A stretch of DNA of 64,000 nucleotides from Fuerstiella sp. (lineage in GTDB: Bacteria > Planctomycetota > Planctomycetia > Planctomycetales > Planctomycetaceae), in contig JAKVAZ010000007.1 in NCBI GenBank assembly GCA_022447225.1, positions 112,475 through 176,474 of the forward strand, in the 5' to 3' direction. The position numbers and the translations under genes were made by a program. Positions within the stretch are counted from its first letter, which is position 1; each line of letters opens with the position of its first letter. Below the pieces are notes generated by a model. That model was given only the letters and a program-made list of their open reading frames with translations. It did not search any database and had not been told where the DNA came from. Shown in pieces: positions 1 to 64,000 of this stretch.

Positions 1-2
1 TT

Positions 3-1991
3 CAGCCGGAATGGGTCGAACCACTTGCCGGGCATCTGCTGAAACGGGAAATACTTGACCCACACTGGGACGGAAAATCCGGGAATGTAATGGCGTTTGA
101 AAAACTTAGTCTGTGGGGTCTACCGATCGTGCCTCGACGCCGGGTTTCCCTTGCCAAACATGATTCCGCGAAATCCCGTGAGCTGCTCATTCAGCATGGT
201 CTGGTTGAACTCGGTTTGCTGTACGGTGAAACGGTAGAACAGCGCGAATCACAATTTGCTGAAGAAGAACAACAGCTGGACGCCGGGATTCGTTCCCGGC
301 TGACACCGGGACGTGAACAGGGACCCGCTTCTCCGGACAGGACACGCCCTCCGTGGGCTGCGCATTTTCGTTTTCTACAGAACAACGCTGATGTGCTGAA
401 GGAGCTGCAGACGCTGCAGACAAAAATGCGTCAGCATGATCTGGTTCCCGGTGATGAATTTCTGTTCAGATTTTATGCAGACAGGATCCCGGCACATGTG
501 AGCAACAGGGAACGACTCAAAGACTGGTATCAGTCAGCCGGTTCTGACAACTCTGAATTACTGATGCTGTCTCTGGACCAGTTTGTCAGTCGGCAGCAGC
601 ATAACCTCAGCCGAGAAGAGTTTCCTGCCGAATTAATCGCGGGGTCTCTTCGTCTGCCACTGTCCTACCAAATGAAACCGGGACAGGCTGCCGATGGTGT
701 GACGGTAACGGTTCCTGTTGACGCCCTGCCCCAGTTGACGGAGGACCAGCTGAGCTGGCTGGTGCCTGGGATGGTGGAATCGAAGGTCACGGCACTCATT
801 CGGGGTCTGCCTAAACGTGTCCGACATCTGTTTGTTCCCGTTCCGGACACCGCCCGGCAAATTTGTGATCTGCTGGAGTTCGGCAGTGGTGCTCTGGAGG
901 AGCAGACTGCCGGACACCTGTCACGAATTGGTGCTGAGGTCATCCCCGCAGACTTATTGAAGAGCATTGAATTGCCGGAACATCTGCAAATGCTGATTCA
1001 TGTTGTGGACAGAGCAGGTAAACGCATACTGGAGCAGTGCAGCCTGGCAGGTATTCGTGATCAGTTGAACACATTGCCATCAGCGGCGTCTGTTGATATC
1101 AAACTGTCCGCAGTTGAAAAACAGTGGCATCGTCGTGGATTCCGGGCGTGGGAGTTTTCTGACATTCCGGTGAGTATCTCTGTTCGGCGTGCCGGGATTG
1201 ATATGCCTGCGTGGCCCGCGATTCGTGACGATACTGATTCAGTGTCGTTAACACTGTGTCAGTCGCTGGCTCAGGCGCAGGCAGTGTTGAAGCGAGGTCT
1301 GCGCCGGCTGTGCAGGATTCAGGATGCCGGACTGATCCGCAAACGTGTCCGTAATCTGGGAGATCTCCACCGTGTCGAACTGCTGGCGTCCTCGATTCGC
1401 GGCATTCAGCTGCATGATCATTTGCAGCTGCTGATGGTGGAACGAGCGTACCTGTCCGGAAAAAAATTACCGCGGACGAAATCGGAGTTCGACAGTTGCT
1501 TATTAAACGGCCGTGACGCACTGAGTACCGTGTCGGCTGAATTTGTTCGGTTTCTGCCGTCGCTGTTTGAAGATTATCACAGTACCCGACGATTACTGGA
1601 AGAATCGTCCGCATCCGGCCGGGAATCTCTGCATCAGGACATGAAGGAACAACTGGAATCACTTGTCAATGCTGATTTTCTGGCGACAACGTCCTGGGCA
1701 TGGCTCATGCAGTTTCCCCGTTATTTTAGCTGTATTCGTCATCGTTTGCAGAGACTGGCCTCCGGAGGTCTGGCGACTGAGCAGCAGCTGTTTTCTGAAC
1801 TTACTCCCTTTACCGATCGTCTGATGCGAAGAATCAGACAGCAGGAAGACAATTCGGCTGACAACCCAATGCTCGAACATTACCGCTGGATGCTGGAGGA
1901 ATTTCGGGTGCAGCAGTATTCACCAAAACTCGGCACTGCGATTGACGTTTCAGCAAAAAAACTGGATGAACACTGGCAAAAAGTCCCTTAG
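3..1991 (+). CDS. hrpA: ATP-dependent RNA helicase HrpA, C-terminal part (5' truncated by window edge)
   Basis: The frame is open from the first bases, so the gene begins left of the window; 662 residues are visible. The start of the visible part (QPEWVEPLAGHLLKR, then a segment ending GLPIVPRRRV) matches the region after the helicase core of HrpA. The remainder matches its long C-terminal region (DUF3418): a LRLSYQ-like stretch (here LPLSYQMKPG), ADGVTVTVP, LPKRVRHLFVPVP, and the closing MLEEFRVQQYSPKLGT. HrpA is a cytoplasmic DEAH-box helicase; the family is linked to mRNA processing and to rescue of collided ribosomes. Walker motifs would lie upstream and cannot be checked. The internal ATG at 90 is not the true start, because the conserved sequence extends before it. 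Confidence 0.9.
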   Translation, partial: QPEWVEPLAGHLLKREILDPHWDGKSGNVMAFEKLSLWGLPIVPRRRVSLAKHDSAKSRELLIQHGLVELGLLYGETVEQRESQFAEEEQQLDAGIRSRLTPGREQGPASPDRTRPPWAAHFRFLQNNADVLKELQTLQTKMRQHDLVPGDEFLFRFYADRIPAHVSNRERLKDWYQSAGSDNSELLMLSLDQFVSRQQHNLSREEFPAELIAGSLRLPLSYQMKPGQAADGVTVTVPVDALPQLTEDQLSWLVPGMVESKVTALIRGLPKRVRHLFVPVPDTARQICDLLEFGSGALEEQTAGHLSRIGAEVIPADLLKSIELPEHLQMLIHVVDRAGKRILEQCSLAGIRDQLNTLPSAASVDIKLSAVEKQWHRRGFRAWEFSDIPVSISVRRAGIDMPAWPAIRDDTDSVSLTLCQSLAQAQAVLKRGLRRLCRIQDAGLIRKRVRNLGDLHRVELLASSIRGIQLHDHLQLLMVERAYLSGKKLPRTKSEFDSCLLNGRDALSTVSAEFVRFLPSLFEDYHSTRRLLEESSASGRESLHQDMKEQLESLVNADFLATTSWAWLMQFPRYFSCIRHRLQRLASGGLATEQQLFSELTPFTDRLMRRIRQQEDNSADNPMLEHYRWMLEEFRVQQYSPKLGTAIDVSAKKLDEHWQKVP

Positions 1992-2116
1992 CTCGGCTGC
2001 TTTCTGAATGGTGTTACTGCTGAGGCGTGGCAGCGGAGATTCTTCAGGAAATGGAACTCTTCGGATGCCGTTCGGTTTGCTATGCTGCGGAGGTTGACTC
2101 ATGGAGGGACATGGTG

Positions 2117-2902
2117 ATGGGGAAGAAACGCACCGGCCGAAGACTGGGGATACCTCACCAGAGACGTCTGACGTGTGATCTGCTGTGGTTTAATCGCTCG
2201 GTGCCGTTGTGCGGGCACGATAGAATCTTTCGACTCAGCGAGCTGGCAGAATTTCGTGCGGAGACTCCACGTCGGATATCGTGGTCGGCCCTGTTCATTC
2301 GGGCATTCGGTTTGGTGGCTCAGCAGTGTCCTGAGTTACGCCAAACGTGGTATCGCTGGCCCGTTTCTCACCTCTATCAACATCCTGTGAATGTTGCCAC
2401 TCTGACCGTCCATCGTCGGTGGAGGGATGAACCGTGGCTGTTTTGGGGCCAGATCAGCGAACCGGAATCTCTCACACTTGAGGTCATTCAGCAGCACATT
2501 GATCGTTTTCGAGATGATCCGGTGACCAGGGTTTTTCGCAAACAGACAAAGCTGGCCAGGTTACCCACGGTGTTGCGACGTCTGATCTGGTGGTGGAACA
2601 TCCACATCGCTACGGCGCGTCGGGCGGACCGTCTGGGAACGTTTTTCGTTTCCACCCTTTCAGGAAAAAAAACCGAGATTCAGATTCCTCCCTCGATTCA
2701 TACCGGCTGCCTGACGTTCGGGCCTGTTGACAGAAACGGTGACTGCCGAGTCACACTTGCGTATGATCATCGTGTCATGGACGGATCATTTGTTGCCGAT
2801 GCGCTGGAATTACTTGAAACCATAATGACTCGGCAAATGCCGGCAGAACTAAAGCAGATCCCCGCGGCAGATCGGTTCGATGATCAGGTCGTTTCGTCCT
2901 GA
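2117..2902 (+). CDS. Lipoyl-less 2-oxoacid dehydrogenase E2-like acyltransferase domain protein
   Basis: About 261 residues. The C-terminal half resembles the catalytic domain of dihydrolipoamide acyltransferases (CAT-like fold): VTLAYDHRVMDGSFVADAL carries the His-x-x-x-Asp-Gly active-site signature (DHRVMDG). No lipoyl domain or peripheral-subunit-binding domain precedes it, so it is not a normal E2 subunit. A GGAGGG lies 8 bases before the ATG at 2117; an ATG at 2111 is also possible, and the frame is open further upstream without conserved character. The stop overlaps the ATG of the following signal peptidase gene (TGATG), which suggests translational coupling. The substrate is unknown; it could be a stand-alone acyltransferase. 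Confidence 0.7.
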   Translation: MGKKRTGRRLGIPHQRRLTCDLLWFNRSVPLCGHDRIFRLSELAEFRAETPRRISWSALFIRAFGLVAQQCPELRQTWYRWPVSHLYQHPVNVATLTVHRRWRDEPWLFWGQISEPESLTLEVIQQHIDRFRDDPVTRVFRKQTKLARLPTVLRRLIWWWNIHIATARRADRLGTFFVSTLSGKKTEIQIPPSIHTGCLTFGPVDRNGDCRVTLAYDHRVMDGSFVADALELLETIMTRQMPAELKQIPAADRFDDQVVSS

Positions 2903-4701
2903 TGTTTGTTGATGTCAACGGGGCGGCACGGACCGGTTACGGAGAATATCCTGCAACGATTGTTCGCAATCGATTCAACACAAGATCAATCATGGCCGTT
3001 GCCCCGCACTCAGCCAAAGACCAGACCGGATTTCGCAGCATGGCGGAGCTGGCGATCTGCTTTGTGATCACTCTCAGCGTTCTGCGAGGATTTTTCCTGG
3101 AAGGCTATCTTGTCTCCACCGGGTCAATGGCTCCGGTGCTTTTGGGATTTCATAAACGCGTTGAATGTCCATCCTGCCAGTACAACTATGCCTGTGGAGT
3201 TCGCTTCGATCAGTCTGTGGGTGGGTCAGTGTCCGCAGAAAACGCTCATACGGGAAACGTGTACACATCCTGTCCAAACTGTGGCCAAATCGATATCGAC
3301 ATTGCCCGCGTTCCTCGAAATCATGGTGATCAGCTGCTCGTCCACAAAAATGTCTTTGATTTTCGACGTCCGCGTCGATGGGAGCCTGTCGTGTTCTGCA
3401 ATCCAGGGTCACCCGGCGAAGCTTACGTGAAACGCGTGGTCGGGCTGCCTGGTGAAGAGTTGCAGGTGATAGACGGCGATGTTTTTATCAATGGTCGGAT
3501 TGCCCGCAAAGATCTGGTCACGCAGCGGAATATGCGAATTCCTGTATCCGACCTCGGTCATGTGCCCGATGATCCGAACTGGGAACTTTCCTGGCGGATG
3601 GAGGGAAACTGGACTGTTCACGCGGATGAACTGTGCTGTTCTGCAGATGGTATTCAGCACACAGAAAACGTTTTGTCATTTCGACACTGGAGATGGTTTG
3701 GAGGCAACCATACGGTGGAGACACCACTGCCCGTCAGGGATGCATACCCGGACTGGACGGACTTTCTTCAGAGGTTCAAAGGGATCCCCGTTTCCTGGAT
3801 CCGCCGTCTTGATTTTGATGAACAGACTCAGGTTCTGAGATGCCACGGGGTGATGCCGGATGAGATGCAGAGTGATCTGATGGCCAGCGCAACGAATGAT
3901 GTTTTCCGCAGAGCCATCTATCGTCTTGCGGCACTTTCGCATCTGGCCCCGGTGACCGATCGCTACGGGTACAATACGTCGGTGACGTCTGCGGAGAACG
4001 TCGTTTCCGACATGATGCTAAAGGCCACGATCACAATCGATTCGCAGCCGGCTGAAATCATCATTTCAATTCCGGTGGAGGCTCAGGTTTATCTGGTCCG
4101 TCTGAACATGAAGACCGGACGGATCGAGCTCACTCCCCAGGGATCGGATGAGGTTCTCAGAACGTCCCGTCTGGAATCTGCAGCGAACGGATTTGAGATT
4201 GAAGCGTCGAACTTTGATCACAGGCTGACGGTTGCGATTGATGGAAAAAATGTGTTTCGACCTCTGGATTTGCCGGCTGCCGATACTGTTTCTGTGAAAA
4301 AATCAACACGGAGGACTCTTGTTCCGCTCTCCCCGGAGGCGGCTCGGGCTGATGCGGAAGTTGTTGAGCGACAGCAACGATTTGGCTTAATGGTTTTCGG
4401 TGGCCGGGTGCGCATCGGTGATCTTCAGATGTACCGTGACGTGCATTATACTCAGGGTCGTGGCCGGCACGCTGTGGAAACGAAGTGTAAAATTGCGGCT
4501 GATTCGTATTTTGTTCAGGGGGATAACAGTCCCGTGTCCTACGACAGTCGTTCATGGGTTGAACCGTTTGTGCCGCATCGATTACTGGTTGGTAAGCCGT
4601 TTGTCGTTCATCTGCCGTCACGTCCCGGACGGCTGAAGCTCGGAAAACGAGAGATTTCGATCCGGATACCGGATTTTCAGCGAATTCGTTACATTCAGTA
4701 G
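2902..4701 (+). CDS. lepB: Signal peptidase I, zinc-ribbon and insertion type (copy 1)
   Basis: Family S26 leader peptidase of 599 residues; bacterial enzymes usually have about 200-350. A membrane segment (about 47-66) is followed by the nucleophile box STGSMAP with Ser75. The general base is Lys177 in YVKRVVGLPGE. The last conserved box, GDNSPVSYDSR, lies near the C-terminus. Two CxxC pairs (Cys89/92 and Cys124/127) sit between the Ser and Lys boxes and look like a zinc ribbon. More than 300 residues are inserted between the Lys box and the GDNS box. The enzyme should cleave signal peptides at the outer face of the cytoplasmic membrane. The ATG overlaps the upstream stop; an ATG at 2992 would remove a non-conserved N-terminus and is a plausible alternative. 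A second copy follows. Confidence 0.88.
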   Translation: MFVDVNGAARTGYGEYPATIVRNRFNTRSIMAVAPHSAKDQTGFRSMAELAICFVITLSVLRGFFLEGYLVSTGSMAPVLLGFHKRVECPSCQYNYACGVRFDQSVGGSVSAENAHTGNVYTSCPNCGQIDIDIARVPRNHGDQLLVHKNVFDFRRPRRWEPVVFCNPGSPGEAYVKRVVGLPGEELQVIDGDVFINGRIARKDLVTQRNMRIPVSDLGHVPDDPNWELSWRMEGNWTVHADELCCSADGIQHTENVLSFRHWRWFGGNHTVETPLPVRDAYPDWTDFLQRFKGIPVSWIRRLDFDEQTQVLRCHGVMPDEMQSDLMASATNDVFRRAIYRLAALSHLAPVTDRYGYNTSVTSAENVVSDMMLKATITIDSQPAEIIISIPVEAQVYLVRLNMKTGRIELTPQGSDEVLRTSRLESAANGFEIEASNFDHRLTVAIDGKNVFRPLDLPAADTVSVKKSTRRTLVPLSPEAARADAEVVERQQRFGLMVFGGRVRIGDLQMYRDVHYTQGRGRHAVETKCKIAADSYFVQGDNSPVSYDSRSWVEPFVPHRLLVGKPFVVHLPSRPGRLKLGKREISIRIPDFQRIRYIQ

Positions 4702-4885
4702 TCGATCGTGATTATCGAATGGCACCGCGTGTTGTGATTTAGCTGGGTTCGTGGGTTGATTGGATGGACTCTCGGATTGTCAGGACGCGTGTGCACGATG
4801 CTTCATAGAAAACGGACTACGTATTTTTTCGGTCAGTCTGACATCCGGACACAGAAGCAGCACTGGGCCTCACGGCAGAAATGTC

Positions 4886-6772
4886 ATGTCAAAGAAGAAA
4901 CTCGGCAAACATCTGGGAGACACGGAAATCCGCTCGAAGCGGAGCAAACAAAACGATGGGGGTGTCCGGGAGACCATTGAGTCGATTGCGATTGCGTTTG
5001 CGCTCGCATTTCTGTTCAAAACCTTTCAGGCAGAAGCGTACGTGATTCCCACGGGTTCTATGGCGCCAACGCTTTACGGGCGACATAAGGAACTCACCTG
5101 TCCGGGTTGTCAGTTTGAATTTCGGGTGGGTGCGTCTACAGAGATCGACGATTCCACCGGCTATGTGTATCCGGACTTTCGTATTGACAAAACACTTTGC
5201 CCCAACTGCCGACTTGAAGTTGATGCGTTTGATGCGCCCGTTTTCAACGGTGACCGTATTATCGTTAATAAGCAGGTAATGAACTACAGTCGGTTTGACG
5301 TCGTAGTGTTTAAGAACCCTGAAGAAGGGCATGTCAACTATATCAAGCGACTGGTCGGGATGCCTGGGGAAACAATTCGCGTTCGTCAGGGGGATTTATG
5401 GATGCGTCGCGGGGAAGACGAATCCTGGCAAATGTTGCGAAAGGATGATCCGGCCATCCAAAGGGACATTCAGCTACTGGTGTATGACGACCGTTATCCC
5501 CCGTACGATCTTGTGGACGAGGGGTTTCCAGAACGCTGGGTACCATCGATTGAATCCACCGATGATCCGTTGGCCATTGCAGGCTGGATGGAATCACCAA
5601 ACGCCTGGACAGCTGACCGTGAAACGCGCCGGTATACGGCGACTGCTGCTGATGACCAGTGGCACTGGATTCGGTATCGCCATCTTGTGCGTCCAAACAT
5701 GGGCGGGGACGCCAGGATCGAGCCACCTCGAGCCTCACTGATTTCCGATTATTGCGGGTTCAATGTGGCGAAGCCGCGCGAAGGGGCGGATAGTTTTCGT
5801 ACGGATGTTTACTGGGTTGGCGATCTGACAGTCAACTGCACCCTGGACGTGATTGAAGCTGCTGACGATGCTGCCATACGTCTGGAACTGATCGAAGGGC
5901 CAAATACTTTTGGGTGTGTCATTGATCCTGTGAGTGGAAATATTGAGATCACCCGGGTAAATCGTCTCCAGGACAGGGATCTCGAACGTCCTCATGTGCT
6001 GGGAACGGCTGTCGGCGATATCCGGGGAGTCGGTTCCTGGGAAATCAGTTTTGCCAATGTGGACAATCGGATTCTGTTGTGGATCGACGGCGACCTGGTC
6101 AACTTTGATCAACCCCTGCTGATCCATCAGTCCTTCGGCGACGTGCCGTTAAATCGCCCTGGTGAAGCAGATACGGTTCCAAGCGGGATTGCAGTTCGCA
6201 ATGCCACGGTGATTGTGAACGACCTGGTGCTGCAGCGCGACATCTACTATCGCAATGACGCCTATCAGTTTTCGCAGGAGGAAAACTTTACATCGACCGG
6301 CAGTCATGCTTCGTCCCGGTCACAGGAAGTCGGCAGTCCCTGGGCTCTGCATCGAAAGCTGGGAGATCCGGAGGCCTGGGCGGAATACTATTACACAGAA
6401 TCTAAAAAATCTGACAAACGGAACGGACGTTACTCAGAGTACAAACTGAACGACGACGAATATCTAATGTTCGGTGACAACTCTCCGCGGAGCAAAGACA
6501 GTCGGCTGTTTGATTTCTACAACCGTCCGCGCTGGGGGGTGGAGGGACACCGATATGCTGTTCGAGAAAATGACCTTATCGGAAAAGCACTGTATGTGTT
6601 CTGGCCGCACGGCGTTCCGTTTTTGAACGGAGGAAGGGGATTTGCAGTGACAAATCATAAACAGCAGTACTACGACGAAAGATCGGGGAAATTAACGGGT
6701 GTCGCAATTGATTACCCCGGTTATCGATTTCCGTTTTATCCGAACGTGTCACGAATGAAGAAAATACGCTGA
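4886..6772 (+). CDS. lepB: Signal peptidase I, zinc-ribbon and insertion type (copy 2)
   Basis: A second S26 signal peptidase of 628 residues, with the same plan as the gene before it. It has one membrane segment (about 30-47), the nucleophile box IPTGSMAPTL (Ser58), CxxC pairs at Cys72/75 and Cys105/108, the lysine box YIKRLVGMPGE (Lys154), a long insertion, and the closing box FGDNSPRSKDSR. The insertion looks beta-rich and includes stretches such as NCTLDVIEAADD and WEISFANVDNRILLWIDG, which recall concanavalin-like domains (inference). The ATG at 4886 was chosen because conserved sequence begins just after it; the frame is open from 4760. The two copies align over the catalytic boxes but differ clearly, so the duplication is old or was followed by specialisation. 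Confidence 0.9.
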   Translation: MSKKKLGKHLGDTEIRSKRSKQNDGGVRETIESIAIAFALAFLFKTFQAEAYVIPTGSMAPTLYGRHKELTCPGCQFEFRVGASTEIDDSTGYVYPDFRIDKTLCPNCRLEVDAFDAPVFNGDRIIVNKQVMNYSRFDVVVFKNPEEGHVNYIKRLVGMPGETIRVRQGDLWMRRGEDESWQMLRKDDPAIQRDIQLLVYDDRYPPYDLVDEGFPERWVPSIESTDDPLAIAGWMESPNAWTADRETRRYTATAADDQWHWIRYRHLVRPNMGGDARIEPPRASLISDYCGFNVAKPREGADSFRTDVYWVGDLTVNCTLDVIEAADDAAIRLELIEGPNTFGCVIDPVSGNIEITRVNRLQDRDLERPHVLGTAVGDIRGVGSWEISFANVDNRILLWIDGDLVNFDQPLLIHQSFGDVPLNRPGEADTVPSGIAVRNATVIVNDLVLQRDIYYRNDAYQFSQEENFTSTGSHASSRSQEVGSPWALHRKLGDPEAWAEYYYTESKKSDKRNGRYSEYKLNDDEYLMFGDNSPRSKDSRLFDFYNRPRWGVEGHRYAVRENDLIGKALYVFWPHGVPFLNGGRGFAVTNHKQQYYDERSGKLTGVAIDYPGYRFPFYPNVSRMKKIR

Positions 6773-6822
6773 CAGATGTTGCCTCAGGGTGACCTGTTGC
6801 GGCCGGTGAGAAGGAATCTCAG

Positions 6823-7587
6823 ATGTCACTGTTGCGGTGCGAAGGACTCGTTAAGGATTATCCAGGCAAGCGTGCCGTTGATGGCGTCGATTTTGACGTG
6901 GAACCTGGAGAAATTGTCGGACTGCTGGGACCGAATGGTGCCGGAAAGAGCACAACATTTCGGATGGCGTGCGGACTGATTGCGCCCACGGAAGGACAGA
7001 TCATTCTGCGTGGAACAGATGTAACACGCTGGCCAATGTATCTTCGGGCACAGCACGGGCTGGGTTATCTGCCCCAGGATCAAAGTATATTTTCACGGCT
7101 GTCTGTGGAAGACAATATTTTTGCCATACTGGAGCTGCGCGGACAGAGTCGGTTCGAAGCCGAAGAACGCGTTGAACAGTTGCTGGATGATTTCGGCCTG
7201 GAGTCCAAAGCTCGTCAGCGATCGGGCTCTCTGTCGGGCGGAGAACGTCGTCGGCTGGAGATCGCCCGGTCACTGGCCAGTGATCCGGAAATCATACTGT
7301 TGGACGAGCCGTTCACCGGGATCGATCCCACCACAATCCACAGCATTCAGGACATCATTCGAAATCTGAAGGATCAGGGCATTGCCATCCTGATGACTGA
7401 CCATCGCGAGCGTGAACTGCTTACCATTGCTGACCGCAGTTACATCATTTGTGACGGCCAGGTCATCGTATCGGGCAACGCAGAAACGGTACTGAGTGAT
7501 TCTGACGCAATTTCCAGTTACTTTGGCAAACGCTTCGATGCCGAATCAATCATTGAAAGTAGGAATTCGTTTCGGAAGGCGGGATGA
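6823..7587 (+). CDS. lptB: Lipopolysaccharide export ABC transporter ATP-binding protein LptB
   Basis: A single ABC ATPase domain of 254 residues. It shows Walker A GPNGAGKSTT, the Q-loop region YLPQDQSIFSRLSV, signature LSGGERRRLEIARSLA and Walker B IILLDEPFTGIDP, followed by the H-loop MTDH. The sequence VEDNIFAILELR and the overall length fit LptB, the cytoplasmic motor of the Lpt complex that extracts lipopolysaccharide from the inner membrane. AAGGA about 7 bases upstream of the ATG serves as ribosome-binding site. No lptA, lptC or permease gene is adjacent in this window. The gene overlaps the next one by ATGA. Confidence 0.88.
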   Translation: MSLLRCEGLVKDYPGKRAVDGVDFDVEPGEIVGLLGPNGAGKSTTFRMACGLIAPTEGQIILRGTDVTRWPMYLRAQHGLGYLPQDQSIFSRLSVEDNIFAILELRGQSRFEAEERVEQLLDDFGLESKARQRSGSLSGGERRRLEIARSLASDPEIILLDEPFTGIDPTTIHSIQDIIRNLKDQGIAILMTDHRERELLTIADRSYIICDGQVIVSGNAETVLSDSDAISSYFGKRFDAESIIESRNSFRKAG

Positions 7588-8096
7588 TGACTTCAGGATT
7601 TGACGATGATGCACCCGTTGAACCATTGACGTCACGTGGACGTGACTGGCCCTGTTTGCGACAGTTTGGACTGTTTATGGAGAACAAAGTCGGCGCGCTC
7701 CAGAACATGTTGCGCCGTGTTGAACGTTCTGATCTGAGAATTATCGGACTGTCGATCGTGGATTCTGCTGACTGTTCCATTGCGCGACTGATTACCAACA
7801 ATTACGAGCGCTCACGGGAGTTGCTGGAATTTTCGGGCCTGACGATGTTTGAAACAGATGTGATTGGTGTCCTGCTGCCGGATACGGATCAGCCGCATAC
7901 AAGCGTCTGCAGCGGCCTGATGTCGGCAGAGCTGAACGTGCAGTATGTTTATCCACTGATGTATCGCCGCATGGGACGCGGATCGATTGCTGTTTACGTG
8001 GACAATATTGATGAAGCTCTGAGAGTACTCAATGAACAGAATTATGACCTTGTGACCGAAGACGATTTGCTGGAATACGATGAGTACTTTGGCTAA
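7584..8096 (+). CDS. ACT-domain protein (probable tandem ACT)
   Basis: 170 residues. LFMENKVGALQNMLRRVERS is a typical beta-alpha start of an ACT domain, and a second related unit begins near TDVIGVLLPDTDQ. ACT domains bind small ligands, often amino acids, and regulate enzymes; the fold here resembles acetolactate synthase small subunits, but the diagnostic IlvH sequence is not present. It overlaps lptB by four bases (ATGA), so the two are probably co-translated, although no functional link is obvious. The C-terminus is acidic (EDDLLEYDEYFG). The ligand and the target are unknown. Confidence 0.65.
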   Translation: MMTSGFDDDAPVEPLTSRGRDWPCLRQFGLFMENKVGALQNMLRRVERSDLRIIGLSIVDSADCSIARLITNNYERSRELLEFSGLTMFETDVIGVLLPDTDQPHTSVCSGLMSAELNVQYVYPLMYRRMGRGSIAVYVDNIDEALRVLNEQNYDLVTEDDLLEYDEYFG

Positions 8097-8173
8097 GTCC
8101 GCGCACAGCGGCAGTCTGTCCACAGCGGCTCCCCGGATTGTGAGAAATTCAAAGAGGTGATCTGCGTGTGTTT

Positions 8174-8190
8174 CAGGTGAGGCTCACCTG
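8174..8190. repeat. 17-bp inverted repeat upstream of glgA
   Basis: CAGGTGAG and CTCACCTG are perfect inverted arms separated by one base. They lie in the 284-base gap between the ACT gene and glycogen synthase, which otherwise shows nothing clear. No T-run follows, so a protein-binding site is more likely than a terminator. This is inference from symmetry alone. Confidence 0.35.
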
Positions 8191-8380
8191 CCCGATGATG
8201 CGAGGGACGGGGTGTATTGCTTCAGGTTGAAGGGATTGAAACTGCGCAGCCGTCCGACCGTCGCCAATTCGCCTGTTTTTTTGACCTTGGCCAGGCCAAC
8301 ACGGGACGGAACGAGTATTGTTGCCAGCCTGATGTGGCTGAACAGCTCCAGAAACACGCCGGAATGTTCCGGCAAAAGCC

Positions 8381-9904
8381 ATGATTCCTTCCAACCGTCT
8401 TCGAATTGTGCTGGCAGCGTCCGAAGCGGTCCCCTGGTTTAAGACCGGTGGTCTGGCTGACGTGACGACGGCTTTGGCACGTGCGCTTGATCAACAGGGA
8501 CACGACGTCACCGTCATCGTGCCGGACTACGCAACGATTCGGTCCGGCCGTGACGATCTTCTGCCGAACGTTACCAGTACCGGGATTCGATTCGCTGTCA
8601 ATATAAACGGCGAGACTGTGCCGGGGACTGTCCGCTGGGCGACACTTCCGGAGTCCGGTGTCAAAGTTCTGTTGCTGGCACAGAATCGTTACTTCAATCG
8701 TTCGCAGTTGTATATGGAAGACGGAGTAGGCTATGAGGACAACTGTGAACGGTTCTGCTTTTTCAGCCGGGCTGTCATGGAGGTCTGCAGTCAAATGGTT
8801 CTACGACCGGATATTATTCACTGCAACGACTGGCAGACCGGGTTGATCCCCGCGCTGCTGCACTCTCAGTTTGCCGGTCGGCCGGGTTTCGAAAATGCTG
8901 CATCGGTCGTAACCATTCACAATATGTCGTTTCAGGGACAGTTCTGGCATTTCGATATGCCGCTCACCGGCATGGACTGGCGGTACTTCTCGATGCATCA
9001 CATGGAGCATCAGGGGCATCTGAACCTGCTAAAGACCGGCATCGCTATGGCGGATCAGATCACCACGGTCAGCCCTACTTATGCCAGAGAAATCTGCACT
9101 CCCGAGGGAGGATGTGGCCTTGACGGGTTATTAAGACACCGACGGTCGGACCTTACCGGAATTCTAAACGGGATCGATCAGACCGTCTGGAATCCGGAGA
9201 CAGACCCTCACCTGTGTTCTCGTTTTTCGGCTGCGACACCTCAGCCGGGCAAGTCGGATTGCAAAGAATATCTGCAGAAAGAAATGGGTCTTCCGGTGCG
9301 AAGGGACGTACCTCTGTTCGGGGTGGTTTCGCGAATCTCTGATCAAAAGGGATTCGATCTCATCGTGGAAGTATCCGGCCGCATGCTGTTTCAGGATTTG
9401 CAGCTGGTGATTCTTGGTACCGGAGATCCGCGATATGAGACTCAACTCCGGCAACTTTCGGAAAGATTTTCATCGCGTGTTGCCGTTGTGATTGGTTTTG
9501 ATGACAGTCTGGCCCATCAGGTCGAAGCCGGATCCGATGTGTTTCTTATGCCAAGTCGTTTCGAACCCTGTGGTCTGAACCAGATGTACAGTTTGCGGTA
9601 CGGGACGGTGCCGGTGGTCAGACGAGTTGGGGGGCTGGCTGATTCCGTGACCGATGCCAATGATGAAACCCTGGCGGATGGATCTGCGACGGGTTTCGTT
9701 TTCGATGACTACTGCAGTACCCGGCTGGCAGAAACCATTGAACGTGCGGTCACCACATTCAGGCAACCAACCGTATGGAAAAAAATCGTCGCTGCCGGCA
9801 TGTCCCGTGACTGGTCCTGGTCCCGCAGTGCCCGGCAATATGTCGACGTCTACCACGAGGCACTCGAACGTCGCCACGGACGTGGTAAAGACGGTCGCCG
9901 GTAA
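8381..9904 (+). CDS. glgA: Glycogen synthase (ADP-glucose type)
   Basis: 507 residues, the normal size for bacterial GlgA (GT5 family). The N-terminal ADP-glucose-binding loop is present as WFKTGGLADV (KTGGL). Other GT5 landmarks are CNDWQTGLIPALLH, TVSPTYAREI, GILNGIDQTVWNPETD, and the C-terminal SRFEPCGLNQMYSLRYGTVP with RRVGGLADSV. The enzyme transfers glucose from ADP-glucose to the growing alpha-1,4-glucan in the cytoplasm. No other glycogen genes are adjacent. A weak stem (ACGGT/ACCGT) followed by TTTT spans the stop region at 9891-9914 and might act as a terminator. Confidence 0.92.
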   Translation: MIPSNRLRIVLAASEAVPWFKTGGLADVTTALARALDQQGHDVTVIVPDYATIRSGRDDLLPNVTSTGIRFAVNINGETVPGTVRWATLPESGVKVLLLAQNRYFNRSQLYMEDGVGYEDNCERFCFFSRAVMEVCSQMVLRPDIIHCNDWQTGLIPALLHSQFAGRPGFENAASVVTIHNMSFQGQFWHFDMPLTGMDWRYFSMHHMEHQGHLNLLKTGIAMADQITTVSPTYAREICTPEGGCGLDGLLRHRRSDLTGILNGIDQTVWNPETDPHLCSRFSAATPQPGKSDCKEYLQKEMGLPVRRDVPLFGVVSRISDQKGFDLIVEVSGRMLFQDLQLVILGTGDPRYETQLRQLSERFSSRVAVVIGFDDSLAHQVEAGSDVFLMPSRFEPCGLNQMYSLRYGTVPVVRRVGGLADSVTDANDETLADGSATGFVFDDYCSTRLAETIERAVTTFRQPTVWKKIVAAGMSRDWSWSRSARQYVDVYHEALERRHGRGKDGRR

Positions 9905-9977
9905 AAACCGTTTTAGCGCAGTCGGCGTAGTCAACCGGCTGCAGTGAACAGGGTCTTTGACGGAACACCACCGGAGG

Positions 9978-11552
9978 TCATTCGATGACGTATTCCTGAT
10001 CCAGCAGGTCTACCGCAGTCGAGACCGAACCTTCGTCCAGTCCGCCATCACGAACAATTTCCGTTGATGCCTCATTGTCGCCTGTCAGTTCTCTGGCGCT
10101 GGCGCCGATGCGCCCGGAGGAATCATAAGCATAGGTGATGGCGATGGGTGAACCTTTCGGCAGACTTTTCGGAAGGTTAAAGACTCGAAAATCGCCAATC
10201 AGTTCACAGGCTGCCGGGTCAACGGCTTCTCCTTCGAGAATTTCAACATGCACGCGCTGCTGTCCGTCTGAATTGGTGCCGAATCGCTGCGTGACCTCAT
10301 GCGGGACCGGAGTGTTCCGTTGGATCATGATGTGGTTGATCTTGCGTGACTGATCCGAAGGATCGGTTATTTTGATTCCGAGGGAATGTGAATTGACATC
10401 GCTGGTACGGACATTTTTCAGTCGTGTCAGAACCGCCTCCGGAATCTTGGTCGCGTCGCTGCTGCGGGCCTGCATGATCGCTGCGTGGATTGCTGCGCCT
10501 TCCGCCACCGCACGTTCAGGCAGCAGTTCGCGGGACGGGTTCTGACCTGTGACTTCCTTCAACATTTGTTCAACGACCGGCATATACGTCGAACCACCTA
10601 CCAGAATGACTTCGTCCAGACTGCCTGGCTTGGTGCCTGCCTGTTGCATGACCAGTTCCGTGGTGTCCTTGGTTCGCTGCAGCATGTCCGCCGTCATACG
10701 TTCAAACTCGGGACGCGAAAGTGAAACGGACAGTGTCTTTCCTTCAAAGTAGACACTGATGGGGACCTGTGACTGGGTGCTCAGAAGCTGTTTCGCATCT
10801 TCCGCTTCCTGATGAAAAGTCATCATCGTTTCCGGGTCTGTGGAAGGATCCAGATCGTATTTCTGTTTGAACTGTTCCACGAGGTGATCTGCCAGACGTT
10901 TGCTCCAGTCGAGTCCGCCCAGCATGACATCTCCATCCGTCGCAAGCACGCGAAACGCGGTTGGCGTATATCGTACCACGGTGACGTCGAACGTTCCGCC
11001 TCCCAGGTCATATACAAGGATGGTACGTTCGTCATCATTCAGGTCGGTGCGTCCCAGAACGTTCTGGCCCCATGCATACGCCAGGGTTGCCGCCGTTGGC
11101 TCATTGATAATGTCAACGACATTCAGACCGGCGATACGACCGGCATCCTGTGTGGCCTTTCGACGGACATCATTGAAGTAATACGGTACGGTGATCACGG
11201 CATTCGCGATCGGACCGATTTTCTTTTCCGCGTCCTGTTTCATCTTCTTCAAAATCAGCGCGGAGACGAATTCAGGTGATAGTTTTTTATTCTGGTAAAC
11301 GACATGGTAATCCTTGTTTCCCATTTCACGTTTGACCGCTTCAACGACCTGGTCCGGGCTGGCTACGGAAATTCTTTCAAAAGACGGTCCTACCACGACC
11401 CGGTCTTCGTCAAGCAGAACAACGGATGGTGTAATCGGACGAGTATCTGCGTTGTCGATCACTTCAGGTTCACCGTCATCATTCAGATGTGCGATGGCAG
11501 AATACGTTGTGCCAAGATCAATACCGACAGTTTGGCCTTCGAGAAACTTCAT
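9978..11552 (-). CDS. Hsp70-family chaperone without C-terminal lid
   Basis: 524 residues. The ATPase domain is clear: VGIDLGTTYSAIAHLND (phosphate 1), NEPTAATLAYA (connect), YDLGGGTFDV (phosphate 2) and VILVGGSTYMPVV (adenosine). A substrate-binding beta domain follows (SHSLGIKI, NTPVPHEVTQRF). The protein ends soon after it, where DnaK would continue with about 100 further residues of helical lid and the EEVD-like tail. It is therefore a DnaK paralogue, not the housekeeping DnaK. No dnaJ or grpE is nearby. It is the minus-strand gene after an epimerase gene, with a 234-base gap between them; nothing else is visible in that gap. Confidence 0.88.
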   Translation of the reverse strand: MKFLEGQTVGIDLGTTYSAIAHLNDDGEPEVIDNADTRPITPSVVLLDEDRVVVGPSFERISVASPDQVVEAVKREMGNKDYHVVYQNKKLSPEFVSALILKKMKQDAEKKIGPIANAVITVPYYFNDVRRKATQDAGRIAGLNVVDIINEPTAATLAYAWGQNVLGRTDLNDDERTILVYDLGGGTFDVTVVRYTPTAFRVLATDGDVMLGGLDWSKRLADHLVEQFKQKYDLDPSTDPETMMTFHQEAEDAKQLLSTQSQVPISVYFEGKTLSVSLSRPEFERMTADMLQRTKDTTELVMQQAGTKPGSLDEVILVGGSTYMPVVEQMLKEVTGQNPSRELLPERAVAEGAAIHAAIMQARSSDATKIPEAVLTRLKNVRTSDVNSHSLGIKITDPSDQSRKINHIMIQRNTPVPHEVTQRFGTNSDGQQRVHVEILEGEAVDPAACELIGDFRVFNLPKSLPKGSPIAITYAYDSSGRIGASARELTGDNEASTEIVRDGGLDEGSVSTAVDLLDQEYVIE

Positions 11553-11786
11553 TAGCGTTACCTTGGTCCTAATAACATTGGGCGTGGTGCAGATTCGGGA
11601 GTCAGACGATCAAACTGGAGCCTGGAAGCAGGGCACTGATATATTACTCGATGTACAGACACAGATATTTAGAGAAGGTCTGCCATTCTGGTGGTGCGAC
11701 AAATAGGATGCAAGTAGTCAGACGCCGGAAGAATCGTCTGGGATAGATATTTTATTTCCACCAAATTCGGTGTCCGTCCTGCTCTG

Positions 11787-12728
11787 TTACGTTGATCTCT
11801 GTTGAAACCACTTGGCGGTTTCAGCAAGACCCGGACCGATTGACACGAATTTACCGAGTAGTTCAGTCAGTCGATCGCCGTTGAGGACACTGCGTCGGAT
11901 GTCACCGGCGCGATGATCGCCAGGCCTGATATCCACTGATTTTCCAAGATGCTCCTGCAGGATACAGGCCAGTTGGCGTGTTGTAGTTTCTGATCCCGTG
12001 CCAACGTTGAGTACCGGATCAGAAAACCGACACTCCATCGAGGCAATGTTGGCTTTGACCACGTCTCTGACGTACACATAGTCGCGGATACATCCGTCGT
12101 CTCCACTGACACGCATCGCGTTCAACTGAATTTCTTCACCGGCCATGATTCGACTGCAGAAGATCGCAACCACTCCGGATTCGCCGTGCGGATCCTGACG
12201 AGGTCCGTAAACATTCGCATAACGCAGAATACTGTAGTTTAGTCCGTGTTCGACACGGAAACACTCCAGATATTTCTCAACAGCCAGTTTACTGCAGGCA
12301 TAAGGACTGATAGGCACAGGAAGTGTATCCGTGTCGGCACGTGTACCTTCAGGGACTTCGCCATAGATTGCCCCGCCGGTGCTGGCAAACACGACTTGTT
12401 CCACCCGAGCGGCGACACTTGCCGTCAGCACATTCAGTGATCCCAGTATATTGACGGATGCATCCATCTGAGGATCACGCACACTGACTGCAACACTTGC
12501 CTGGGCTGCCTGGTGGTTCACGTGGGTCGGACGAAAATCCGCAAAAGCTGCATTCAGCGAATTTACATCACAAATATCAACTTCGTAAAAAGCGGCCTTT
12601 TCCGGAACGTTTTCCCTGTGACCCGATGCAAGATTGTCAACTATCCCCACCTCATAGCCGCACTCCAGCACCCTGTCAGCCACATGGCTGCCGATAAAAC
12701 CTGCGCCACCGGTAATCAAGATTCGCAT
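11787..12728 (-). CDS. NAD-dependent sugar-nucleotide epimerase/dehydratase (GalE-like SDR)
   Basis: 313 residues of the extended short-chain dehydrogenase family. The N-terminal Rossmann motif is TGGAGFIGSHVADRV. The catalytic Tyr-x-x-x-Lys is in SPYACSKLAVEKY, and the Ser/Thr partner lies in VFASTGGAIYGE. RYANVYGPRQDPHGESGVVA is typical of UDP-glucose 4-epimerase-like proteins. The likely role is epimerisation or dehydration of a UDP-sugar for cell-envelope polysaccharide; the exact substrate cannot be fixed. It is divergent from the DUF1549 gene on the right. Confidence 0.85.
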   Translation of the reverse strand: MRILITGGAGFIGSHVADRVLECGYEVGIVDNLASGHRENVPEKAAFYEVDICDVNSLNAAFADFRPTHVNHQAAQASVAVSVRDPQMDASVNILGSLNVLTASVAARVEQVVFASTGGAIYGEVPEGTRADTDTLPVPISPYACSKLAVEKYLECFRVEHGLNYSILRYANVYGPRQDPHGESGVVAIFCSRIMAGEEIQLNAMRVSGDDGCIRDYVYVRDVVKANIASMECRFSDPVLNVGTGSETTTRQLACILQEHLGKSVDIRPGDHRAGDIRRSVLNGDRLTELLGKFVSIGPGLAETAKWFQQRST

Positions 12729-12940
12729 AATTCATCCGTCTCCTCTGGCATTTTTGCAGGGTGTCTGCTGAACTGGCCGGATGCAGTGGACGGGAACAGA
12801 AGACCGTAAGGACTGCCGGTCAGTGCCCCCCAACGTATTTCGCGATATTATCAGTCGCGTCGTGCTGAATTCTCGGCATCCTGGACTGCATTTCTCTTGC
12901 CGTGAAGCCCTTGCCTGTCCGTTCATTCATAATTTTCATG

Positions 12941-12963
12941 AATCCGGGTTGAATGCCCGGATT
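12941..12963. repeat. Inverted repeat in divergent intergenic region
   Basis: AATCCGGG and CCCGGATT are perfect 8-base arms around the 7-base loop TTGAATG. A smaller pair, ATTCAT/ATGAAT, lies directly to its left. The element is in the roughly 390-base gap between the epimerase gene and the DUF1549 gene, which are transcribed away from each other, so it could be an operator or a 5' leader hairpin. No T-run follows it. The rest of this gap shows no gene. Confidence 0.4.
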
Positions 12964-13115
12964 TGGACGAACAAATCCCGCAGTGAAGCGAGTATTTTGT
13001 TCAGAACTGAGTGGGATTTCGGTTATTCATGAGGCTGCCATCAGCTGAGACCCGTTCAATTCATATCAAATGCTCCAGACCGGCTCCGCTCAGCCGTTTT
13101 GACAGTCAGGTTCTC

Positions 13116-14738
13116 ATGTCTTTGTATTTCTTCAACGTGGGGATGATGATCACACTGGGATTGGCGATACCTGTGGCGCCTTCTGTGCGGGCGGCAGAGC
13201 CGGTGCTTTCCACAGTGGACTTCATCGATCAGCAGATCGCACAGGCGTGGGATGATAATGAAGTCAAGCCGTCCGGTCCCGCAACGGATGAAGAATGGGT
13301 CCGGCGAAGTTATCTGGATGTCGCCGGACGAATACCGTCGCTGCAGGAGACCACTGACTGGCTGGAAAGCAGGGATCCTCGCAAAAAATCAGTTCTGATC
13401 GAGTCGCTGCTGGGGGGGGATGACTACGTTCGCAACTTTACGTCGATCTGGACCAATGCATGCATTGGCCGGGGAACTCCGCGACGTGTCAGCCGGAACG
13501 CACTGGAGAAGTTCTTCCGTGAAACTTTTGCAAAAGGGCGTCCCTGGAACGAGGTTGTCAGGGATCTGGTTACGGCGGAGGGACATTTCGAGGAAAACGG
13601 AGCTGTCAACTACATTCTGGCTCAAACTCAAACACCTGATGATGCCGTTCAGTTGACGGCCAGAACGACTCGTTTGTTCCTGGGAATCCAGGTTCAGTGT
13701 ACTCAATGCCATGACCATCCGTTTAACAATTGGCAGCAAAGCCAGTTCTGGCAGTACAACAGTTTCTTCCGTCAGGTACGCCGCATTGATCGTCGTCGCC
13801 AGGATCCCGAGTCCGGGCGTCTGGTAGATGATTACTCGGAAGTCGTTCGTGGTGTCTTTCAGGGACCGGTGTATTTCGAGAAAAGAAACGGTTTGATGCA
13901 GGTCGCGTTTCCGGAGTTCCAGGGACGCAAAGTCGATCCGGCAGCGGACGACCGCCGCGCCGAATTTGGACGGCTGATGATGGAGCCGGCAGACGGTAAT
14001 TCACCGCTGATTGCTCAGGCGTTTGTGAACCGGATGTGGGCTCATTTCTTTGGCTACGGATTTACTCGTCCGGTGGACGATCTGGGTCCGCATAACCCTC
14101 CCTCGCATCCCGACCTGCTGATTCGACTGGGCGCCGATTTTGCGGCTGCCGATTATGACGTGAGGCAGTTGATTCGCTGGATCACCAGCAGCCAGGCGTA
14201 TTCACTCACCAGTAAACTGAGTGACAATAACCGGATGGATAATCCATCTGCCGGTGAGATGCCTTTGTTTAGTCATGCCTATCTCAAATCCATGCAGGCA
14301 GAACAGTTATATGATTCTTTGATTGTTGCGACCAGAGCCCACCAGTCGGGTAACACCGGCTGGGACACACAGGAGAAACAGCGCAGACGCTGGATGCAGC
14401 AGTTTGTTGTTGCCTTTGACAACGATGAAAACGACGAGGCGACGACCTTCAACGGCACGATTCCTCAGGCGATGATGCTGATGAACAGTGAACTGTCAGA
14501 GAAGGCCGTGAGTGCAGAACAGGGAAGTTTTTTACATCAGGTGCTCACCGGATCGGATTCTGAAGGGAAGAAGCTGCAGCAGCTGTATCTGGCAGCGTTC
14601 AGTCGTCATCCGACCCGCAGCGAAATCTCTCGAGCACGGCGTTTGTTTCGAGCGTACGGCAGAACCGGTCAGGTTGCCGCGTTTCAGGATCTCTTTTGGG
14701 CTTTACTGAACTCAAATGAGTTCATCATGGTGCATTAG
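13116..14738 (+). CDS. DUF1549/DUF1553 exported protein with CxxCH motif
   Basis: About 540 residues from the ATG at 13116, which gives a good signal peptide (hydrophobic [18 protein letters not shown], cleavage before AEP). Earlier in-frame starts at 13011 and 13029 exist. DUF1549 covers the N-terminal half ([20 protein letters not shown]) and ends around [14 protein letters not shown], whose CTQCH (residues 195-199) has the form of a c-type heme site. DUF1553 covers the C-terminal half ([20 protein letters not shown], then [11 protein letters not shown]). Such proteins are abundant in planctomycetes and normally paired with DUF1501 genes, as here; their biochemical role is unproven. It is shorter than many relatives, which reach 700-1000 residues. 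Confidence 0.88.
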
Positions 14739-14800
14739 TATCGATTTGGTATCACCCTGATCATTTTTTTTCTGACCGACGATTGACATCGGAGTTTGCC

Positions 14801-16102
14801 ATGGCGATCCGGAATAACTGCGGCATGAAGCGTCGACACTTCATGGAACATGTAGCCACTGCCGTCTCTGCCATTCCGGCGTTGAATTTTCTGTCGCACG
14901 TTACGACCCACGCCGATACCGTGCGGGCTCGTCGAAAGGCCTGTATTCTCATGTGGATGGGCGGCGGGCCTCCGTCCATCGATATCTTTGATCTGAAACC
15001 GGGATCAAAAAACGGCGGAGAATTCAAACCGATCGAGACGGCCGCTCGGGGAGTGCAGATCAGCGAACACATGCCGGAGACGGCAAAAGTCTTTCAGGAT
15101 CTTTCGCTGGTACGGTCCATGAGTACACGGGAAGCGGATCACAGCCGCGGTCGGTACTACATGCACACATCTTACGTCCCAAATCCCACGGTCACTCATC
15201 CCACCTTTGGATCGATCGTGAGCTATCAGTTCAGTCAGCGATCTCATTCACTTGAAATTCCCGCATTCGTTTCGATTGGTGGAACATCGGGTGATGCCGG
15301 GTTTCTGGGAATGGCACACGCTCCGTTTGTCGTTGATTCCTCGGGACGTATCAAAAATGCACCATCTGATGAGAACAAGCGCAGGCTTCCCGGACGACTT
15401 GCAATGCTCGAAGAAGTGGAAAAGAGTTTCATTAGATCCGGCCGTGGTGATTTGCCTAAAGACCACCTGAGCGTCTATCGGAATGCTGTGAACCTGATGA
15501 CTTCTCCGCAGATGGCTGCCTTTAATGCGGATTCGGCCTCCGCGGCCCTTGGACTGGAACAGGAATCTTCGCAAACCAGAGAACTGTACGGACAGAATTC
15601 ATTTGGACGAGGGTTGCTGATGGCCCGAAGACTGGTTGAAGTTGGAGTCCCGTTCATCGAGGTGAATATGGGCGGATGGGACCTCCACCAGAACGTATTT
15701 CGGACACTTCGTGATCAGCGTCTTCCGCAACTGGATCAGGGCCTCTCGGCACTTGTTCAGGATCTGAAGCAGCGCAGCATGCTGGACGATGTTGTGCTGG
15801 TGTGGATGGGAGAATTCGGGCGGACGCCGCGAATCAATCAGAATGCGGGACGCGATCACTGGGCTGCCAGCTGGACAACTCTTCTGGGTGGAGGAGGACT
15901 CAACAACGGTCAGGTAATCGGGGCAACAGATTCGGACGGCGTTGGAATTGCAGACGGCAGTCAGTCGTACCTGCCAGGTGACATCTGGGCCACCGTTGCC
16001 CATGTACTCGGAATTCCACTCAACACCGTCTACACATCAAAACGAGGTCGTCCCATGAAACTGGCCAACGGCGGTACGCCTGTCAGGGAACTTGTGAGCT
16101 GA
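14801..16102 (+). CDS. DUF1501 family protein with Tat-like signal
   Basis: About 433 residues. The N-terminus [16 protein letters not shown] has a twin-arginine-like RRxF signal. The body shows DUF1501 (sulfatase/alkaline-phosphatase-like fold): [49 protein letters not shown] and a C-terminal LGIPL segment. The product is expected to act outside the cytoplasmic membrane together with the DUF1549/DUF1553 protein encoded 62 bases upstream. The ATG at 14801 has GGAG nearby; 14783 and 14825 are alternatives. Function is unknown; the fold suggests a metal-dependent hydrolase, but the substrate cannot be named. Confidence 0.88.
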
Positions 16103-16110
16103 TACCGGTG

Positions 16111-16332
16111 ATGTTCCGGTTCATTGCGGACCGGAAATATCGAGACACGATTTGTACATCTGCATTTTCAACAGGTCAGTGCTTCGGTCTGGCTGATTGT
16201 GATGCCGTGGTATCCCTGCCGACGCACCGGTCCGGTAACAGTGCGGAGCCGCCGAGAAAACGACCGTTGAAATTCAAACCAGTGGATACAATTGTTAGCA
16301 CAGACATTAAGCCGGTTTTCGTGTCTTCATGA
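16111..16332 (+). CDS. Possible small ORF coupled to the ECF sigma gene
   Basis: 73 codons from the ATG at 16111 (a GTG lies at 16108), starting just after the DUF1501 stop. Its TGA overlaps the sigma-factor ATG as ATGA at 16329-16332. The product is not recognised and has no clear motif. The coupling geometry is the only argument in favour; a leader peptide that sets sigma translation is possible, and chance is equally possible. Confidence 0.25.
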   Translation: MFRFIADRKYRDTICTSAFSTGQCFGLADCDAVVSLPTHRSGNSAEPPRKRPLKFKPVDTIVSTDIKPVFVSS

Positions 16333-16874
16333 ACCCTGATGATCAACCAGCCAGTTTGCTCAGCGACGACGAATTCATTCGTCTGTTTACCAGCAACCAG
16401 CGTTCATTATTCCTTCATATTCTGCCTCTCGTGGGCAATGGACCGGATGCTGACGAAGTTCTCCAGGAAACAAATCTGATCATGTGGGCCAAACGCGAAC
16501 AGTTTGAACCTGGCAACAGTTTTCTGGCGTGGGGACGAGCGATCGCCCGGCTTGAAGTCTTTCGATTCCGGCGTACTCGCGGCAGAAAACTGAAATTTTT
16601 GGAAGGGGATCTGCTGGATCGTGTTGCCGGTCAGACGGAAGCTTCTTCCGACGAACTGGAACTGCGGCGAGAGGCTCTGGATTACTGTTTTCAGAAGTTG
16701 CAGGCCAAAGATCGAAAACTGATTCGACTGCGGTATTCGCCCGGAACGAGCGGTGACGATATTGCCCGGCGACTGGGACGACCGGCGAATTCGGTGTATC
16801 AGTCTCTCGGACGCATTCGTCGTACTCTGGCCGGATGTATCCGTCGGCGACTGGCGTCAGGAGAGGTCAGATGA
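16329..16874 (+). CDS. ECF RNA polymerase sigma factor (planctomycete type)
   Basis: 181 residues. Region 2 spans about residues 12-80 (ADEVLQETNLIMWAKREQF, FLAWGRAIARLEVFRFRR). Region 4 spans about 115-175 and has a helix-turn-helix (YSPGTSGDDIARRLGRPANS, VYQSLGRIRRTLAGC). The short length and these sequences match the Rhodopirellula/Verrucomicrobium-type sigma-70 family proteins. It should direct RNA polymerase to a small regulon. The gene overlaps the next one by ATGA, and that product carries the anti-sigma-like domain, so the pair is probably a sigma/anti-sigma module. Confidence 0.9.
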   Translation: MNPDDQPASLLSDDEFIRLFTSNQRSLFLHILPLVGNGPDADEVLQETNLIMWAKREQFEPGNSFLAWGRAIARLEVFRFRRTRGRKLKFLEGDLLDRVAGQTEASSDELELRREALDYCFQKLQAKDRKLIRLRYSPGTSGDDIARRLGRPANSVYQSLGRIRRTLAGCIRRRLASGEVR

Positions 16875-19006
16875 CCGATCCAATGAAAGAGGCTGCCCGG
16901 CTTATCAGTTGCCACATTGACGGAGTGATGTCGGAAGACGAGCAATCCCGTCTTGCCGCGTTGATGCGTCAGGATTCCGGTATTGTTGAGTTGTACGTTG
17001 ACATGATGCTGCTGGACGGACATTTAACGTGGGGAGCAGTGAACAGCCCGTCGGTGTCTTCGGAACGGACAACTGACAGTTCGGTTATGCAGACTGATGC
17101 GGGAAGTGATTCGTCACTGGCTCAGTGGAAACACGGTGCCGTGTCTGCGTCTGTACGCAAACGTCAGTGGTCACGTCCGTGGTCGGTCACACTGGGCGTT
17201 GTTCTGATTGCGGTATGCGTGCCGGGCCTCTTTCGGCTGTTTCGCTCTTTCGGCCCGGTCACGTCGGTGGGGCCGTCAGCGACTCGTGCATTGATTCACG
17301 ATCCATCGGTCGAAGATCATTCCGGTGACGAACTGTCTCAATCGCCTGAGCTGAATCCACTTCATTTTGACAGTCTGACCCGCCCCATTGTCGTGGTCCC
17401 GTCGGTTTCGACGAGTGATACTGCAGACCGTCCCGACGTTGCCCGGAACTTTTTTAGGGAAGGATTTTCAGACGAAGACATCATTGCGGCAATCAATCAG
17501 CAGATTAGTCAGACTCTGAGGGAAAACGGAATTCCGCCGTCTCCCCGGGCACCGGCTGAGGAATGGGCACGACGAGCCTGGCTCACTGTGGCAGGGCGAA
17601 TTCCGTCGGTTGATGAGATCCGGTCCACACCTGCCGGAACTGAGAGTGAGTCGCGTCGGGTGATCATGGATCGACTGCTGCACAGTCCCGAGCGCAGCCG
17701 GCGGCTTGCTGAAGTCTGGACAGGTCTGCTGGTCGGGCGGTCCGGGCATCAGCGCATCAATCGCTCTGCGCTGATGGAATATCTTTATGATGCGTTTCTT
17801 GAAAACCGACCGTGGATCACTGTTGTTGGTCAGTTGATTAGTGCTGAAGGAAGCTCGGACGATAACGGTGCCACCAACTTTCTGCTGGCGCATCTTGATA
17901 ATCAGGCGACACCGGCCACGGCCGTGACCGCTCGATTGTTTCTTGGCGAACAGCTTCAGTGTGTTCAGTGTCACAATCACCCGTTTGCACAACAGGTACA
18001 GCAGCAGGATTACTGGGCCCTGAATGCTTTCTTCCAGAATGCAGAAGCAACCCTGGATGATGTGGGTCGTTCCACGTCTTCGCGTCAGGATCAGACGTTT
18101 CGCCTGGCCGATCGTCGGGTGGCAGGAATGACGTTCTACGAAACCCGAAACGGGCGGCAGGAGGCTGTTGTGCCTGCATACGATGGTCGCAAAATTCCGG
18201 CGGAAAGCAGTGTCCACCGCCGCGTCGTTCTGGCGGAATACCTGGCCACGGATTCGCAGCTACGGGTGGCCCGGGCGATGATCAATCGCATGTGGGCCGA
18301 ATTCTTTGGATTTGGATTTACCAGTCGTGTTGACGACATGGGCCCGCATGCTGCCGTGAGCCATCCCCAACTGCTGGGTTTGTTGTCCGACGCTTTTGTT
18401 GCTTCCGGGTATGACCTGCAGCGACTTCAAAGATGGATCGCACTCTCAGACGCATGGCAGTGCAGCAGTCAGGCGACTCCGGAGAACGAACAGGATGCAC
18501 CCGAATCAGGGATTTTACCTCTGTTCAGCCGAGTTTACATGCGGAGGATGTCTCCGGAACAGGTCTACGATTCGATTCGAGTGGCCATTCGGGCCGTCTC
18601 AATGCAGACCCGGGAGACGGCAGAGGAATCAGATCATCGACGTCGATGGATCAATCAGTTTGCCCGACCGTATGATACCGATGAAAATGATGAAACCAAC
18701 GAATTCGTGGGCGGGATCACTCAGGCTATGGTGATGATGAATGACGCCGACGTCAATTCTGCCATTCGCCGGGCGATCGAAACACTACTGGCCCGAGATG
18801 ATCTGTCTTCGTCGGTCGACCGTGTCCTCGAACAGGTTTCACTGGCGGTGCTCACTCGTCGTCCCACATCACGGGAATCCGCCCTGTTTCGTCAGTATCT
18901 CAAGCGGACGACTCGTTCCGCCGGCCGTCGAACTGCATTGCCTCAGGTGACCGAAGATCTGCTTTGGACCTACCTCAACAGCAGTGAATTCCAACTGATC
19001 CACTAA
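16871..19006 (+). CDS. Anti-sigma-like domain fused to DUF1549/DUF1553
   Basis: 711 residues from the ATG overlapping the sigma stop. Residues 1-55 (LISCHIDGVMSEDEQSRLAA, then ELYVDMMLLDGHLTW) match the cytoplasmic N-terminus of planctomycete FecR-like anti-sigma proteins. One membrane segment follows at about 104-124 (SVTLGVVLIAVCVPGLFRLF). Beyond a linker, DUF1549 begins near residue 200 (EEWARRAWLTVAGRIPSVDE) and contains CVQCH at 364-368. DUF1553 then runs to the end (MINRMWAEFFGFGFTSRVDD, then LNSSEFQLIH). The topology implied is a cytoplasmic sigma-binding domain with an external DUF1549/1553 module. The catalytic part is paralogous to the gene at 13116-14738. Signalling from the outer module to the sigma factor is inference. 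Confidence 0.85.
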   Translation: MTDPMKEAARLISCHIDGVMSEDEQSRLAALMRQDSGIVELYVDMMLLDGHLTWGAVNSPSVSSERTTDSSVMQTDAGSDSSLAQWKHGAVSASVRKRQWSRPWSVTLGVVLIAVCVPGLFRLFRSFGPVTSVGPSATRALIHDPSVEDHSGDELSQSPELNPLHFDSLTRPIVVVPSVSTSDTADRPDVARNFFREGFSDEDIIAAINQQISQTLRENGIPPSPRAPAEEWARRAWLTVAGRIPSVDEIRSTPAGTESESRRVIMDRLLHSPERSRRLAEVWTGLLVGRSGHQRINRSALMEYLYDAFLENRPWITVVGQLISAEGSSDDNGATNFLLAHLDNQATPATAVTARLFLGEQLQCVQCHNHPFAQQVQQQDYWALNAFFQNAEATLDDVGRSTSSRQDQTFRLADRRVAGMTFYETRNGRQEAVVPAYDGRKIPAESSVHRRVVLAEYLATDSQLRVARAMINRMWAEFFGFGFTSRVDDMGPHAAVSHPQLLGLLSDAFVASGYDLQRLQRWIALSDAWQCSSQATPENEQDAPESGILPLFSRVYMRRMSPEQVYDSIRVAIRAVSMQTRETAEESDHRRRWINQFARPYDTDENDETNEFVGGITQAMVMMNDADVNSAIRRAIETLLARDDLSSSVDRVLEQVSLAVLTRRPTSRESALFRQYLKRTTRSAGRRTALPQVTEDLLWTYLNSSEFQLIH

Positions 19007-19207
19007 TGCTGTGTGATCAGCTGTGGCCCGCAGTATCAGGGCCAACAGTCGTAATCGAGACGCTGATCCGACAGCAACTTCTGAACGGAGATTCAGGGAT
19101 CTGAAATTACGGGTGACCAGCCTGATGCAGACTCAACAGCGCAGAGTGTCATCTCAGCGGCAGCGTCCTTCCGGACCACTCAGCACGCATCGAGCCTGTT
19201 CAGGGTT

Positions 19208-21010
19208 TCAGTCTTCATTACCTGCTTCCAGGACCGACAGGAACGCCTTTTGCGGAATTTCCACTTCTCCGAACTGCTTCATCCGTTTTTTGCCTTCCTT
19301 CTGTTTTTGCAGCAGCTTGCGTTTTCTGGAGATGTCACCGCCGTAGCACTTTGCCGTCACATTTTTGCGGTAGGCAGAAATCGTTTCGCGGGCCAGGACT
19401 CGTGTTCCGATCGCTGCCTGGATGGCAATCTCAAACTGGTGCCGCGTGATTTCCTTCTTGAGTCTTTTCACCAGTGCACGACCTCGACGGTCGGCCGTCG
19501 TTCGATGAACAATCGTTGACAACGCATCGACACGATTTCCTTTGACAAGAATGTCCATCTTTACCAGATCGGCCGCCTGGTAGCCGATCACTTCGTAGTC
19601 CATGGTGCCGTAACCGCGAGTCACACTTTTGAGCTTATCGTACATATCGTAGACAATTTCACTTAAGGGCAGCTCGTAGATCAGCTGGGCCCGCTGAGGC
19701 CCCAGATATTCGGTGTTTTTGTAGACACCTCGCCGGTCCTGACACAGCTGCATCAATGTACCCACGTTTTCTGCCGGGACGATAAAACCGACCCGAGCGA
19801 TCGGTTCGCGAAACTCTTCAATCACTCCTGGATCCGGAACGTCCTGAGGATTGTCGATAACCACTGTTTCGCCCGTGCGCAGCAGTAACTCAAACGTCAC
19901 GTTGGGTGCCGTCTGGATCAGGTCCATGTCCTGTTCACGTTCCAGACGCTGCTGGATGATCTCCATGTGCAGCAAACCCAGGAATCCACACCGGAACCCG
20001 AACCCAAGGGCATCACTGGTTTCCGGAAAGAACGAAAAACTGGAGTCATTCAAACCCAGTTTCTGAAGCTCATCGCGGAGGTTTTCAAAATCCGTCGCAT
20101 CGATCGGATACATGCCGCAGAAAACCATCTGCTTTGGTTTCTGATAACCAGGCAAAGGCTCTTCGGCCCGGTGCCCCGACAGTGTCACCGTGTCTCCGAC
20201 TGTGACGCGACTGAGGTCTTTGATGCCGGTCAGAATATATCCCACCTGGCCGGGCCCCAACTCATCGCAGGCGGTGAGGTTCGGGCGAAACTGTCCGATT
20301 TCAATGACTTCACTCTGCAGACCTTCCCGCATAAAACGAATCGTGTCCCCTTTGTGAACACAACCATCGACAACGCGCACATACGTAATCACACCCCGGT
20401 ATTTGTCATACTTGGAGTCAAACACCAGTGCCTTCAGCGGAGCGTTGCGATCGCCGCGGGGGGCCGGAACGCGTTTGATGATCGCATCGAACACATCGTC
20501 GATATTGAGTCCTGCTTTTGCGCTCACGCTGAGAGCTTCGGTGGCGTCGAGTCCCAGAACCGATTCAACCTCTTCCAGTACTTCATCAATCCGCGTCACC
20601 GGCAGGTCAATCTTGTTCAGGACTGTGACGATCTCCAGATCCACATTGATGGCCGCGTAAGCATTGGCCACAGTTTGAGCCTGGACTCCCTGAAACGCAT
20701 CAACCAAAAGTAAGGCACCTTCACAGGCCGTCAGACTGCGACTCACCTCGTAGTGGAAATCGACATGGCCCGGGGTGTCGATCAGATTCAGTTCGTAGAC
20801 ATCGCCCTCAAACGTATAATTGATCGTGACCGATCGTGCCTTAACGGTGATTCCGCGGTCACGCTCAATTTCCAGATCGTCGAGGATCTGTTCGCGAAAC
20901 TGCCGTTCTGTGATCGTGCCGCTCCTCAGCAGCAACTGATCGGCGAGTGTGCTCTTGCCGTGGTCAATATGAGCCACAATGCTGAAATTGCGAATGAATC
21001 GCGTGTCCAT
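19208..21010 (-). CDS. lepA: Elongation factor 4 (LepA), ribosome-associated GTPase
   Basis: 600 residues, the usual length. The G-domain shows AHIDHGKSTLADQ (G1), RGITVKA (G2), DTPGHVDFHYEVSRSL (G3) and NKIDLP (G4). The LepA-specific C-terminal domain is present (AIGTRVLARETISAYRKNV, TAKCYGGDISRKRKLLQKQK). The protein acts on the ribosome in the cytoplasm and influences translation or 30S assembly. The start MDTRFIRNFS was chosen because LepA homology begins there; the frame is open 32 codons further upstream. The 201-base gap to the previous convergent gene holds nothing clear. Confidence 0.96.
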   Translation of the reverse strand: MDTRFIRNFSIVAHIDHGKSTLADQLLLRSGTITERQFREQILDDLEIERDRGITVKARSVTINYTFEGDVYELNLIDTPGHVDFHYEVSRSLTACEGALLLVDAFQGVQAQTVANAYAAINVDLEIVTVLNKIDLPVTRIDEVLEEVESVLGLDATEALSVSAKAGLNIDDVFDAIIKRVPAPRGDRNAPLKALVFDSKYDKYRGVITYVRVVDGCVHKGDTIRFMREGLQSEVIEIGQFRPNLTACDELGPGQVGYILTGIKDLSRVTVGDTVTLSGHRAEEPLPGYQKPKQMVFCGMYPIDATDFENLRDELQKLGLNDSSFSFFPETSDALGFGFRCGFLGLLHMEIIQQRLEREQDMDLIQTAPNVTFELLLRTGETVVIDNPQDVPDPGVIEEFREPIARVGFIVPAENVGTLMQLCQDRRGVYKNTEYLGPQRAQLIYELPLSEIVYDMYDKLKSVTRGYGTMDYEVIGYQAADLVKMDILVKGNRVDALSTIVHRTTADRRGRALVKRLKKEITRHQFEIAIQAAIGTRVLARETISAYRKNVTAKCYGGDISRKRKLLQKQKEGKKRMKQFGEVEIPQKAFLSVLEAGNED

Positions 21011-21273
21011 AATGAATGGCTGAAATGACAGAGGAGATGGAAGAGGATCAGAAACGTCGGATTGATGGCCTGCTACGCGAACCGGCCACGCATAGTATCC
21101 ATTCACCCTGGATCGGGTCGAGAGCGTCGTTGAAGGAATCCCGGTTGAAAGAAGGAGTTCCAGGATATTGACTGCTCAACTGTGTCTGCAGCGGTGGTTC
21201 ACATGCGAACCTGGTCAGACGATGCTATGCTGCCCTGCCTGTACAGGATGGAATTTGAGGAGCGACCGGTCGA

Positions 21274-22923
21274 ATGAGTGATGCAGTTCAACCCGACGAC
21301 CAAAAGACCAAAGCCGCTGAAGGTGATCAGCGACTGTCGGCAGATATCCAGGATCCGCCTTCCGGCATGGGCAGTATTCTGCAACAGATCGGGCCCGGTC
21401 TGATCATTGCGGCCAGTATTGTTGGTTCCGGTGAGCTGATCATGACCACCAAAACCGGGGCCAGTGCGGGCATCGTACTGCTGTGGCTGATCCTGCTGGG
21501 ATGCGTTATCAAAGTGTTTGTGCAGCTGGAGCTGGGACGGTTCACCGTCAGTAGTGGTGAAACCACGCTGACCGCACTGAACCGGGTGCCCGGTCCCCGT
21601 ACCAAACGTATCAACTGGGTGGTTCTGCTTTGGTCAATCATGGCTTTGGCAACCATCGGCCAGCTCGGAGGTATCGTGGGGGGGGTGAGTCAGGCCGTCG
21701 CCATCACGTTTCCAATCACAGGTGACTATCAGGACACGATGCGCAGCCCCGCGTCCCAAAGCATTGTGAGATATGTCGGGATTCAGCAGAAGGATCCGGC
21801 CTCCAAAGAACTTGGCTGGGTTGAAGAGGAGCTGGACGAGTTATCCGCGGAGGAAAAAGCAGATCTTCTGCGGCAGGCACAGCTTGTGGTCAACGCTGCT
21901 GATGATCAGGAACGCAGTGAACAACTGAATATTCTGAATGGGATGACATCACCATCGACGTGGGATGACCGTATCTGGGCCATCATCATCGGACTGTTTA
22001 CGGCGGTCACCCTGTACTTTGGGCGTTACAGGATGATCCAGAATTTCTCGGTTGTCCTTGTTGTGTCCTTTACGTTCCTAACGATTGGCAATGTCATCGC
22101 ACTTCAGGGAACGGATTACGCACTTGAAACATCCGACATCATTCGCGGTCTCTCATTCGGACTTCCAGAAGGTTCGGATGCCATCATGACAGCCCTCGCC
22201 ACATTCGGAATTATTGGAGTTGGTGCTTCTGAACTGGTGATGTATCCGTACTGGTGCCTCGAGAAAGGGTATGCAACGTCAGTTGGTCCAAAGGACGAAT
22301 CGGAGGCTTGGCTGTTGCGGGCAACAGGCTGGATCCGGGTAATGAAATATGATGCCTTTGCATCGATGGTGATCTACACGCTTTCCACTGCCGCATTCTT
22401 CCTGATGGGGGTTGCCGTACTGCATAAAGATGGACGAATTCCAGGCAATTCGCGACTGGTTGCCACCCTGGCCGAAAGCTATGTTCCGGTTTTTGGAGAC
22501 TACGGCCGGCTGTTATTACTGATTGGTGCGATTGCCGTCCTGTATTCGACCTATCTGGTTGCCAATGCGTCAAACTCGCGAGTCTTTGCCGACTTCACGG
22601 GGGTGATCGGGTTGACTGACCGGAATGTCGATTCCAAACAACGCCGGTTCCTTGTCAGTTTGCTCTCATTCTGTCTGCCGCTGGTCTGCGTCCTCGTTTA
22701 TCTGGTTGTGAAGGCTCCGTTGCTGCTGATCATGATTTCCGGAACCTGCCAAAGCCTGCTGTTGCCGGTACTGGGTTATGGGGCGCTGTACTTCCGCTAT
22801 CGTGAAACCGATATTCGACTGCGACCGAGTCGTTTGTGGGATCTGGCTCTGATTACGTCGTGCATTGGTATGCTCATTGTTGGTGGTTACGGAGTCTACA
22901 AAGAATTACTCAAGCTGGGCTGA
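21274..22923 (+). CDS. Nramp-related transporter with altered metal-site motifs
   Basis: 549 residues, polytopic, about eleven hydrophobic segments. The first segment (QIGPGLIIAASIVGSGEL) aligns with TM1 of Nramp metal transporters, but the canonical Asp-Pro-Gly-Asn is replaced by VGSGE. The TM6 region reads GVGASELVMYPYWCLEKGYA instead of carrying the usual Met-Pro-His. A hydrophilic, charge-rich insertion (about residues 150-235) separates two of the early membrane segments. It sits in the cytoplasmic membrane; the substrate may be Mg2+, another cation or something different, since the Mn2+/Fe2+ ligands are missing. It is divergent from lepA across about 260 bases. Confidence 0.8.
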   Translation: MSDAVQPDDQKTKAAEGDQRLSADIQDPPSGMGSILQQIGPGLIIAASIVGSGELIMTTKTGASAGIVLLWLILLGCVIKVFVQLELGRFTVSSGETTLTALNRVPGPRTKRINWVVLLWSIMALATIGQLGGIVGGVSQAVAITFPITGDYQDTMRSPASQSIVRYVGIQQKDPASKELGWVEEELDELSAEEKADLLRQAQLVVNAADDQERSEQLNILNGMTSPSTWDDRIWAIIIGLFTAVTLYFGRYRMIQNFSVVLVVSFTFLTIGNVIALQGTDYALETSDIIRGLSFGLPEGSDAIMTALATFGIIGVGASELVMYPYWCLEKGYATSVGPKDESEAWLLRATGWIRVMKYDAFASMVIYTLSTAAFFLMGVAVLHKDGRIPGNSRLVATLAESYVPVFGDYGRLLLLIGAIAVLYSTYLVANASNSRVFADFTGVIGLTDRNVDSKQRRFLVSLLSFCLPLVCVLVYLVVKAPLLLIMISGTCQSLLLPVLGYGALYFRYRETDIRLRPSRLWDLALITSCIGMLIVGGYGVYKELLKLG

Positions 22924-23356
22924 TTGCGACCGCAGAAACAGTTATCACCGTAAACGGTTGTTTGGGACGCGGATGCTGACGGGGTTGAGGTGATGCTCAA
23001 TGGCCGGATCGTCGTTCCCTCTGCAATCGGTCGCACCGGAAACCATGCGGCGGATCCCGACCGGCATGTAAAGCGCGGAGGTTCGACCTGCCACGTCAGT
23101 TCCGAGGCCGGGCGGATCGAGTTTCGAAAGGGAGCCAGCGGTCCCCTGTCCCACCAGCCGAGTCCGCCTTTCTCCAGTCGCTGATTCAACCTCCGGGGCC
23201 TGCCGGTTCAACGCTGCGAAAATGTTCTTTCGGTGACGCAGGTGGGCAGTGATCCGAAGGCAGAAGAAGCGATCGTCGTCAACGAAGTGGACGTGCGGGT
23301 TCAGCCGGCAAACTGAAACGTGCAGACCTCCATATTAACGGCCGCTTAGTGTTCGT
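22924..23356. other. 433-base gap with possible decayed coding sequence
   Basis: No intact gene is evident. On the plus strand, short protein-like stretches occur (DADGVEVMLNGRIVVPSA near 22970-23030, and VTQVGSDPKAEEAIVVNEVD ending QPAN and a stop near 23315). They are in different frames and have no start or continuous reading frame. They might be remains of a gene, but this is weak. Confidence 0.25.
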
Positions 23357-24100
23357 TTACTGTGGCAGCGGAAGCGTCAGCCAATGCTTGCTGGCGGTTC
23401 GTCCGTATTCCAGGTTTAGGTGTTCTTCCCGGAGCACCAGCGAAATGTCTCCGGCAACCGACGTGCGCACTGTTTCACTGCAATTAGCATCTACCGAATG
23501 CAATTGGTGTCCGGGGAACATCAGCAGGTCACCTGTCTTTGGCTGAATCGACCAGGTATCGCGATTCCACCAGTTCAGTTTATCGACGGCCGACTTTTCT
23601 TCGTTGTGCCAGTCGTAGTGAAATGCTGATTCGAATGGTGATGTGTTGAGTCGTCGTCCCGCATGAAAACGAATGACGGGTCCGTCTTCCGGAACATCAA
23701 TGTAGTACACCCATGATATGTCGCTGCACGAATGATTGTGCATGACAATCGCACTGTCCTCATCTCCGCAGGAGGGAAATAGAACGAACCAGCTTTTGAG
23801 GCACTGCATTTCAAAGAAAGCGGGCTTCATTCCAAGTACCTGCAGGTACTTGCTGACGTGTTCAGCGAGAGTGCTAAAGAATGGTCGAAGTGATTCCTGT
23901 TGATGCAGCAGGATTTGCCCGTGGTATTCACCGGTAAAGTGTTTACCGCCGGCACCACGTTCTACTTCAAACCCAAAATGCTCCGCTTCTTTCCTGAAGG
24001 CTGTCTGATGCTTCTGATGGTCTTCCAGACGACTTTGGTAAACCAGCGTAGGGAAGAGTGCATGCAACGTTGCCGAATTATCGTTCGTCGAAATATGCAT
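23357..24100 (-). CDS. Putative 2OG-Fe(II) oxygenase superfamily protein
   Basis: 247 residues. The beginning (ALFPTLVYQSRLED) and the core resemble the 2OG-FeII_Oxy_5 family: VMHNHSCSDISWVYYIDVPE supplies a conserved His region near 122-126, PKTGDLLMFPGHQLHSVDAN the distal His, and ETVRTSVAGDISLV the basic residue that would hold 2-oxoglutarate. Members are cytoplasmic hydroxylase-like proteins of mostly unknown substrate. The gene starts 14 bases after the small ComM-like ORF. No Shine-Dalgarno sequence is visible, so it may depend on upstream translation. Confidence 0.7.
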   Translation of the reverse strand: MHISTNDNSATLHALFPTLVYQSRLEDHQKHQTAFRKEAEHFGFEVERGAGGKHFTGEYHGQILLHQQESLRPFFSTLAEHVSKYLQVLGMKPAFFEMQCLKSWFVLFPSCGDEDSAIVMHNHSCSDISWVYYIDVPEDGPVIRFHAGRRLNTSPFESAFHYDWHNEEKSAVDKLNWWNRDTWSIQPKTGDLLMFPGHQLHSVDANCSETVRTSVAGDISLVLREEHLNLEYGRTASKHWLTLPLPQ

Positions 24101-24114
24101 GGTTGGATTGTGCT

Positions 24115-24228
24115 TTAAACGGTCCGGATGGCTTCAATAGGAAGTACACCGGGGGAAATATTGACCTCGACCGGACGATCTTCGATTCCAGGCAAAGTGT
24201 AAGTGGCGAGTGCAACTGCAGAAGTCAT
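24115..24228 (-). CDS. 37-codon minigene resembling the N-terminus of ComM
   Basis: The ORF begins with an ATG overlapping the comM stop (ATGA, 24225-24228). Residues 7-30 contain LATYTLPGIE, PVEV and ISPGVLP, which align with LATYTLLGIE, PVEVEVDISPGALP at the start of ComM. The DNA is also clearly similar over roughly 80 bases, so this is a duplicated fragment and not chance. It ends in TAA 14 bases before the oxygenase gene. It could be the residue of a tandem comM duplication, or a short translated peptide; a function is not evident. Confidence 0.6.
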   Translation of the reverse strand: MTSAVALATYTLPGIEDRPVEVNISPGVLPIEAIRTV

Positions 24229-25766
24229 TGTTGCCAGAAACTGCGGTCCAGTGTGCGGAAGTTGATGGCTTCGCTGAGGTGATGTTCCTCGATAGTGTCC
24301 ATGTCTTCCAGATCCGCGATAGTGCGGCTGATGCGAAGGATCTTGTCATGGGCCCGGGCTGACAGGCCCATGTCCTGCATGGCAGCCTTCAGAAGCTGTT
24401 CAGCAGACGATACCAGTTTGCAGTGTCTGCGAATTTCCTGAGGCTTCATTTTACCGTTCACGCTGGTTGTGTCGTGACAGAATCTGGTCAGCTGCCGTTC
24501 TCGTGCAGTCACAACCTGTTGCCGCATCTCACCACTGGAGGTGCCGGCGACCTGATCCGACAGATCTCGGAACGGAACGGGAGGCACTTCGATATGGATG
24601 TCAATCCGGTCCAGTAACGGGCCACTGATGCGGCTGAGGTAGCGTTCGATCTGCATAGGTGTGCAGTTGCACTGACGACGCGGATCGGAACGAAAACCGC
24701 ATGGACACGGGTTCATCGCGGCCACCAGCATCAGATTCGCCGGAAACGTGACACTGCCCATGGCGCGGGAAATGGTTACAAGCTGATCTTCCAGTGGCTG
24801 CCGCAGGACCTCCAGAGTACGGCGGTCAAACTCCGGGAGCTCATCCAGAAACAGAATACCGTGATGAGCCAGACTGATTTCACCCGGTTTTGGAGTGCTG
24901 CCGCCACCCACCAGTCCGGCTTCACTGATGGTGTGGTGCGGCGACCGAAACGGACGACGCAGCATCAGTGACTGCCCGGGCTCAAGTCGGGCAGTCGCGC
25001 TGTAGATGCGCGTTGTTTCCAAGCTTTCTTCAGGCTGCAGCTCCGGAAGAATTGTACACAGTCGCTGTGATAATAACGTCTTGCCCGTTCCCGGACTTCC
25101 GATCATCAGAATGTGGTGACATCCTGCTGCCGCTACCGTTACGGCGCGTTTAGCGGATTCCTGACCTTTGACATCGACGTAGTCAATGTCGTACTGACCG
25201 TAGTCAACCCGAGCGCCCTCCCAGCTGAATTGCACCGGATGCAGTTCCAGATTGCCGGTCAGAAATCCAACGGCTTCAGCCAGCATTTCCACGGCGATCA
25301 CATCGATGCCTTCCACCACTGCCGCTTCCGCTGCATTGGCCGCCGGCACAACAATGTGAGTGCGTCCGGCAGTCCGTGCTGCCAGGGCGATTGACAGGAC
25401 ACCTTTAACCGGTCGCAGACTGCCGTCGAGCCCCAACTCGCCCACAAACACAGAATTGAGAAACTGTTCGGCCGCCTCTATCTGCTCGTCGGAAATCAAA
25501 AGTCCCAAAGCGATTGGCAGGTCCAGTGACGCAGCATCTTTGGGGAGATCTGCCGGAGAGAGATTGATCACGATACGATCAATCGGTCGGCCGTAGCCAC
25601 TGTTCACCAGAGCTCGTTCAATTCGATGGGTGCTCTCTTTAACGGCGGCTTCGGCGAGACCCACCAGGATGGTTTTTGGAAGTGCGCCGGGCGAAATATC
25701 AACCTCGACTTCCACCGGAAGCGCTTCGATTCCAAGCAAAGTGTAGGTGGCGAGTCGCGAGAGCAT
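24225..25766 (-). CDS. comM: YifB/ComM family Mg-chelatase-like AAA+ ATPase
   Basis: 513 residues, normal for the family. The N-terminal Lon-protease-like domain (LSRLATYTLLGIEALPVEVE, then ALPKTILVGLAEAAVKES) is followed by an AAA+ Mg-chelatase domain with Walker A GSPGTGKTLL, Walker B LFLDELPEF and GEISLAHHGI. A C-terminal Mg-chelatase domain ends with LEDMDTIEEHHLSEAI. ComM-type proteins are helicases that help branch migration during natural transformation and recombination. A start 32 codons further upstream is open, but homology begins at the chosen ATG. Confidence 0.93.
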   Translation of the reverse strand: MLSRLATYTLLGIEALPVEVEVDISPGALPKTILVGLAEAAVKESTHRIERALVNSGYGRPIDRIVINLSPADLPKDAASLDLPIALGLLISDEQIEAAEQFLNSVFVGELGLDGSLRPVKGVLSIALAARTAGRTHIVVPAANAAEAAVVEGIDVIAVEMLAEAVGFLTGNLELHPVQFSWEGARVDYGQYDIDYVDVKGQESAKRAVTVAAAGCHHILMIGSPGTGKTLLSQRLCTILPELQPEESLETTRIYSATARLEPGQSLMLRRPFRSPHHTISEAGLVGGGSTPKPGEISLAHHGILFLDELPEFDRRTLEVLRQPLEDQLVTISRAMGSVTFPANLMLVAAMNPCPCGFRSDPRRQCNCTPMQIERYLSRISGPLLDRIDIHIEVPPVPFRDLSDQVAGTSSGEMRQQVVTARERQLTRFCHDTTSVNGKMKPQEIRRHCKLVSSAEQLLKAAMQDMGLSARAHDKILRISRTIADLEDMDTIEEHHLSEAINFRTLDRSFWQQ

Positions 25767-26408
25767 GCCGTCATTCCGGAGAAACGCCGAACGTGAACTC
25801 TGCGAGTCTGACCAGGGACCGCCGGAGATGCAATGCTGCGCGGCGTTCTGAAGTACCTGCACTTCAGTGGACTCAATCCGCAGGCGTTAACCTGCAGGAT
25901 TCACGGAGGTTCCGCAGGTAACAGGGTTTTCAAAGTATCCGTGTCTGTAAGCGAACCCGACGAACAGGGAGACTGGTGTGGAGTGTTCGCACTGCGACGT
26001 ATATGCACGGGCCGTCCGTCGGTACCACTTTTATGTCCGATGGTCCGATGAACGGTGCAGCGTTCGGGTTTGTTTTGAAAAGCATGAACATCCGTAGAGT
26101 CGAATGTTGAGTTGCAATTGTCAGTACCGCAGTGATCCTCTGAAAACAACTACGCAGATCCCGGTCAGGTCACCAGTTTGGTATCTGGTGGTGGGATGGA
26201 TCGGCTTGCAAATTTTGTCAATCAGTCAGATACTTGCTGCCGGTTGTCGTTGGGGGCAGGTTGTGATCCGATGTCAGACCGGTTGCTGCCGATTTTCCTG
26301 GCTCACTGGCTGTTTCCGTTTGGGAAATTAAGTGATCTTCGGTGGTGATGCTGGTGTCCGGCGTGTGTGGGAGATGGAATCTTTGGGGGACCGGGAATTG
26401 TTCTGATT
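25767..26408. other. Long gap without a recognisable gene
   Basis: About 640 bases between comM and the tRNA region. Several short reading frames exist on both strands, but none shows a recognisable motif, good start signal or neighbour coupling. The comM promoter and the tRNA promoter must lie here; no clear -35/-10 pair is visible. Confidence 0.5.
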
Positions 26409-26422
26409 CAACACATGTGTTG
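26409..26422. repeat. 14-bp perfect palindrome just upstream of the tRNA gene
   Basis: CAACACATGTGTTG is its own reverse complement and lies 10 bases before the tRNA 5' end. It could be an operator near the tRNA promoter, or a binding site connected with the integrative element in the tRNA gene. The role is not known. Confidence 0.4.
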
Positions 26423-26432
26423 GACCAATCCG

Positions 26433-26506
26433 GGGGCCATAGCTCAATCGGTTAGAGCAGCGAACTCATAATTCGTTGGTTGGGGGTTCGAGTCCCTCTG
26501 GCCCCA
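26433..26506 (+). tRNA. tRNA with CAT anticodon (Met or lysidine-modified Ile)
   Basis: A 74-base cloverleaf: acceptor arms GGGGCCA and TGGCCCC, D arm GCTC...GAGC, anticodon stem GCGAA/TTCGT with loop CTCATAA (anticodon CAT), and T loop TTCGAGT. The discriminator base is A and CCA is not encoded. CAT may be elongator methionine or isoleucine-2 (CAU modified to lysidine-AU); sequence alone by eye does not separate them. The 3' part of this gene is duplicated at 29086, which marks it as the attachment site of an integrative element. Confidence 0.93.
26463..26506 (+). repeat. attL-like 44-bp direct repeat (3' part of tRNA)
   Basis: The 44 bases from the anticodon-loop side to the discriminator base recur at 29086-29129 with one mismatch (T26472 versus C29095). 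Tyrosine recombinases of integrative elements commonly use the 3' half of tRNA genes and restore the tRNA on one side, which fits the intact gene here. Confidence 0.85.
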
Positions 26507-26610
26507 CTTTTTCGCCAGTGTTTTTATTGGTTAGAGGGATGCAGGCTTTTGGCGACGAGTATTGGACGGGTGCAGTGACACCAATCTGACGCCAGTCGGA
26601 GAGTCCAGCT

Positions 26611-26937
26611 GTGGACACGGAAGAGGAACGTGAATTTCTCTCGTGGCTGAACGAGTGGTGGTATACCTTTTCCTCTTGGATTGAAGATCCAGAGAAAGTC
26701 CCGGACGACTCGTACCGGATCGCATTGCTGCCGGACACTGTGCGCGGCCAAGACGTCCGACTGTGCTGCGTTGTCATCAGGTCGACTTTGGCGGCCATTC
26801 TGTTCGAACGAATATCTGTGCGGCAGACATGGTTGAGAGATCTTTACGCTTTGTGCGTCTCTTCACAGCAAACCGGGGATCGGTGTACCGTGGTAGATTC
26901 CGTGCGGGCGATCGAGATCGTCGTACCAGACGGCTGA
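26611..26937 (+). CDS. Possible small ORF inside the integrative element
   Basis: Up to 108 codons from a GTG. The product is not recognised; the first half (EEREFLSWLNEWWYTFSSWI) is rich in Trp and acidic residues. Its end overlaps the 3' end of the convergent DUF1501 gene by about 75 bases. It has no strong start signal. It may be cargo of the element or chance. Confidence 0.25.
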   Translation: MDTEEEREFLSWLNEWWYTFSSWIEDPEKVPDDSYRIALLPDTVRGQDVRLCCVVIRSTLAAILFERISVRQTWLRDLYALCVSSQQTGDRCTVVDSVRAIEIVVPDG

Positions 26938-28317
26938 CCGTGGAAGTCCCAGCGCCTGATAAATAGTGGCGGCCAGGTTTTCGGGTCTCTGTGGCTCCGA
27001 TGCTGGATACGCTCCCAGTTTGTCGGACGAACCGATGACTGTTCCGCCGGTAATTCCGGCACCAGCCAGCAGCACTGTTTGTACACCGCCCCAATGGTCG
27101 CGGCCTGGCAGTTTGTACGTGTTTGGTAAGCGAAAGATCTTCGGTGTCCGGCCGAATTCTCCCGCGACGACGACCAGCGTTTCCGTCAGCAGGCCACTTT
27201 CGTCCAGGTCGTCCAGAAATGCAGTTAACGCTCGATCGGCGGGAGGAAACAGCATGTCGCGTAACAGGGGGAAAATTGCTCCGTGCAGGTCCCACGTGTT
27301 GAAATTGCCAAGGTTGACCTGAATCAGATTGACGCCGGTGTCGAGCAGACGGCGGGCCATCAGCATCGACCAGCCGAACAGGTTGCGGCCGTATCGCTCG
27401 GCGATTTCCGGTTTTGCACTGGTGACGTCGAACGCCTGCTGCACGCGACTGTCTGTCAACAGGGAAACAGCTCCCTGCCGGAAACGGTCAAATTTGTTCG
27501 CGGCTGCCGAATTGTCCAACTCGCGCCGCTGGGCTTCGATTGAAGCGAGCAGTTCGGTGCGACGGTCCATGCGGGCCGTTGTCAGTCCCTCGGGCAGCGA
27601 AAGACCGGGAGCCTTAAACTGAGACCGATCGACCACACGATTCTCACTGCGGCGACGGAAGGCGTAGTCGGGATACGCGCCCTTGACATCGTTGCCGCGA
27701 TAGGGTGACGCTTCGATAAACCACGGATCGTGTCGACTGCCCATCGTGCCGGCAAACTGGCCGGGAATCACGACACCACCCTGGTTCATATTGAGCAGGC
27801 GTTGCGGCAGTACGACGGCTGGCGGCAGATTGCCACGTTGCTCCGTCAGCCGTCCGGCGATCGCGGCGATCGATGGCCAGTCGCCCGGTTGTGGTTTGTT
27901 TCGGTCGTAACCCGGCGGCAACTGACTGCGTCCGGTCAGCATGATCGTGTGCGATTCGTTATGCTCGTTCGACGAGTGCGACAACGAACGTACGAGCGCC
28001 CATTTGTGGGCGCGCTGAGCCAGTAGGGGCAGATGCTCGCAAATGTGCAGGCCAGGAATCTTTGTCGAAATCGGTTGAAACTCACCACGCACGTTGTCGG
28101 GCGCCAGCGGTTTCATGTCGAAGCTGTCGTGCTGAGAAAGTCCACCGGTGAGAAAGACATAGACAACACGCTTCGCCGGTGCGGATTCTGCCGGACTCGC
28201 AGCCTGCAGTTGCCGGACATGATTCATACCGAGTCCCGGGAAACCCAGCGCTCCGGCCTGGATTGTCGACCGGCGTGAAAACACGGGATGCTGTACTTTT
28301 CTGGTTTCAGTCTGCAC
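26863..28317 (-). CDS. DUF1501 family protein carried in the integrative element
   Basis: About 484 residues from a GTG at 28317 preceded by AGGGA. The frame is open further upstream but homology starts here. DUF1501 landmarks are VVYVFLTGGLSQHDSFDMKP, SSNEHNESHTIMLTGR, FNTWDLHGAIFPLLRDMLF and VVAGEFGRTPKIFRLPNTYK, then LPGRDHWGGVQTVLLAGAGI. The start HPVFSRRSTIQAGALGFPGL is a Tat-like signal of the kind usual in this family. No DUF1549/DUF1553 partner lies beside it, unlike the 13-16 kb pair. Parts look more GC-rich than the flanks, which agrees with arrival by transfer, but this was judged only by eye. Confidence 0.85.
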   Translation of the reverse strand: MQTETRKVQHPVFSRRSTIQAGALGFPGLGMNHVRQLQAASPAESAPAKRVVYVFLTGGLSQHDSFDMKPLAPDNVRGEFQPISTKIPGLHICEHLPLLAQRAHKWALVRSLSHSSNEHNESHTIMLTGRSQLPPGYDRNKPQPGDWPSIAAIAGRLTEQRGNLPPAVVLPQRLLNMNQGGVVIPGQFAGTMGSRHDPWFIEASPYRGNDVKGAYPDYAFRRRSENRVVDRSQFKAPGLSLPEGLTTARMDRRTELLASIEAQRRELDNSAAANKFDRFRQGAVSLLTDSRVQQAFDVTSAKPEIAERYGRNLFGWSMLMARRLLDTGVNLIQVNLGNFNTWDLHGAIFPLLRDMLFPPADRALTAFLDDLDESGLLTETLVVVAGEFGRTPKIFRLPNTYKLPGRDHWGGVQTVLLAGAGITGGTVIGSSDKLGAYPASEPQRPENLAATIYQALGLPRSAVWYDDLDRPHGIYHGTPIPGLL

Positions 28318-28651
28318 GTTGAACCGTTCCCTGCGGTCGTTGCTGCAGTGCGTCTTCTGAAACGCTAATTCGCGTTTTCGTGAAACGCAAGTGCCAGCTC
28401 TGACAGTTGTCGTTGCCCTGTTTTGCTGCGTGCATATGAGATACAGATTGATGTAACACGTTCGGTGCATCTGCCGCCAGTCAAGCGAAGGAATCCCGCC
28501 ACTGAATCAGTCAGGATAATTATTTCATTCTTTCAAGGGGTGATTCTGAGAGAGAGAAGACAGAGGAACAGTATATTATAATGATATAAAGGATTCCTGT
28601 CAAACGACTTACGTCGATAAAGTCTTTCAGGTTGAGGGCGTGAAAGAATTA
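28318..28651. other. AT-rich gap inside the element
   Basis: About 330 bases between the DUF1501 start and the recombinase remnant. The part around 28500-28600 is clearly AT-rich (for example TATATTATAATGATATAAAG at about 28572), unlike the rest of the window, and includes a GAGAGAGAGA run. No gene is seen. It may hold a promoter or be the remains of deleted recombinase sequence. Confidence 0.5.
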
Positions 28652-28981
28652 ATGTCCGTTGATTTTCGTGGTTCGCAAACTAATGTGTTTCCGACTCTCG
28701 AAAGCACTTGGTATTACTAGGGGAACTTTAATCGAACTGTCTGGTATCCGATCCGGGACGCAGCTGATATCCCAGATCGGTACACCTTCCATGACTTGAG
28801 GCATCAACAGGTGGCTCTCAGGATCGCAGCAGGCGCACACATGAAAGTTATCCAGCAGAGATTAGGGCACAAGAGTTTCCAGGTGACAGCGGACACCTAT
28901 TCGCACCTGTTCGCTGATGCAGAGACTGATGCGGTTAACGATGTCAACAAGTTGTTCACCGAACAGGCCGTGGGTGTCTGA
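28652..28981 (+). pseudogene. Tyrosine recombinase (phage-type integrase), C-terminal remnant
   Basis: Only the last 109 or so codons of an integrase of normally 350-400 residues remain. Reading from 28652, the product is interrupted by an in-frame TAG at 28718-28720. After it come FNRTVWYPIRDAADIPDRY, then TFHDLRH (box with the second catalytic Arg), VIQQRLGHKSFQVTADTYSH (the conserved His and the Tyr nucleophile) and an acidic tail. The N-terminal DNA-binding domains and the first catalytic Arg are absent. It ends about 105 bases before the right-hand repeat, the usual place for the integrase of a tRNA-targeted element. The element should be immobile without help. Confidence 0.85.
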
Positions 28982-29085
28982 CGTTTGACACCAATGCGAG
29001 CGGAAACCGTGAACACTACGGCCGACGAACTGCAGAAAATACTGTGCTTTTTCTGCTAAGTGGAAGCCACGGACACCCGCAATAA

Positions 29086-29129
29086 AACTCATAACTCGTT
29101 GGTTGGGGGTTCGAGTCCCTCTGGCCCCA
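29086..29129 (+). repeat. attR-like 44-bp direct repeat (tRNA fragment)
   Basis: A copy of bases 26463-26506 with a single difference. It holds the anticodon loop region, T arm and 3' acceptor strand of the tRNA, but no 5' half, so it cannot be a functional tRNA. It sets the right end of the element at about 29129. Confidence 0.85.
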
Positions 29130-29195
29130 TTTAGCATAGTGGACTTATTCCCGGGGGGCGGGTGCAGTGCGGATGATGGCGTGGCCGTCGGTGGC

Positions 29196-30293
29196 CTACG
29201 TGTTGGTCAGACATTCCAGAGCTGCACTGGCACTCACGCCCTCCACCGTTTCCACGTGGCCAATCCTGTCCGGAAGGATGAACCGGAGCTGTCCGTCAAC
29301 TGTCTTCTTGTCCAGCATCATGCAGTCTACAATTTCCTGCTGGCGTGCCAGCTGATTCTCAGGAACATCCACGGGCAGTCCAACGGACTTCAATACTGCC
29401 ACCTGACGGTCCGTGACCTCGGCCGGAATTCGACCAAGGCGGACAGCCAGGCGGCTTGCGCAGATCATGCCAATTGATACGGCCTCTCCGTGCAGAAGCT
29501 CGTTGTAGCCGGACAGAGCCTCGAATGCATGGGCAAATGTGTGTCCGTAATTCAGTACGGCTCGAAGTCCGGTCGTTTCGAATTCATCCTTGCGAACGAC
29601 GGCGGCCTTTAGTTCACAGCTGCGAGCTACGATATGAGCCAGAATCTTCGCATCACGGCTGAGCATGCCATCGACGTTTTCTTCCAGCCATGAAAAGAAC
29701 TGTTCATCCAGAATGACGCCGTATTTGATGACTTCCGCCAGCCCGGACCGATATTCCCGGTCCGGCAGAGTATTCAAAGTTTGAATATCAATGACCACGC
29801 CACGTGGTTGATGGAATGCTCCGATCAGGTTTTTGCCTTTGGCATGATTGATTCCTGTTTTGCCGCCGACCGAACTGTCGACCATCGCCAATAACGTTGT
29901 CGGTACCTGAACAAATGGCAAACCTCGAGCGTACGTCGCTGCCAGGAATCCAGCCAGATCTCCGACGACTCCACCGCCCACCGCGACGATCGTCGTCTGA
30001 CGATTCGCCGACATTTCCACGAGCTTGTCATATAACGTTGAAAGTGCAGTCAGCGATTTCGACCGTTCACCAGCAGCCACTGTAACGATCGAACCGTGGG
30101 CATCCGCGCTCCGAAGCGCCTGCAAGACGACGTCGGCATGCGGGTTTTGCACGTGTTCATCCGTTACAATCAGAAATCGGCCTGATTTCCGGGCAAGAAG
30201 CTGCGGAGTTTCCGGAAGAATCCCGTTACCAATGAGGATGTCATACGATCGGTTGCCCAACTGGACAGAAACTTGCTGGGGGTAATCTGGCAT
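29196..30293 (-). CDS. aroB: 3-dehydroquinate synthase
   Basis: 365 residues, the normal size. NAD-binding and active-site sequences are clear: AVGGGVVGDLAGFLAATYAR, VPTTLLAMVDSSVGGKTGIN, then KNLIGAFHQP and the metal-ligand region LNYGHTFAHAFEAL with LLHGEAVSIGM. The enzyme converts DAHP to 3-dehydroquinate, the second step of the shikimate pathway, in the cytoplasm. The start at 30293 (MPDYPQQVSVQLG) fits the family; the frame is open 38 codons further. It lies just right of the integrative element and is divergent from hisF. Confidence 0.96.
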   Translation of the reverse strand: MPDYPQQVSVQLGNRSYDILIGNGILPETPQLLARKSGRFLIVTDEHVQNPHADVVLQALRSADAHGSIVTVAAGERSKSLTALSTLYDKLVEMSANRQTTIVAVGGGVVGDLAGFLAATYARGLPFVQVPTTLLAMVDSSVGGKTGINHAKGKNLIGAFHQPRGVVIDIQTLNTLPDREYRSGLAEVIKYGVILDEQFFSWLEENVDGMLSRDAKILAHIVARSCELKAAVVRKDEFETTGLRAVLNYGHTFAHAFEALSGYNELLHGEAVSIGMICASRLAVRLGRIPAEVTDRQVAVLKSVGLPVDVPENQLARQQEIVDCMMLDKKTVDGQLRFILPDRIGHVETVEGVSASAALECLTNT

Positions 30294-30445
30294 CAGGAGA
30301 CAACCGGGGCTCAATTCAAAGGATCGGGGATTGGTGACAGTCGGACAGTTGACCATTGACGGTCTTGTCGGTTTGATGGGTGTGCAACTGGTATCCACAT
30401 TCACCATGAACTCACACGTTCGAATTCACGAGACGATTTTGAGAC

Positions 30446-31225
30446 ATGCTGGCAAAGCGTATCATTCCGTGTCTGGACGTTCACGCGGGCCGAGTCGTCA
30501 AGGGCGTGAATTTTGTCAATCTGCAGGATGCCGGCGATCCGGTACAAATTGCGAAGAAGTATGAAGAACAGGGAGCCGACGAACTTGTCTTCCTGGATAT
30601 TACAGCCAGTCACGAAGAACGCGACATTATTCTGGAGGTTGTTTCCCGTACGTCCGAAGTGGTGTTTATGCCACTGACTGTTGGTGGCGGGATTCGAACG
30701 GTCGAAGACATTCGGCAGTTGCTGAACGCCGGCTGTGACAAGGTTTCCATCAATTCTGCGGCCGTCACAAACCCTCAATTTGTACAGGAAGCAGCAAAAC
30801 GTTTTGGCAGCCAGTGTATTGTGGTCAATATTGATCCCAAACGCGTTCAAAAGGACGGCACGGAATTTTGGGATGTGCACATCAATGGCGGGAGGATTCC
30901 CACCGGACTGGAGACGGTGGCCTGGGCGAAAAATATTGAACAACTGGGTGCCGGTGAAATTGTGCTGACGTGTATGGATGCGGATGGCACCAAAGACGGG
31001 TACGACCTTGAAATTACCCGGGCTGTTGCTGATGCGGTGTCGGTCCCGGTGGTGGCCAGTGGTGGTGCCGGATCACCTCAACATCTGCTGGAAGCGGTTA
31101 CGGACGGTGGTGCCAGCGCAGCACTGGCTGCCAGTATCTTCCATTATGGCACGTATACGATTCAGGAAACAAAACAGCATTTTGCGAAACACGGTGTTCC
31201 TGTACGAATGCACGAAAGTGTCTGA
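30446..31225 (+). CDS. hisF: Imidazole glycerol phosphate synthase, cyclase subunit
   Basis: 259 residues. [20 protein letters not shown] contains the catalytic Asp11; the second catalytic Asp is in [28 protein letters not shown] and [17 protein letters not shown] form the phosphate-binding loops of the TIM barrel. With HisH it makes imidazole glycerol phosphate and AICAR in histidine biosynthesis. No hisH or other his gene is adjacent. Confidence 0.96.
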
Positions 31226-31367
31226 GATCTGCGGAACCGAATGTCAGACTGAAAAAAAACGTTTTAATCCTGTTAGTTTTGATACTGAAGGTTTGCAGGC
31301 AGTGGATGTCGCGTCCGAATCCGAACTGAATAAAACGGCATTGGTTCAAAGGAAAGTGTGGTAAGCG

Positions 31368-32513
31368 ATGGTGCAGGCACGTGAATGGGTCAAATCCAAC
31401 TTTGATCCTCAGGCGGACATTGAGATCAACAAGATCTTTCGTATGGGGGTCAAACAGGGCTGTTCGGACATTCATCTGCAGGTGGGACGACCACCCGTTT
31501 TGAGAATACGCGGAACTCTGATGCCGCTGAATATGCCACCGATTTCTGAGTCACAGATGATCAAGCTTGCCTTTCCCATGATGGACCAGCGAAACCTGGA
31601 TATCTTTCATCGGGATGGCGGGGCCGACTTTTCAAAAGTGGTGAGCTACAAGGACGAATCATGGCGATTTCGGGTGAATCTGCTGACTCAGCTTGGGCTG
31701 GTCGGCATGGTTGCCCGAAAGGTCGAACGCGATATTCCAGTTTTTAAAAATCTGTATCTTCCACCGATTATGGAAAGTCTGTGTAAATTCGACCAGGGGA
31801 TGGTGCTGCTGGCGGGTGTGACCGGTTCCGGCAAGAGCACAACAATCGCTTCGATGCTGGACTGGATCAATCACAACATGAATCGTCATATCCTGACGAT
31901 TGAAGACCCAATTGAATTTGTTTACACGTCCGACAAATGTCTGATCAACCAGCGAGAAATCGGTATGGATGTGATCGATTTTCATGTTGCTATGAAACAT
32001 GCGGTGCGTGAAGACCCGGATATCATGCTCGTTGGAGAAATGCGTGACCAGGAAACGTTTGAAACGGCGATCCATGCGGCAGAAACGGGGCATCTTGTGT
32101 TCGGAACCATTCACGCCTCAAACGCCCCTGGTACGATTGCCCGAATTATTGACCTGTTTCCGGCCGCCATGCATGCAGCTGTGCGTGCGGCAATCGGTAT
32201 GAACATGAAAGCAATCGTTGGGCAGAAACTGCTTAAAACAATTGTCGATCAGCCTGGTCGCGTCCCCATCGTGGAAATCATGACGTTCAATCCAACCGTA
32301 CGAAAACTGGTGATGGAAGGTGCAGACGAAAAGCTGTCCGCTGCAATCCGAATCGGAAAAGAAGAAGGAATGCAGTTGTTTAACGACAGCCTCTATGATT
32401 TTGTAACTCAGGAATACATCAGCCGGGAAGCCGCGTTCGAAGTCTCTCCGAACATTGAAGAATTAAAAATGAGACTCAAGGGAATTGAAGTCAAAGGTCC
32501 TTCGATATTGTGA
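31368..32513 (+). CDS. pilT: Twitching-motility retraction ATPase PilT
   Basis: 381 residues, of the GspE/PilT secretion-ATPase family. The N-terminal domain has GCSDIHLQVGRPPVLRIRG. The ATPase core shows Walker A GVTGSGKSTT, the Asp box (TIEDPIEFVY), the Walker B region DPDIMLVGEMRDQET, and the His box GHLVFGTIHASNA. The AIRIGKEEGMQLFNDSLYD segment and overall size are typical of PilT, the hexameric motor that depolymerises type IV pili at the inner membrane. No other pilus genes are in the window. The 142 bases upstream show no clear promoter. Confidence 0.9.
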   Translation: MVQAREWVKSNFDPQADIEINKIFRMGVKQGCSDIHLQVGRPPVLRIRGTLMPLNMPPISESQMIKLAFPMMDQRNLDIFHRDGGADFSKVVSYKDESWRFRVNLLTQLGLVGMVARKVERDIPVFKNLYLPPIMESLCKFDQGMVLLAGVTGSGKSTTIASMLDWINHNMNRHILTIEDPIEFVYTSDKCLINQREIGMDVIDFHVAMKHAVREDPDIMLVGEMRDQETFETAIHAAETGHLVFGTIHASNAPGTIARIIDLFPAAMHAAVRAAIGMNMKAIVGQKLLKTIVDQPGRVPIVEIMTFNPTVRKLVMEGADEKLSAAIRIGKEEGMQLFNDSLYDFVTQEYISREAAFEVSPNIEELKMRLKGIEVKGPSIL

Positions 32514-32806
32514 AACCGGAAGCTGCAATCCACATATGAACGATCAGGCAGACTGTTCCCTGATTTGCGACCCGACTGGCAAAACGGATGTGATTTGACT
32601 TCGGGAAATTCCCCGGATTTCCTGCGTTTTGACGTGGACCGGACTGTCGGGCATTTTCTTGACGGTATGTCCCGCTCCAGTTACGCTTTAGTCAGCTGCC
32701 TCCCGCTCCGTTCTTTCTCGGAACACCCTTACTTGTCAAAGAATCCAGCTGAAAGTTTGTGACGTGGCCTGAGTTAACCGTTTGCTCCCGGCCGCAGGAG
32801 TTCCCG

Positions 32807-34144
32807 ATGCTGACGTTGTTTGGTCAATCTTCACGTATGTGCGACGGTGTTAACCGTCGCGCATTTTTGCAGATTGGGGGACTGTGCGGCGGACTGACGC
32901 TGGCTGATATTCTGCGATCCGAATCGCAATCGACTGCCAGGTTACCACACAAGGCTGTGATCAATATCTTTCTGGCCGGTGGTCCTCCGCATCAGGATAT
33001 GTGGGAAATCAAGACGGAGGCTCCTGCAGAAATTCGCGGGGAGTTTTGTCCGATCTCAACAGCTGTTCCAGGGATTCAGATTGGGGAATGTTTTCCGCAG
33101 CTTGCCGGAATGATGGACAAACTGGCAGTCATTCGGTCCGTTGTCGGAATTAATGCAGGTCACGATGCCTTTCAGTGTTTTAGTGGTTGGAGTCGAGGCA
33201 GTATGCGGCCTATTGGTGGGCGACCTTCCATCGGGTCGGTGCTTGGTCGAGTGCTGGGCTCTGCCGATACCGGCATTCCGCCGACGGTTGCTCTGGCTGC
33301 GTCAACCAGACATGCCCCCTGGTCGGAGCCGGGTTCCGCGGGTTTTCTGGGTTCGGCATGGCAGCCCTTTCGGCCAGGTCATGAAGGTGCTGATCATCTG
33401 ACACTTAACGGTGTCACACTTGACCGGCTCAGCGATCGCAGGTCACTTCTGACCGGTCTGGACCAACTCAAACGTACGGCCGATGTGACCGGCAGCATCG
33501 ACGAAATGGATGTGTTTAACCAGGCAGCGTTCGGGGTGCTGACATCCAGCCGTCTTGCTGACGCGCTGGACATTTCCCAAGAGTCGTCCGAGACGCGAGA
33601 ACGGTATGGTGACGGCAGGCCCTACCATTATCAGTATGACGGTGCGCCGACGTGTAACGATCACCTTTTGATCGCCCGACGACTTGTGGAAGTCGGTGTG
33701 CGTTCTGTAACACTTTCATACGGACGCTGGGACAGCCACGGGGCCAACTTCGATCTGATGCGTCATCACGGTCCCAGACTGGATCAGGCTGTTAGTGCAC
33801 TGGTGGAAGACCTCGATGAACGTGGCATGCTGGACGATGTGACTGTTGTGGTCTGGGGTGAATTCGGACGAACACCCCGTATTAACAAAGGGGCCGGACG
33901 AGATCACTGGCCGCGGGTCAGCTGTGCCCTGCTGGCGGGTGGCGGTATGATGGCCGGGCAGGCCATCGGCTGCACGAACCGCCTTGGAGAATATGCCGTC
34001 GATCGCCCTGTTGATATGCAGGAGATCGTGGCCACGATTTACCACAATATTGGCATTGATCCGATGACCACCACGATCGACGATCCGAACGGTCGACCGC
34101 AGTATCTCGTCGACAAACGAATCCCGGTACCTGAACTTGTGTGA
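32807..34144 (+). CDS. DUF1501 family protein with Tat signal
   Basis: 445 residues from the ATG at 32807, preceded by GGAG. The N-terminus has a textbook Tat signal (VNRRAFLQIGGLCGG). DUF1501 features are INIFLAGGPPHQDMWEIK, LSYGRWDSHGANFDLM and [20 protein letters not shown], followed by a C-terminal NIGIDP segment. It is the third DUF1501 gene in the window and again lacks a neighbouring DUF1549/DUF1553 gene. It probably shares a transcript with the exported protein 61 bases downstream. The 293 bases before it hold nothing recognisable. Confidence 0.88.
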   Translation: MLTLFGQSSRMCDGVNRRAFLQIGGLCGGLTLADILRSESQSTARLPHKAVINIFLAGGPPHQDMWEIKTEAPAEIRGEFCPISTAVPGIQIGECFPQLAGMMDKLAVIRSVVGINAGHDAFQCFSGWSRGSMRPIGGRPSIGSVLGRVLGSADTGIPPTVALAASTRHAPWSEPGSAGFLGSAWQPFRPGHEGADHLTLNGVTLDRLSDRRSLLTGLDQLKRTADVTGSIDEMDVFNQAAFGVLTSSRLADALDISQESSETRERYGDGRPYHYQYDGAPTCNDHLLIARRLVEVGVRSVTLSYGRWDSHGANFDLMRHHGPRLDQAVSALVEDLDERGMLDDVTVVVWGEFGRTPRINKGAGRDHWPRVSCALLAGGGMMAGQAIGCTNRLGEYAVDRPVDMQEIVATIYHNIGIDPMTTTIDDPNGRPQYLVDKRIPVPELV

Positions 34145-34205
34145 CTTTGACTTAGTTGCGGGTCGGGTGACTGACCGCAGATCGGTTACATCCGGCAGGT
34201 TACCA

Positions 34206-35564
34206 ATGGTAACGCTGTTGTTTTGTCTGTTGGCTTTGCCGGCGTCAGCAGCTGAACCCACCCGGACAATTCTGTGGCGTACTCCCGTCAGTGACATTCG
34301 GATTTGTGGTGTGAGTGGCCGGAGTCTCGATCTGCCGAGTTCGAACATGGTTCCGATTCGCGCCTGGGCGGGACTGTTGACAGACTCGAACGGCGGACCG
34401 TTCGCCGGCGAGTTGAAACAGAAGCATCTGCTGCAGGTGGCGCAGCAGTTTGATCATTGGAAACATGAATTGGCCGGTGACGATGCCACGTCTGAAATCA
34501 ACAGACGACTTCATCACACCGGTCCGTTTGACCCGGTCTGGTTCGATACGGTGGTAATCCAGGAGGAACATCAGCCGCACCTCCGACTGTTTGTCGACTA
34601 TGATCTTGATGGAAAGCTGGAGGCCCATGGAATAGTGACATTGGAGTCCGATACAGCCTCACCACAGGACTGGCTTCGCATGTTGCTCACTCGTGACGAC
34701 ACGTCGAATCGTGTGATCGATGGGGAATTGCCGAAAATCACGAAGGCAACCGTTTCCCCGGGTGGTTTCGTTTCGGAATCGACGATAGATCCGGAAAAAT
34801 TTCAGCAGCTTTACAGGCAACTGAGAAGGCTTGACCGGCCATCCGAACGCAAAAACCATCTGTTGGAAATCGTGGCTCTGGTTGATCAGTTGATTCCTGA
34901 ACTTGAACAAAGACCGGGGACAGACTCTGTTGAGGTGGCGGATCTGCTGTATCGGAAGGGACGGGCGCTTGGTTATCGAGAGTTGCCCGATGTCGTTGCC
35001 CGCAACCCGATCAAATGTCCGGAGCAGCTGAATCGCGAATTTGAAATGACATTTGCACGGCTTCGGAGTCTTGTGGATGTGACGCAGCCTCAATACGTGC
35101 TGCTGGCGATTCGCCGGGAACGACGTCGAGGATATCGTGGAGCCGCTCTTGATCTGCTGGAAACCTGTCGACACAACCATCCACATTCCGGGTGGTATCA
35201 TAAGAAGCGCAGCGATCTGTTGAAGGAACTGAATCTGCCGCTGCTGGCCCACCAGGCTGCCGCTGACCTGTGGCTTAAGGGGGCTCGTCCGGTACGTCCG
35301 GTACCGGTGATCTTTCGTATGAGCAGCAAATCTCCGGTGGTGTTCGAGGTTAGTTGGGAGCCTGCACCACCGTGGCGATCTCAGACAGTAACGTTGCGAA
35401 ATGTATTGCCGGGCGTGGTCGAAGGAGTCGCCTGGCTGCGTGTAAATTCTGCCTACCGGATTATTCTTCCGGAGAGAATCCGGCGACGATTCAGCACAGA
35501 TGAGGAACTGTTGAGGGCCGGTTCAGTGGTTGCGCTGCGTCAGATCGGAGAGCTCGATCAGTGA
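34206..35564 (+). CDS. Exported protein of unknown function
   Basis: About 452 residues. MVTLLFCLLALPASAAEP is a good signal peptide with cleavage after ASA, which decides the start at 34206; a TTG at 34137 is also in frame. The body is not recognised. VDYDLDGKLEAHG resembles part of a calcium-binding loop. Residues from about 215 on are charged and helical. It follows the DUF1501 gene closely and may act with it outside the membrane. Its last 42 bases overlap the 3' end of convergent murG. Confidence 0.7.
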   Translation: MVTLLFCLLALPASAAEPTRTILWRTPVSDIRICGVSGRSLDLPSSNMVPIRAWAGLLTDSNGGPFAGELKQKHLLQVAQQFDHWKHELAGDDATSEINRRLHHTGPFDPVWFDTVVIQEEHQPHLRLFVDYDLDGKLEAHGIVTLESDTASPQDWLRMLLTRDDTSNRVIDGELPKITKATVSPGGFVSESTIDPEKFQQLYRQLRRLDRPSERKNHLLEIVALVDQLIPELEQRPGTDSVEVADLLYRKGRALGYRELPDVVARNPIKCPEQLNREFEMTFARLRSLVDVTQPQYVLLAIRRERRRGYRGAALDLLETCRHNHPHSGWYHKKRSDLLKELNLPLLAHQAAADLWLKGARPVRPVPVIFRMSSKSPVVFEVSWEPAPPWRSQTVTLRNVLPGVVEGVAWLRVNSAYRIILPERIRRRFSTDEELLRAGSVVALRQIGELDQ

Positions 35565-36659
35565 ACGGGCAATTTCATCGGCGGCATTGGGGCGATGGAG
35601 CAGGCGGGCGGCCTGGCTCATCATTTGTCTTGATGAATGATTGTTGACCAGGGCGTGAACAGCATTTGCCAGATCGACCTGCGGATGTGAACCGGTTTCA
35701 TCGATAACCAGTGCTGCTCCCTGTTGCCTTAGAAATTCGGCGTTGCTTTGCTGATGGTTGAGTGCTGCGGTGCTCAGTGGGACCAGGATGGACGGACATC
35801 CGGTGGCAGCGATCTCACCCAGTGTGACCGCACCTGCTCTGCTGATCACAAATGCCGAGCTTTCCAGTGTTCCGGGCAGGTCATCGAGGTAGGGCTTTGT
35901 GGTGATGCGGGGCTGACCAGACTGTGTGACGATGACGGGACGAATGTTTGAACCGGTCTGGTGGAGAATTTCCCAGCCGTAGGGAAGTTTGAGTCGCGGC
36001 AGTGCTGCATGCACGATTTCATTAAGGCGTTGGCTACCCTGACTGCCCCCGACGATCAGAATCCGGCGGGATTCGAGAGTCATTGAAGAGTGGGTTTCAT
36101 TTGTGGTGTCGGTGTTCCATGACCGCACGGGCATTCCGACACATTTGAAATCAGTGAGCAGCGGAACCTTTTCTGCCGGCCAGGCACAAAAACGTGCGGT
36201 TGCCAGCGGCTTCCACCATCGGGTGATTTTTCCGGGCTGAGTATTTGCTTCAAACAGGACTGTAGGAATCCGCGACCGTTTTGCCGCCAGCAGTCCGGGC
36301 AGTGACGCGAAGCCACCTGTTGCGAAGACAACGTGTGTACTGATGCTTTTGAACCGTCGCCGGCATCGGAGCACGGAACCTGCCAGAGCCCGTGTCTGTG
36401 AGATGTTCGACCACTTCAGACCGGGCGGTTGTGTCACCGAAAGCGAAATAATTGAGCATCGTTTGTCGTCGGCAACGAATGAGTTTTCCAGAACGACGCG
36501 ATCAATATCCCGATGACTTGTCAAAAATGTAGCTTGTGCATCAGGGTCCTGCTGAAACACTGCCGAAGCCACGGCAATCGACGGTGTTAAATGTCCGCCG
36601 GAACCTCCGCCGGAGAATACGAGATGCCTTGAATGATTCCGTGTACCGGTCACAGGCAC
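35523..36659 (-). CDS. murG: UDP-GlcNAc:lipid I GlcNAc transferase MurG
   Basis: 378 residues. The N-terminal glycine loop is FSGGGSGGHLTPSIAVASAV; the second conserved loop is ILIVGGSQGSQRLNEIVH; the donor-binding region is VISRAGAVTLGEIAATGCPS and LNHQQSNAEFLRQQGAALVI. All three are characteristic of MurG, the inner-membrane-associated enzyme that makes lipid II for peptidoglycan. Planctomycetes are now known to make peptidoglycan, so its presence is expected. It lies outside a division/cell-wall cluster. Its ATG is 3 bases beyond the stop of the DUF1444 gene, so the two are co-transcribed. Confidence 0.9.
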   Translation of the reverse strand: MPVTGTRNHSRHLVFSGGGSGGHLTPSIAVASAVFQQDPDAQATFLTSHRDIDRVVLENSFVADDKRCSIISLSVTQPPGLKWSNISQTRALAGSVLRCRRRFKSISTHVVFATGGFASLPGLLAAKRSRIPTVLFEANTQPGKITRWWKPLATARFCAWPAEKVPLLTDFKCVGMPVRSWNTDTTNETHSSMTLESRRILIVGGSQGSQRLNEIVHAALPRLKLPYGWEILHQTGSNIRPVIVTQSGQPRITTKPYLDDLPGTLESSAFVISRAGAVTLGEIAATGCPSILVPLSTAALNHQQSNAEFLRQQGAALVIDETGSHPQVDLANAVHALVNNHSSRQMMSQAARLLHRPNAADEIARSLIELSDLTQRNH

Positions 36660-36662
36660 TGT

Positions 36663-37973
36663 CTAATTTTCGGTTTCACAGTACTCACTGACACCGTCGG
36701 CGGAGATCACCAGCAGTCTTTGTGTGAGTGGATGGTGCATTGACTGGTAATCATGGACTACGCGGTCGCGTACATGACTGATGAGTTTTGGGTGATTCAG
36801 TGATACGGCAACAAAGAAGTCACGATTCGGAACGCCTACAATCACTTCCGGACCGAACAGTTCTCTCAATCGCTGGTGAAACGTCGGCCCGAGAATTCGG
36901 GCACTGTTGTAAGGATCCGGATTCACGGGAACCAGCATCTGGGGGTCGGATTCATCACCGATCAGATTGACCTGCATGGGGTGGTCAGCGGCGTAGCCTT
37001 CCAGATTGATCATGGCGAGTTCCTGCAGTGATTCTACCGAAAGGTTCCACTGCTGAAGCATCTCACCATGGACGAATCGATAAGTATCATCCTCATCGAT
37101 GACGAAAACCTGAGTTAGCCCTCCGATCCACGGCAATTGAACAAAATCCTTCAGCGTGTCACCCGCGTCTTCATCCGGATACAACATTGGAAGGATACGA
37201 TCTTCTACCTGTTCAAACGGCGGCATGACCTGTTCAGGCCCCCATTCCTGCAGACGTACGACACTGGTCAATCCCGGCAGGACAATCTGAGAAAAATTTT
37301 TGGGCTGCTGCAAATAAGATCGGTAGAAATTAGAAAGGTTGATTTCTGATCCCTGCAGTTCGAGGGCAAATCGGCTTTTCGATTCAACCTGTAGCAGCGG
37401 AAAGTGTTTCCGCGCAAGCGCGATCACTTCCTGGCGAAACGGTTCCGGGGGCATGGCCGGAGTTTCTGCAAATCTGACGGAATGCAGGATCGACACACAT
37501 GTGCTGACTGTTGTGGTGTCCAGTGCTTTGCCTGGAGTGGACTGCAGACTGACCACCAGCATCACATTTTTATGCTCCAGAATCCACAGCCTCCATTCGT
37601 AGGGTCGGCGTTTGAACCATTTCCACCAGGATCCGCTGTCGCGGCGGCGAGACGAGCCGGTCCAGCATCGGCTTGATGTCGGAATGTCCAGAGGATCCCC
37701 GTGTCGTGACCGTACCACGTCAGGGAACAGTGTCGAGACTGAGAACGCCGGTGCAGACTCTGCGGAGGAATCCGGATCAATCCATGCGGCGTACAGCATC
37801 ATGGACCATGTTTCAGATGTATCAGCGAACTGCGGCCGAATTTCAGTCACTGATTCTTTTTGTATCAACTGCACAGAATTGGGAAAACGGCATCGAAACC
37901 AGTTCGCAGGTCCCTGGAATTCAGAATAGTCCTGTGGACTTTCATGCTCTGAATATTCACAAAAATCTGCCAT
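36663..37973 (-). CDS. DUF1444 (YtpQ-like) domain protein
   Basis: 436 residues from the ATG at 37973; the frame is open 29 codons further upstream. The C-terminal two thirds resemble DUF1444 proteins such as YtpQ of Bacillus: INLSNFYRSYLQQPKNFS, LTQVFVIDEDDTYRFVHGEM, ELAMINLEGYAADHPMQ, YNSARILGPTFHQRLRELFG and EVIVGVPNRDFFVAVSL. The N-terminal 190 residues (with Trp-rich SGSWWKWFKRRPYEWRLWIL) are not recognised and may be a separate domain. No signal peptide is seen. The function of DUF1444 is unknown. It is followed directly by murG. Confidence 0.75.
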   Translation of the reverse strand: MADFCEYSEHESPQDYSEFQGPANWFRCRFPNSVQLIQKESVTEIRPQFADTSETWSMMLYAAWIDPDSSAESAPAFSVSTLFPDVVRSRHGDPLDIPTSSRCWTGSSRRRDSGSWWKWFKRRPYEWRLWILEHKNVMLVVSLQSTPGKALDTTTVSTCVSILHSVRFAETPAMPPEPFRQEVIALARKHFPLLQVESKSRFALELQGSEINLSNFYRSYLQQPKNFSQIVLPGLTSVVRLQEWGPEQVMPPFEQVEDRILPMLYPDEDAGDTLKDFVQLPWIGGLTQVFVIDEDDTYRFVHGEMLQQWNLSVESLQELAMINLEGYAADHPMQVNLIGDESDPQMLVPVNPDPYNSARILGPTFHQRLRELFGPEVIVGVPNRDFFVAVSLNHPKLISHVRDRVVHDYQSMHHPLTQRLLVISADGVSEYCETEN

Positions 37974-38070
37974 TGTGTACACGCTCGTTTGTCTGATGAG
38001 TTCCACAAATGATTTTATTGACCCTGTCTTAAAATACCCAGCTGACGACAGGATGCACACGGGGCAACAG

Positions 38071-38107
38071 GGGGTCAGTGACCGGTTTCTGCAGACAGAC
38101 TGACCCC
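38071..38107. terminator. Stem-loop after the Gfo/Idh gene
   Basis: GGGGTCAGT (38071-38079) and ACTGACCCC (38099-38107) are perfect 9-base arms around a 19-base loop. It lies 40 bases past the stop of the minus-strand Gfo/Idh gene and before the DUF1444 gene. There is no T-run, so it may be a transcript-stabilising or factor-dependent terminator hairpin rather than an intrinsic terminator. Confidence 0.45.
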
Positions 38108-38146
38108 GGCAGTGGAGTACAACCGAAGGTCTGATTCAGTCAGTTT

Positions 38147-39424
38147 TCAGATACTCCAGCCGTGTCGATAGTCCTTACGAAGTAACGCGTCTGCAATGTT
38201 ATCACCAGTGCTCATGGTCGCAGGATTATACGAGATGGTACCTCCTTTCCGGTAGGCAACGTTGCCCAGCAGTACCACTTCAGTAAACGGCCCTGCGTAA
38301 CCGAAATGGCTGCCGGTGGGAGAATTTGTTTTGCAGGCCGTTATCCACTGTTGATGATGATATGTGTCTGAAAAGGCTGGCAGAGGTTCTTGTTCCGTAG
38401 CGGGGTTCGCGTTCAGGATCTGTGGGGCCCTGCCGTGTGCAATTGATATTTTGCCTTTGGATCCAATAAAGAGCGAACCATTCATGGGAAGTTTGGCCTG
38501 AACCGCGTCGGCGGGACTCGACATGCCTTCATACCAGTAAATCACGACTTTCTTTTTTCCATCGTAGGCCGGAAAGGTAAAGGTGGTTTTCATTTGTGTT
38601 GGACCACAGTGTTTACTGGGGGGCGGCCCCTCGGAAAACACCTTCACCGGACGACCTCCCAGCTTCAACGCCTGAAAAGCCGGATCCATCAGATGAATGG
38701 CCATATCCCCAATTGCCCCACATCCAAAATCCCACCAGCCTCTCCAGCGAAACGGTGCATAGGCCTGGTGGTACGGACGTTCGGCGGCCGGTCCCAGCCA
38801 CAGATCCCAGTGCAGGTGTTCGGGAACAGCCGGTGTTTCCTTTGGTAGATCGATTCCCTGGTCCCACCATCGACCGGGACGGTCGGTAATAATGTGAACT
38901 TCCTGAACATCTCCGATGACACCGGAGTTCAACATCCTCACCAGACTGACATATCCGGGGTGTTCATGGTTTTGTGTACCCATCTGAGTCGCCAGATTTT
39001 TTTCTGAGGCGAGCTGAGCAATGATGCGGGCTTCTGCCACCGTATGTGTCAGGGGTTTTTCGCAATAGACGTGTAAACCCCGTTTCAACGCTCCGATCGT
39101 GGCGGGGGCGTGATTGTGATCCGGCGTGGCAATCACGACCGCATCCAGATTGTCCTGATCGAGCAGCTGTCGATAGTCGTAGTACGTTGTGGCATTTGGA
39201 TGTTGTTTTGAGACTGCGGCTAATCGTTGTTCATCCACATCGCAGACGGCGGCAATAGTTTCGGTACTTACCGCTGCCAGGTCAGACCGTCCTCTTCCTC
39301 CCACACCGATCACACCAATGTTCAGCCTGTCATCGGCACCCGACAGCCGCGATGGCAGAAAAAGAGGAGCCGTGACTGCCGCTGTACTGAGTTTTAAAGC
39401 TGAACGCCGAGAATAGAGAGACAT
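38147..39424 (-). CDS. Gfo/Idh/MocA family oxidoreductase, Tat-exported
   Basis: 425 residues. YSRRSALKLSTAAVTAPLFL is a Tat-type signal. A Rossmann domain begins at LNIGVIGVGGRGRSDLAAVS (GxGxxG type) and includes VVIATPDHNHAPATIGALKR and the conserved CEKPLTHTVAEA, whose Lys belongs to the family active site. The second half is the alpha/beta substrate domain (WWDFGCGAIGDMAIHLMDPA). Such exported dehydrogenases are very frequent in planctomycetes and are thought to act on sugars or inositols; the substrate is not predictable. It is part of a minus-strand gene series. Confidence 0.9.
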   Translation of the reverse strand: MSLYSRRSALKLSTAAVTAPLFLPSRLSGADDRLNIGVIGVGGRGRSDLAAVSTETIAAVCDVDEQRLAAVSKQHPNATTYYDYRQLLDQDNLDAVVIATPDHNHAPATIGALKRGLHVYCEKPLTHTVAEARIIAQLASEKNLATQMGTQNHEHPGYVSLVRMLNSGVIGDVQEVHIITDRPGRWWDQGIDLPKETPAVPEHLHWDLWLGPAAERPYHQAYAPFRWRGWWDFGCGAIGDMAIHLMDPAFQALKLGGRPVKVFSEGPPPSKHCGPTQMKTTFTFPAYDGKKKVVIYWYEGMSSPADAVQAKLPMNGSLFIGSKGKISIAHGRAPQILNANPATEQEPLPAFSDTYHHQQWITACKTNSPTGSHFGYAGPFTEVVLLGNVAYRKGGTISYNPATMSTGDNIADALLRKDYRHGWSI

Positions 39425-39792
39425 ACTCAGTCTGCCTGACAGTGGTCAAAGACCGTGGAGGGTGAGGGTTGTGACGCAGCGGGACAAATACAGGTGGCGG
39501 TTTAACTGAAAGTCCGGGAATACTGGTGTCACATGCGGGCCAGGCTAGAGAATACACGGAAACCACTAAAAAAAAACACTGAACCGTCTTCACTCGTTTT
39601 GCAGGAGTTTTCAGGGATGAAAATCCTGCGTTTCCGGCCAAACGTGCGTGACATCACCACATCAGGCTATCATCAACGAGGTTAACAAAACCACAGGACT
39701 ACCTGCAGTGGGAGCCAGTCTGGTCAGTGTTCGATCACGGCTGAGGCCCGGAAAATTTTGTCAAACGTTGGTCTGGCGGATGTGCTGTGTGA
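39425..39792. other. 368-base gap, nothing recognised
   Basis: It lies between the Gfo/Idh gene and the DUF1080 gene, both minus-strand. Short reading frames are present but show no family motif. An A-run (about 39567-39576) is the only noticeable feature. Confidence 0.5.
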
Positions 39793-40503
39793 TCAATCCA
39801 GAATCTTAATTCGCAGATCTTTGAAATGCACAAACATGCCGGGATCGTGAAGCTGAAGCTGAATCATACCGCGACTGAGTCGTTTTTCGTTCGGGAGATA
39901 TTCGGTAAACTCTGAGGCCGGTTTGTCGTTGAGATAAAAGCTGAATTTGTTGCCGCGTGCAATAATATGCACTTCATTCCAGTCACCTTTGTGAATGTCA
40001 TCGACCGACAGAGCTTTATTGATCGAGGTAATTGTTGGTTGGTCATTTTTGTCAATCACCAGACGGTCTCCTCGAAAACAGCGATGCTCTCTGCGGCCGG
40101 GGGTGTGAAAATCCCAGGCACCGAGAATTGTGTTTCCGATTCCGGCGTGCCCAAAATCGGCGTGATAGCTTTGAAAATCACGCCGACCGGTTTCATCTTT
40201 GCGTGCGCGGATGCTGACACCACTGTTTCCTTTGCCGGGAAAGCGGTAGCTGAGTTTCATTTCGAAATCAGCAATATCATGATTTTCAAAGACCAGATAG
40301 CCGCGACCTTTGTCGCCATTGCCAATAATCATTTCGTTTTTGACAGTCCAGGCATCTTTCGCGCTGACCGGCGCAACGTTCCAACCGTTCAGTGTTTTTC
40401 CATCGAACATGGAAACGAATTCTTCGTGTGCCGAAACTGACATATTGAACAAAAGTACTGCACCGAATATCGACGTATGACCGATGCCGAACAGTGAATT
40501 CAT
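39793..40503 (-). CDS. DUF1080 (3-keto-disaccharide hydrolase-like) exported protein
   Basis: 236 residues with a signal peptide (GHTSIFGAVLLFNMSVSAHE). The domain begins at FVSMFDGKTLNGWN, the classic DUF1080 start, and continues with AWTVKNEMIIG, LVFENHDIADFEMKLSYRFP, GNSGVSIRAR and GDWNEVHIIARGN. The fold is a concanavalin-like beta sandwich; some members cleave 3-keto-glycosides. It would act in the periplasm, possibly together with the Gfo/Idh oxidoreductase, since such enzymes can make 3-keto sugars. That link is inference from known pathways and proximity. The frame is open 13 codons before the chosen start. Confidence 0.88.
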   Translation of the reverse strand: MNSLFGIGHTSIFGAVLLFNMSVSAHEEFVSMFDGKTLNGWNVAPVSAKDAWTVKNEMIIGNGDKGRGYLVFENHDIADFEMKLSYRFPGKGNSGVSIRARKDETGRRDFQSYHADFGHAGIGNTILGAWDFHTPGRREHRCFRGDRLVIDKNDQPTITSINKALSVDDIHKGDWNEVHIIARGNKFSFYLNDKPASEFTEYLPNEKRLSRGMIQLQLHDPGMFVHFKDLRIKILD

Positions 40504-40590
40504 GGAAGTGCTCCGGATTGAAAGGGCCTGACCCTGTACCAATAGTTGGCAACGACAGCGAAGAGGTGGCTGAACGAGCGCACTGTCCGT

Positions 40591-41532
40591 TTACACGTAG
40601 AAAAATGTGCGTTCAGCTGTGGTGGTAAGCAGCTTATGACGATCCTGTTCGTCGGCAAACTCAAGGCAGTTCCGTACCAGATCAATTGAGCTGGCGTAAG
40701 TACTGGAACCGGTCAGCTGGTACGGGCAGTCGCTGGCCCACATCAACCGATCCGGTCCATAGCTTTCATACAGCCTTTTGATCATAGGAATCAATTCGTG
40801 ATGAGGTGGTTGTTTTCTTCCGAGCGCGTAGTATGCGGAGATCTTTACTTTGACGTGTGTATGGTTCGCCAGATGACACAGCCGGGACAGATCAGTGTCC
40901 CGGATCGTGCCGTCGATACCGATCCGGGCAAAGTGATCAATCACAACCGGAGTCTCCGGATGACGCTGACAGGCTTCATCAACCGCGGGGAGCTGATCTG
41001 CGTCGATCAGGCAGCACATCGGCTGTTTGGTTTCAGCAGATGTTTGCCACATTTCCGTCATCCCGTCCGTCTTCAGCCAGTCCGAAATTCCTTTTCGCGG
41101 GTTGATACGGAAGCCGGTCACGCCGCACTGAAGCAACTGTTTCATCACTTTTCCGCAGTTGGGCCTCAAATCATCCACCATGCCGACGACGCGAAACGTG
41201 TTCGGGTGGCGCCGCCATGCATCGATCAGATACGTATTGTCAAAGCCGTGAAATGGTGAGTGCTGAATCAGAACGACTCGTCCGACACCATGAGGTCGGG
41301 CCACGGCCATGAGCTCTTCGTCAGTGAAACTCCGGGGAGCAAGGTCGTCCGGTGTGGTTCCGGGTGCCAGCTTGAAGACGCTCGTATCCGGAGTCCAGAT
41401 ATGTGAATGAGCGTCGATCCACGGCGTTTGCCCGGCTGCTTCCGATGAGCAGGCCGTTCTGCTGCCGGAAGCAGCGATTGCGACTCCGGCGGCAATGGCT
41501 CCTCTTCGGGACATCGGTGATTGCGGGTTCAT
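40591..41532 (-). CDS. Amidohydrolase-2 family TIM-barrel hydrolase
   Basis: 313 residues from the ATG at 41532. The N-terminus SRRGAIAAGVAIAASGS is Tat-like. The metal site is visible as WIDAHSHIW (His-x-His), VVIDHFARIG (His) and LMWASDCPY (Asp). The family hydrolyses or decarboxylates lactones and ring acids; the substrate is unknown. It lies 87 bases upstream of the DUF1080 gene on the same strand and may belong to the same degradative group. Confidence 0.85.
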   Translation of the reverse strand: MNPQSPMSRRGAIAAGVAIAASGSRTACSSEAAGQTPWIDAHSHIWTPDTSVFKLAPGTTPDDLAPRSFTDEELMAVARPHGVGRVVLIQHSPFHGFDNTYLIDAWRRHPNTFRVVGMVDDLRPNCGKVMKQLLQCGVTGFRINPRKGISDWLKTDGMTEMWQTSAETKQPMCCLIDADQLPAVDEACQRHPETPVVIDHFARIGIDGTIRDTDLSRLCHLANHTHVKVKISAYYALGRKQPPHHELIPMIKRLYESYGPDRLMWASDCPYQLTGSSTYASSIDLVRNCLEFADEQDRHKLLTTTAERTFFYV

Positions 41533-41561
41533 GGTAGGATTCTCCGAAAAACTTAAAAGCT

Positions 41562-43331
41562 CTACCCGCTCTTGTTCAGATTGCGAACAACTCCATCCCA
41601 GTTTGCGGGCGCGTTTCTGTTGTGTTGAGTGATCTGCATGGCCAGATAGTCCTGTGCCCGATCTTCCGGGGGCATTCGATGCAGACAGGACCATGCGCTG
41701 TTCCAGTCTCCCTGAATAAACGCTTCCACTCCTCGTTCAAAATCATCCAGGTGCTGTTGTGTCAGAGATGGCAGCAGTGATTCCGGTGGTACGAGTTCAC
41801 TGACCATTAACGGACGGTCCATCCCGTAGGGCAGAAGTCGCAGCAGTTTGCGAACCCGGCCTTCCGTCGCTGACAGCTGTGTCCTCACCAGTTGATCCAG
41901 ATACTGGTCAATCAAAATCGGAACGTGAAGCTTCCGTGTCATGCCTTCAAGACGACTTGCCAGATTTACGACCGGACCAAATACAGTGACTTTGACCTGC
42001 TCACGCGTACCGATTTTTCCTGCAACGGCCCTGCCGTACGCGATTCCGACACTGGTTTCAAAGTCAGTCAGTGGATGTTGCGGGTCGGCACGAGCTTTTT
42101 CGAATTCGCTGCGAATCGCCAGTGCAGCCCGGCAGGCGTTCAATGGTGATTCGTCCGTTGATATTGGCCACCCCCAAAAACCTAATGCTGCGTCCCCCTG
42201 AAAGTCACCGGTGACACCGCCGAATCGCAGAATCTGACTGGTCATCACTTCCAGAGCGAGACTGACACGTTCCAGCAGTCCCATAAGATTGTCGGCCTGT
42301 TCCTCAGCACGATGGCTGAATCCTCGCAGGTCGCAAAACAGCACCGTCACATCGCATTCCCGGGGTTCCAGCAGCGATGTGTCGAGATCGCTGCCAACGG
42401 CTTCCAGAACCGGTGGCGAAAAGAACTGACGCAGACCTGCCTGCTGTCGCTCCAGTTCCTGCTGCCTCTGCAGTGAGCCAACAATCTCGGCGATGAATTC
42501 GGTGAACTTAATGTCCGCGTGCAGATGTTGGCGACTCGTTCGGGTCGCTGTGACAGGGCTCCGACCGGCCAGGTAAAATACACGATTCTGCACAACATCC
42601 GAAAAAAATGGAGTGCAGAATGCCCAGTTGAATTCTGCCTGTTGAGTATACGCTGTGGCGTTCTCCTTCGATGTGGTTTCGTCCCAGACATGCAAAATTG
42701 ATTTTTGCTGAGTGATCGCGTTATGAATCATTCTGGTACTTGGCTGCAGCAGCCCGTTTGTTTCGTAACGACGTTCCTGATGCAGTACACGTGCTTTGTT
42801 GTTTTCATCAATGCTGACGACAGCGGCCCCGTCAGCATGCTGAATTCCCGCCAGGAGCAGGCCCAGCAGGGCAATGTGCAGATCACGTTCCACGCCGGAC
42901 TCTCTGATGACAGCCGGCAGGCTCGTCAGGACTTCGATACGTTTGTCAGCATCTTCATAACGAATATTTTGCAGCTGCCGCCGGTCGATCGCCAGTTGTT
43001 GTCCGCCGGAACTGCGAGGGGAGTCACTTTGAGTCACCTGGCCGAGTTCGAATCTGGAATCTCCAATTACAAACGATTGTCCGGAACGCAGTTCCGACGT
43101 CTGGATCTCATTACCGTCAACAAAGACAGGGTTGACGGATTCATTCAGGCGAGTCACTCGGATTGCGTCGCTGCGGGTTTCCACACGAACGTGCAGTCTG
43201 GAGATTCGAGTGTCCCAGTCAGTGCGGAAGTCCGCCGCTTCTCCACGTCCAAGGATTTTGGATTCACCGGCGGCAAGCACGAACTGACGATCCAGTCGGC
43301 GGTCGTCATAAAATGCAAGCAGTCTGAGCAT
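41562..43331 (-). CDS. FHA - GAF-like - class III adenylate/guanylate cyclase
   Basis: 589 residues with no evident membrane segment. An FHA domain spans about residues 1-95 (ILGRGEAADF, then TRISRLHVRVE, the phosphothreonine-binding loops). A sensor region of GAF type follows (about 130-300). The class III cyclase domain begins at DVTVLFCDLRGFSHRAEEQA, with a metal-binding Asp in FCDLRGFS. It continues with GDFQGDAALGFWGWPI and GIAYGRAVAGKIGT. A C-terminal tail of about 60 residues has a short helical repeat-like stretch. It should make cyclic AMP or GMP in response to phosphoprotein binding and a ligand. It is preceded by the DinB-like gene 28 bases away. Confidence 0.85.
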   Translation of the reverse strand: MLRLLAFYDDRRLDRQFVLAAGESKILGRGEAADFRTDWDTRISRLHVRVETRSDAIRVTRLNESVNPVFVDGNEIQTSELRSGQSFVIGDSRFELGQVTQSDSPRSSGGQQLAIDRRQLQNIRYEDADKRIEVLTSLPAVIRESGVERDLHIALLGLLLAGIQHADGAAVVSIDENNKARVLHQERRYETNGLLQPSTRMIHNAITQQKSILHVWDETTSKENATAYTQQAEFNWAFCTPFFSDVVQNRVFYLAGRSPVTATRTSRQHLHADIKFTEFIAEIVGSLQRQQELERQQAGLRQFFSPPVLEAVGSDLDTSLLEPRECDVTVLFCDLRGFSHRAEEQADNLMGLLERVSLALEVMTSQILRFGGVTGDFQGDAALGFWGWPISTDESPLNACRAALAIRSEFEKARADPQHPLTDFETSVGIAYGRAVAGKIGTREQVKVTVFGPVVNLASRLEGMTRKLHVPILIDQYLDQLVRTQLSATEGRVRKLLRLLPYGMDRPLMVSELVPPESLLPSLTQQHLDDFERGVEAFIQGDWNSAWSCLHRMPPEDRAQDYLAMQITQHNRNAPANWDGVVRNLNKSG

Positions 43332-43359
43332 GAAAGCCGAAATTCCCAAACAGGACCAT

Positions 43360-43881
43360 TTATGCGGAGGGACCCAGCCCCTGCATGCGGCGCCAGGTAC
43401 TCAATTGTCCCAGATGCATCAGCATGTGACCCGAACACATAAAGTTGCACATTGAACCGAGGGTCGGGAATTTTTCTGCCATTGTTTCCAGCGGATTGGG
43501 CTGGGCCAACTGTTCGTCGGTGGCTGCAGTGACTGCATCTTCAGCGGATCGGTATCCTGCAAAGAATGACTCGGTAATCACGTGCATAGGGGGATAGACA
43601 GAGCCGTCGGGGTCGTCGACACACTTCATTCCTTTGGCAAATACTACCTCGAATCCTTCGGGTACAATCGGTGCCTGTCCGCCGGCCATCCCGGCAATTT
43701 TTGGACCATAAAGAGCAAGGTGTCCGAAAATGAATGCCGGATGATTTGAATCGATCGTTTGACCACCGGGCGCGGCCAGCCGACCAAAACTTTGGGGCGA
43801 AACACCCTGAATGAGCTGTTCGGCGTAATTGACAGACAGTTTCAAGCCATCACCGATGGTTTGGCCTAAAGAGCGGGACAT
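43360..43881 (-). CDS. DinB-like four-helix protein
   Basis: 173 residues from the ATG at 43881; 27 extra codons are open upstream. HPAFIFGHLALYGPKIAGM and CSGHMLMHLGQLSTWRRMQG place His residues as in the DinB/YfiT metal-binding four-helix bundle. Related proteins are metal-dependent thiol transferases or of unknown role. It is the first gene of the minus-strand series with the cyclase and amidohydrolase. The 295 bases before it show nothing recognisable. Confidence 0.65.
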   Translation of the reverse strand: MSRSLGQTIGDGLKLSVNYAEQLIQGVSPQSFGRLAAPGGQTIDSNHPAFIFGHLALYGPKIAGMAGGQAPIVPEGFEVVFAKGMKCVDDPDGSVYPPMHVITESFFAGYRSAEDAVTAATDEQLAQPNPLETMAEKFPTLGSMCNFMCSGHMLMHLGQLSTWRRMQGLGPSA

Positions 43882-44176
43882 CTTTAAGACTCCTGATTGA
43901 CGTGTTTGACGAATGTCGATCGGACACACACCGAACTCAACTTTGCAGGAACTACTCAGCATCGCTCAACTTTGTCATTCATCTTATCAGTATCCTTCGC
44001 AGAATTCAGCTGTAGCAGCCCCTCGCATCGTTTCACTCCGTTATTCTTCGCGCCGGGTAACAAAGTCGGGAAGTTGCGCTGTCAGCAGGAGTCTGCTTTC
44101 CGGAAAGATGCTCCGGGGTTGTCAGTGATTTGCCTGATTCTTTGCGGGTGGTTGGATGCGATGATTCCGAGTGTAA

Positions 44177-47100
44177 TCACTGGGAGGTGGGAATGTGTGA
44201 ACGCTGTCCCGACAGTTGATCGTTATGAGGCTGAGGAGCGTCTGTTGTTTCGGTTTGAACGTGCTGTGCAATTCGGTCTCCCACGATTGACCCGTAGATC
44301 GAGTAAAATGTGGGCACCAGCACCAGTACCAGCAGTGTGGCCAGCGATAGTCCGAAGCACAGACTGACCGCCATGGGAATCACCATTTGCGCCTGAAAGG
44401 ACTGCTCTGTGAGGATCGGTAACAGACCGGCAATTGTTGTCAGGGAAGTCAGCAGTACGGGGCGAAATCGTCGGGTACCCGACTCCAGAATGGCTGCGTG
44501 CAGTGGGATACCGGCTCTGACGCGGCGGTTGATGAAATCCACCAGTACGATCGAATCGTTCACGACGACTCCCGTCAGTGCCACCAGCCCCAGCATACTG
44601 AACAGGGTCAGAGGGAGATGCATGATGGCATGTCCCCAGATGGCTCCCACGAACCCGAACGGGATCACACCCATCACAATTGCCGGCTGAATGTACGAAT
44701 TGAACTGAATCGTCAGCAACACATAGATAGCAATCAGAGCCACACCCATTCCTGTGACCAGACTGGCAAGCGATTCCGCTCGCTGTTCCTGTTGACCTTC
44801 CCAGCGAATACTCAGCCAGGGGTGATCGGCAAGCTGTTTGTTCAAAAAAGTCGCCTGCAGATCATTAACAATGTTTTCAGCATTTCCTCTGCCTTCTTCC
44901 ACGTCAGCACTAATCGTGATCGATCGACGTTGATTGATGCGGTTGATTTCGGAATAGCCGCGGACGACATCCACCTGTGCCAGTTCCGAGATGGGACGCT
45001 GAACACCGTCGCCCGCATCCACCCGAATTTCATTCAGTGCGGCCAGTGAGTTGCGATCGGCTGCAGGATAGCGAACCATCAGTTTCACTTCGTGACGACC
45101 TCGCTGCAGCCTCATGACTTCTTCTCCATAATAGGAGGCACGAACTGTACGGGCGATTTGTTCCAGAGGAACTCCCATGGCCACACCGTTCGGGCGGGAT
45201 TTCAGCTGCAATTCCCATTTGCCAGGACGTGAATCGTCATCTACGTCCCGAACGCCATCGTATGTCTCCAGCTTTCGTTTTGTGGCTTCGACAACCGATT
45301 CCAGATCTGTCATGTGATTTGGAGTCGCCAGCAATTTGAATTCCAGTGATTTGCCTGCAGGTCCGCCGGACTGCGCCCGGAACCGGATCGACTCGACGCC
45401 CGGAATTTCACCAACAAGCTCTCTCCATCTGTCGAGAACCTCAGCGCTGGTCATCGTGCGCTGAGTATTCTCTGCCAGTTCGACATTAACGTGTCCGACG
45501 TGACTGCCTTCCCCGCCGCCACGATTACTAATTCCCCCGCCACCTCCCTGGCTGCTGGCTGTTCCCACCACACGATGGATCGACCGGATCAGTGCCGAAT
45601 TCGCAGAACTGTGCTGTTTTCCGATTTCGATGATGGCCTTTTCGATTCGTTCGGTTGTCTGATCCGTGATACCTGCAGGCGTTCCGTCGGGGAATACCAC
45701 ATCTGCGACAATTTCCGGACTGTCCACTTTGGGAAAAAAAATTCGTTCCACCGTTCCGTTGGTAACCAGCGATGCGGTCAGCAGGAGTATGGTGAGGGCT
45801 GTGCAGCAGGTAACAGCCGGATTCTTCACTGAGTATTTCACCAGCGGGGTATAGATTGCAGCCACGAATCGAGTCAGGAGACTGCCCGTGAATCGGTTGA
45901 GTCCTGCCGAATACGGAATGGATGTGTTTCGTTCGTGCGCGAGATGGCAGGGGAGAATAAGTGTACTTTCGATCAGTGAGATAATCAGCATAGCGATGAC
46001 GGACACCGGCATCACCGCAAAAAATTTGCCCATGGTTCCCGTCACGTACAGCATGGGCGTGAACGCCACAACCGTTGTTGCAATAGACATTGCAACCGAC
46101 GGTACCACTTCGAGTGTTCCCTCAATTGCCGCAGATATGAACGGCTTACCCGATTCCTGGTGCGCATAAATATTTTCACCGATGACAATCGCATCATCGA
46201 CCACGATGCCCAGAGTGATCAGAAATGCGAACAGCGACAGCATGTTGAGGGTGTGATCGAAATACAGCAGTACTGCACAGGCGCCCAGAAGCGAAACCGG
46301 AATTCCCATCGAAACCCAGAACGCCAGTCGGATTTCCAAAAACAGTGCAAGTACAATCAGCACCAGCGCCAGTCCCTGGAGACCATTGCGGCGGAGCAGG
46401 TCGAGGCGGTCACGAACGTTAACCGAGGAATCGCCCCAGATAACAAATTCGTAGCCAGACGGGGGAACTGTGGTTGTCACATAATCGCGGACGGCATTGG
46501 CCATCGACAGTAAATCGTCTCTCTTTCCGGCATTGACCGTGATGGCCAGGCCAGGCCGCCCGTTGATGCGACTGATGGCTGTTGTATCGACAAACTGGTC
46601 TCTGACCGTTCCTAAATCACTGACGGTCAGAACCACGCCGTCCGGACTGGTGAGGATCGGTATCTTCGCGATTTCTTCTCCCCGCAGCCGTTTGGCCTTG
46701 CCTCTGAGTAAATAAGTGTTGCCGTAGCTTCGCAGACTCCCGCCGGGGAGTTCCAGGTTGCGCTGTCGAAGTCGTCGGGCAACTTCGGACAGCGTTAACC
46801 CGTACTGACGAAGTGTCTTTTCAGGGATTTCCACGTCGATCTGGTAATCGCGTTCACCAACGATGTTGGCTGCTGAGATTTCATTGATCAACAGCAGGTT
46901 GTCGCGAACGTTCTCCGCGACATCACGCAGTTCCAGGTCCAGTGCATCAGTCTGAAGCTTTTGCTTCGCCACAACACCCACTGTGATTGCCGGAGAACGA
47001 AATGTGACCTGACGAATGTCCGGTTCCTCTGCCAGGTCCGGGAAGCTGGGAATTCGTTCTATTTCCGACTGAATTTCGTTCAGGACGTTCTGGACGCTCG

Positions 47101-47401
47101 GTACGTCGGCACGAACTTCGATGACGACGTTGCCCGTTCCTTCCATCGCTACAGAAGTAATCTTCCGTATTCCCTCGACCGTCCGGACGGCTTCTTCAAT
47201 TTTCTGACAGATCCCGGTTTCGACTTCTTCGGGACTGGCGCCCGGATACGCTACTGCCACCAGAATGATTTCCAGATCAAACTGCGGGAACTCTTCGCGC
47301 CGCAGCATGGATCCGCTGAGCAAACCCACGGCAAGGATTGCCACCATAACCGTGTTCATAGCGGGCGTGTGGCGAACTGACCAGGCGATGATTGATCTCA
47401 C
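44177..47401 (-). CDS. RND family efflux transporter permease
   Basis: 1074 residues, the standard size for the AcrB/MdtB/MMPL-like HAE1 group. The N-terminus MRSIIAWSVRHTPAMNTVMV is the first membrane helix, followed by REEFPQFDLEIILVAVAYPG and SPEEVETGICQKIEEAVRTV, typical of the porter domain. The second membrane block contains FLITLGIVVDDAIVIGENIY with the two Asp residues of proton transfer, and the repeat has LVALTGVVVNDSIVLVDFIN. The pump would expel drugs or envelope compounds with its adaptor. The ATG overlaps the adaptor stop as ATGA. No TolC-type gene is in the window. Confidence 0.93.
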   Translation of the reverse strand: MRSIIAWSVRHTPAMNTVMVAILAVGLLSGSMLRREEFPQFDLEIILVAVAYPGASPEEVETGICQKIEEAVRTVEGIRKITSVAMEGTGNVVIEVRADVPSVQNVLNEIQSEIERIPSFPDLAEEPDIRQVTFRSPAITVGVVAKQKLQTDALDLELRDVAENVRDNLLLINEISAANIVGERDYQIDVEIPEKTLRQYGLTLSEVARRLRQRNLELPGGSLRSYGNTYLLRGKAKRLRGEEIAKIPILTSPDGVVLTVSDLGTVRDQFVDTTAISRINGRPGLAITVNAGKRDDLLSMANAVRDYVTTTVPPSGYEFVIWGDSSVNVRDRLDLLRRNGLQGLALVLIVLALFLEIRLAFWVSMGIPVSLLGACAVLLYFDHTLNMLSLFAFLITLGIVVDDAIVIGENIYAHQESGKPFISAAIEGTLEVVPSVAMSIATTVVAFTPMLYVTGTMGKFFAVMPVSVIAMLIISLIESTLILPCHLAHERNTSIPYSAGLNRFTGSLLTRFVAAIYTPLVKYSVKNPAVTCCTALTILLLTASLVTNGTVERIFFPKVDSPEIVADVVFPDGTPAGITDQTTERIEKAIIEIGKQHSSANSALIRSIHRVVGTASSQGGGGGISNRGGGEGSHVGHVNVELAENTQRTMTSAEVLDRWRELVGEIPGVESIRFRAQSGGPAGKSLEFKLLATPNHMTDLESVVEATKRKLETYDGVRDVDDDSRPGKWELQLKSRPNGVAMGVPLEQIARTVRASYYGEEVMRLQRGRHEVKLMVRYPAADRNSLAALNEIRVDAGDGVQRPISELAQVDVVRGYSEINRINQRRSITISADVEEGRGNAENIVNDLQATFLNKQLADHPWLSIRWEGQQEQRAESLASLVTGMGVALIAIYVLLTIQFNSYIQPAIVMGVIPFGFVGAIWGHAIMHLPLTLFSMLGLVALTGVVVNDSIVLVDFINRRVRAGIPLHAAILESGTRRFRPVLLTSLTTIAGLLPILTEQSFQAQMVIPMAVSLCFGLSLATLLVLVLVPTFYSIYGSIVGDRIAQHVQTETTDAPQPHNDQLSGQRSHIPTSQ

Positions 47402-48738
47402 TGTAGGCTCTCCTCACGGACTTCCATTCCATCCCGGGCTGAGATCAGAGGTGAGATGACAAGCTGATCACTTTCTCTCACACCGGATTCGTCTGACTCA
47501 ATCAGCATGTAATCATCGGTCGACTCCAGAATGTTGACACTGATTACCTGCATAATTCCATCCCGGACGGCCCAGACGTTTTCTCCCGGCCGTACGGCAT
47601 TCGCCGGCACACGCAGCAGTTTTCCGAGTCCGGAAATCGGAAGTTTTACAGTGACGAACATCCCCGAAGACAGAATAGGTGCAATGCTGAGATTTCGTTT
47701 CTGTCTTTTGTTGACGCGATAACTGTCGGGTTCTGCAACCGTCACGCGGCAGGGAAATGTTCGGGTGTCACGATCAATTCCAGTACCCTCGAACCGCGAA
47801 AGACTGCCCTGCCACAGAAATTCAGCACCACCAAATTCGTAGGTCACATCACACGGAATTGGATTGGCGAGTGGATCAGCCAGCATGGCTTCTGTGGATG
47901 CTGCTGATGCGCTGGCCTTTCTCAGAACCCAGACCAGATCATCCGCCTGCAGGCTGCAGCGGACTTCAATCTGACTGGAATCACTGATATGCACGAGCTC
48001 GTCGCCGTCTCTGATGTAATCTCCCTGTTCTGCGATGTCGTCGACAATTGTTCCGGAAACAGGAGCCTGCACACGGCAGCGTTCCAGGTTGACCTGGGCC
48101 TGTTTGATCCGGGCCGTGACCAGTTGTCTGGTCGCGGCCATCTGTTTCAGCATCTGCTGTCCGGATCGTTTTGTATTCAGCAGGGTCTGGAGTGCATTTC
48201 GAGTTGAAATTTCCTGTCGGAGGGCTGACTCGACGTCAGTCTCCGAGGCAGATTTTCGGGCGAAGGCATCTGTCATTCTGTTCAGATGTTTCTTTTGCAG
48301 TCGGGCATCCTCTTTAGCCAGCGTGATCAGTTCACTGGTGTTGATAATATCAACTTCAACTGACGCCGTTTCTTCATCGGTCTGGTTCAGTTGAGCTTCC
48401 AGGTGTTCGAGTTCGAGTCTGTAATTTGTATCGTCGACCTCGAAAAGGATATCTCCCTCTTGGACAAACATACCACTTCGGGCATTTGATGGTCGTCGTT
48501 TGATCTGGCCGTTGACCTGAGCAGCCACGGTCGTGGTCCTCAGCGAATTGGCGTTGCCGTCCATTTCGATGACGAACGGCTCGTTATGACTGGAAACTGT
48601 TATTGTTTTTACCAGGGGCCTTGTCTCCGACTGCTGTTGATTCTGCAGCACCTTTGCAGGCCGTCCGAAATACACCAGGTAACTAATGCCGGTGCCCAGG
48701 ATGGCAAAACACAGCAAAACCTTTTTCAGAATCTGCAC
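47398..48738 (-). CDS. RND efflux periplasmic adaptor (HlyD/MFP family)
   Basis: 446 residues from a GTG at 48738 with GGAG 9 bases before it; an open frame extends another 35 codons. The N-terminal membrane anchor is KKVLLCFAILGTGISYLVYF. A lipoyl-like half follows (TTVAAQVNGQIKRRPSNARS, VQEGDILFEVDDTNYRLELE), then a long coiled coil (about 120-220), the second lipoyl half (CRVQAPVSGTIVDDIAEQGD) and a beta-barrel. It links the pump to an outer-membrane channel. It is coupled to the permease by ATGA. Confidence 0.9.
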   Translation of the reverse strand: MQILKKVLLCFAILGTGISYLVYFGRPAKVLQNQQQSETRPLVKTITVSSHNEPFVIEMDGNANSLRTTTVAAQVNGQIKRRPSNARSGMFVQEGDILFEVDDTNYRLELEHLEAQLNQTDEETASVEVDIINTSELITLAKEDARLQKKHLNRMTDAFARKSASETDVESALRQEISTRNALQTLLNTKRSGQQMLKQMAATRQLVTARIKQAQVNLERCRVQAPVSGTIVDDIAEQGDYIRDGDELVHISDSSQIEVRCSLQADDLVWVLRKASASAASTEAMLADPLANPIPCDVTYEFGGAEFLWQGSLSRFEGTGIDRDTRTFPCRVTVAEPDSYRVNKRQKRNLSIAPILSSGMFVTVKLPISGLGKLLRVPANAVRPGENVWAVRDGIMQVISVNILESTDDYMLIESDESGVRESDQLVISPLISARDGMEVREESLQ

Positions 48739-49310
48739 GTCGAAGTTCTCCGTGTGAATTTTGTGTCCGACAAATATACCAGCCACTGTATACCCGCCGG
48801 AAACAACTGATGTTTCGACAGACGGGTGCAGCTCTGCTTCCACTGGGCCGGACCGTCTGACCGAATGTGGCCGGAAACCGGAGCTGTGAGTACCTCAGCG
48901 GTAATAGCGTTTGCAGGTTTGTCCGGAGAACCCATGTTTCGCATGCCTGGTGCAGTCGATGCCGATAGATACAACTATACATACGAACGATGTTGTTCAG
49001 GATGTTCTGCATCAGGAAATTCCTGCGATCGAACGGGTGAGGAACCGTTCGGGCTGTCTGTTCGCAGAACCTGGCACAATATAGTCGAATTGACGTGGCT
49101 GTTCATTCGTTCAGTCATAGTGACTGCCGGTTTGAATCGATCAGCGGGCACAGAGACCGATCACATGAACCATGTTTTGTTTCAGTCAGCCGGTTTGAAT
49201 GATTTGGTCTGACACAGGGGAACTGAATCGACTGGACAGTCGGCATCAATCGGCACAAACTTTATGGTCAGTGTGCGAGTTACGTGCGAAATGTGTGCAG
49301 GACGCCAACG
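48739..49310. other. 572-base divergent gap, nothing recognised
   Basis: This lies between the adaptor gene (leftward) and the PQQ-propeller gene (rightward). Short plus-strand frames occur, for example from 48826, but their predicted peptides have no family features. Promoters of both units must lie here; none can be assigned by eye. Confidence 0.5.
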
Positions 49311-50639
49311 ATGAAACGATTGCGGTTTATCTGTGTGTTGACATTGATATTGGCGGCTGCCGGTGGTGGATGCGGACGCACCCACACCGTGGACGAGGTT
49401 TCGGTGAGTGACAGCGGTGTCAATGTTGTCGACCACGGAGTTGCCATCGACACTCTGGAATGGCCGGTCTGGCGGGGGCCGGCGGGTAACGGGGTTGCTC
49501 CCGATCAGTCGCTACCCACTGTCTGGAGCGAATCCACGGATTTGGTCTGGCGTTCTGACGTCCCCGGCCGTGGTCACAGTTCGCCGACAGTGGCGGGTGA
49601 CTCTGTGTATCTGGCCACCGCTCTGGAGAAGGAACAGATTCAGGAGATTGTTGCTTTCGATCGCCGAACCGGTGAGAAGGAATGGACCAGCGTAATACAC
49701 GAAGGTGGGTTTCCGGCGGCCGGGGACATTCATCACAAAAGCACGCATGCCAATGGAACAGTAGCCTGCGACGGCGAACGTGTGTATACGGCGTTTCTGA
49801 ATTCGGACAGGATTACAGCGTCTGCAGTTGATCTGCAGGGTGAACTTGTCTGGCAAAAAGAAATTGGAAAATTTGTCTCCAAATTCGGCTATGCTCCGTC
49901 ACCGATCCTTTACAAATCACTGGTCATCATCGCAGCGGATAATCCTGGTGGTGGTTACCTGACAGCGGTTGATTCCGGCAGTGGAAAAATTGCGTGGCGA
50001 ATCGGTCGGGGGAATGTTGCTACCTATTCCAGTCCTGCCGTGGCCACAGTGGGTGGTCGCGACCAGTTGCTGATCAGCGGTTGTGATGCTGTGACAAGTT
50101 ATGATCCCTCCACGGGGGACGAACTGTGGCGAACACCCTGCATTGCTGAGGCAACCTGTGGCACGATTGTAACCTCAGGTGATTTGATTTTTGCCAGCGG
50201 TGGCTACCCGGAGTCCGAAACTGTTTGTCTTTCTGATCGTGGTGAGCTGATCTGGTCGGATAAAGTAAGAGCTTATGAGCCATCACTGGTTGCGGTGGGT
50301 GATTACGTGATTGCAGTTACGGACGGCGGACTCGCTCACTGCTGGTCTGCGGGCACAGGAGACATCGTCTGGCGCGAACGACTGGTGGGAAATTTCAGTG
50401 CATCACCCATCGTCTGTAACAATCTTGTTTATGTTCCAAATCTGTCAGGTGAGACATTTGTCTTTGCGGTAAACAATGACAAATACGAATCTATTGCTCG
50501 CAATAAAATTGGAAGTGACTGTTATGCGAGTCCGGCGGCTGCCGGTGGTCAGTTATTTCTGCGAGTCGGAGTTGGCAGTGGTTCTGAACGTCGTGAACAA
50601 CTGGTGTGCCTTGGACCGCCGCTGAATGCCAATCCGTGA
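49311..50639 (+). CDS. PQQ-like beta-propeller lipoprotein
   Basis: 442 residues. LTLILAAAGGGCGRT is a lipoprotein signal (lipobox with Cys at the cleavage site). The rest contains repeated propeller blades: WPVWRGPAGNGVAPDQSLPT, VYLATALEKEQIQEIVAFDR, LTAVDSGSGKIAWRIGRGN and TSYDPSTGDELWRTPCIAE show the usual PQQ-repeat style (A/S-x-D-x-x-T-G-x-x-x-W). Planctomycetes carry many such exported proteins, whose function is mostly unknown; PQQ binding is not certain. The start at 49311 rests on the signal sequence; an ATG at 49284 is in frame. Confidence 0.85.
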   Translation: MKRLRFICVLTLILAAAGGGCGRTHTVDEVSVSDSGVNVVDHGVAIDTLEWPVWRGPAGNGVAPDQSLPTVWSESTDLVWRSDVPGRGHSSPTVAGDSVYLATALEKEQIQEIVAFDRRTGEKEWTSVIHEGGFPAAGDIHHKSTHANGTVACDGERVYTAFLNSDRITASAVDLQGELVWQKEIGKFVSKFGYAPSPILYKSLVIIAADNPGGGYLTAVDSGSGKIAWRIGRGNVATYSSPAVATVGGRDQLLISGCDAVTSYDPSTGDELWRTPCIAEATCGTIVTSGDLIFASGGYPESETVCLSDRGELIWSDKVRAYEPSLVAVGDYVIAVTDGGLAHCWSAGTGDIVWRERLVGNFSASPIVCNNLVYVPNLSGETFVFAVNNDKYESIARNKIGSDCYASPAAAGGQLFLRVGVGSGSERREQLVCLGPPLNANP

Positions 50640-50934
50640 TTCGCCGGATACAGACAATAGTCGTTTGGAGAGGATTTAAGACGGAGGGACGTCTGACTCA
50701 GGTTCGCCAGGGCCGTGGTGAAAAAGCCGTTATTGGTCCGGACTACGGATGTCGGGAAACGGCACAGTGGGACACCGATCTCTGTTTCTCCTCGTGGGAG
50801 GAGGTTACCAGCACGCGAGAAGTAACTCTTTGAACGACGTCCGAGATGCGGCTGCTGTGTATCGAAGTTCAGTTACCGGCAGCATTCACGGCCATCGAAA
50901 TTTAGGAGAGTGCACTGTCGTGCCTGTGCAGATA

Positions 50935-51258
50935 TTACCAGCCAATTGACATATTGGCTTCGATAATGCGCTGTGCCTCCCGAAGATCGACACCGGTGTC
51001 CAGCATGTAAAGCCGAATAGCATGGAGCTTATCTCCGGAAGCACGATTGAGGCAGTCCCGTGCCAGATCATCGGGATGCGATTGTTCCTCGATTCCCAGC
51101 TGTCCTTTGCTGATAACCCACAAATCACGAGGGCGCCTCGTCACGCGAAGGATGTCCTCCTGGGGGTAGAATTTTCCCGCGAGTGCTTCGGCGTGTTCGG
51201 GGCCGTCAGCCCAGGCAATCATGATGTGTGCCTGCGTTTCAATTTCATAGAGCGCCAT
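50935..51258 (-). CDS. Small conserved-looking protein with L7/L12-like C-terminal helix pair
   Basis: 107 residues. The C-terminal segment DKLHAIRLYMLDTGVDLREA resembles the C-terminal domain of ribosomal protein bL12 (a pattern like K-x-x-A-I-K-x-x-R-E-x-T-G-x-G-L-K-E-A). The N-terminal half (MALYEIETQAHIMIAWADGP) is not recognised. There is no signal peptide. It stands alone between gaps of about 295 and 410 bases. A binding or scaffold role is possible but not shown. Confidence 0.6.
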   Translation of the reverse strand: MALYEIETQAHIMIAWADGPEHAEALAGKFYPQEDILRVTRRPRDLWVISKGQLGIEEQSHPDDLARDCLNRASGDKLHAIRLYMLDTGVDLREAQRIIEANMSIGW

Positions 51259-51669
51259 ACGGAAAGTCTTTCACGCAGATTCGTCTGACTGATAAACCAA
51301 TTATCTGTGCAACTGTATCGACTTTCAATTCACACCGGTGCCAGTAGACAGATTGATGCATGATTGTATCCGGCAACAAAGTCAGTAGGGCTGATTGTGA
51401 TGTCCGGAGCGACATCCCGGCGACAACGGGACCGGAAAATCATAGTTTTGTGAGAAGAAGACCTGCATCCGGATACCTGGGGGCTGACGAGCCTGCGGAA
51501 CACAGATTCCGGATCGTGCTGAAACAGTCATTGTGATCCTGACGTTTTCAGAGCGGCTGTGTTCCCGGTTTTAAAATGTTTAATCCATCAGTGAGTGTAC
51601 CGTGACAAACATTGCGTCAATCATTCTTCCGTCGTTGACGTCAGTGAACCCTTGCCGATCATTGAGGTC
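51259..51669. other. 411-base gap, nothing recognised
   Basis: It separates the small bL12-like gene from the 3' end of the corrinoid activator gene. Short hairpins occur, such as GATGTC/GACATC near 51400-51417, but no gene or clear terminator is seen. Confidence 0.5.
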
Positions 51670-53559
51670 TCAAAACTGCATCGGTTTGAACTGGCAGCCC
51701 TCCACGAACATATCAAAGAAGTCAGGCATTGTTTCCAGTTCAATGTGATCCACATTCTCTATCAGCCGACCGATCAATTTGCGTTTACTGTATGACTGCA
51801 GCATCTCACGCGCGCCGGACGACGCGGCGTTGCCCACCTTGTTAATCCGGTCGACGGGAACCGGTGCCAAAAAACCGATATCAATTGCGCTGGCCGCATC
51901 CACGTAGTTGGCAAAACCTCCTGCCAGGTACAGTTGAGTGATCTGTTCAGGAGTCACTCCAAATCGGCGCATTAACAGTACTTGCCCGCAATAGTTGGCC
52001 GCTTTGGCCTGTGCAAGGTGACTGGCATCCTCGCGAGAAAAGGTGATCCCGTGTTCGGGGACAATCATCAGCTCCGGTAACTTGTCAGCAAACACTCCCA
52101 TAGGAGTCATCATCTCGTGCCGTCGCAGTTCAGCCAGCAGTTCAATCAGCCCGGAACCACACATTCCCTGTGGTGCATGTCCGTTGATCGTACTGTACTG
52201 AAACTGATGGTCATCGATATGGATCGATTCAATTGCTCCGGCGCATCCGGGCATGCCGAATTTAACCAGCCCTCCTTCAAAGGCCGGGCCGGCCGGACAT
52301 GATGCGGCCATCAGTCGGTCTTTGTTTCCAATCACAACCTCGGTGTTGGTTCCCGCATCGACCAGCATCACGGTCTCGTGTTGAGACGGCATATCGATTG
52401 CAAGCAGATCTGCCACAACATCGCCACCGACATGGCTGGCGATCAGAGGGGCCCCAAAGACACGGGCGTTCCTGTTGGCACGAATACGCAAACTGCGAGC
52501 CATCTCGACCAGTGCTGTTGAGTCGCGTTTTCCATCCCGGTACTGATGCTCAGTGATTGACTTGTATGGTTTTTGTCCAATCGATTGAACGTCCAGGTTG
52601 AAAAACAAATCGCGCATAGTCGAATTGCCCACCACGACGATTTCGTAGATCACATGTCGATCAATGTCCAGCTGATCACACATTTGCTGGATTTCAGTGT
52701 TCAGCGTGTTAATGATCGCACGGTGCAATTCACCCTGATACGTCCCCGCGTCGTAACTAATGCGATACATGATGTCACTGCCACCGAAACGCTGTGGGTT
52801 TTCAAATGACGTGGTATAGACCAACTGACCTGATTCGAGATCGACTAACTCAGCCACCACTGTCGTCGTGCCCAGGTCGATCGACATGCCCAGGATTCTG
52901 CCGCGATACCTGTCGATCTCTTCTCCGTCGTACAGCACCACATGGCCGGACCTCGTGACCAGCGGATCGAGATCTGTTGTCTCAGCGACGGGCGCTTTCA
53001 GAATCTGTGGGGAACGGCGTAACAATGCAAATTCGATCTGTGCGTTCTCTTTCTCGACGGTGGCCTGACACGCCAGTCGGTAGTCACCGGTCAGGAAGGT
53101 TTCGGTGTCGTTCGGTGATGACAGTGCGTCGTTGCCCTGCTTCACCTCAACAATACATTCATGGCAGATCCCGGACCGGCCACAGGATGACGGAACAGGA
53201 ACTGTAAGTTCGTCGGCATAATCAAACAGGGTTTTGCCGGTTCGGGCCGGTCGGCTGTCAGCATCGCACGACACGGATCCGGATGTCTCCGGTGAATCTG
53301 CGGGGGAAACGCTGTCGGGTTCAACGTCCCACGCGCTGCGGTAGTTCAGTTGGTCGTCGCTGGAACAGATGAGTAATTCTCCTTCGACAGCAGGTTTTCG
53401 CTGGTAGCGACAACCAAATCCGGCCGTGCATTTGTCGAAGCGGTTTTTGTAAGGGCACCGCATCAGACTTTGCTTCCGGGCATGCTCGGAGATCCGACCA
53501 TAGATCTTGGTGATCGTGTCCAGTCGCTTCCGGAATTCGCCGGGGTCAATCTTGTCCAT
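51670..53559 (-). CDS. RACo-type ASKHA ATPase, reductive activator of corrinoid proteins
   Basis: 629 residues from the ATG at 53559. A ferredoxin-like domain carries Cys126, Cys132, Cys135 and Cys164 (CGRSGICHEC, then RLACQA), the C-x5-C-x2-C...C pattern of RACo [2Fe-2S] domains. A middle linker and the ATPase follow, with LGMSIDLGTTTVVAELVDLE (phosphate loop), VVGNSTMRDLFFNL and MLVDAGTNTEVVIGNKD; the C-terminal part (DUF4445) has GMCGSGLIELLAELRRHE and QLYLAGGFANYVD. Such proteins use ATP to reduce inactive Co(II) corrinoid to Co(I). An extra N-terminal region contains Cys35, Cys44, Cys50 and Cys65. Its place downstream of a corrinoid protein and two methyltransferases supports the role. 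Confidence 0.88.
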   Translation of the reverse strand: MDKIDPGEFRKRLDTITKIYGRISEHARKQSLMRCPYKNRFDKCTAGFGCRYQRKPAVEGELLICSSDDQLNYRSAWDVEPDSVSPADSPETSGSVSCDADSRPARTGKTLFDYADELTVPVPSSCGRSGICHECIVEVKQGNDALSSPNDTETFLTGDYRLACQATVEKENAQIEFALLRRSPQILKAPVAETTDLDPLVTRSGHVVLYDGEEIDRYRGRILGMSIDLGTTTVVAELVDLESGQLVYTTSFENPQRFGGSDIMYRISYDAGTYQGELHRAIINTLNTEIQQMCDQLDIDRHVIYEIVVVGNSTMRDLFFNLDVQSIGQKPYKSITEHQYRDGKRDSTALVEMARSLRIRANRNARVFGAPLIASHVGGDVVADLLAIDMPSQHETVMLVDAGTNTEVVIGNKDRLMAASCPAGPAFEGGLVKFGMPGCAGAIESIHIDDHQFQYSTINGHAPQGMCGSGLIELLAELRRHEMMTPMGVFADKLPELMIVPEHGITFSREDASHLAQAKAANYCGQVLLMRRFGVTPEQITQLYLAGGFANYVDAASAIDIGFLAPVPVDRINKVGNAASSGAREMLQSYSKRKLIGRLIENVDHIELETMPDFFDMFVEGCQFKPMQF

Positions 53560-53748
53560 GGAAAACAATACGGTCGTTATAGCGTTTGTGTTACATTCTG
53601 ACGCAGAGCGCATCCACTGCATGAGCGGAGATGGCGACACTAACGCGAGTACAAAACGCAGTCGAGTGAACCGAGCAGAGTAAATCCACTCTATTGAGAT
53701 TCGTTGATTGACCCGCTGTCACTATTTCCGTTTAGGGCGGTTAGTCTA

Positions 53749-54495
53749 TCAATCGGATGCGCACAATCGCTTGGCCACATCGACGCATTCCATCGCCGTT
53801 GCCCCGTAGGCATCGGCACCCATATCGTCTGCAAATTCGGGGGTCACCGGAGCTCCGCCGACCATAAACTTTACATCGTCACGCAGATCGGCATCGATAA
53901 AAGCTTCGATGGTCCTGCCCATATTTGGCATCGTGGTTGTCAGCAGTGCCGACATACCCACCAGGGGGGCCTGGTGTTCTTCAACCGCTGTTATGAAGTC
54001 ATCCGGCGATGTGTCAACACCCAGATCGATCACTTCAAACCCGGCGCCGTTGAGCATCATGATACACAGGTTTTTACCGATATCGTGCAGATCTCCTTTG
54101 ACTGTCCCCATAATGACCTTACCAACCGGCTCGATCCCGGATGCTGAGAGAATCGGCTCAATATGTTTCATACCGGCCTTCATCGCTCGCGCACAGGCCA
54201 GTACTTCGGGAACGAAGATGAAATTCTCACGGAACTTGATGCCCACCAACCCCATTCCTGCGATCAGGCCGTCGTCCATGATTTTGAGTGCGTCGATACC
54301 TTCGGTCAGAGCTGCTGTTGTCAACTCGTCGGTCTGATGGTGCGCCCCGTCGATGATGGATGCTGCAATCTCCTGCATGTTTGGAGCGGTTGCCGCATAC
54401 ATGTTGATCATGTGCTGTCGCTCATCGTCTCTTTCGACGTATTCGACAAGTTCCTGTCGGATGAATTCGTTTTGAATATCGTCAATCTGAGCCAT
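53749..54495 (-). CDS. Corrinoid (B12)-binding methyltransferase protein, MtaC/MtbC family
   Basis: 248 residues. A helical cap domain occupies about 30-120 (NFIFVPEVLACARAMKAGM). The B12-binding Rossmann domain contains GTVKGDLHDIGKN, with the lower-axial ligand His137 of the DxHxxG motif, followed by MLNGAGFEVIDLGVDTSPDD and VGGAPVTPEFADDMGADAYG. It is a free-standing methyl carrier, like MtaC or the B12 module of MetH. It accepts a methyl group from one methyltransferase and gives it to another; both candidate partners are adjacent. It is 179 bases from the homocysteine methyltransferase gene. Confidence 0.93.
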   Translation of the reverse strand: MAQIDDIQNEFIRQELVEYVERDDERQHMINMYAATAPNMQEIAASIIDGAHHQTDELTTAALTEGIDALKIMDDGLIAGMGLVGIKFRENFIFVPEVLACARAMKAGMKHIEPILSASGIEPVGKVIMGTVKGDLHDIGKNLCIMMLNGAGFEVIDLGVDTSPDDFITAVEEHQAPLVGMSALLTTTMPNMGRTIEAFIDADLRDDVKFMVGGAPVTPEFADDMGADAYGATAMECVDVAKRLCASD

Positions 54496-54674
54496 ATTTT
54501 TGTGCTATAGATGGTTGGGGAATATTGTCCAGGAGCTGCGAGTAACTCGACAGAGTCACTCTGGCACAAACAGTAATAAATTCAAGCACGACCTGCGGGG
54601 ATTGTTTTTGCCTGGCTGAGCGAGGCACGCATCGGCGTTTCGTTGGCGTGTTTTCAGAATCCGCTTTTGTTTCC

Positions 54675-55556
54675 TTAATCGCTCCGCAACTTTCGAACGA
54701 ATGCCCTTACGTGGTCGGGGCTGGTCCCGCAACATCCGCCAACAATATTAGCACCGGCTTCTACAAGACGCGGCATATATTCTGCCATGTTGTCAGGGGT
54801 GTCAGGATAGACAATCTCTTTGCCTTCAATTCGTGGAATGCCTGCATTGACATGAGTCAGGATGGGTGCCGATGTCGCTTGACGCATCGCAGCGATAATT
54901 TCCACCATCTGTGGGATTGCAATCCCACAATTGGAGCCAACGATATCCGCACCTGCCTCCGTCAGCTGTTCAGCGGCAGCCGATGGTGTAATACCCATCA
55001 TCGTGAAGTAACCGCGCGGCCCCTTATCGAATGTCATCGTGGCGATGACCGGCAGGCCGGACACATCTTTGGCTGCCCGGATCCCCAGTGTGATTTCGCC
55101 CAGGTCGCTCATTGTCTCGATACAAAAAGCGTCCACGCCACCTTCGGCCAGTCCTCTGGCCTGCGACGCAAATGCTTCGTACATTTCGTCTTCTGTCGCT
55201 GTACCGTTTGGCTCGAGGAATTCCCCGGTTGGTCCGATCGAACCCAGTACAAAACGGCCCTCGGGTGCGGCGGCCCGCGCGTATTCGGCCCCCAGTCGGT
55301 TGAATTCCTCTACGCGGTCACCGAAATCATATTTTGCCAGCATGTAGCGAGTGCCGCCGAAGGAGTTGGTTTCAACCATATCCGACCCGGCGTCGAAATA
55401 ACCTGCTGCCATCTGACGAATCACCTCCGGTCGCGTCAGATTAAATTCCTCGGGGCAGCCACCGGGCTCCAGGCCGTTGGCCTGCAGGTACGTGCCGGTG
55501 GCGCCGTCCGAGATGAGGATATCTCCTGATTGCACACGGCGTAGAAGCTCGCTCAT
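54675..55556 (-). CDS. Homocysteine S-methyltransferase family protein (MetH N-terminal type)
   Basis: 293 residues, corresponding to the first domain of MetH. LISDGATGTYLQANGL opens the barrel. The zinc-binding Cys residues are Cys210 (GSNCG) and Cys275/276 (VGGCCGTSPDHV), in the positions of the three MetH ligands. No folate or B12 domain follows, so the protein must take its methyl from a separate donor, most likely the adjacent corrinoid protein. The product would be methionine. Alternative: other thiol acceptors within the family. Confidence 0.9.
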   Translation of the reverse strand: MSELLRRVQSGDILISDGATGTYLQANGLEPGGCPEEFNLTRPEVIRQMAAGYFDAGSDMVETNSFGGTRYMLAKYDFGDRVEEFNRLGAEYARAAAPEGRFVLGSIGPTGEFLEPNGTATEDEMYEAFASQARGLAEGGVDAFCIETMSDLGEITLGIRAAKDVSGLPVIATMTFDKGPRGYFTMMGITPSAAAEQLTEAGADIVGSNCGIAIPQMVEIIAAMRQATSAPILTHVNAGIPRIEGKEIVYPDTPDNMAEYMPRLVEAGANIVGGCCGTSPDHVRAFVRKLRSD

Positions 55557-55683
55557 TCTATTAGGCTACCTGACAGATCAATTATCGGTTTTGAAACAAT
55601 TTGCACACACACTGAATGCATTGACTCGGTCATGACAACCCTGTTGCCGGTCACGACCGGGGTAACAGTCAGTGTCGGTACTC

Positions 55684-56727
55684 TTAGTGTTCGGAGTGCC
55701 AATCCCGTATCGCCTGCGGTATCTCTTTCAGATTTTCGATCGGGGTCTGCAGAGGGATGGCACATTCCGGACCCACCAGTTGCACTCCTGCATCCAGGTT
55801 TTTGTAGACTTCCTGTCGGACTGCTTCGGGGCCCTTCGAATACAGTGTTTCCGGATTGTTGATGTTGCCAACGAGTGAAATACGATCCTTTACCTCATCC
55901 ATTGACTCGTCGGCGCCATTTTTTGAGTCATAGTGAAATGCCGACATGCCGGTCTGGGCGATGTATTCCATTCGGTCGACTGTGCGGCCGCAAATATGAA
56001 GGATGAGTGGAATTGGAATCAGATCAACGAATTCGATGTGAAGTTCACGAAGGAACCGTTCGTAGTATTCGCCGCTGACCAGATCACCCGTGGCATGGTC
56101 GGGCACGGTCAGCGCGTCCGCTCCGGCTTCAATCTGAGCCCGACCAAAACGGATGGTTGCTTCCTTCATTTTTTCCAGACAAAGCATAGTTTTGCCTGGG
56201 TCATCCAGCGACATCAGCAGGAATTTCTCGACACCAAAGCAATGGTAACCCAGCGACCAGGGCCCCATGGTCTTACCGATGATGGCGACTTCGTCGCCAA
56301 ACTCTTTACGCAGCAGGCGGATCGCATCCAGCACGCAGCTTGTGTCAGGATGCGTTAACAAATTGTCTGGAATTTTGATGTCTTCGGGACCGGACCAGAT
56401 TGGCTGACTCATTTTGACCGTAGGCCAATTGTCCTTTTCCTCCCACTGCATTTTGCAGCCCAGCGCTGACGACTCTTGGATAATGCTGAACACGGGCATG
56501 ATGGAATCGAAACCGAGTTCGGTGTATCCGGTGGCAGCCAGCCGTGCCATTTTTTCCGGGTTTCGATTGGCGTCAGGAAAATGCGCATCAACCAGGTCCA
56601 TCAATTCGACAGTCGCCACGGATGTCGGGTTGCAGGCGGGAGTACGATCGACGGGTTCGCGTTTCAGAGCCGCCAGCACTCGTTGGCGGGAGGTCATTGA
56701 CCGGGTCGGCTCACTGAGTGTCACCAT
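55684..56727 (-). CDS. MtaA/CmuA-type methyltransferase (uroporphyrinogen decarboxylase family)
   Basis: 347 residues. It has a UroD-like TIM barrel with the start SRQRVLAALKREPVDRTP. The zinc site of corrinoid methyltransferases is present: His244 and Cys246 in LILHICGRTV, and Cys322 in LVGPECAIP. These equal the His-x-Cys...Cys ligands of MtaA/MtbA, and true UroD enzymes lack them. In archaea such proteins transfer methyl from a corrinoid to coenzyme M; bacteria use relatives to demethylate other substrates. Here it may be the substrate-side enzyme that loads the corrinoid. An internal Met at residue 11 is an alternative start. It lies 15 bases after the next upstream gene. Confidence 0.88.
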   Translation of the reverse strand: MVTLSEPTRSMTSRQRVLAALKREPVDRTPACNPTSVATVELMDLVDAHFPDANRNPEKMARLAATGYTELGFDSIMPVFSIIQESSALGCKMQWEEKDNWPTVKMSQPIWSGPEDIKIPDNLLTHPDTSCVLDAIRLLRKEFGDEVAIIGKTMGPWSLGYHCFGVEKFLLMSLDDPGKTMLCLEKMKEATIRFGRAQIEAGADALTVPDHATGDLVSGEYYERFLRELHIEFVDLIPIPLILHICGRTVDRMEYIAQTGMSAFHYDSKNGADESMDEVKDRISLVGNINNPETLYSKGPEAVRQEVYKNLDAGVQLVGPECAIPLQTPIENLKEIPQAIRDWHSEH

Positions 56728-56742
56728 GTGATTGCTCGTATT

Positions 56743-57375
56743 TTATTGTTGGCTGGGTGGCGCAAGGACACCGCGTCCGGCCGCAGCATCTTCTTCCTGC
56801 ATGGAGCTGCGCACGTTTTGAGCTCGAAACATCAGCATGCCAATCAGAGAATTGTGACTGGACTGACATCCAAAGGTAAACCGCAGCGGGTCAACGTCAT
56901 CGGCCTGCAATTCACAGAGTTTTACGAACCCCCGGGCCAGCGCACGGGCCCGCTTTTGACCCGCTTCCGTCTCAGCAACCGCTTCCGTTCGATAGGTGCC
57001 ATTCCCCATTTCGACAACACGCAGATTGCCGCCTGCCTTTTTGTCAAATGCCTCCAGCGACTTTGCCTCCAGAGAGGTTTCTGTCTCGAGCTTACACAGG
57101 TCGAGAAATGTGCGTTTAAGCGCCCGTTGGTGAATCTTTCGGCAGGGAAACTGCAGCCAATCCTGTCGGTCCGCAGGTTCAAGCCCGATCATACTGATCA
57201 GTGCCTGGCGTATGAACCGAACCCGTTTCGCAGATTCCTCTGAATCGGTATAGGTATGAACGAGGAATTGCGGACATTCCACGTCCTGACGATACAGTGC
57301 CACTGAGATGTCCTGGCAGTGTTTGTCCATCGAGTGGATTTCAAGACGCCGACCCAGCTCCAAAGTTTTTCCCAT
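56743..57375 (-). CDS. Unknown protein at the head of the corrinoid cluster
   Basis: 210 residues from the ATG at 57375; the frame extends 14 more codons. No family is recognised and there is no signal peptide or membrane segment. The protein is rich in charged residues, with several Cys and His (MDKHCQDISV, FPCRKIHQRA, FGCQSSHNSL). It ends 15 bases before the MtaA-like gene, so it is very probably in the same transcript. It may be an accessory or substrate-binding factor of the methyl-transfer system; this is inferred from position only. Confidence 0.65.
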   Translation of the reverse strand: MGKTLELGRRLEIHSMDKHCQDISVALYRQDVECPQFLVHTYTDSEESAKRVRFIRQALISMIGLEPADRQDWLQFPCRKIHQRALKRTFLDLCKLETETSLEAKSLEAFDKKAGGNLRVVEMGNGTYRTEAVAETEAGQKRARALARGFVKLCELQADDVDPLRFTFGCQSSHNSLIGMLMFRAQNVRSSMQEEDAAAGRGVLAPPSQQ

Positions 57376-57679
57376 CAGGCGGCGGTTCCTTAACGAACTG
57401 ATTCTTGTGCAGGTCAAACATTCATTGTGATGGTCGTCCGGCTTACGGTCAAGTCGGGGGCACAGGGTGAATTATGGTGTATTTGGAACTTCAATTCCGG
57501 GTTTTCGTGCTTCTTTTCTTTAAGATCACTGAGGCTGGATCGGCTTCGGAGTTTTCTGTTGTCCGCACAGTTGCACACTCCTGTCCGGTCAGAATGAAAC
57601 CACCGATCGGAGTCTATCGGTTTTCTCGGACCGTTTCTCAAATAATCAGGATCATGAGGCGGAAGCCGGCAGTGAAGTG

Positions 57680-57709
57680 TTCTTCAACCAGGAATTCCTG
57701 ATTGAAGAA
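57680..57709. promoter_or_regulatory. 30-bp near-perfect palindrome
   Basis: The sequence is symmetric about the GAATTC at 57692-57697: 14 of 15 base pairs match and only C88/A101 (57688/57701) differ. The left arm is TTCTTCAACCAGGAA. It sits about 300 bases upstream of the corrinoid cluster and 180 bases upstream of the plus-strand gene. The size and symmetry fit an operator for a dimeric repressor or activator, which is inference. Confidence 0.5.
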
Positions 57710-57751
57710 TACAAACATGGAACTCGAGAAGTACGTTTTTTGTCTGTGTTG

Positions 57752-57771
57752 ATCCGGTCCGCCAACCGGAT
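57752..57771. repeat. Hairpin ATCCGGT/ACCGGAT
   Basis: Perfect 7-base arms surround the 6-base loop CCGCCA, about 118 bases before the start of the plus-strand gene. It may be a leader hairpin or binding site. Confidence 0.35.
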
Positions 57772-57888
57772 GTAGGGTGAATCGGTATCGGTTTCGTCGG
57801 ACGGGCCCACGAATGTACAGGGGGCAGACGATTGTCGAGTCATTTGAATTATCTTCAAACCCGGAATTCTGTTCTGAAGATTGTGATC

Positions 57889-58764
57889 ATGAGTACAACC
57901 ATCGGATGTCGAGTGCCGGAAGTGTTTCTCTTAGTGACGTTGATGGCGACGTGCCCGGCCGCGGACCCGTTACCTCGGGCGGGAACTGTTCGTAGCGACA
58001 ATGGTCCGGATCTGAAACTGGTCTGGTGTCCACCGGGACGGTTTCGTATGGGGAGTCCGCCGGATGAGGAAGGCCGTCAGGGTGATGAAGATCAGGTTGA
58101 GGTGACGTTGACACACGGATTCTGGCTGGGACGTACTGAGGTCACGCAGGCACAATGGAAATCACTTATGGGAACCGAACCCTGGCGGGAACACGGGGAC
58201 CTGGAACTGTACCGTCGCGGACCGGATTACCCGGTCGTGTTTGTGAGTCATGAGGAGGCCATGTCCTGTTGCGCGAAGCTGACAGATCAGGAGCAACGTG
58301 AGGGACGACTGACTGCGGACTGGAAATACACACTGCCGACCGAGGCTCAGTGGGAGTATGCCTGCCGGGCGGGGGCGAGCACTCGTTACAGCTTCGGCAG
58401 CGACGCCTCGCAGCTGAAGGACTACGCGTGGTTTGATGAAAACGCTGCCAACCTAGGTGAGAAATATGCTCACCGGGTCGGACAAAAACGTGCCAATTCC
58501 TGGGGGCTGGCGGACATGCCGGGAAACGTTTATGAATGGTGTCGTGACGCTTACGTACGTGAGATGCCTGGCGGACGTGATCCGCTGACAACCTCGGGAC
58601 CGGATCGGGTCTATCGAGCCGGCAGCTGGAGCTACGCTTCCGAATACTGCCGTTCAGCGAATCGCGGCTGGAACGACCCTGCTAATCGATTTTATTACCT
58701 GGGGTTTCGCATCGCCTGTGTTCGGCAAACTGAGGATTCCGCTGCCGCTACTGCCGAACACTGA
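57889..58764 (+). CDS. Formylglycine-generating enzyme (FGE/SUMF1) family exported protein
   Basis: 291 residues from the ATG at 57889, which gives a signal peptide (VPEVFLLVTLMATCPAADP). The FGE-sulfatase domain starts with LVWCPPGRFRMGSPPDEEG and shows FWLGRTEVTQAQWKSLMGTE, YTLPTEAQWEYACRAGAS, ADMPGNVYEWCRDAY and the closing YYLGFRIA. Members include true formylglycine-generating enzymes, but many secreted planctomycete members have unknown roles, so catalytic activity on sulfatases is not certain. No sulfatase gene is adjacent. The start at 57832 is also open. Confidence 0.88.
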   Translation: MSTTIGCRVPEVFLLVTLMATCPAADPLPRAGTVRSDNGPDLKLVWCPPGRFRMGSPPDEEGRQGDEDQVEVTLTHGFWLGRTEVTQAQWKSLMGTEPWREHGDLELYRRGPDYPVVFVSHEEAMSCCAKLTDQEQREGRLTADWKYTLPTEAQWEYACRAGASTRYSFGSDASQLKDYAWFDENAANLGEKYAHRVGQKRANSWGLADMPGNVYEWCRDAYVREMPGGRDPLTTSGPDRVYRAGSWSYASEYCRSANRGWNDPANRFYYLGFRIACVRQTEDSAAATAEH

Positions 58765-59179
58765 CATCGTCGGGGATGTCCCGTATGCGTCAAACGCGTG
58801 TTATCCCGTCCCGCTGATTTGTTCCGGGACCTGAAATGTTACGGTCCGTGGATGCCCGACAGGTCATGGGCTGTGAGTTGTTTCTATCCTGATTTTCGAC
58901 CGTCGGGGCCAGCTTGACAACTTCGAAGCAATTGGCCAAGTCGTATTCCTGTATCTTTTCTTTCGTCAGCGAATTCGATTCCGTGAACAAAGGTGTGCCG
59001 GTAACCTTTTTAACCCTGCACAATAGGTTTTCCGACGGCGGTGAGATCGTGCACAACGACGGGAGACTGCAGTCGAAGTTCGGTAAACTCGATGATATTG
59101 AGGTCGGTACGGTAGTCCGGAACGGTGACGCCACGGTCGTGAATCCCAGAGACGACAGGTATTTCACGATTCGGGGTTT
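58765..59179. other. 415-base gap, nothing recognised
   Basis: A plus-strand frame (58914-59213) and an overlapping minus-strand frame (58790-59167) compete here. Neither has a recognised motif or clear start signal, so no gene is called. Confidence 0.5.
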
Positions 59180-60304
59180 TCAGTCGCTTGCCGCGAGTAC
59201 GTTCAGGAAATGATCCACATCATCGCTTCCATTGTACACGTGGGTTGACACGCGAAGGCGTCCGCAGTCGCCCCAGCACAGGATTCGATTTTGAGCCAGA
59301 CGCCCGGCCAGTGCTGCGGCATCGTCCACTGCAAAACAGGTGTTGCCCGAGAGTGAATCGTGTTGGTCAGGACCCAGTAGCGTGTGTCCCTGTTTCACCA
59401 GTCCGAGTCGAAGTCGTGATGCCAGATCGCGGACATGATGTTCAATCCGTTCCACGCCAAGGTCGAGCAGCAGTGACAGCCCGCCGTCCAGGAAAGCCAG
59501 CGAAATGATCGACGGGTTGCCAGGTTCCATGCGATCGGGCATCGGCTGAACGGCCGCACCGGGACGCCGAACCGGGCTGGACCATCCGTCCATGTTGTGC
59601 CAGCCAAAACACGTTACTTTCATCTGTTCCTGCATCTGCGGACTGACGTAACAGGGAGCAACGCCGTGAGCACCCAGCATCCACTTGTAGCTGCTGCTCA
59701 CGGTGAGGTCTGTGCACGCAGAGGGAACACGCAGCACTCCGGAAGCGTGTGTGGCGTCCACCGCCAAGAGTGTACCGTTTTTCTGCAGCCCCTCTGCAAG
59801 AAGCGGGAGGTTCAGGCACTGGCCGCTGTAAAAACTGACCTGACTGACGGCCATCACTCGTGTGCGTTCGTCCACAGCATCCAGGAGATCGGATTCGCGT
59901 ACGATTCCGTTACGTTGACGTACCATCCGCACTTCAACCTGACGATGCTCACAGTTCTTCCATGCATAGGCGACCGACGGAAACTCGACGTCGCTGGTCA
60001 CGACGTTGTCTTCGGACTTCCAGTCCAGACCACGTGCCAGCCAGTTCATACCCTCCGAGGCAGAAGGCATGAAAGCGATGTGCTGCGGTGATACCGACCA
60101 AAGTTCGGCAATCTGCTGTCGACAGCGTGTTGCGAAAGCAGCGATTCCTTCCCGACCGGCAATGCCCGCACTTTTCAGGCGCGAGAATTCCTGATAAGCC
60201 CTGTCATGGACACGCAGCCACGGTGCCTCACCTCCTGCGCACAGGTGAGTGATACCGTCCAGTCCGACAAATAAGTTAGTGGGCAGGAGTGGTTCTGTCT
60301 GCAT
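59180..60304 (-). CDS. Class V aminotransferase (cysteine desulfurase/isopenicillin epimerase-like)
   Basis: 374 residues. The PLP lysine is in SSYKWMLGAHGV. The cofactor-binding elements are SASEGMNWLARGLDW, VDATHASGVLRV (Asp for the pyridine nitrogen) and a C-terminal RLRVSTHVYN for substrate carboxylate. The enzyme is cytoplasmic and uses PLP for desulfuration, epimerisation or transamination; the substrate is undetermined. GAGG lies just before the ATG. Three 15-bp direct repeats lie immediately upstream of it. Confidence 0.85.
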   Translation of the reverse strand: MQTEPLLPTNLFVGLDGITHLCAGGEAPWLRVHDRAYQEFSRLKSAGIAGREGIAAFATRCRQQIAELWSVSPQHIAFMPSASEGMNWLARGLDWKSEDNVVTSDVEFPSVAYAWKNCEHRQVEVRMVRQRNGIVRESDLLDAVDERTRVMAVSQVSFYSGQCLNLPLLAEGLQKNGTLLAVDATHASGVLRVPSACTDLTVSSSYKWMLGAHGVAPCYVSPQMQEQMKVTCFGWHNMDGWSSPVRRPGAAVQPMPDRMEPGNPSIISLAFLDGGLSLLLDLGVERIEHHVRDLASRLRLGLVKQGHTLLGPDQHDSLSGNTCFAVDDAAALAGRLAQNRILCWGDCGRLRVSTHVYNGSDDVDHFLNVLAASD

Positions 60305-60320
60305 GGACGCCTCGCTTGCG

Positions 60321-60365
60321 GCCGGTCACAGTAACGCCGGTCACAGAAACACCGGACACAGTAAA
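60321..60365. repeat. Three tandem 15-bp direct repeats upstream of the aminotransferase
   Basis: On the plus strand the units are GCCGGTCACAGTAAC, GCCGGTCACAGAAAC and ACCGGACACAGTAAA. They lie 17-61 bases before the aminotransferase ATG on its leader side, so they could bind a regulator or be replication-slippage repeats. Confidence 0.55.
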
Positions 60366-60933
60366 ATCGCGTACATCCCTGGTGGATGACAACGAATCAC
60401 ATAACCATACCAGGAACGACAATCTGACCTAAATCATCGGCCAACAATGATACAGGTTGCCATGCGTCAACACACTGTGAGCCTGATGTCGGCTGTGTCA
60501 CGTGCCGGGGTACAAAAAACGAACCACAAACCAGGATGACCGGGCGATTGCAGAGGACAGCGCCGTGCAGGGACGGTAAGCTGCTGAAAGATTGTTCCAG
60601 GATCGACACCACAGCCGTTGCTCAAACTCTGATAAATATGTATGTCGAAAGAATTTGACGTGCCGATCCGTCTGACAGCGGCGGCGATGATTGTTCCGGT
60701 GACTTTGTTGGATGCAGACGCAGCCGACGAACCCATGCCGGTCAGGTTGGCAAAGCAATTGTCAGGCAGCCTCGGGGTACAGAACGGTCGGAATGAATAC
60801 CCGGTTGAGTCCGTGCGAGGTGTGTCCATGTTGACCAGTGAAATGCCGATGTCCGGTGAACAGCTCATCGGTTGTGATCGGTCCGGATCAGTAGATTTCA
60901 GTCATTAGGTTTTATTGCAGAGGACGTCTGGAC
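60366..60933. other. Gap of about 570 bases, no convincing gene
   Basis: The region contains a plus-strand frame (60642-60908) ending 25 bases before the next gene and an overlapping minus-strand frame (60467-60868). Neither has recognised features. The plus-strand frame includes TAAAMIVPVTLLDADAADEP, which looks slightly like a signal sequence. I do not call it. Confidence 0.45.
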
Positions 60934-62610
60934 ATGAGTGCCACGCAGCGAACGGCGGTTTTTATATTCGTGTGTTTCCTGAATGTTTCACTTCTGCAGG
61001 GACAAACTCAGCCCGCGGACAATCGCGCAGCATCGTCCGGGGAAGTGATGTTTTATTCCGATGGTCGCCATTCAAGTGTCTATCTGTATGAACCACCGAT
61101 GGGCGTTCGCCAGTACGTGGAGCCGATCGATGAACTACTTGATCTGGGGGTCGACACCATCACCTATGCGGTTGGAGATTGCAGTGTTCTGCTGTACGAG
61201 ACGAAGGTGGGGGAACGCTGGGGACACAATCTCGATCTTGTCAATCACGTCATCTGGTATCGTGCCGGTCAGAACTCGCGATCTCTGATCGAACGCGGCA
61301 AAGATCCGCTCCGCGTCGTTTGTGATCATGCTCACAAACGTGGATTCAAATTTTTGCCGCACCTTTTGCTCAATATGTTACACACGCCTCCGAACCGGGT
61401 CACCAACAGTCGAGTCGCTGACTTCACAACTCAGCACCCGGAATGGCAGGTTGGTCCGGAGCCTGATTATCCGGAGTCTGTTCGTGATCAACCCAATCGT
61501 CTTTCCTATTCACGGCCTGAAGTACGTGCCAACCGCCTGGCTGTGATTCGTGAACTGGTTGAGAGCTATCCCACCGACGGCATTGAGATCAACTTTCACG
61601 ATTACGTTCCGTTGATTGCCAGACGGGAAGTCTCCAGCCACACACAGACGATCACTGAATGGGTCAGAGAGATACGTGCCGTGTGTGATCGGGCAGCAGC
61701 CAGTCAGGGGCGGGAAAAGCGATTCGTGATTCGGATTGGGGGAAGTCTTGATGGAAGCAAAGCACTGGGCATGGATTTGGAGACCTGGATCCAGGAGAAG
61801 CTGGTGGATGCCGTCATTGCTATGCCGGTGACTCACGGGTTCGAGGGATCCACATCTGAGCTGCGGAAAGTGATCCGGACCGCGACTGAAGCAGGGATAC
61901 CGGTCATGGCAGGACTGAACAATCATACCAGCGGAAGCGGGAGTGCCGGGAATACTCGGGACGTCTATTATGCGGCGGCCGCCAATGCCTACGCGGCAGG
62001 AGCAGCAGGAGTCCTCTTCCAGACTTATTATCCTGGCAACACTCGTTATCCCTACGACGATGCTGCTACAGGCACCGTTCGTTTTATGGGCCATCCCGAT
62101 GTGCTGGTCCACAAGGACAAACGATTCCGGCTGAGCAGCAAACCCAAGCCGGATACCGTTCCCCGGGACGGCATTTCGTGGCAGCTTCCTGTCGTCCTGG
62201 AGCCAGGTGAAAACGGGCCGGAAATTCATTTGGAGGTTTCGGACGACGTTGCAGCAAAGGCAGAGGCAGGAGAACTGTGGAATTGTGAGCTGAGGATCAT
62301 GTTGAGCAACATGATGCATGCTGACAAAGTACGACTGTGGTGGAACGGGGCAGAGATCCCGCCCGAACAGCAGCGAATGGCGGACTGGACCTACCAGTTA
62401 CGAAAAACGCCCACGTTTCAGCGAAGTTCAGGATATCGTCTTCATGTGAAGCTGAAGGGGGAACAACTGCCCGGAGTGGGGGACAATCTTTTGCGTGTGG
62501 ATGTGTTGCAAAAAGATTCCAGGCTGACCCACTCGATCAGAATGGATGATGTGGAATTGAAGGTTGAATATCTGTCACACCGGAACGGGTTACGACCTGA
62601 TGAACGATAA
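60934..62610 (+). CDS. Exported GHL10-like (glycoside hydrolase-like) TIM-barrel protein
   Basis: 558 residues with a signal peptide (AVFIFVCFLNVSLLQGQTQ). Residues about 45-380 look like a family-10 glycoside-hydrolase-like barrel: LLDLGVDTITYAVGD, DPLRVVCDHAHKRGFKFLPH, NRLSYSRPEVRANRLAVIRE, YPTDGIEINFHDY and AVIAMPVTHGFEGSTSELRK. GIEINFHDY presents acidic residues (Glu, Asp) at the position of a catalytic region. A C-terminal beta-rich domain (about 400-555) follows. It probably acts on polysaccharide in the periplasm; substrate unknown. GAGG precedes the ATG. Confidence 0.75.
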   Translation: MSATQRTAVFIFVCFLNVSLLQGQTQPADNRAASSGEVMFYSDGRHSSVYLYEPPMGVRQYVEPIDELLDLGVDTITYAVGDCSVLLYETKVGERWGHNLDLVNHVIWYRAGQNSRSLIERGKDPLRVVCDHAHKRGFKFLPHLLLNMLHTPPNRVTNSRVADFTTQHPEWQVGPEPDYPESVRDQPNRLSYSRPEVRANRLAVIRELVESYPTDGIEINFHDYVPLIARREVSSHTQTITEWVREIRAVCDRAAASQGREKRFVIRIGGSLDGSKALGMDLETWIQEKLVDAVIAMPVTHGFEGSTSELRKVIRTATEAGIPVMAGLNNHTSGSGSAGNTRDVYYAAAANAYAAGAAGVLFQTYYPGNTRYPYDDAATGTVRFMGHPDVLVHKDKRFRLSSKPKPDTVPRDGISWQLPVVLEPGENGPEIHLEVSDDVAAKAEAGELWNCELRIMLSNMMHADKVRLWWNGAEIPPEQQRMADWTYQLRKTPTFQRSSGYRLHVKLKGEQLPGVGDNLLRVDVLQKDSRLTHSIRMDDVELKVEYLSHRNGLRPDER

Positions 62611-62730
62611 TTGATCGGTCAGGAAATCTCAGGCGTTTTCCAAAAAGCGAATCTGTCCTGAGATGCCTGGACCATAACGAGACCGCACAGACAACTTGCT
62701 GTGGTGAGTGCATTTCCCGGCGCAGTGAAC

Positions 62731-63777
62731 TTACACGCCGCCACCCATCGATAGAGTCAATGCACAGTAAGTCAGGTAGAAGGCAAGTAAAACTGCACCG
62801 AATGGTCGAGTGAGTGTGTCTGTTTTTGACCAGCTGGCCCGGACAATTCCCGCGCGAAAACAAAGCAGGATCAGCAGCATCGCCGGAAACTGCAATTGAA
62901 AGAAAATGGGGATGACGTCGAGGCCTGCCGGGGTGACAGCTGCCGCTGCTCCGGCAACGAACAACGCATTCAGAATGTCTGCGCCGATGACATTGCCTAC
63001 AGCCAGTGCCCCCTGCCCTTTGCGGACTGCGGTGATAGCAGTAACCAGTTCGGGCAGACTCGTTCCGAAGGCAACTAAAGTCGCAGCGATCACGGCTTTG
63101 GGGATTCCGGCTTTTACGGCGATGATCTTAGTGCATTCGATCAGGCCGATGCTGGACAACACTACAAAAAAGCAACCACATAGAATTGACAGTAACATCA
63201 GCACGACAGGCGAATCAGCTGCTGCTTCCGGCTCATCGTCATCCGTTGCACCCCTCGCAAGCCGCACTGACCAGATCATGTAAATGATGAGGCAGGTGAT
63301 CAGTACAAAACCTGCCCATTGCGGCAAACTGGAGTTTGTGGTGAAGATGTTTCCCGGATTGGTGTACGGAAGGCTAAGCATGACCAGCAGGACGCCGGAA
63401 CCGAATTGAATCCATCCCTGTCGATTTACGATTCGACGATTCAGTGGCAGCGGCGCGATCAGGCACGCGGTTCCAAGAACCAGCCCGGTATCGCAAATAA
63501 TCGATCCGACCGCGTTTCCCAGAGCGATTTCTGAATGTCCGTTCACGGCAGCTAATACAGAAACCACCGCTTCAGGAAATGTCGTGCCGATGGAAACGAT
63601 CGTCGCTCCCACGATGACTTTGGGGATGCCTGTCCTCAGAGACAGACTCACCGCATTGTCCACCATCCAGTCGGCGCTTTTGCCGAGCACAACGATGGAC
63701 ACCACCATGATTCCCCAGATCGCGGCAGTGTGGATTTCTGCAATTGATTCAAAGAGCTGTGTTATCTGTTCTTCCAT
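62731..63777 (-). CDS. Ca2+/Na+ antiporter-like membrane protein (CaCA family)
   Basis: 348 residues, about ten hydrophobic segments, two inverted halves. The alpha repeats are VSIGTTFPEAVVSVLAAVNG with EIALGNAVGSIICDTGLVLG, and VAFGTSLPELVTAITAVRKG with ALAVGNVIGADILNALFVAG. These Gly-Thr-x-x-Pro-Glu and Gly-Asn motifs bind the cations in YrbG-type exchangers. It is in the cytoplasmic membrane. The chosen start follows the family; the frame is open 26 codons more. Confidence 0.9.
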   Translation of the reverse strand: MEEQITQLFESIAEIHTAAIWGIMVVSIVVLGKSADWMVDNAVSLSLRTGIPKVIVGATIVSIGTTFPEAVVSVLAAVNGHSEIALGNAVGSIICDTGLVLGTACLIAPLPLNRRIVNRQGWIQFGSGVLLVMLSLPYTNPGNIFTTNSSLPQWAGFVLITCLIIYMIWSVRLARGATDDDEPEAAADSPVVLMLLSILCGCFFVVLSSIGLIECTKIIAVKAGIPKAVIAATLVAFGTSLPELVTAITAVRKGQGALAVGNVIGADILNALFVAGAAAAVTPAGLDVIPIFFQLQFPAMLLILLCFRAGIVRASWSKTDTLTRPFGAVLLAFYLTYCALTLSMGGGV

Positions 63778-63848
63778 GGATTTGAATTTCTGTCTTTCAA
63801 TGATCAATGCAGTAAACGCAGGAGGTGTCTGCCCTGTTCCACCTGCTG

Positions 63849-64000
63849 ATGTCACAGATTAATAATGACCAACCCGGACAGCAGGACGGGAATGACGACA
63901 TCAAATGCCGGGGGCCCTGCTGTGTCGGCTTCGACGACTCTTTCCGACCTGAGCAAATGGAGACGGAATTGAACGCATACCATGACAGGTTATTCACAGA
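63849..64000 (+). CDS. Start of a CxxxCC protein running off the window
   Basis: 50 codons from the ATG at 63849, open to the edge. The predicted start MSQINNDQPGQQDGNDDIK leads to KCRGPCCVGFDDSFRPEQME, with a Cys-x-x-x-Cys-Cys like that of metal-chelating YkgJ-type or related proteins. Function cannot be set from this piece. It is divergent from the antiporter gene with 71 bases between them. Confidence 0.5.
   Translation, partial: MSQINNDQPGQQDGNDDIKCRGPCCVGFDDSFRPEQMETELNAYHDRLFT

Follow-up and report, generated by a model that had tools for sequence, protein, structure and literature searches.

Planctomycete genomes each encode dozens of proteins of the DUF1549/DUF1553 (PSCyt2-PSD1) type, for which we know of no function. 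In the DNA analysed here (the window, a stretch of 64,000 nucleotides from Fuerstiella sp.), one of the 75 DUF1549 matches of the genome lies in a protein whose gene directly follows that of an ECF sigma factor. This arrangement raises the question of whether the DUF1549/1553 module serves as the outer sensor of an anti-sigma factor that controls the neighboring sigma factor, as the initial annotation had proposed.

The sigma factor scored 137.9 bits against the NCBIfam model TIGR02989, above its curated cut-off of 124.55 bits, and it has sigma regions 2 and 4 without region 3 (Sigma70_r2 and Sigma70_r4_2, both over the Pfam cut-off), placing it in that family. It is the sole TIGR02989 match over the cut-off in its genome. 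The ATG of the next gene occupies positions 16871-16873 and the sigma stop codon TGA positions 16872-16874; the two genes therefore overlap by ATGA, as first annotated. The start at 16329 that had been assigned to the fusion belongs to the sigma gene, and the coding sequence of the fusion runs from 16871 to 19006. An overlap or a short gap between the two genes is found in most orthologues, many of the fusion starts overlapping or abutting the sigma stop codon.

Table 1. Features of the locus, in window coordinates
Feature	Position	Strand	Size and evidence
Candidate ECF promoter CGAACA-N18-GTATTT	12968..12997	+	Upstream of the secreted operon; family-wide motif, subclade form
Secreted DUF1549/DUF1553 protein, paralogue of the sensor	13116..14738	+	540 aa; Pfam, ORF
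DUF1501 protein, probable partner of the secreted DUF1549/1553 protein	14783..16102	+	Pfam E 6.4e-95
ECF sigma factor, TIGR02989 family	16329..16874	+	181 aa; NCBIfam and Pfam scans
ATGA stop/start overlap of sigma and fusion genes	16871..16874	+	Sequence
Fusion: anti-sigma-like domain, membrane helix, DUF1549/DUF1553	16871..19006	+	711 aa; ORF, Pfam, hydrophobicity, AlphaFold
Residues 1-57: cytoplasmic three-helix anti-sigma-like domain	16871..17041	+	Profile, predicted fold, coevolution
Residues 106-124: transmembrane helix	17186..17242	+	Hydrophobicity; AlphaFold helix 105-123
Residues 125-189: linker, predicted disordered	17243..17437	+	pLDDT mostly below 50
Residues 208-392: DUF1549 (PSCyt2)	17492..18046	+	Pfam
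Residues 364-368: CVQCH	17960..17974	+	Sequence; kept in 47/48 type-1 orthologues reaching the site
Residues 450-711: DUF1553 (PSD1) region	18218..19003	+	Pfam, AlphaFold

In the fusion protein, DUF1549 (E 2.7e-33, 116.1 bits) and DUF1553 (E 2.5e-31, 109.4 bits) both scored far over the gathering cut-off and occur in the order expected of PSCyt2-PSD1 proteins, in line with the full module containing CVQCH that had been reported. Its only hydrophobic segment, at residues 106-124, agrees with the membrane helix placed earlier at about 104-124. AlphaFold predicted disorder up to residue 188 and a confident outer domain from 190 to 711.

The gene pair is conserved. Searching with residues 1-230 of the fusion gave matches in 7 of 59 genomes, all with the order DUF1501 - sigma - fusion. 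A profile built from residues 1-60 of these seven found matches in 130 of 150 genomes from the same family. We fetched 49 loci representing the top match class of this profile in that family. All 49 have an ECF sigma gene directly upstream and a fused DUF1549/1553 module, so the pairing is not due to chance; the search for this domain order beside ECF sigma genes, which had been recommended, thus recovered it in every orthologue fetched, in addition to a second lineage described below. The usual order is secreted DUF1549/1553 - DUF1501 - sigma - fusion. DUF1501 lies upstream in 44 of the 49 loci; four of the other five run into a contig end, and only L104 truly lacks the gene. A secreted DUF1549/1553 gene was found in 37, seven of the remaining 12 loci being cut by contig ends and five having no copy nearby (L086, L105, L106 and L145, which group together in the sensor tree, and L104, also devoid of DUF1501). 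One clear membrane segment was found in 46 of the 49 fusions. A class-wide search yielded no top-scoring fusion of this type outside the family. The collection of named genomes contained 45 fusion loci, partly from the same genomes as the 49; among the named genera represented there, Fuerstiella was the nearest.

Some fusions are interrupted. In the closest relative, the fusion gene (L046:52-2229, also L149 and L200) is broken by a stop codon or frameshift into ORFs of 551 and 163 aa, the gene being either misassembled or truly disrupted. At L186:5941-8076, a frameshift or a real gene split leaves an anti-sigma-like ORF of 121 aa apart from a DUF1549/1553 ORF of 559 aa.

We then examined the N-terminal domain, whose anti-sigma-like character had initially been read from the sequence LISCHIDG. 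That motif is not diagnostic: zf-HC2 reached 14.2 bits at best against a threshold of 22.2 (E 0.05-0.37), and neither the cysteine nor any Hx3Cx2C motif or set of ligands is conserved in 48 sequences, arguing against a zinc-binding anti-sigma domain (ZAS/zf-HC2). The anti-sigma-like start itself stood on other evidence. AlphaFold predicted three helices (residues 4-16, 22-34 and 36-57) with pLDDT values of about 87-97. Foldseek comparison of this N-terminal model alone with the PDB returned 42 hits, with RsiW, MucA, ChrR and RslA at ranks 1-4, 7, 13, 24, 30 and 37. Because each of these anti-sigma matches had an E value above 1 and was individually weak, the evidence lies in the enrichment of anti-sigma factors and not in any single hit. 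RsiW was also retrieved with the full-length fusion model, at rank 48.

The predicted bundle is thus nearest to those of class I (ASDI) anti-sigma proteins such as RsiW, MucA/RseA, ChrR and RslA. The fusion resembles this class in its N-terminal cytoplasmic three-helix bundle, present in the predicted model only, in adjoining and coevolving with its ECF sigma gene, and in its membrane-bound form, variable outer domains being found in membrane-bound class I proteins. Unlike them it has no Hx3Cx2C motif, and AlphaFold predicted no counterpart of their typical fourth helix, which binds sigma-2. A further difference is that PDB sequence searches, whether run with the profile of the N-terminus or with the full protein, found no relative and matched no solved anti-sigma factor. 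Residues 58-104 are of low confidence in the single-chain model and may fold only on the sigma factor.

The weaker matches of the N-terminal profile were proteins of about 470-670 aa with FecR and/or lectin-like (LamG) domains. Their N-termini aligned with those of the fusions in hhalign at 99.6% (E 8.3e-25), and all 20 examined sit directly behind an ECF sigma gene. This set was gathered by similarity, and the independent information is the sigma neighbor, which was not used in the search. These relatives behind sigma genes speak against the possibility, considered at the outset, that HMM searches would find the N-terminus unrelated to anti-sigma domains.

A partnership between this domain and the sigma factor was also apparent from their inheritance. 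Among the 20 genomes of the family devoid of an N-terminal match, 19 also have no cognate sigma factor, their best sigma matches being no better than 1e-34, as compared with values of 1e-77 to 1e-87 for the seven controls; the one exception, a fragment, lies at the edge of a contig. Across 34 loci, evolutionary distances of the sigma factor correlated most strongly with those of the N-terminus (r 0.70), as opposed to those of the sensor (0.55), the DUF1501 protein (0.46) and the secreted DUF1549/1553 protein (0.43), and the value for N-terminus and secreted protein was 0.21. With sensor, secreted protein and DUF1501 controlled for, the partial correlation between the sigma factor and the N-terminus was 0.62, a value reached in 0 of 2,000 permutations.

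The secreted paralogue of the sensor and the DUF1501 protein are encoded upstream. The former probably starts at ATG 13116, judging from the gene of the same genus in L149; its longest ORF begins at 13011. The true start of DUF1501 may lie downstream of 14783. The distances of the two proteins correlate with an r of 0.78, pointing to a working pair. Upstream of this operon, the dyad CGAA[CT]-N17-GGT was found in 17 of 37 loci, compared with 0 of 37 on the reverse strand and 2 of 133 coding control windows. The aligned sites read CGAAC[AG]TT - GGTWATT, a form typical of ECF promoters, and in the subclade of the window CGAACA is followed by GTWA with slightly variable spacing. The support was weaker in 53 further upstream regions, many of them from families without this sigma factor: the dyad (N16-18) occurred in 16, the matches being counted anywhere in 370 bases, some inside an ORF and not all in promoter position. 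The subclade motif has four matches in the genome, including the one listed in Table 1, vs one for the reversed pattern; a quick look at the other three showed no clear gene for them to drive. Among the remaining DUF1549 genes in that genome, its occurrence barely exceeded chance (4 of 30 in 1.5 kb vs 1.4 expected). We infer that this sigma factor reads the CGAAC...GT motif. Autoregulation of the sigma gene through the dyad is not supported, as the motif is nearly absent from the intergenic sequence before that gene and not enriched there; counts upstream of sigma are inflated if the DUF1501 coding sequence is included. At some sites a palindrome seemed possible ahead of the -35 element, but it showed no excess over other centres.

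A different N-terminus ('DPILDxxLEExLGGxxPPDLSxRIL'), unrelated to the one above (type 1), precedes a membrane segment in proteins of another family (f5), and rarely of f11 and f3. All 19 genes of this type 2 have an ECF sigma gene of a different group upstream, within about 150 bases for 18 of them and at about 870 bases in L294; the two sigma factors of this group that we scanned fell below the TIGR02989 cut-off. Thirteen carry DUF1549/1553, much diverged in two cases, and the C-termini of the other six are mostly of the VWA type. In L284, L285, L291, L294 and L295, VWA-type outer domains stand in place of DUF1549/1553 behind the type-2 N-terminus and its ECF sigma. In the sensor tree the 47 type-1 sensors form one clade (SH-aLRT 99). 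The tree is unrooted, and a branch with a support of 99 separates the type-1 sensors and the secreted copies of their own family from the type-2 sensors. Given this separation, the sequences are most simply explained by two recruitments of the outer domain; a single old fusion with later replacement of parts is a less simple account. The occurrence of a second fusion in another family, with another sigma factor, argues that the wiring is selected and not incidental.

The proposal that an outer DUF1549/1553 sensor controls the adjacent ECF sigma factor through an anti-sigma N-terminus was thus supported by every computational test that we ran, namely domain similarity, predicted fold, gene order and overlap, co-loss, coevolution and the second lineage. 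The fusion is probably a membrane anti-sigma factor, with a sensor paralogous to the secreted protein that its sigma factor controls. From the observed anatomy, the similarity of the N-terminus to sigma-linked domains, co-inheritance, coevolution and the promoter motif, we infer direct binding of the sigma factor, its inhibition and not its activation, control of the target operon and a mechanism of release. The 57-residue cytoplasmic three-helix domain would hold the co-translated sigma factor, one helix would span the membrane, and the outer DUF1549/DUF1553 domain would act as sensor. The main target of the sigma factor would be the secreted DUF1549/1553-DUF1501 operon with its CGAAC...GT promoter. 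On meeting a substrate, ligand or state acted on by the secreted protein, the outer domain would trigger release of the sigma factor, either conformationally or through cleavage by a protease of the M50/RseP type, and synthesis of the secreted DUF1549/1553-DUF1501 pair would follow. M50 proteases are encoded in the genome, making regulated proteolysis possible. A dedicated sigma/anti-sigma pair, a paralogous sensor and a predicted promoter provide a concrete, testable circuit for a widespread family of mysterious function. There is about an even chance that planctomycetes have at least twice independently fused a sigma-binding domain to a DUF1549/1553 copy under the control of the same sigma factor, and that these 'product-mimic' sensors read the substrate of the secreted protein; if so, the circuit could be used to find the substrate of the DUF1549/1553-DUF1501 pair.

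Other readings of the fusion were weighed against an anti-sigma factor. Its N-terminus might bind the sigma factor and be needed for its activity, in the manner of FecR, as a signal-dependent activator or chaperone and not a simple inhibitor. FecR-domain proteins are among the closest sequence relatives of this N-terminus, and the 59 N-terminal residues of Escherichia coli FecR are essential for sigma activity (PMC7406223). However, the FecR domain (PF04773) is absent from the fusion and from the whole genome, no TonB-dependent receptor was seen in the module, and the nearest predicted folds are those of inhibitors; we consider FecR-like activation unlikely. It is more improbable still, to the point of being hardly credible, that the fusion is merely a membrane-anchored enzyme beside a sigma factor that is incidental or controls something else. 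Such an enzyme would be expected to keep most residues invariant in the secreted copies, as the fused copies do (59 of 94 columns at 90% or more), but not to show the sigma-specific coevolution of the N-terminus, the co-loss or the parallel pairing in another lineage. The fused copies also diverge faster than the secreted ones, with a median identity of 45% vs 58% (594 of 595 pairs), a pattern that, as far as sequences can tell, agrees with a role in binding or sensing and with relaxed catalysis.

As to the signal, PSCyt genes have been tied to carbohydrate use by gene neighborhood in Verrucomicrobia (PMC5615132), making a carbohydrate a reasonable first guess by analogy. Heme or redox sensing, the heme being covalently held as c-type by CxxCH and the signal being redox state, oxygen or a heme ligand, is a live alternative, if a rather doubtful one. 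Of the 48 type-1 fusions that extend to the site, 47 have CxxCH, as do all 13 DUF1549-bearing type-2 sensors that were fetched; C364, C367, H368 and H370 are retained in the fused copies, and P371 is kept too. Yet this motif is common to the whole DUF1549 family including the secreted copies, and is therefore not specific to sensing. Foldseek with the whole fusion model found no cytochrome-like fold, and no DUF1549/1553 relative at an E value of 0.001 or better. In the one exception, L083:4751-7201, CxxCH is wholly replaced (LFLGRRAEHAEHLQEA) with the rest of the domain kept, and the secreted partner retains CTQCH; heme is thus not essential in every member, and this locus is naturally suited to testing the heme hypothesis.

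The proposed anti-sigma circuit has partial parallels in known systems. In Clostridium thermocellum, the GH10 domain of RsgI6 shares 57% identity with Xyn10D, and SigI6 activates the Xyn10D promoter (PMC4711584). By analogy, the fusion would likewise be a membrane anti-sigma factor with an outer domain closely paralogous to a secreted protein under sigma control. The SigI6/RsgI6 system differs in its non-ECF SigI factor, its other N-terminal domain and its glycoside hydrolase outer domain, and the fusion is not a member of it: Pfam and NCBIfam scans detected no RsgI domain, and the partner sigma is of the ECF type. In Rhodopirellula baltica, the ECF sigma factor RB10049 was proposed in 2004 to regulate the PSCyt2/PSD1 protein RB10051, according to its citation in a 2009 paper in which RB10049 was induced under three stresses (PMC2754498). 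ECF control of one PSD1 protein, a relationship like that proposed here, is therefore, going by that citation, an earlier suggestion. In the open-access papers searched, neither the anti-sigma fusion nor its promoter, its second origin or the conservation of its operon was found to be described. The architecture, the circuit and the double origin appear to be new, and an earlier mention of the domain order is possible in the main surveys.

Other close counterparts are the planctomycete TIGR02989 sigma factors with FecR/LamG-type anti-sigma proteins, which share the sigma family and a related N-terminus encoded directly behind the sigma gene; their outer parts are FecR and lectin-like domains, unlike the DUF1549/1553 module of the fusion. 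At 9 of the 20 FecR/LamG-type loci (L121, L122, L123, L127, L128, L131, L135, L136 and L140), a separate DUF1549-type gene comes next, and planctomycetes may generally place DUF1549 operons under ECF control.
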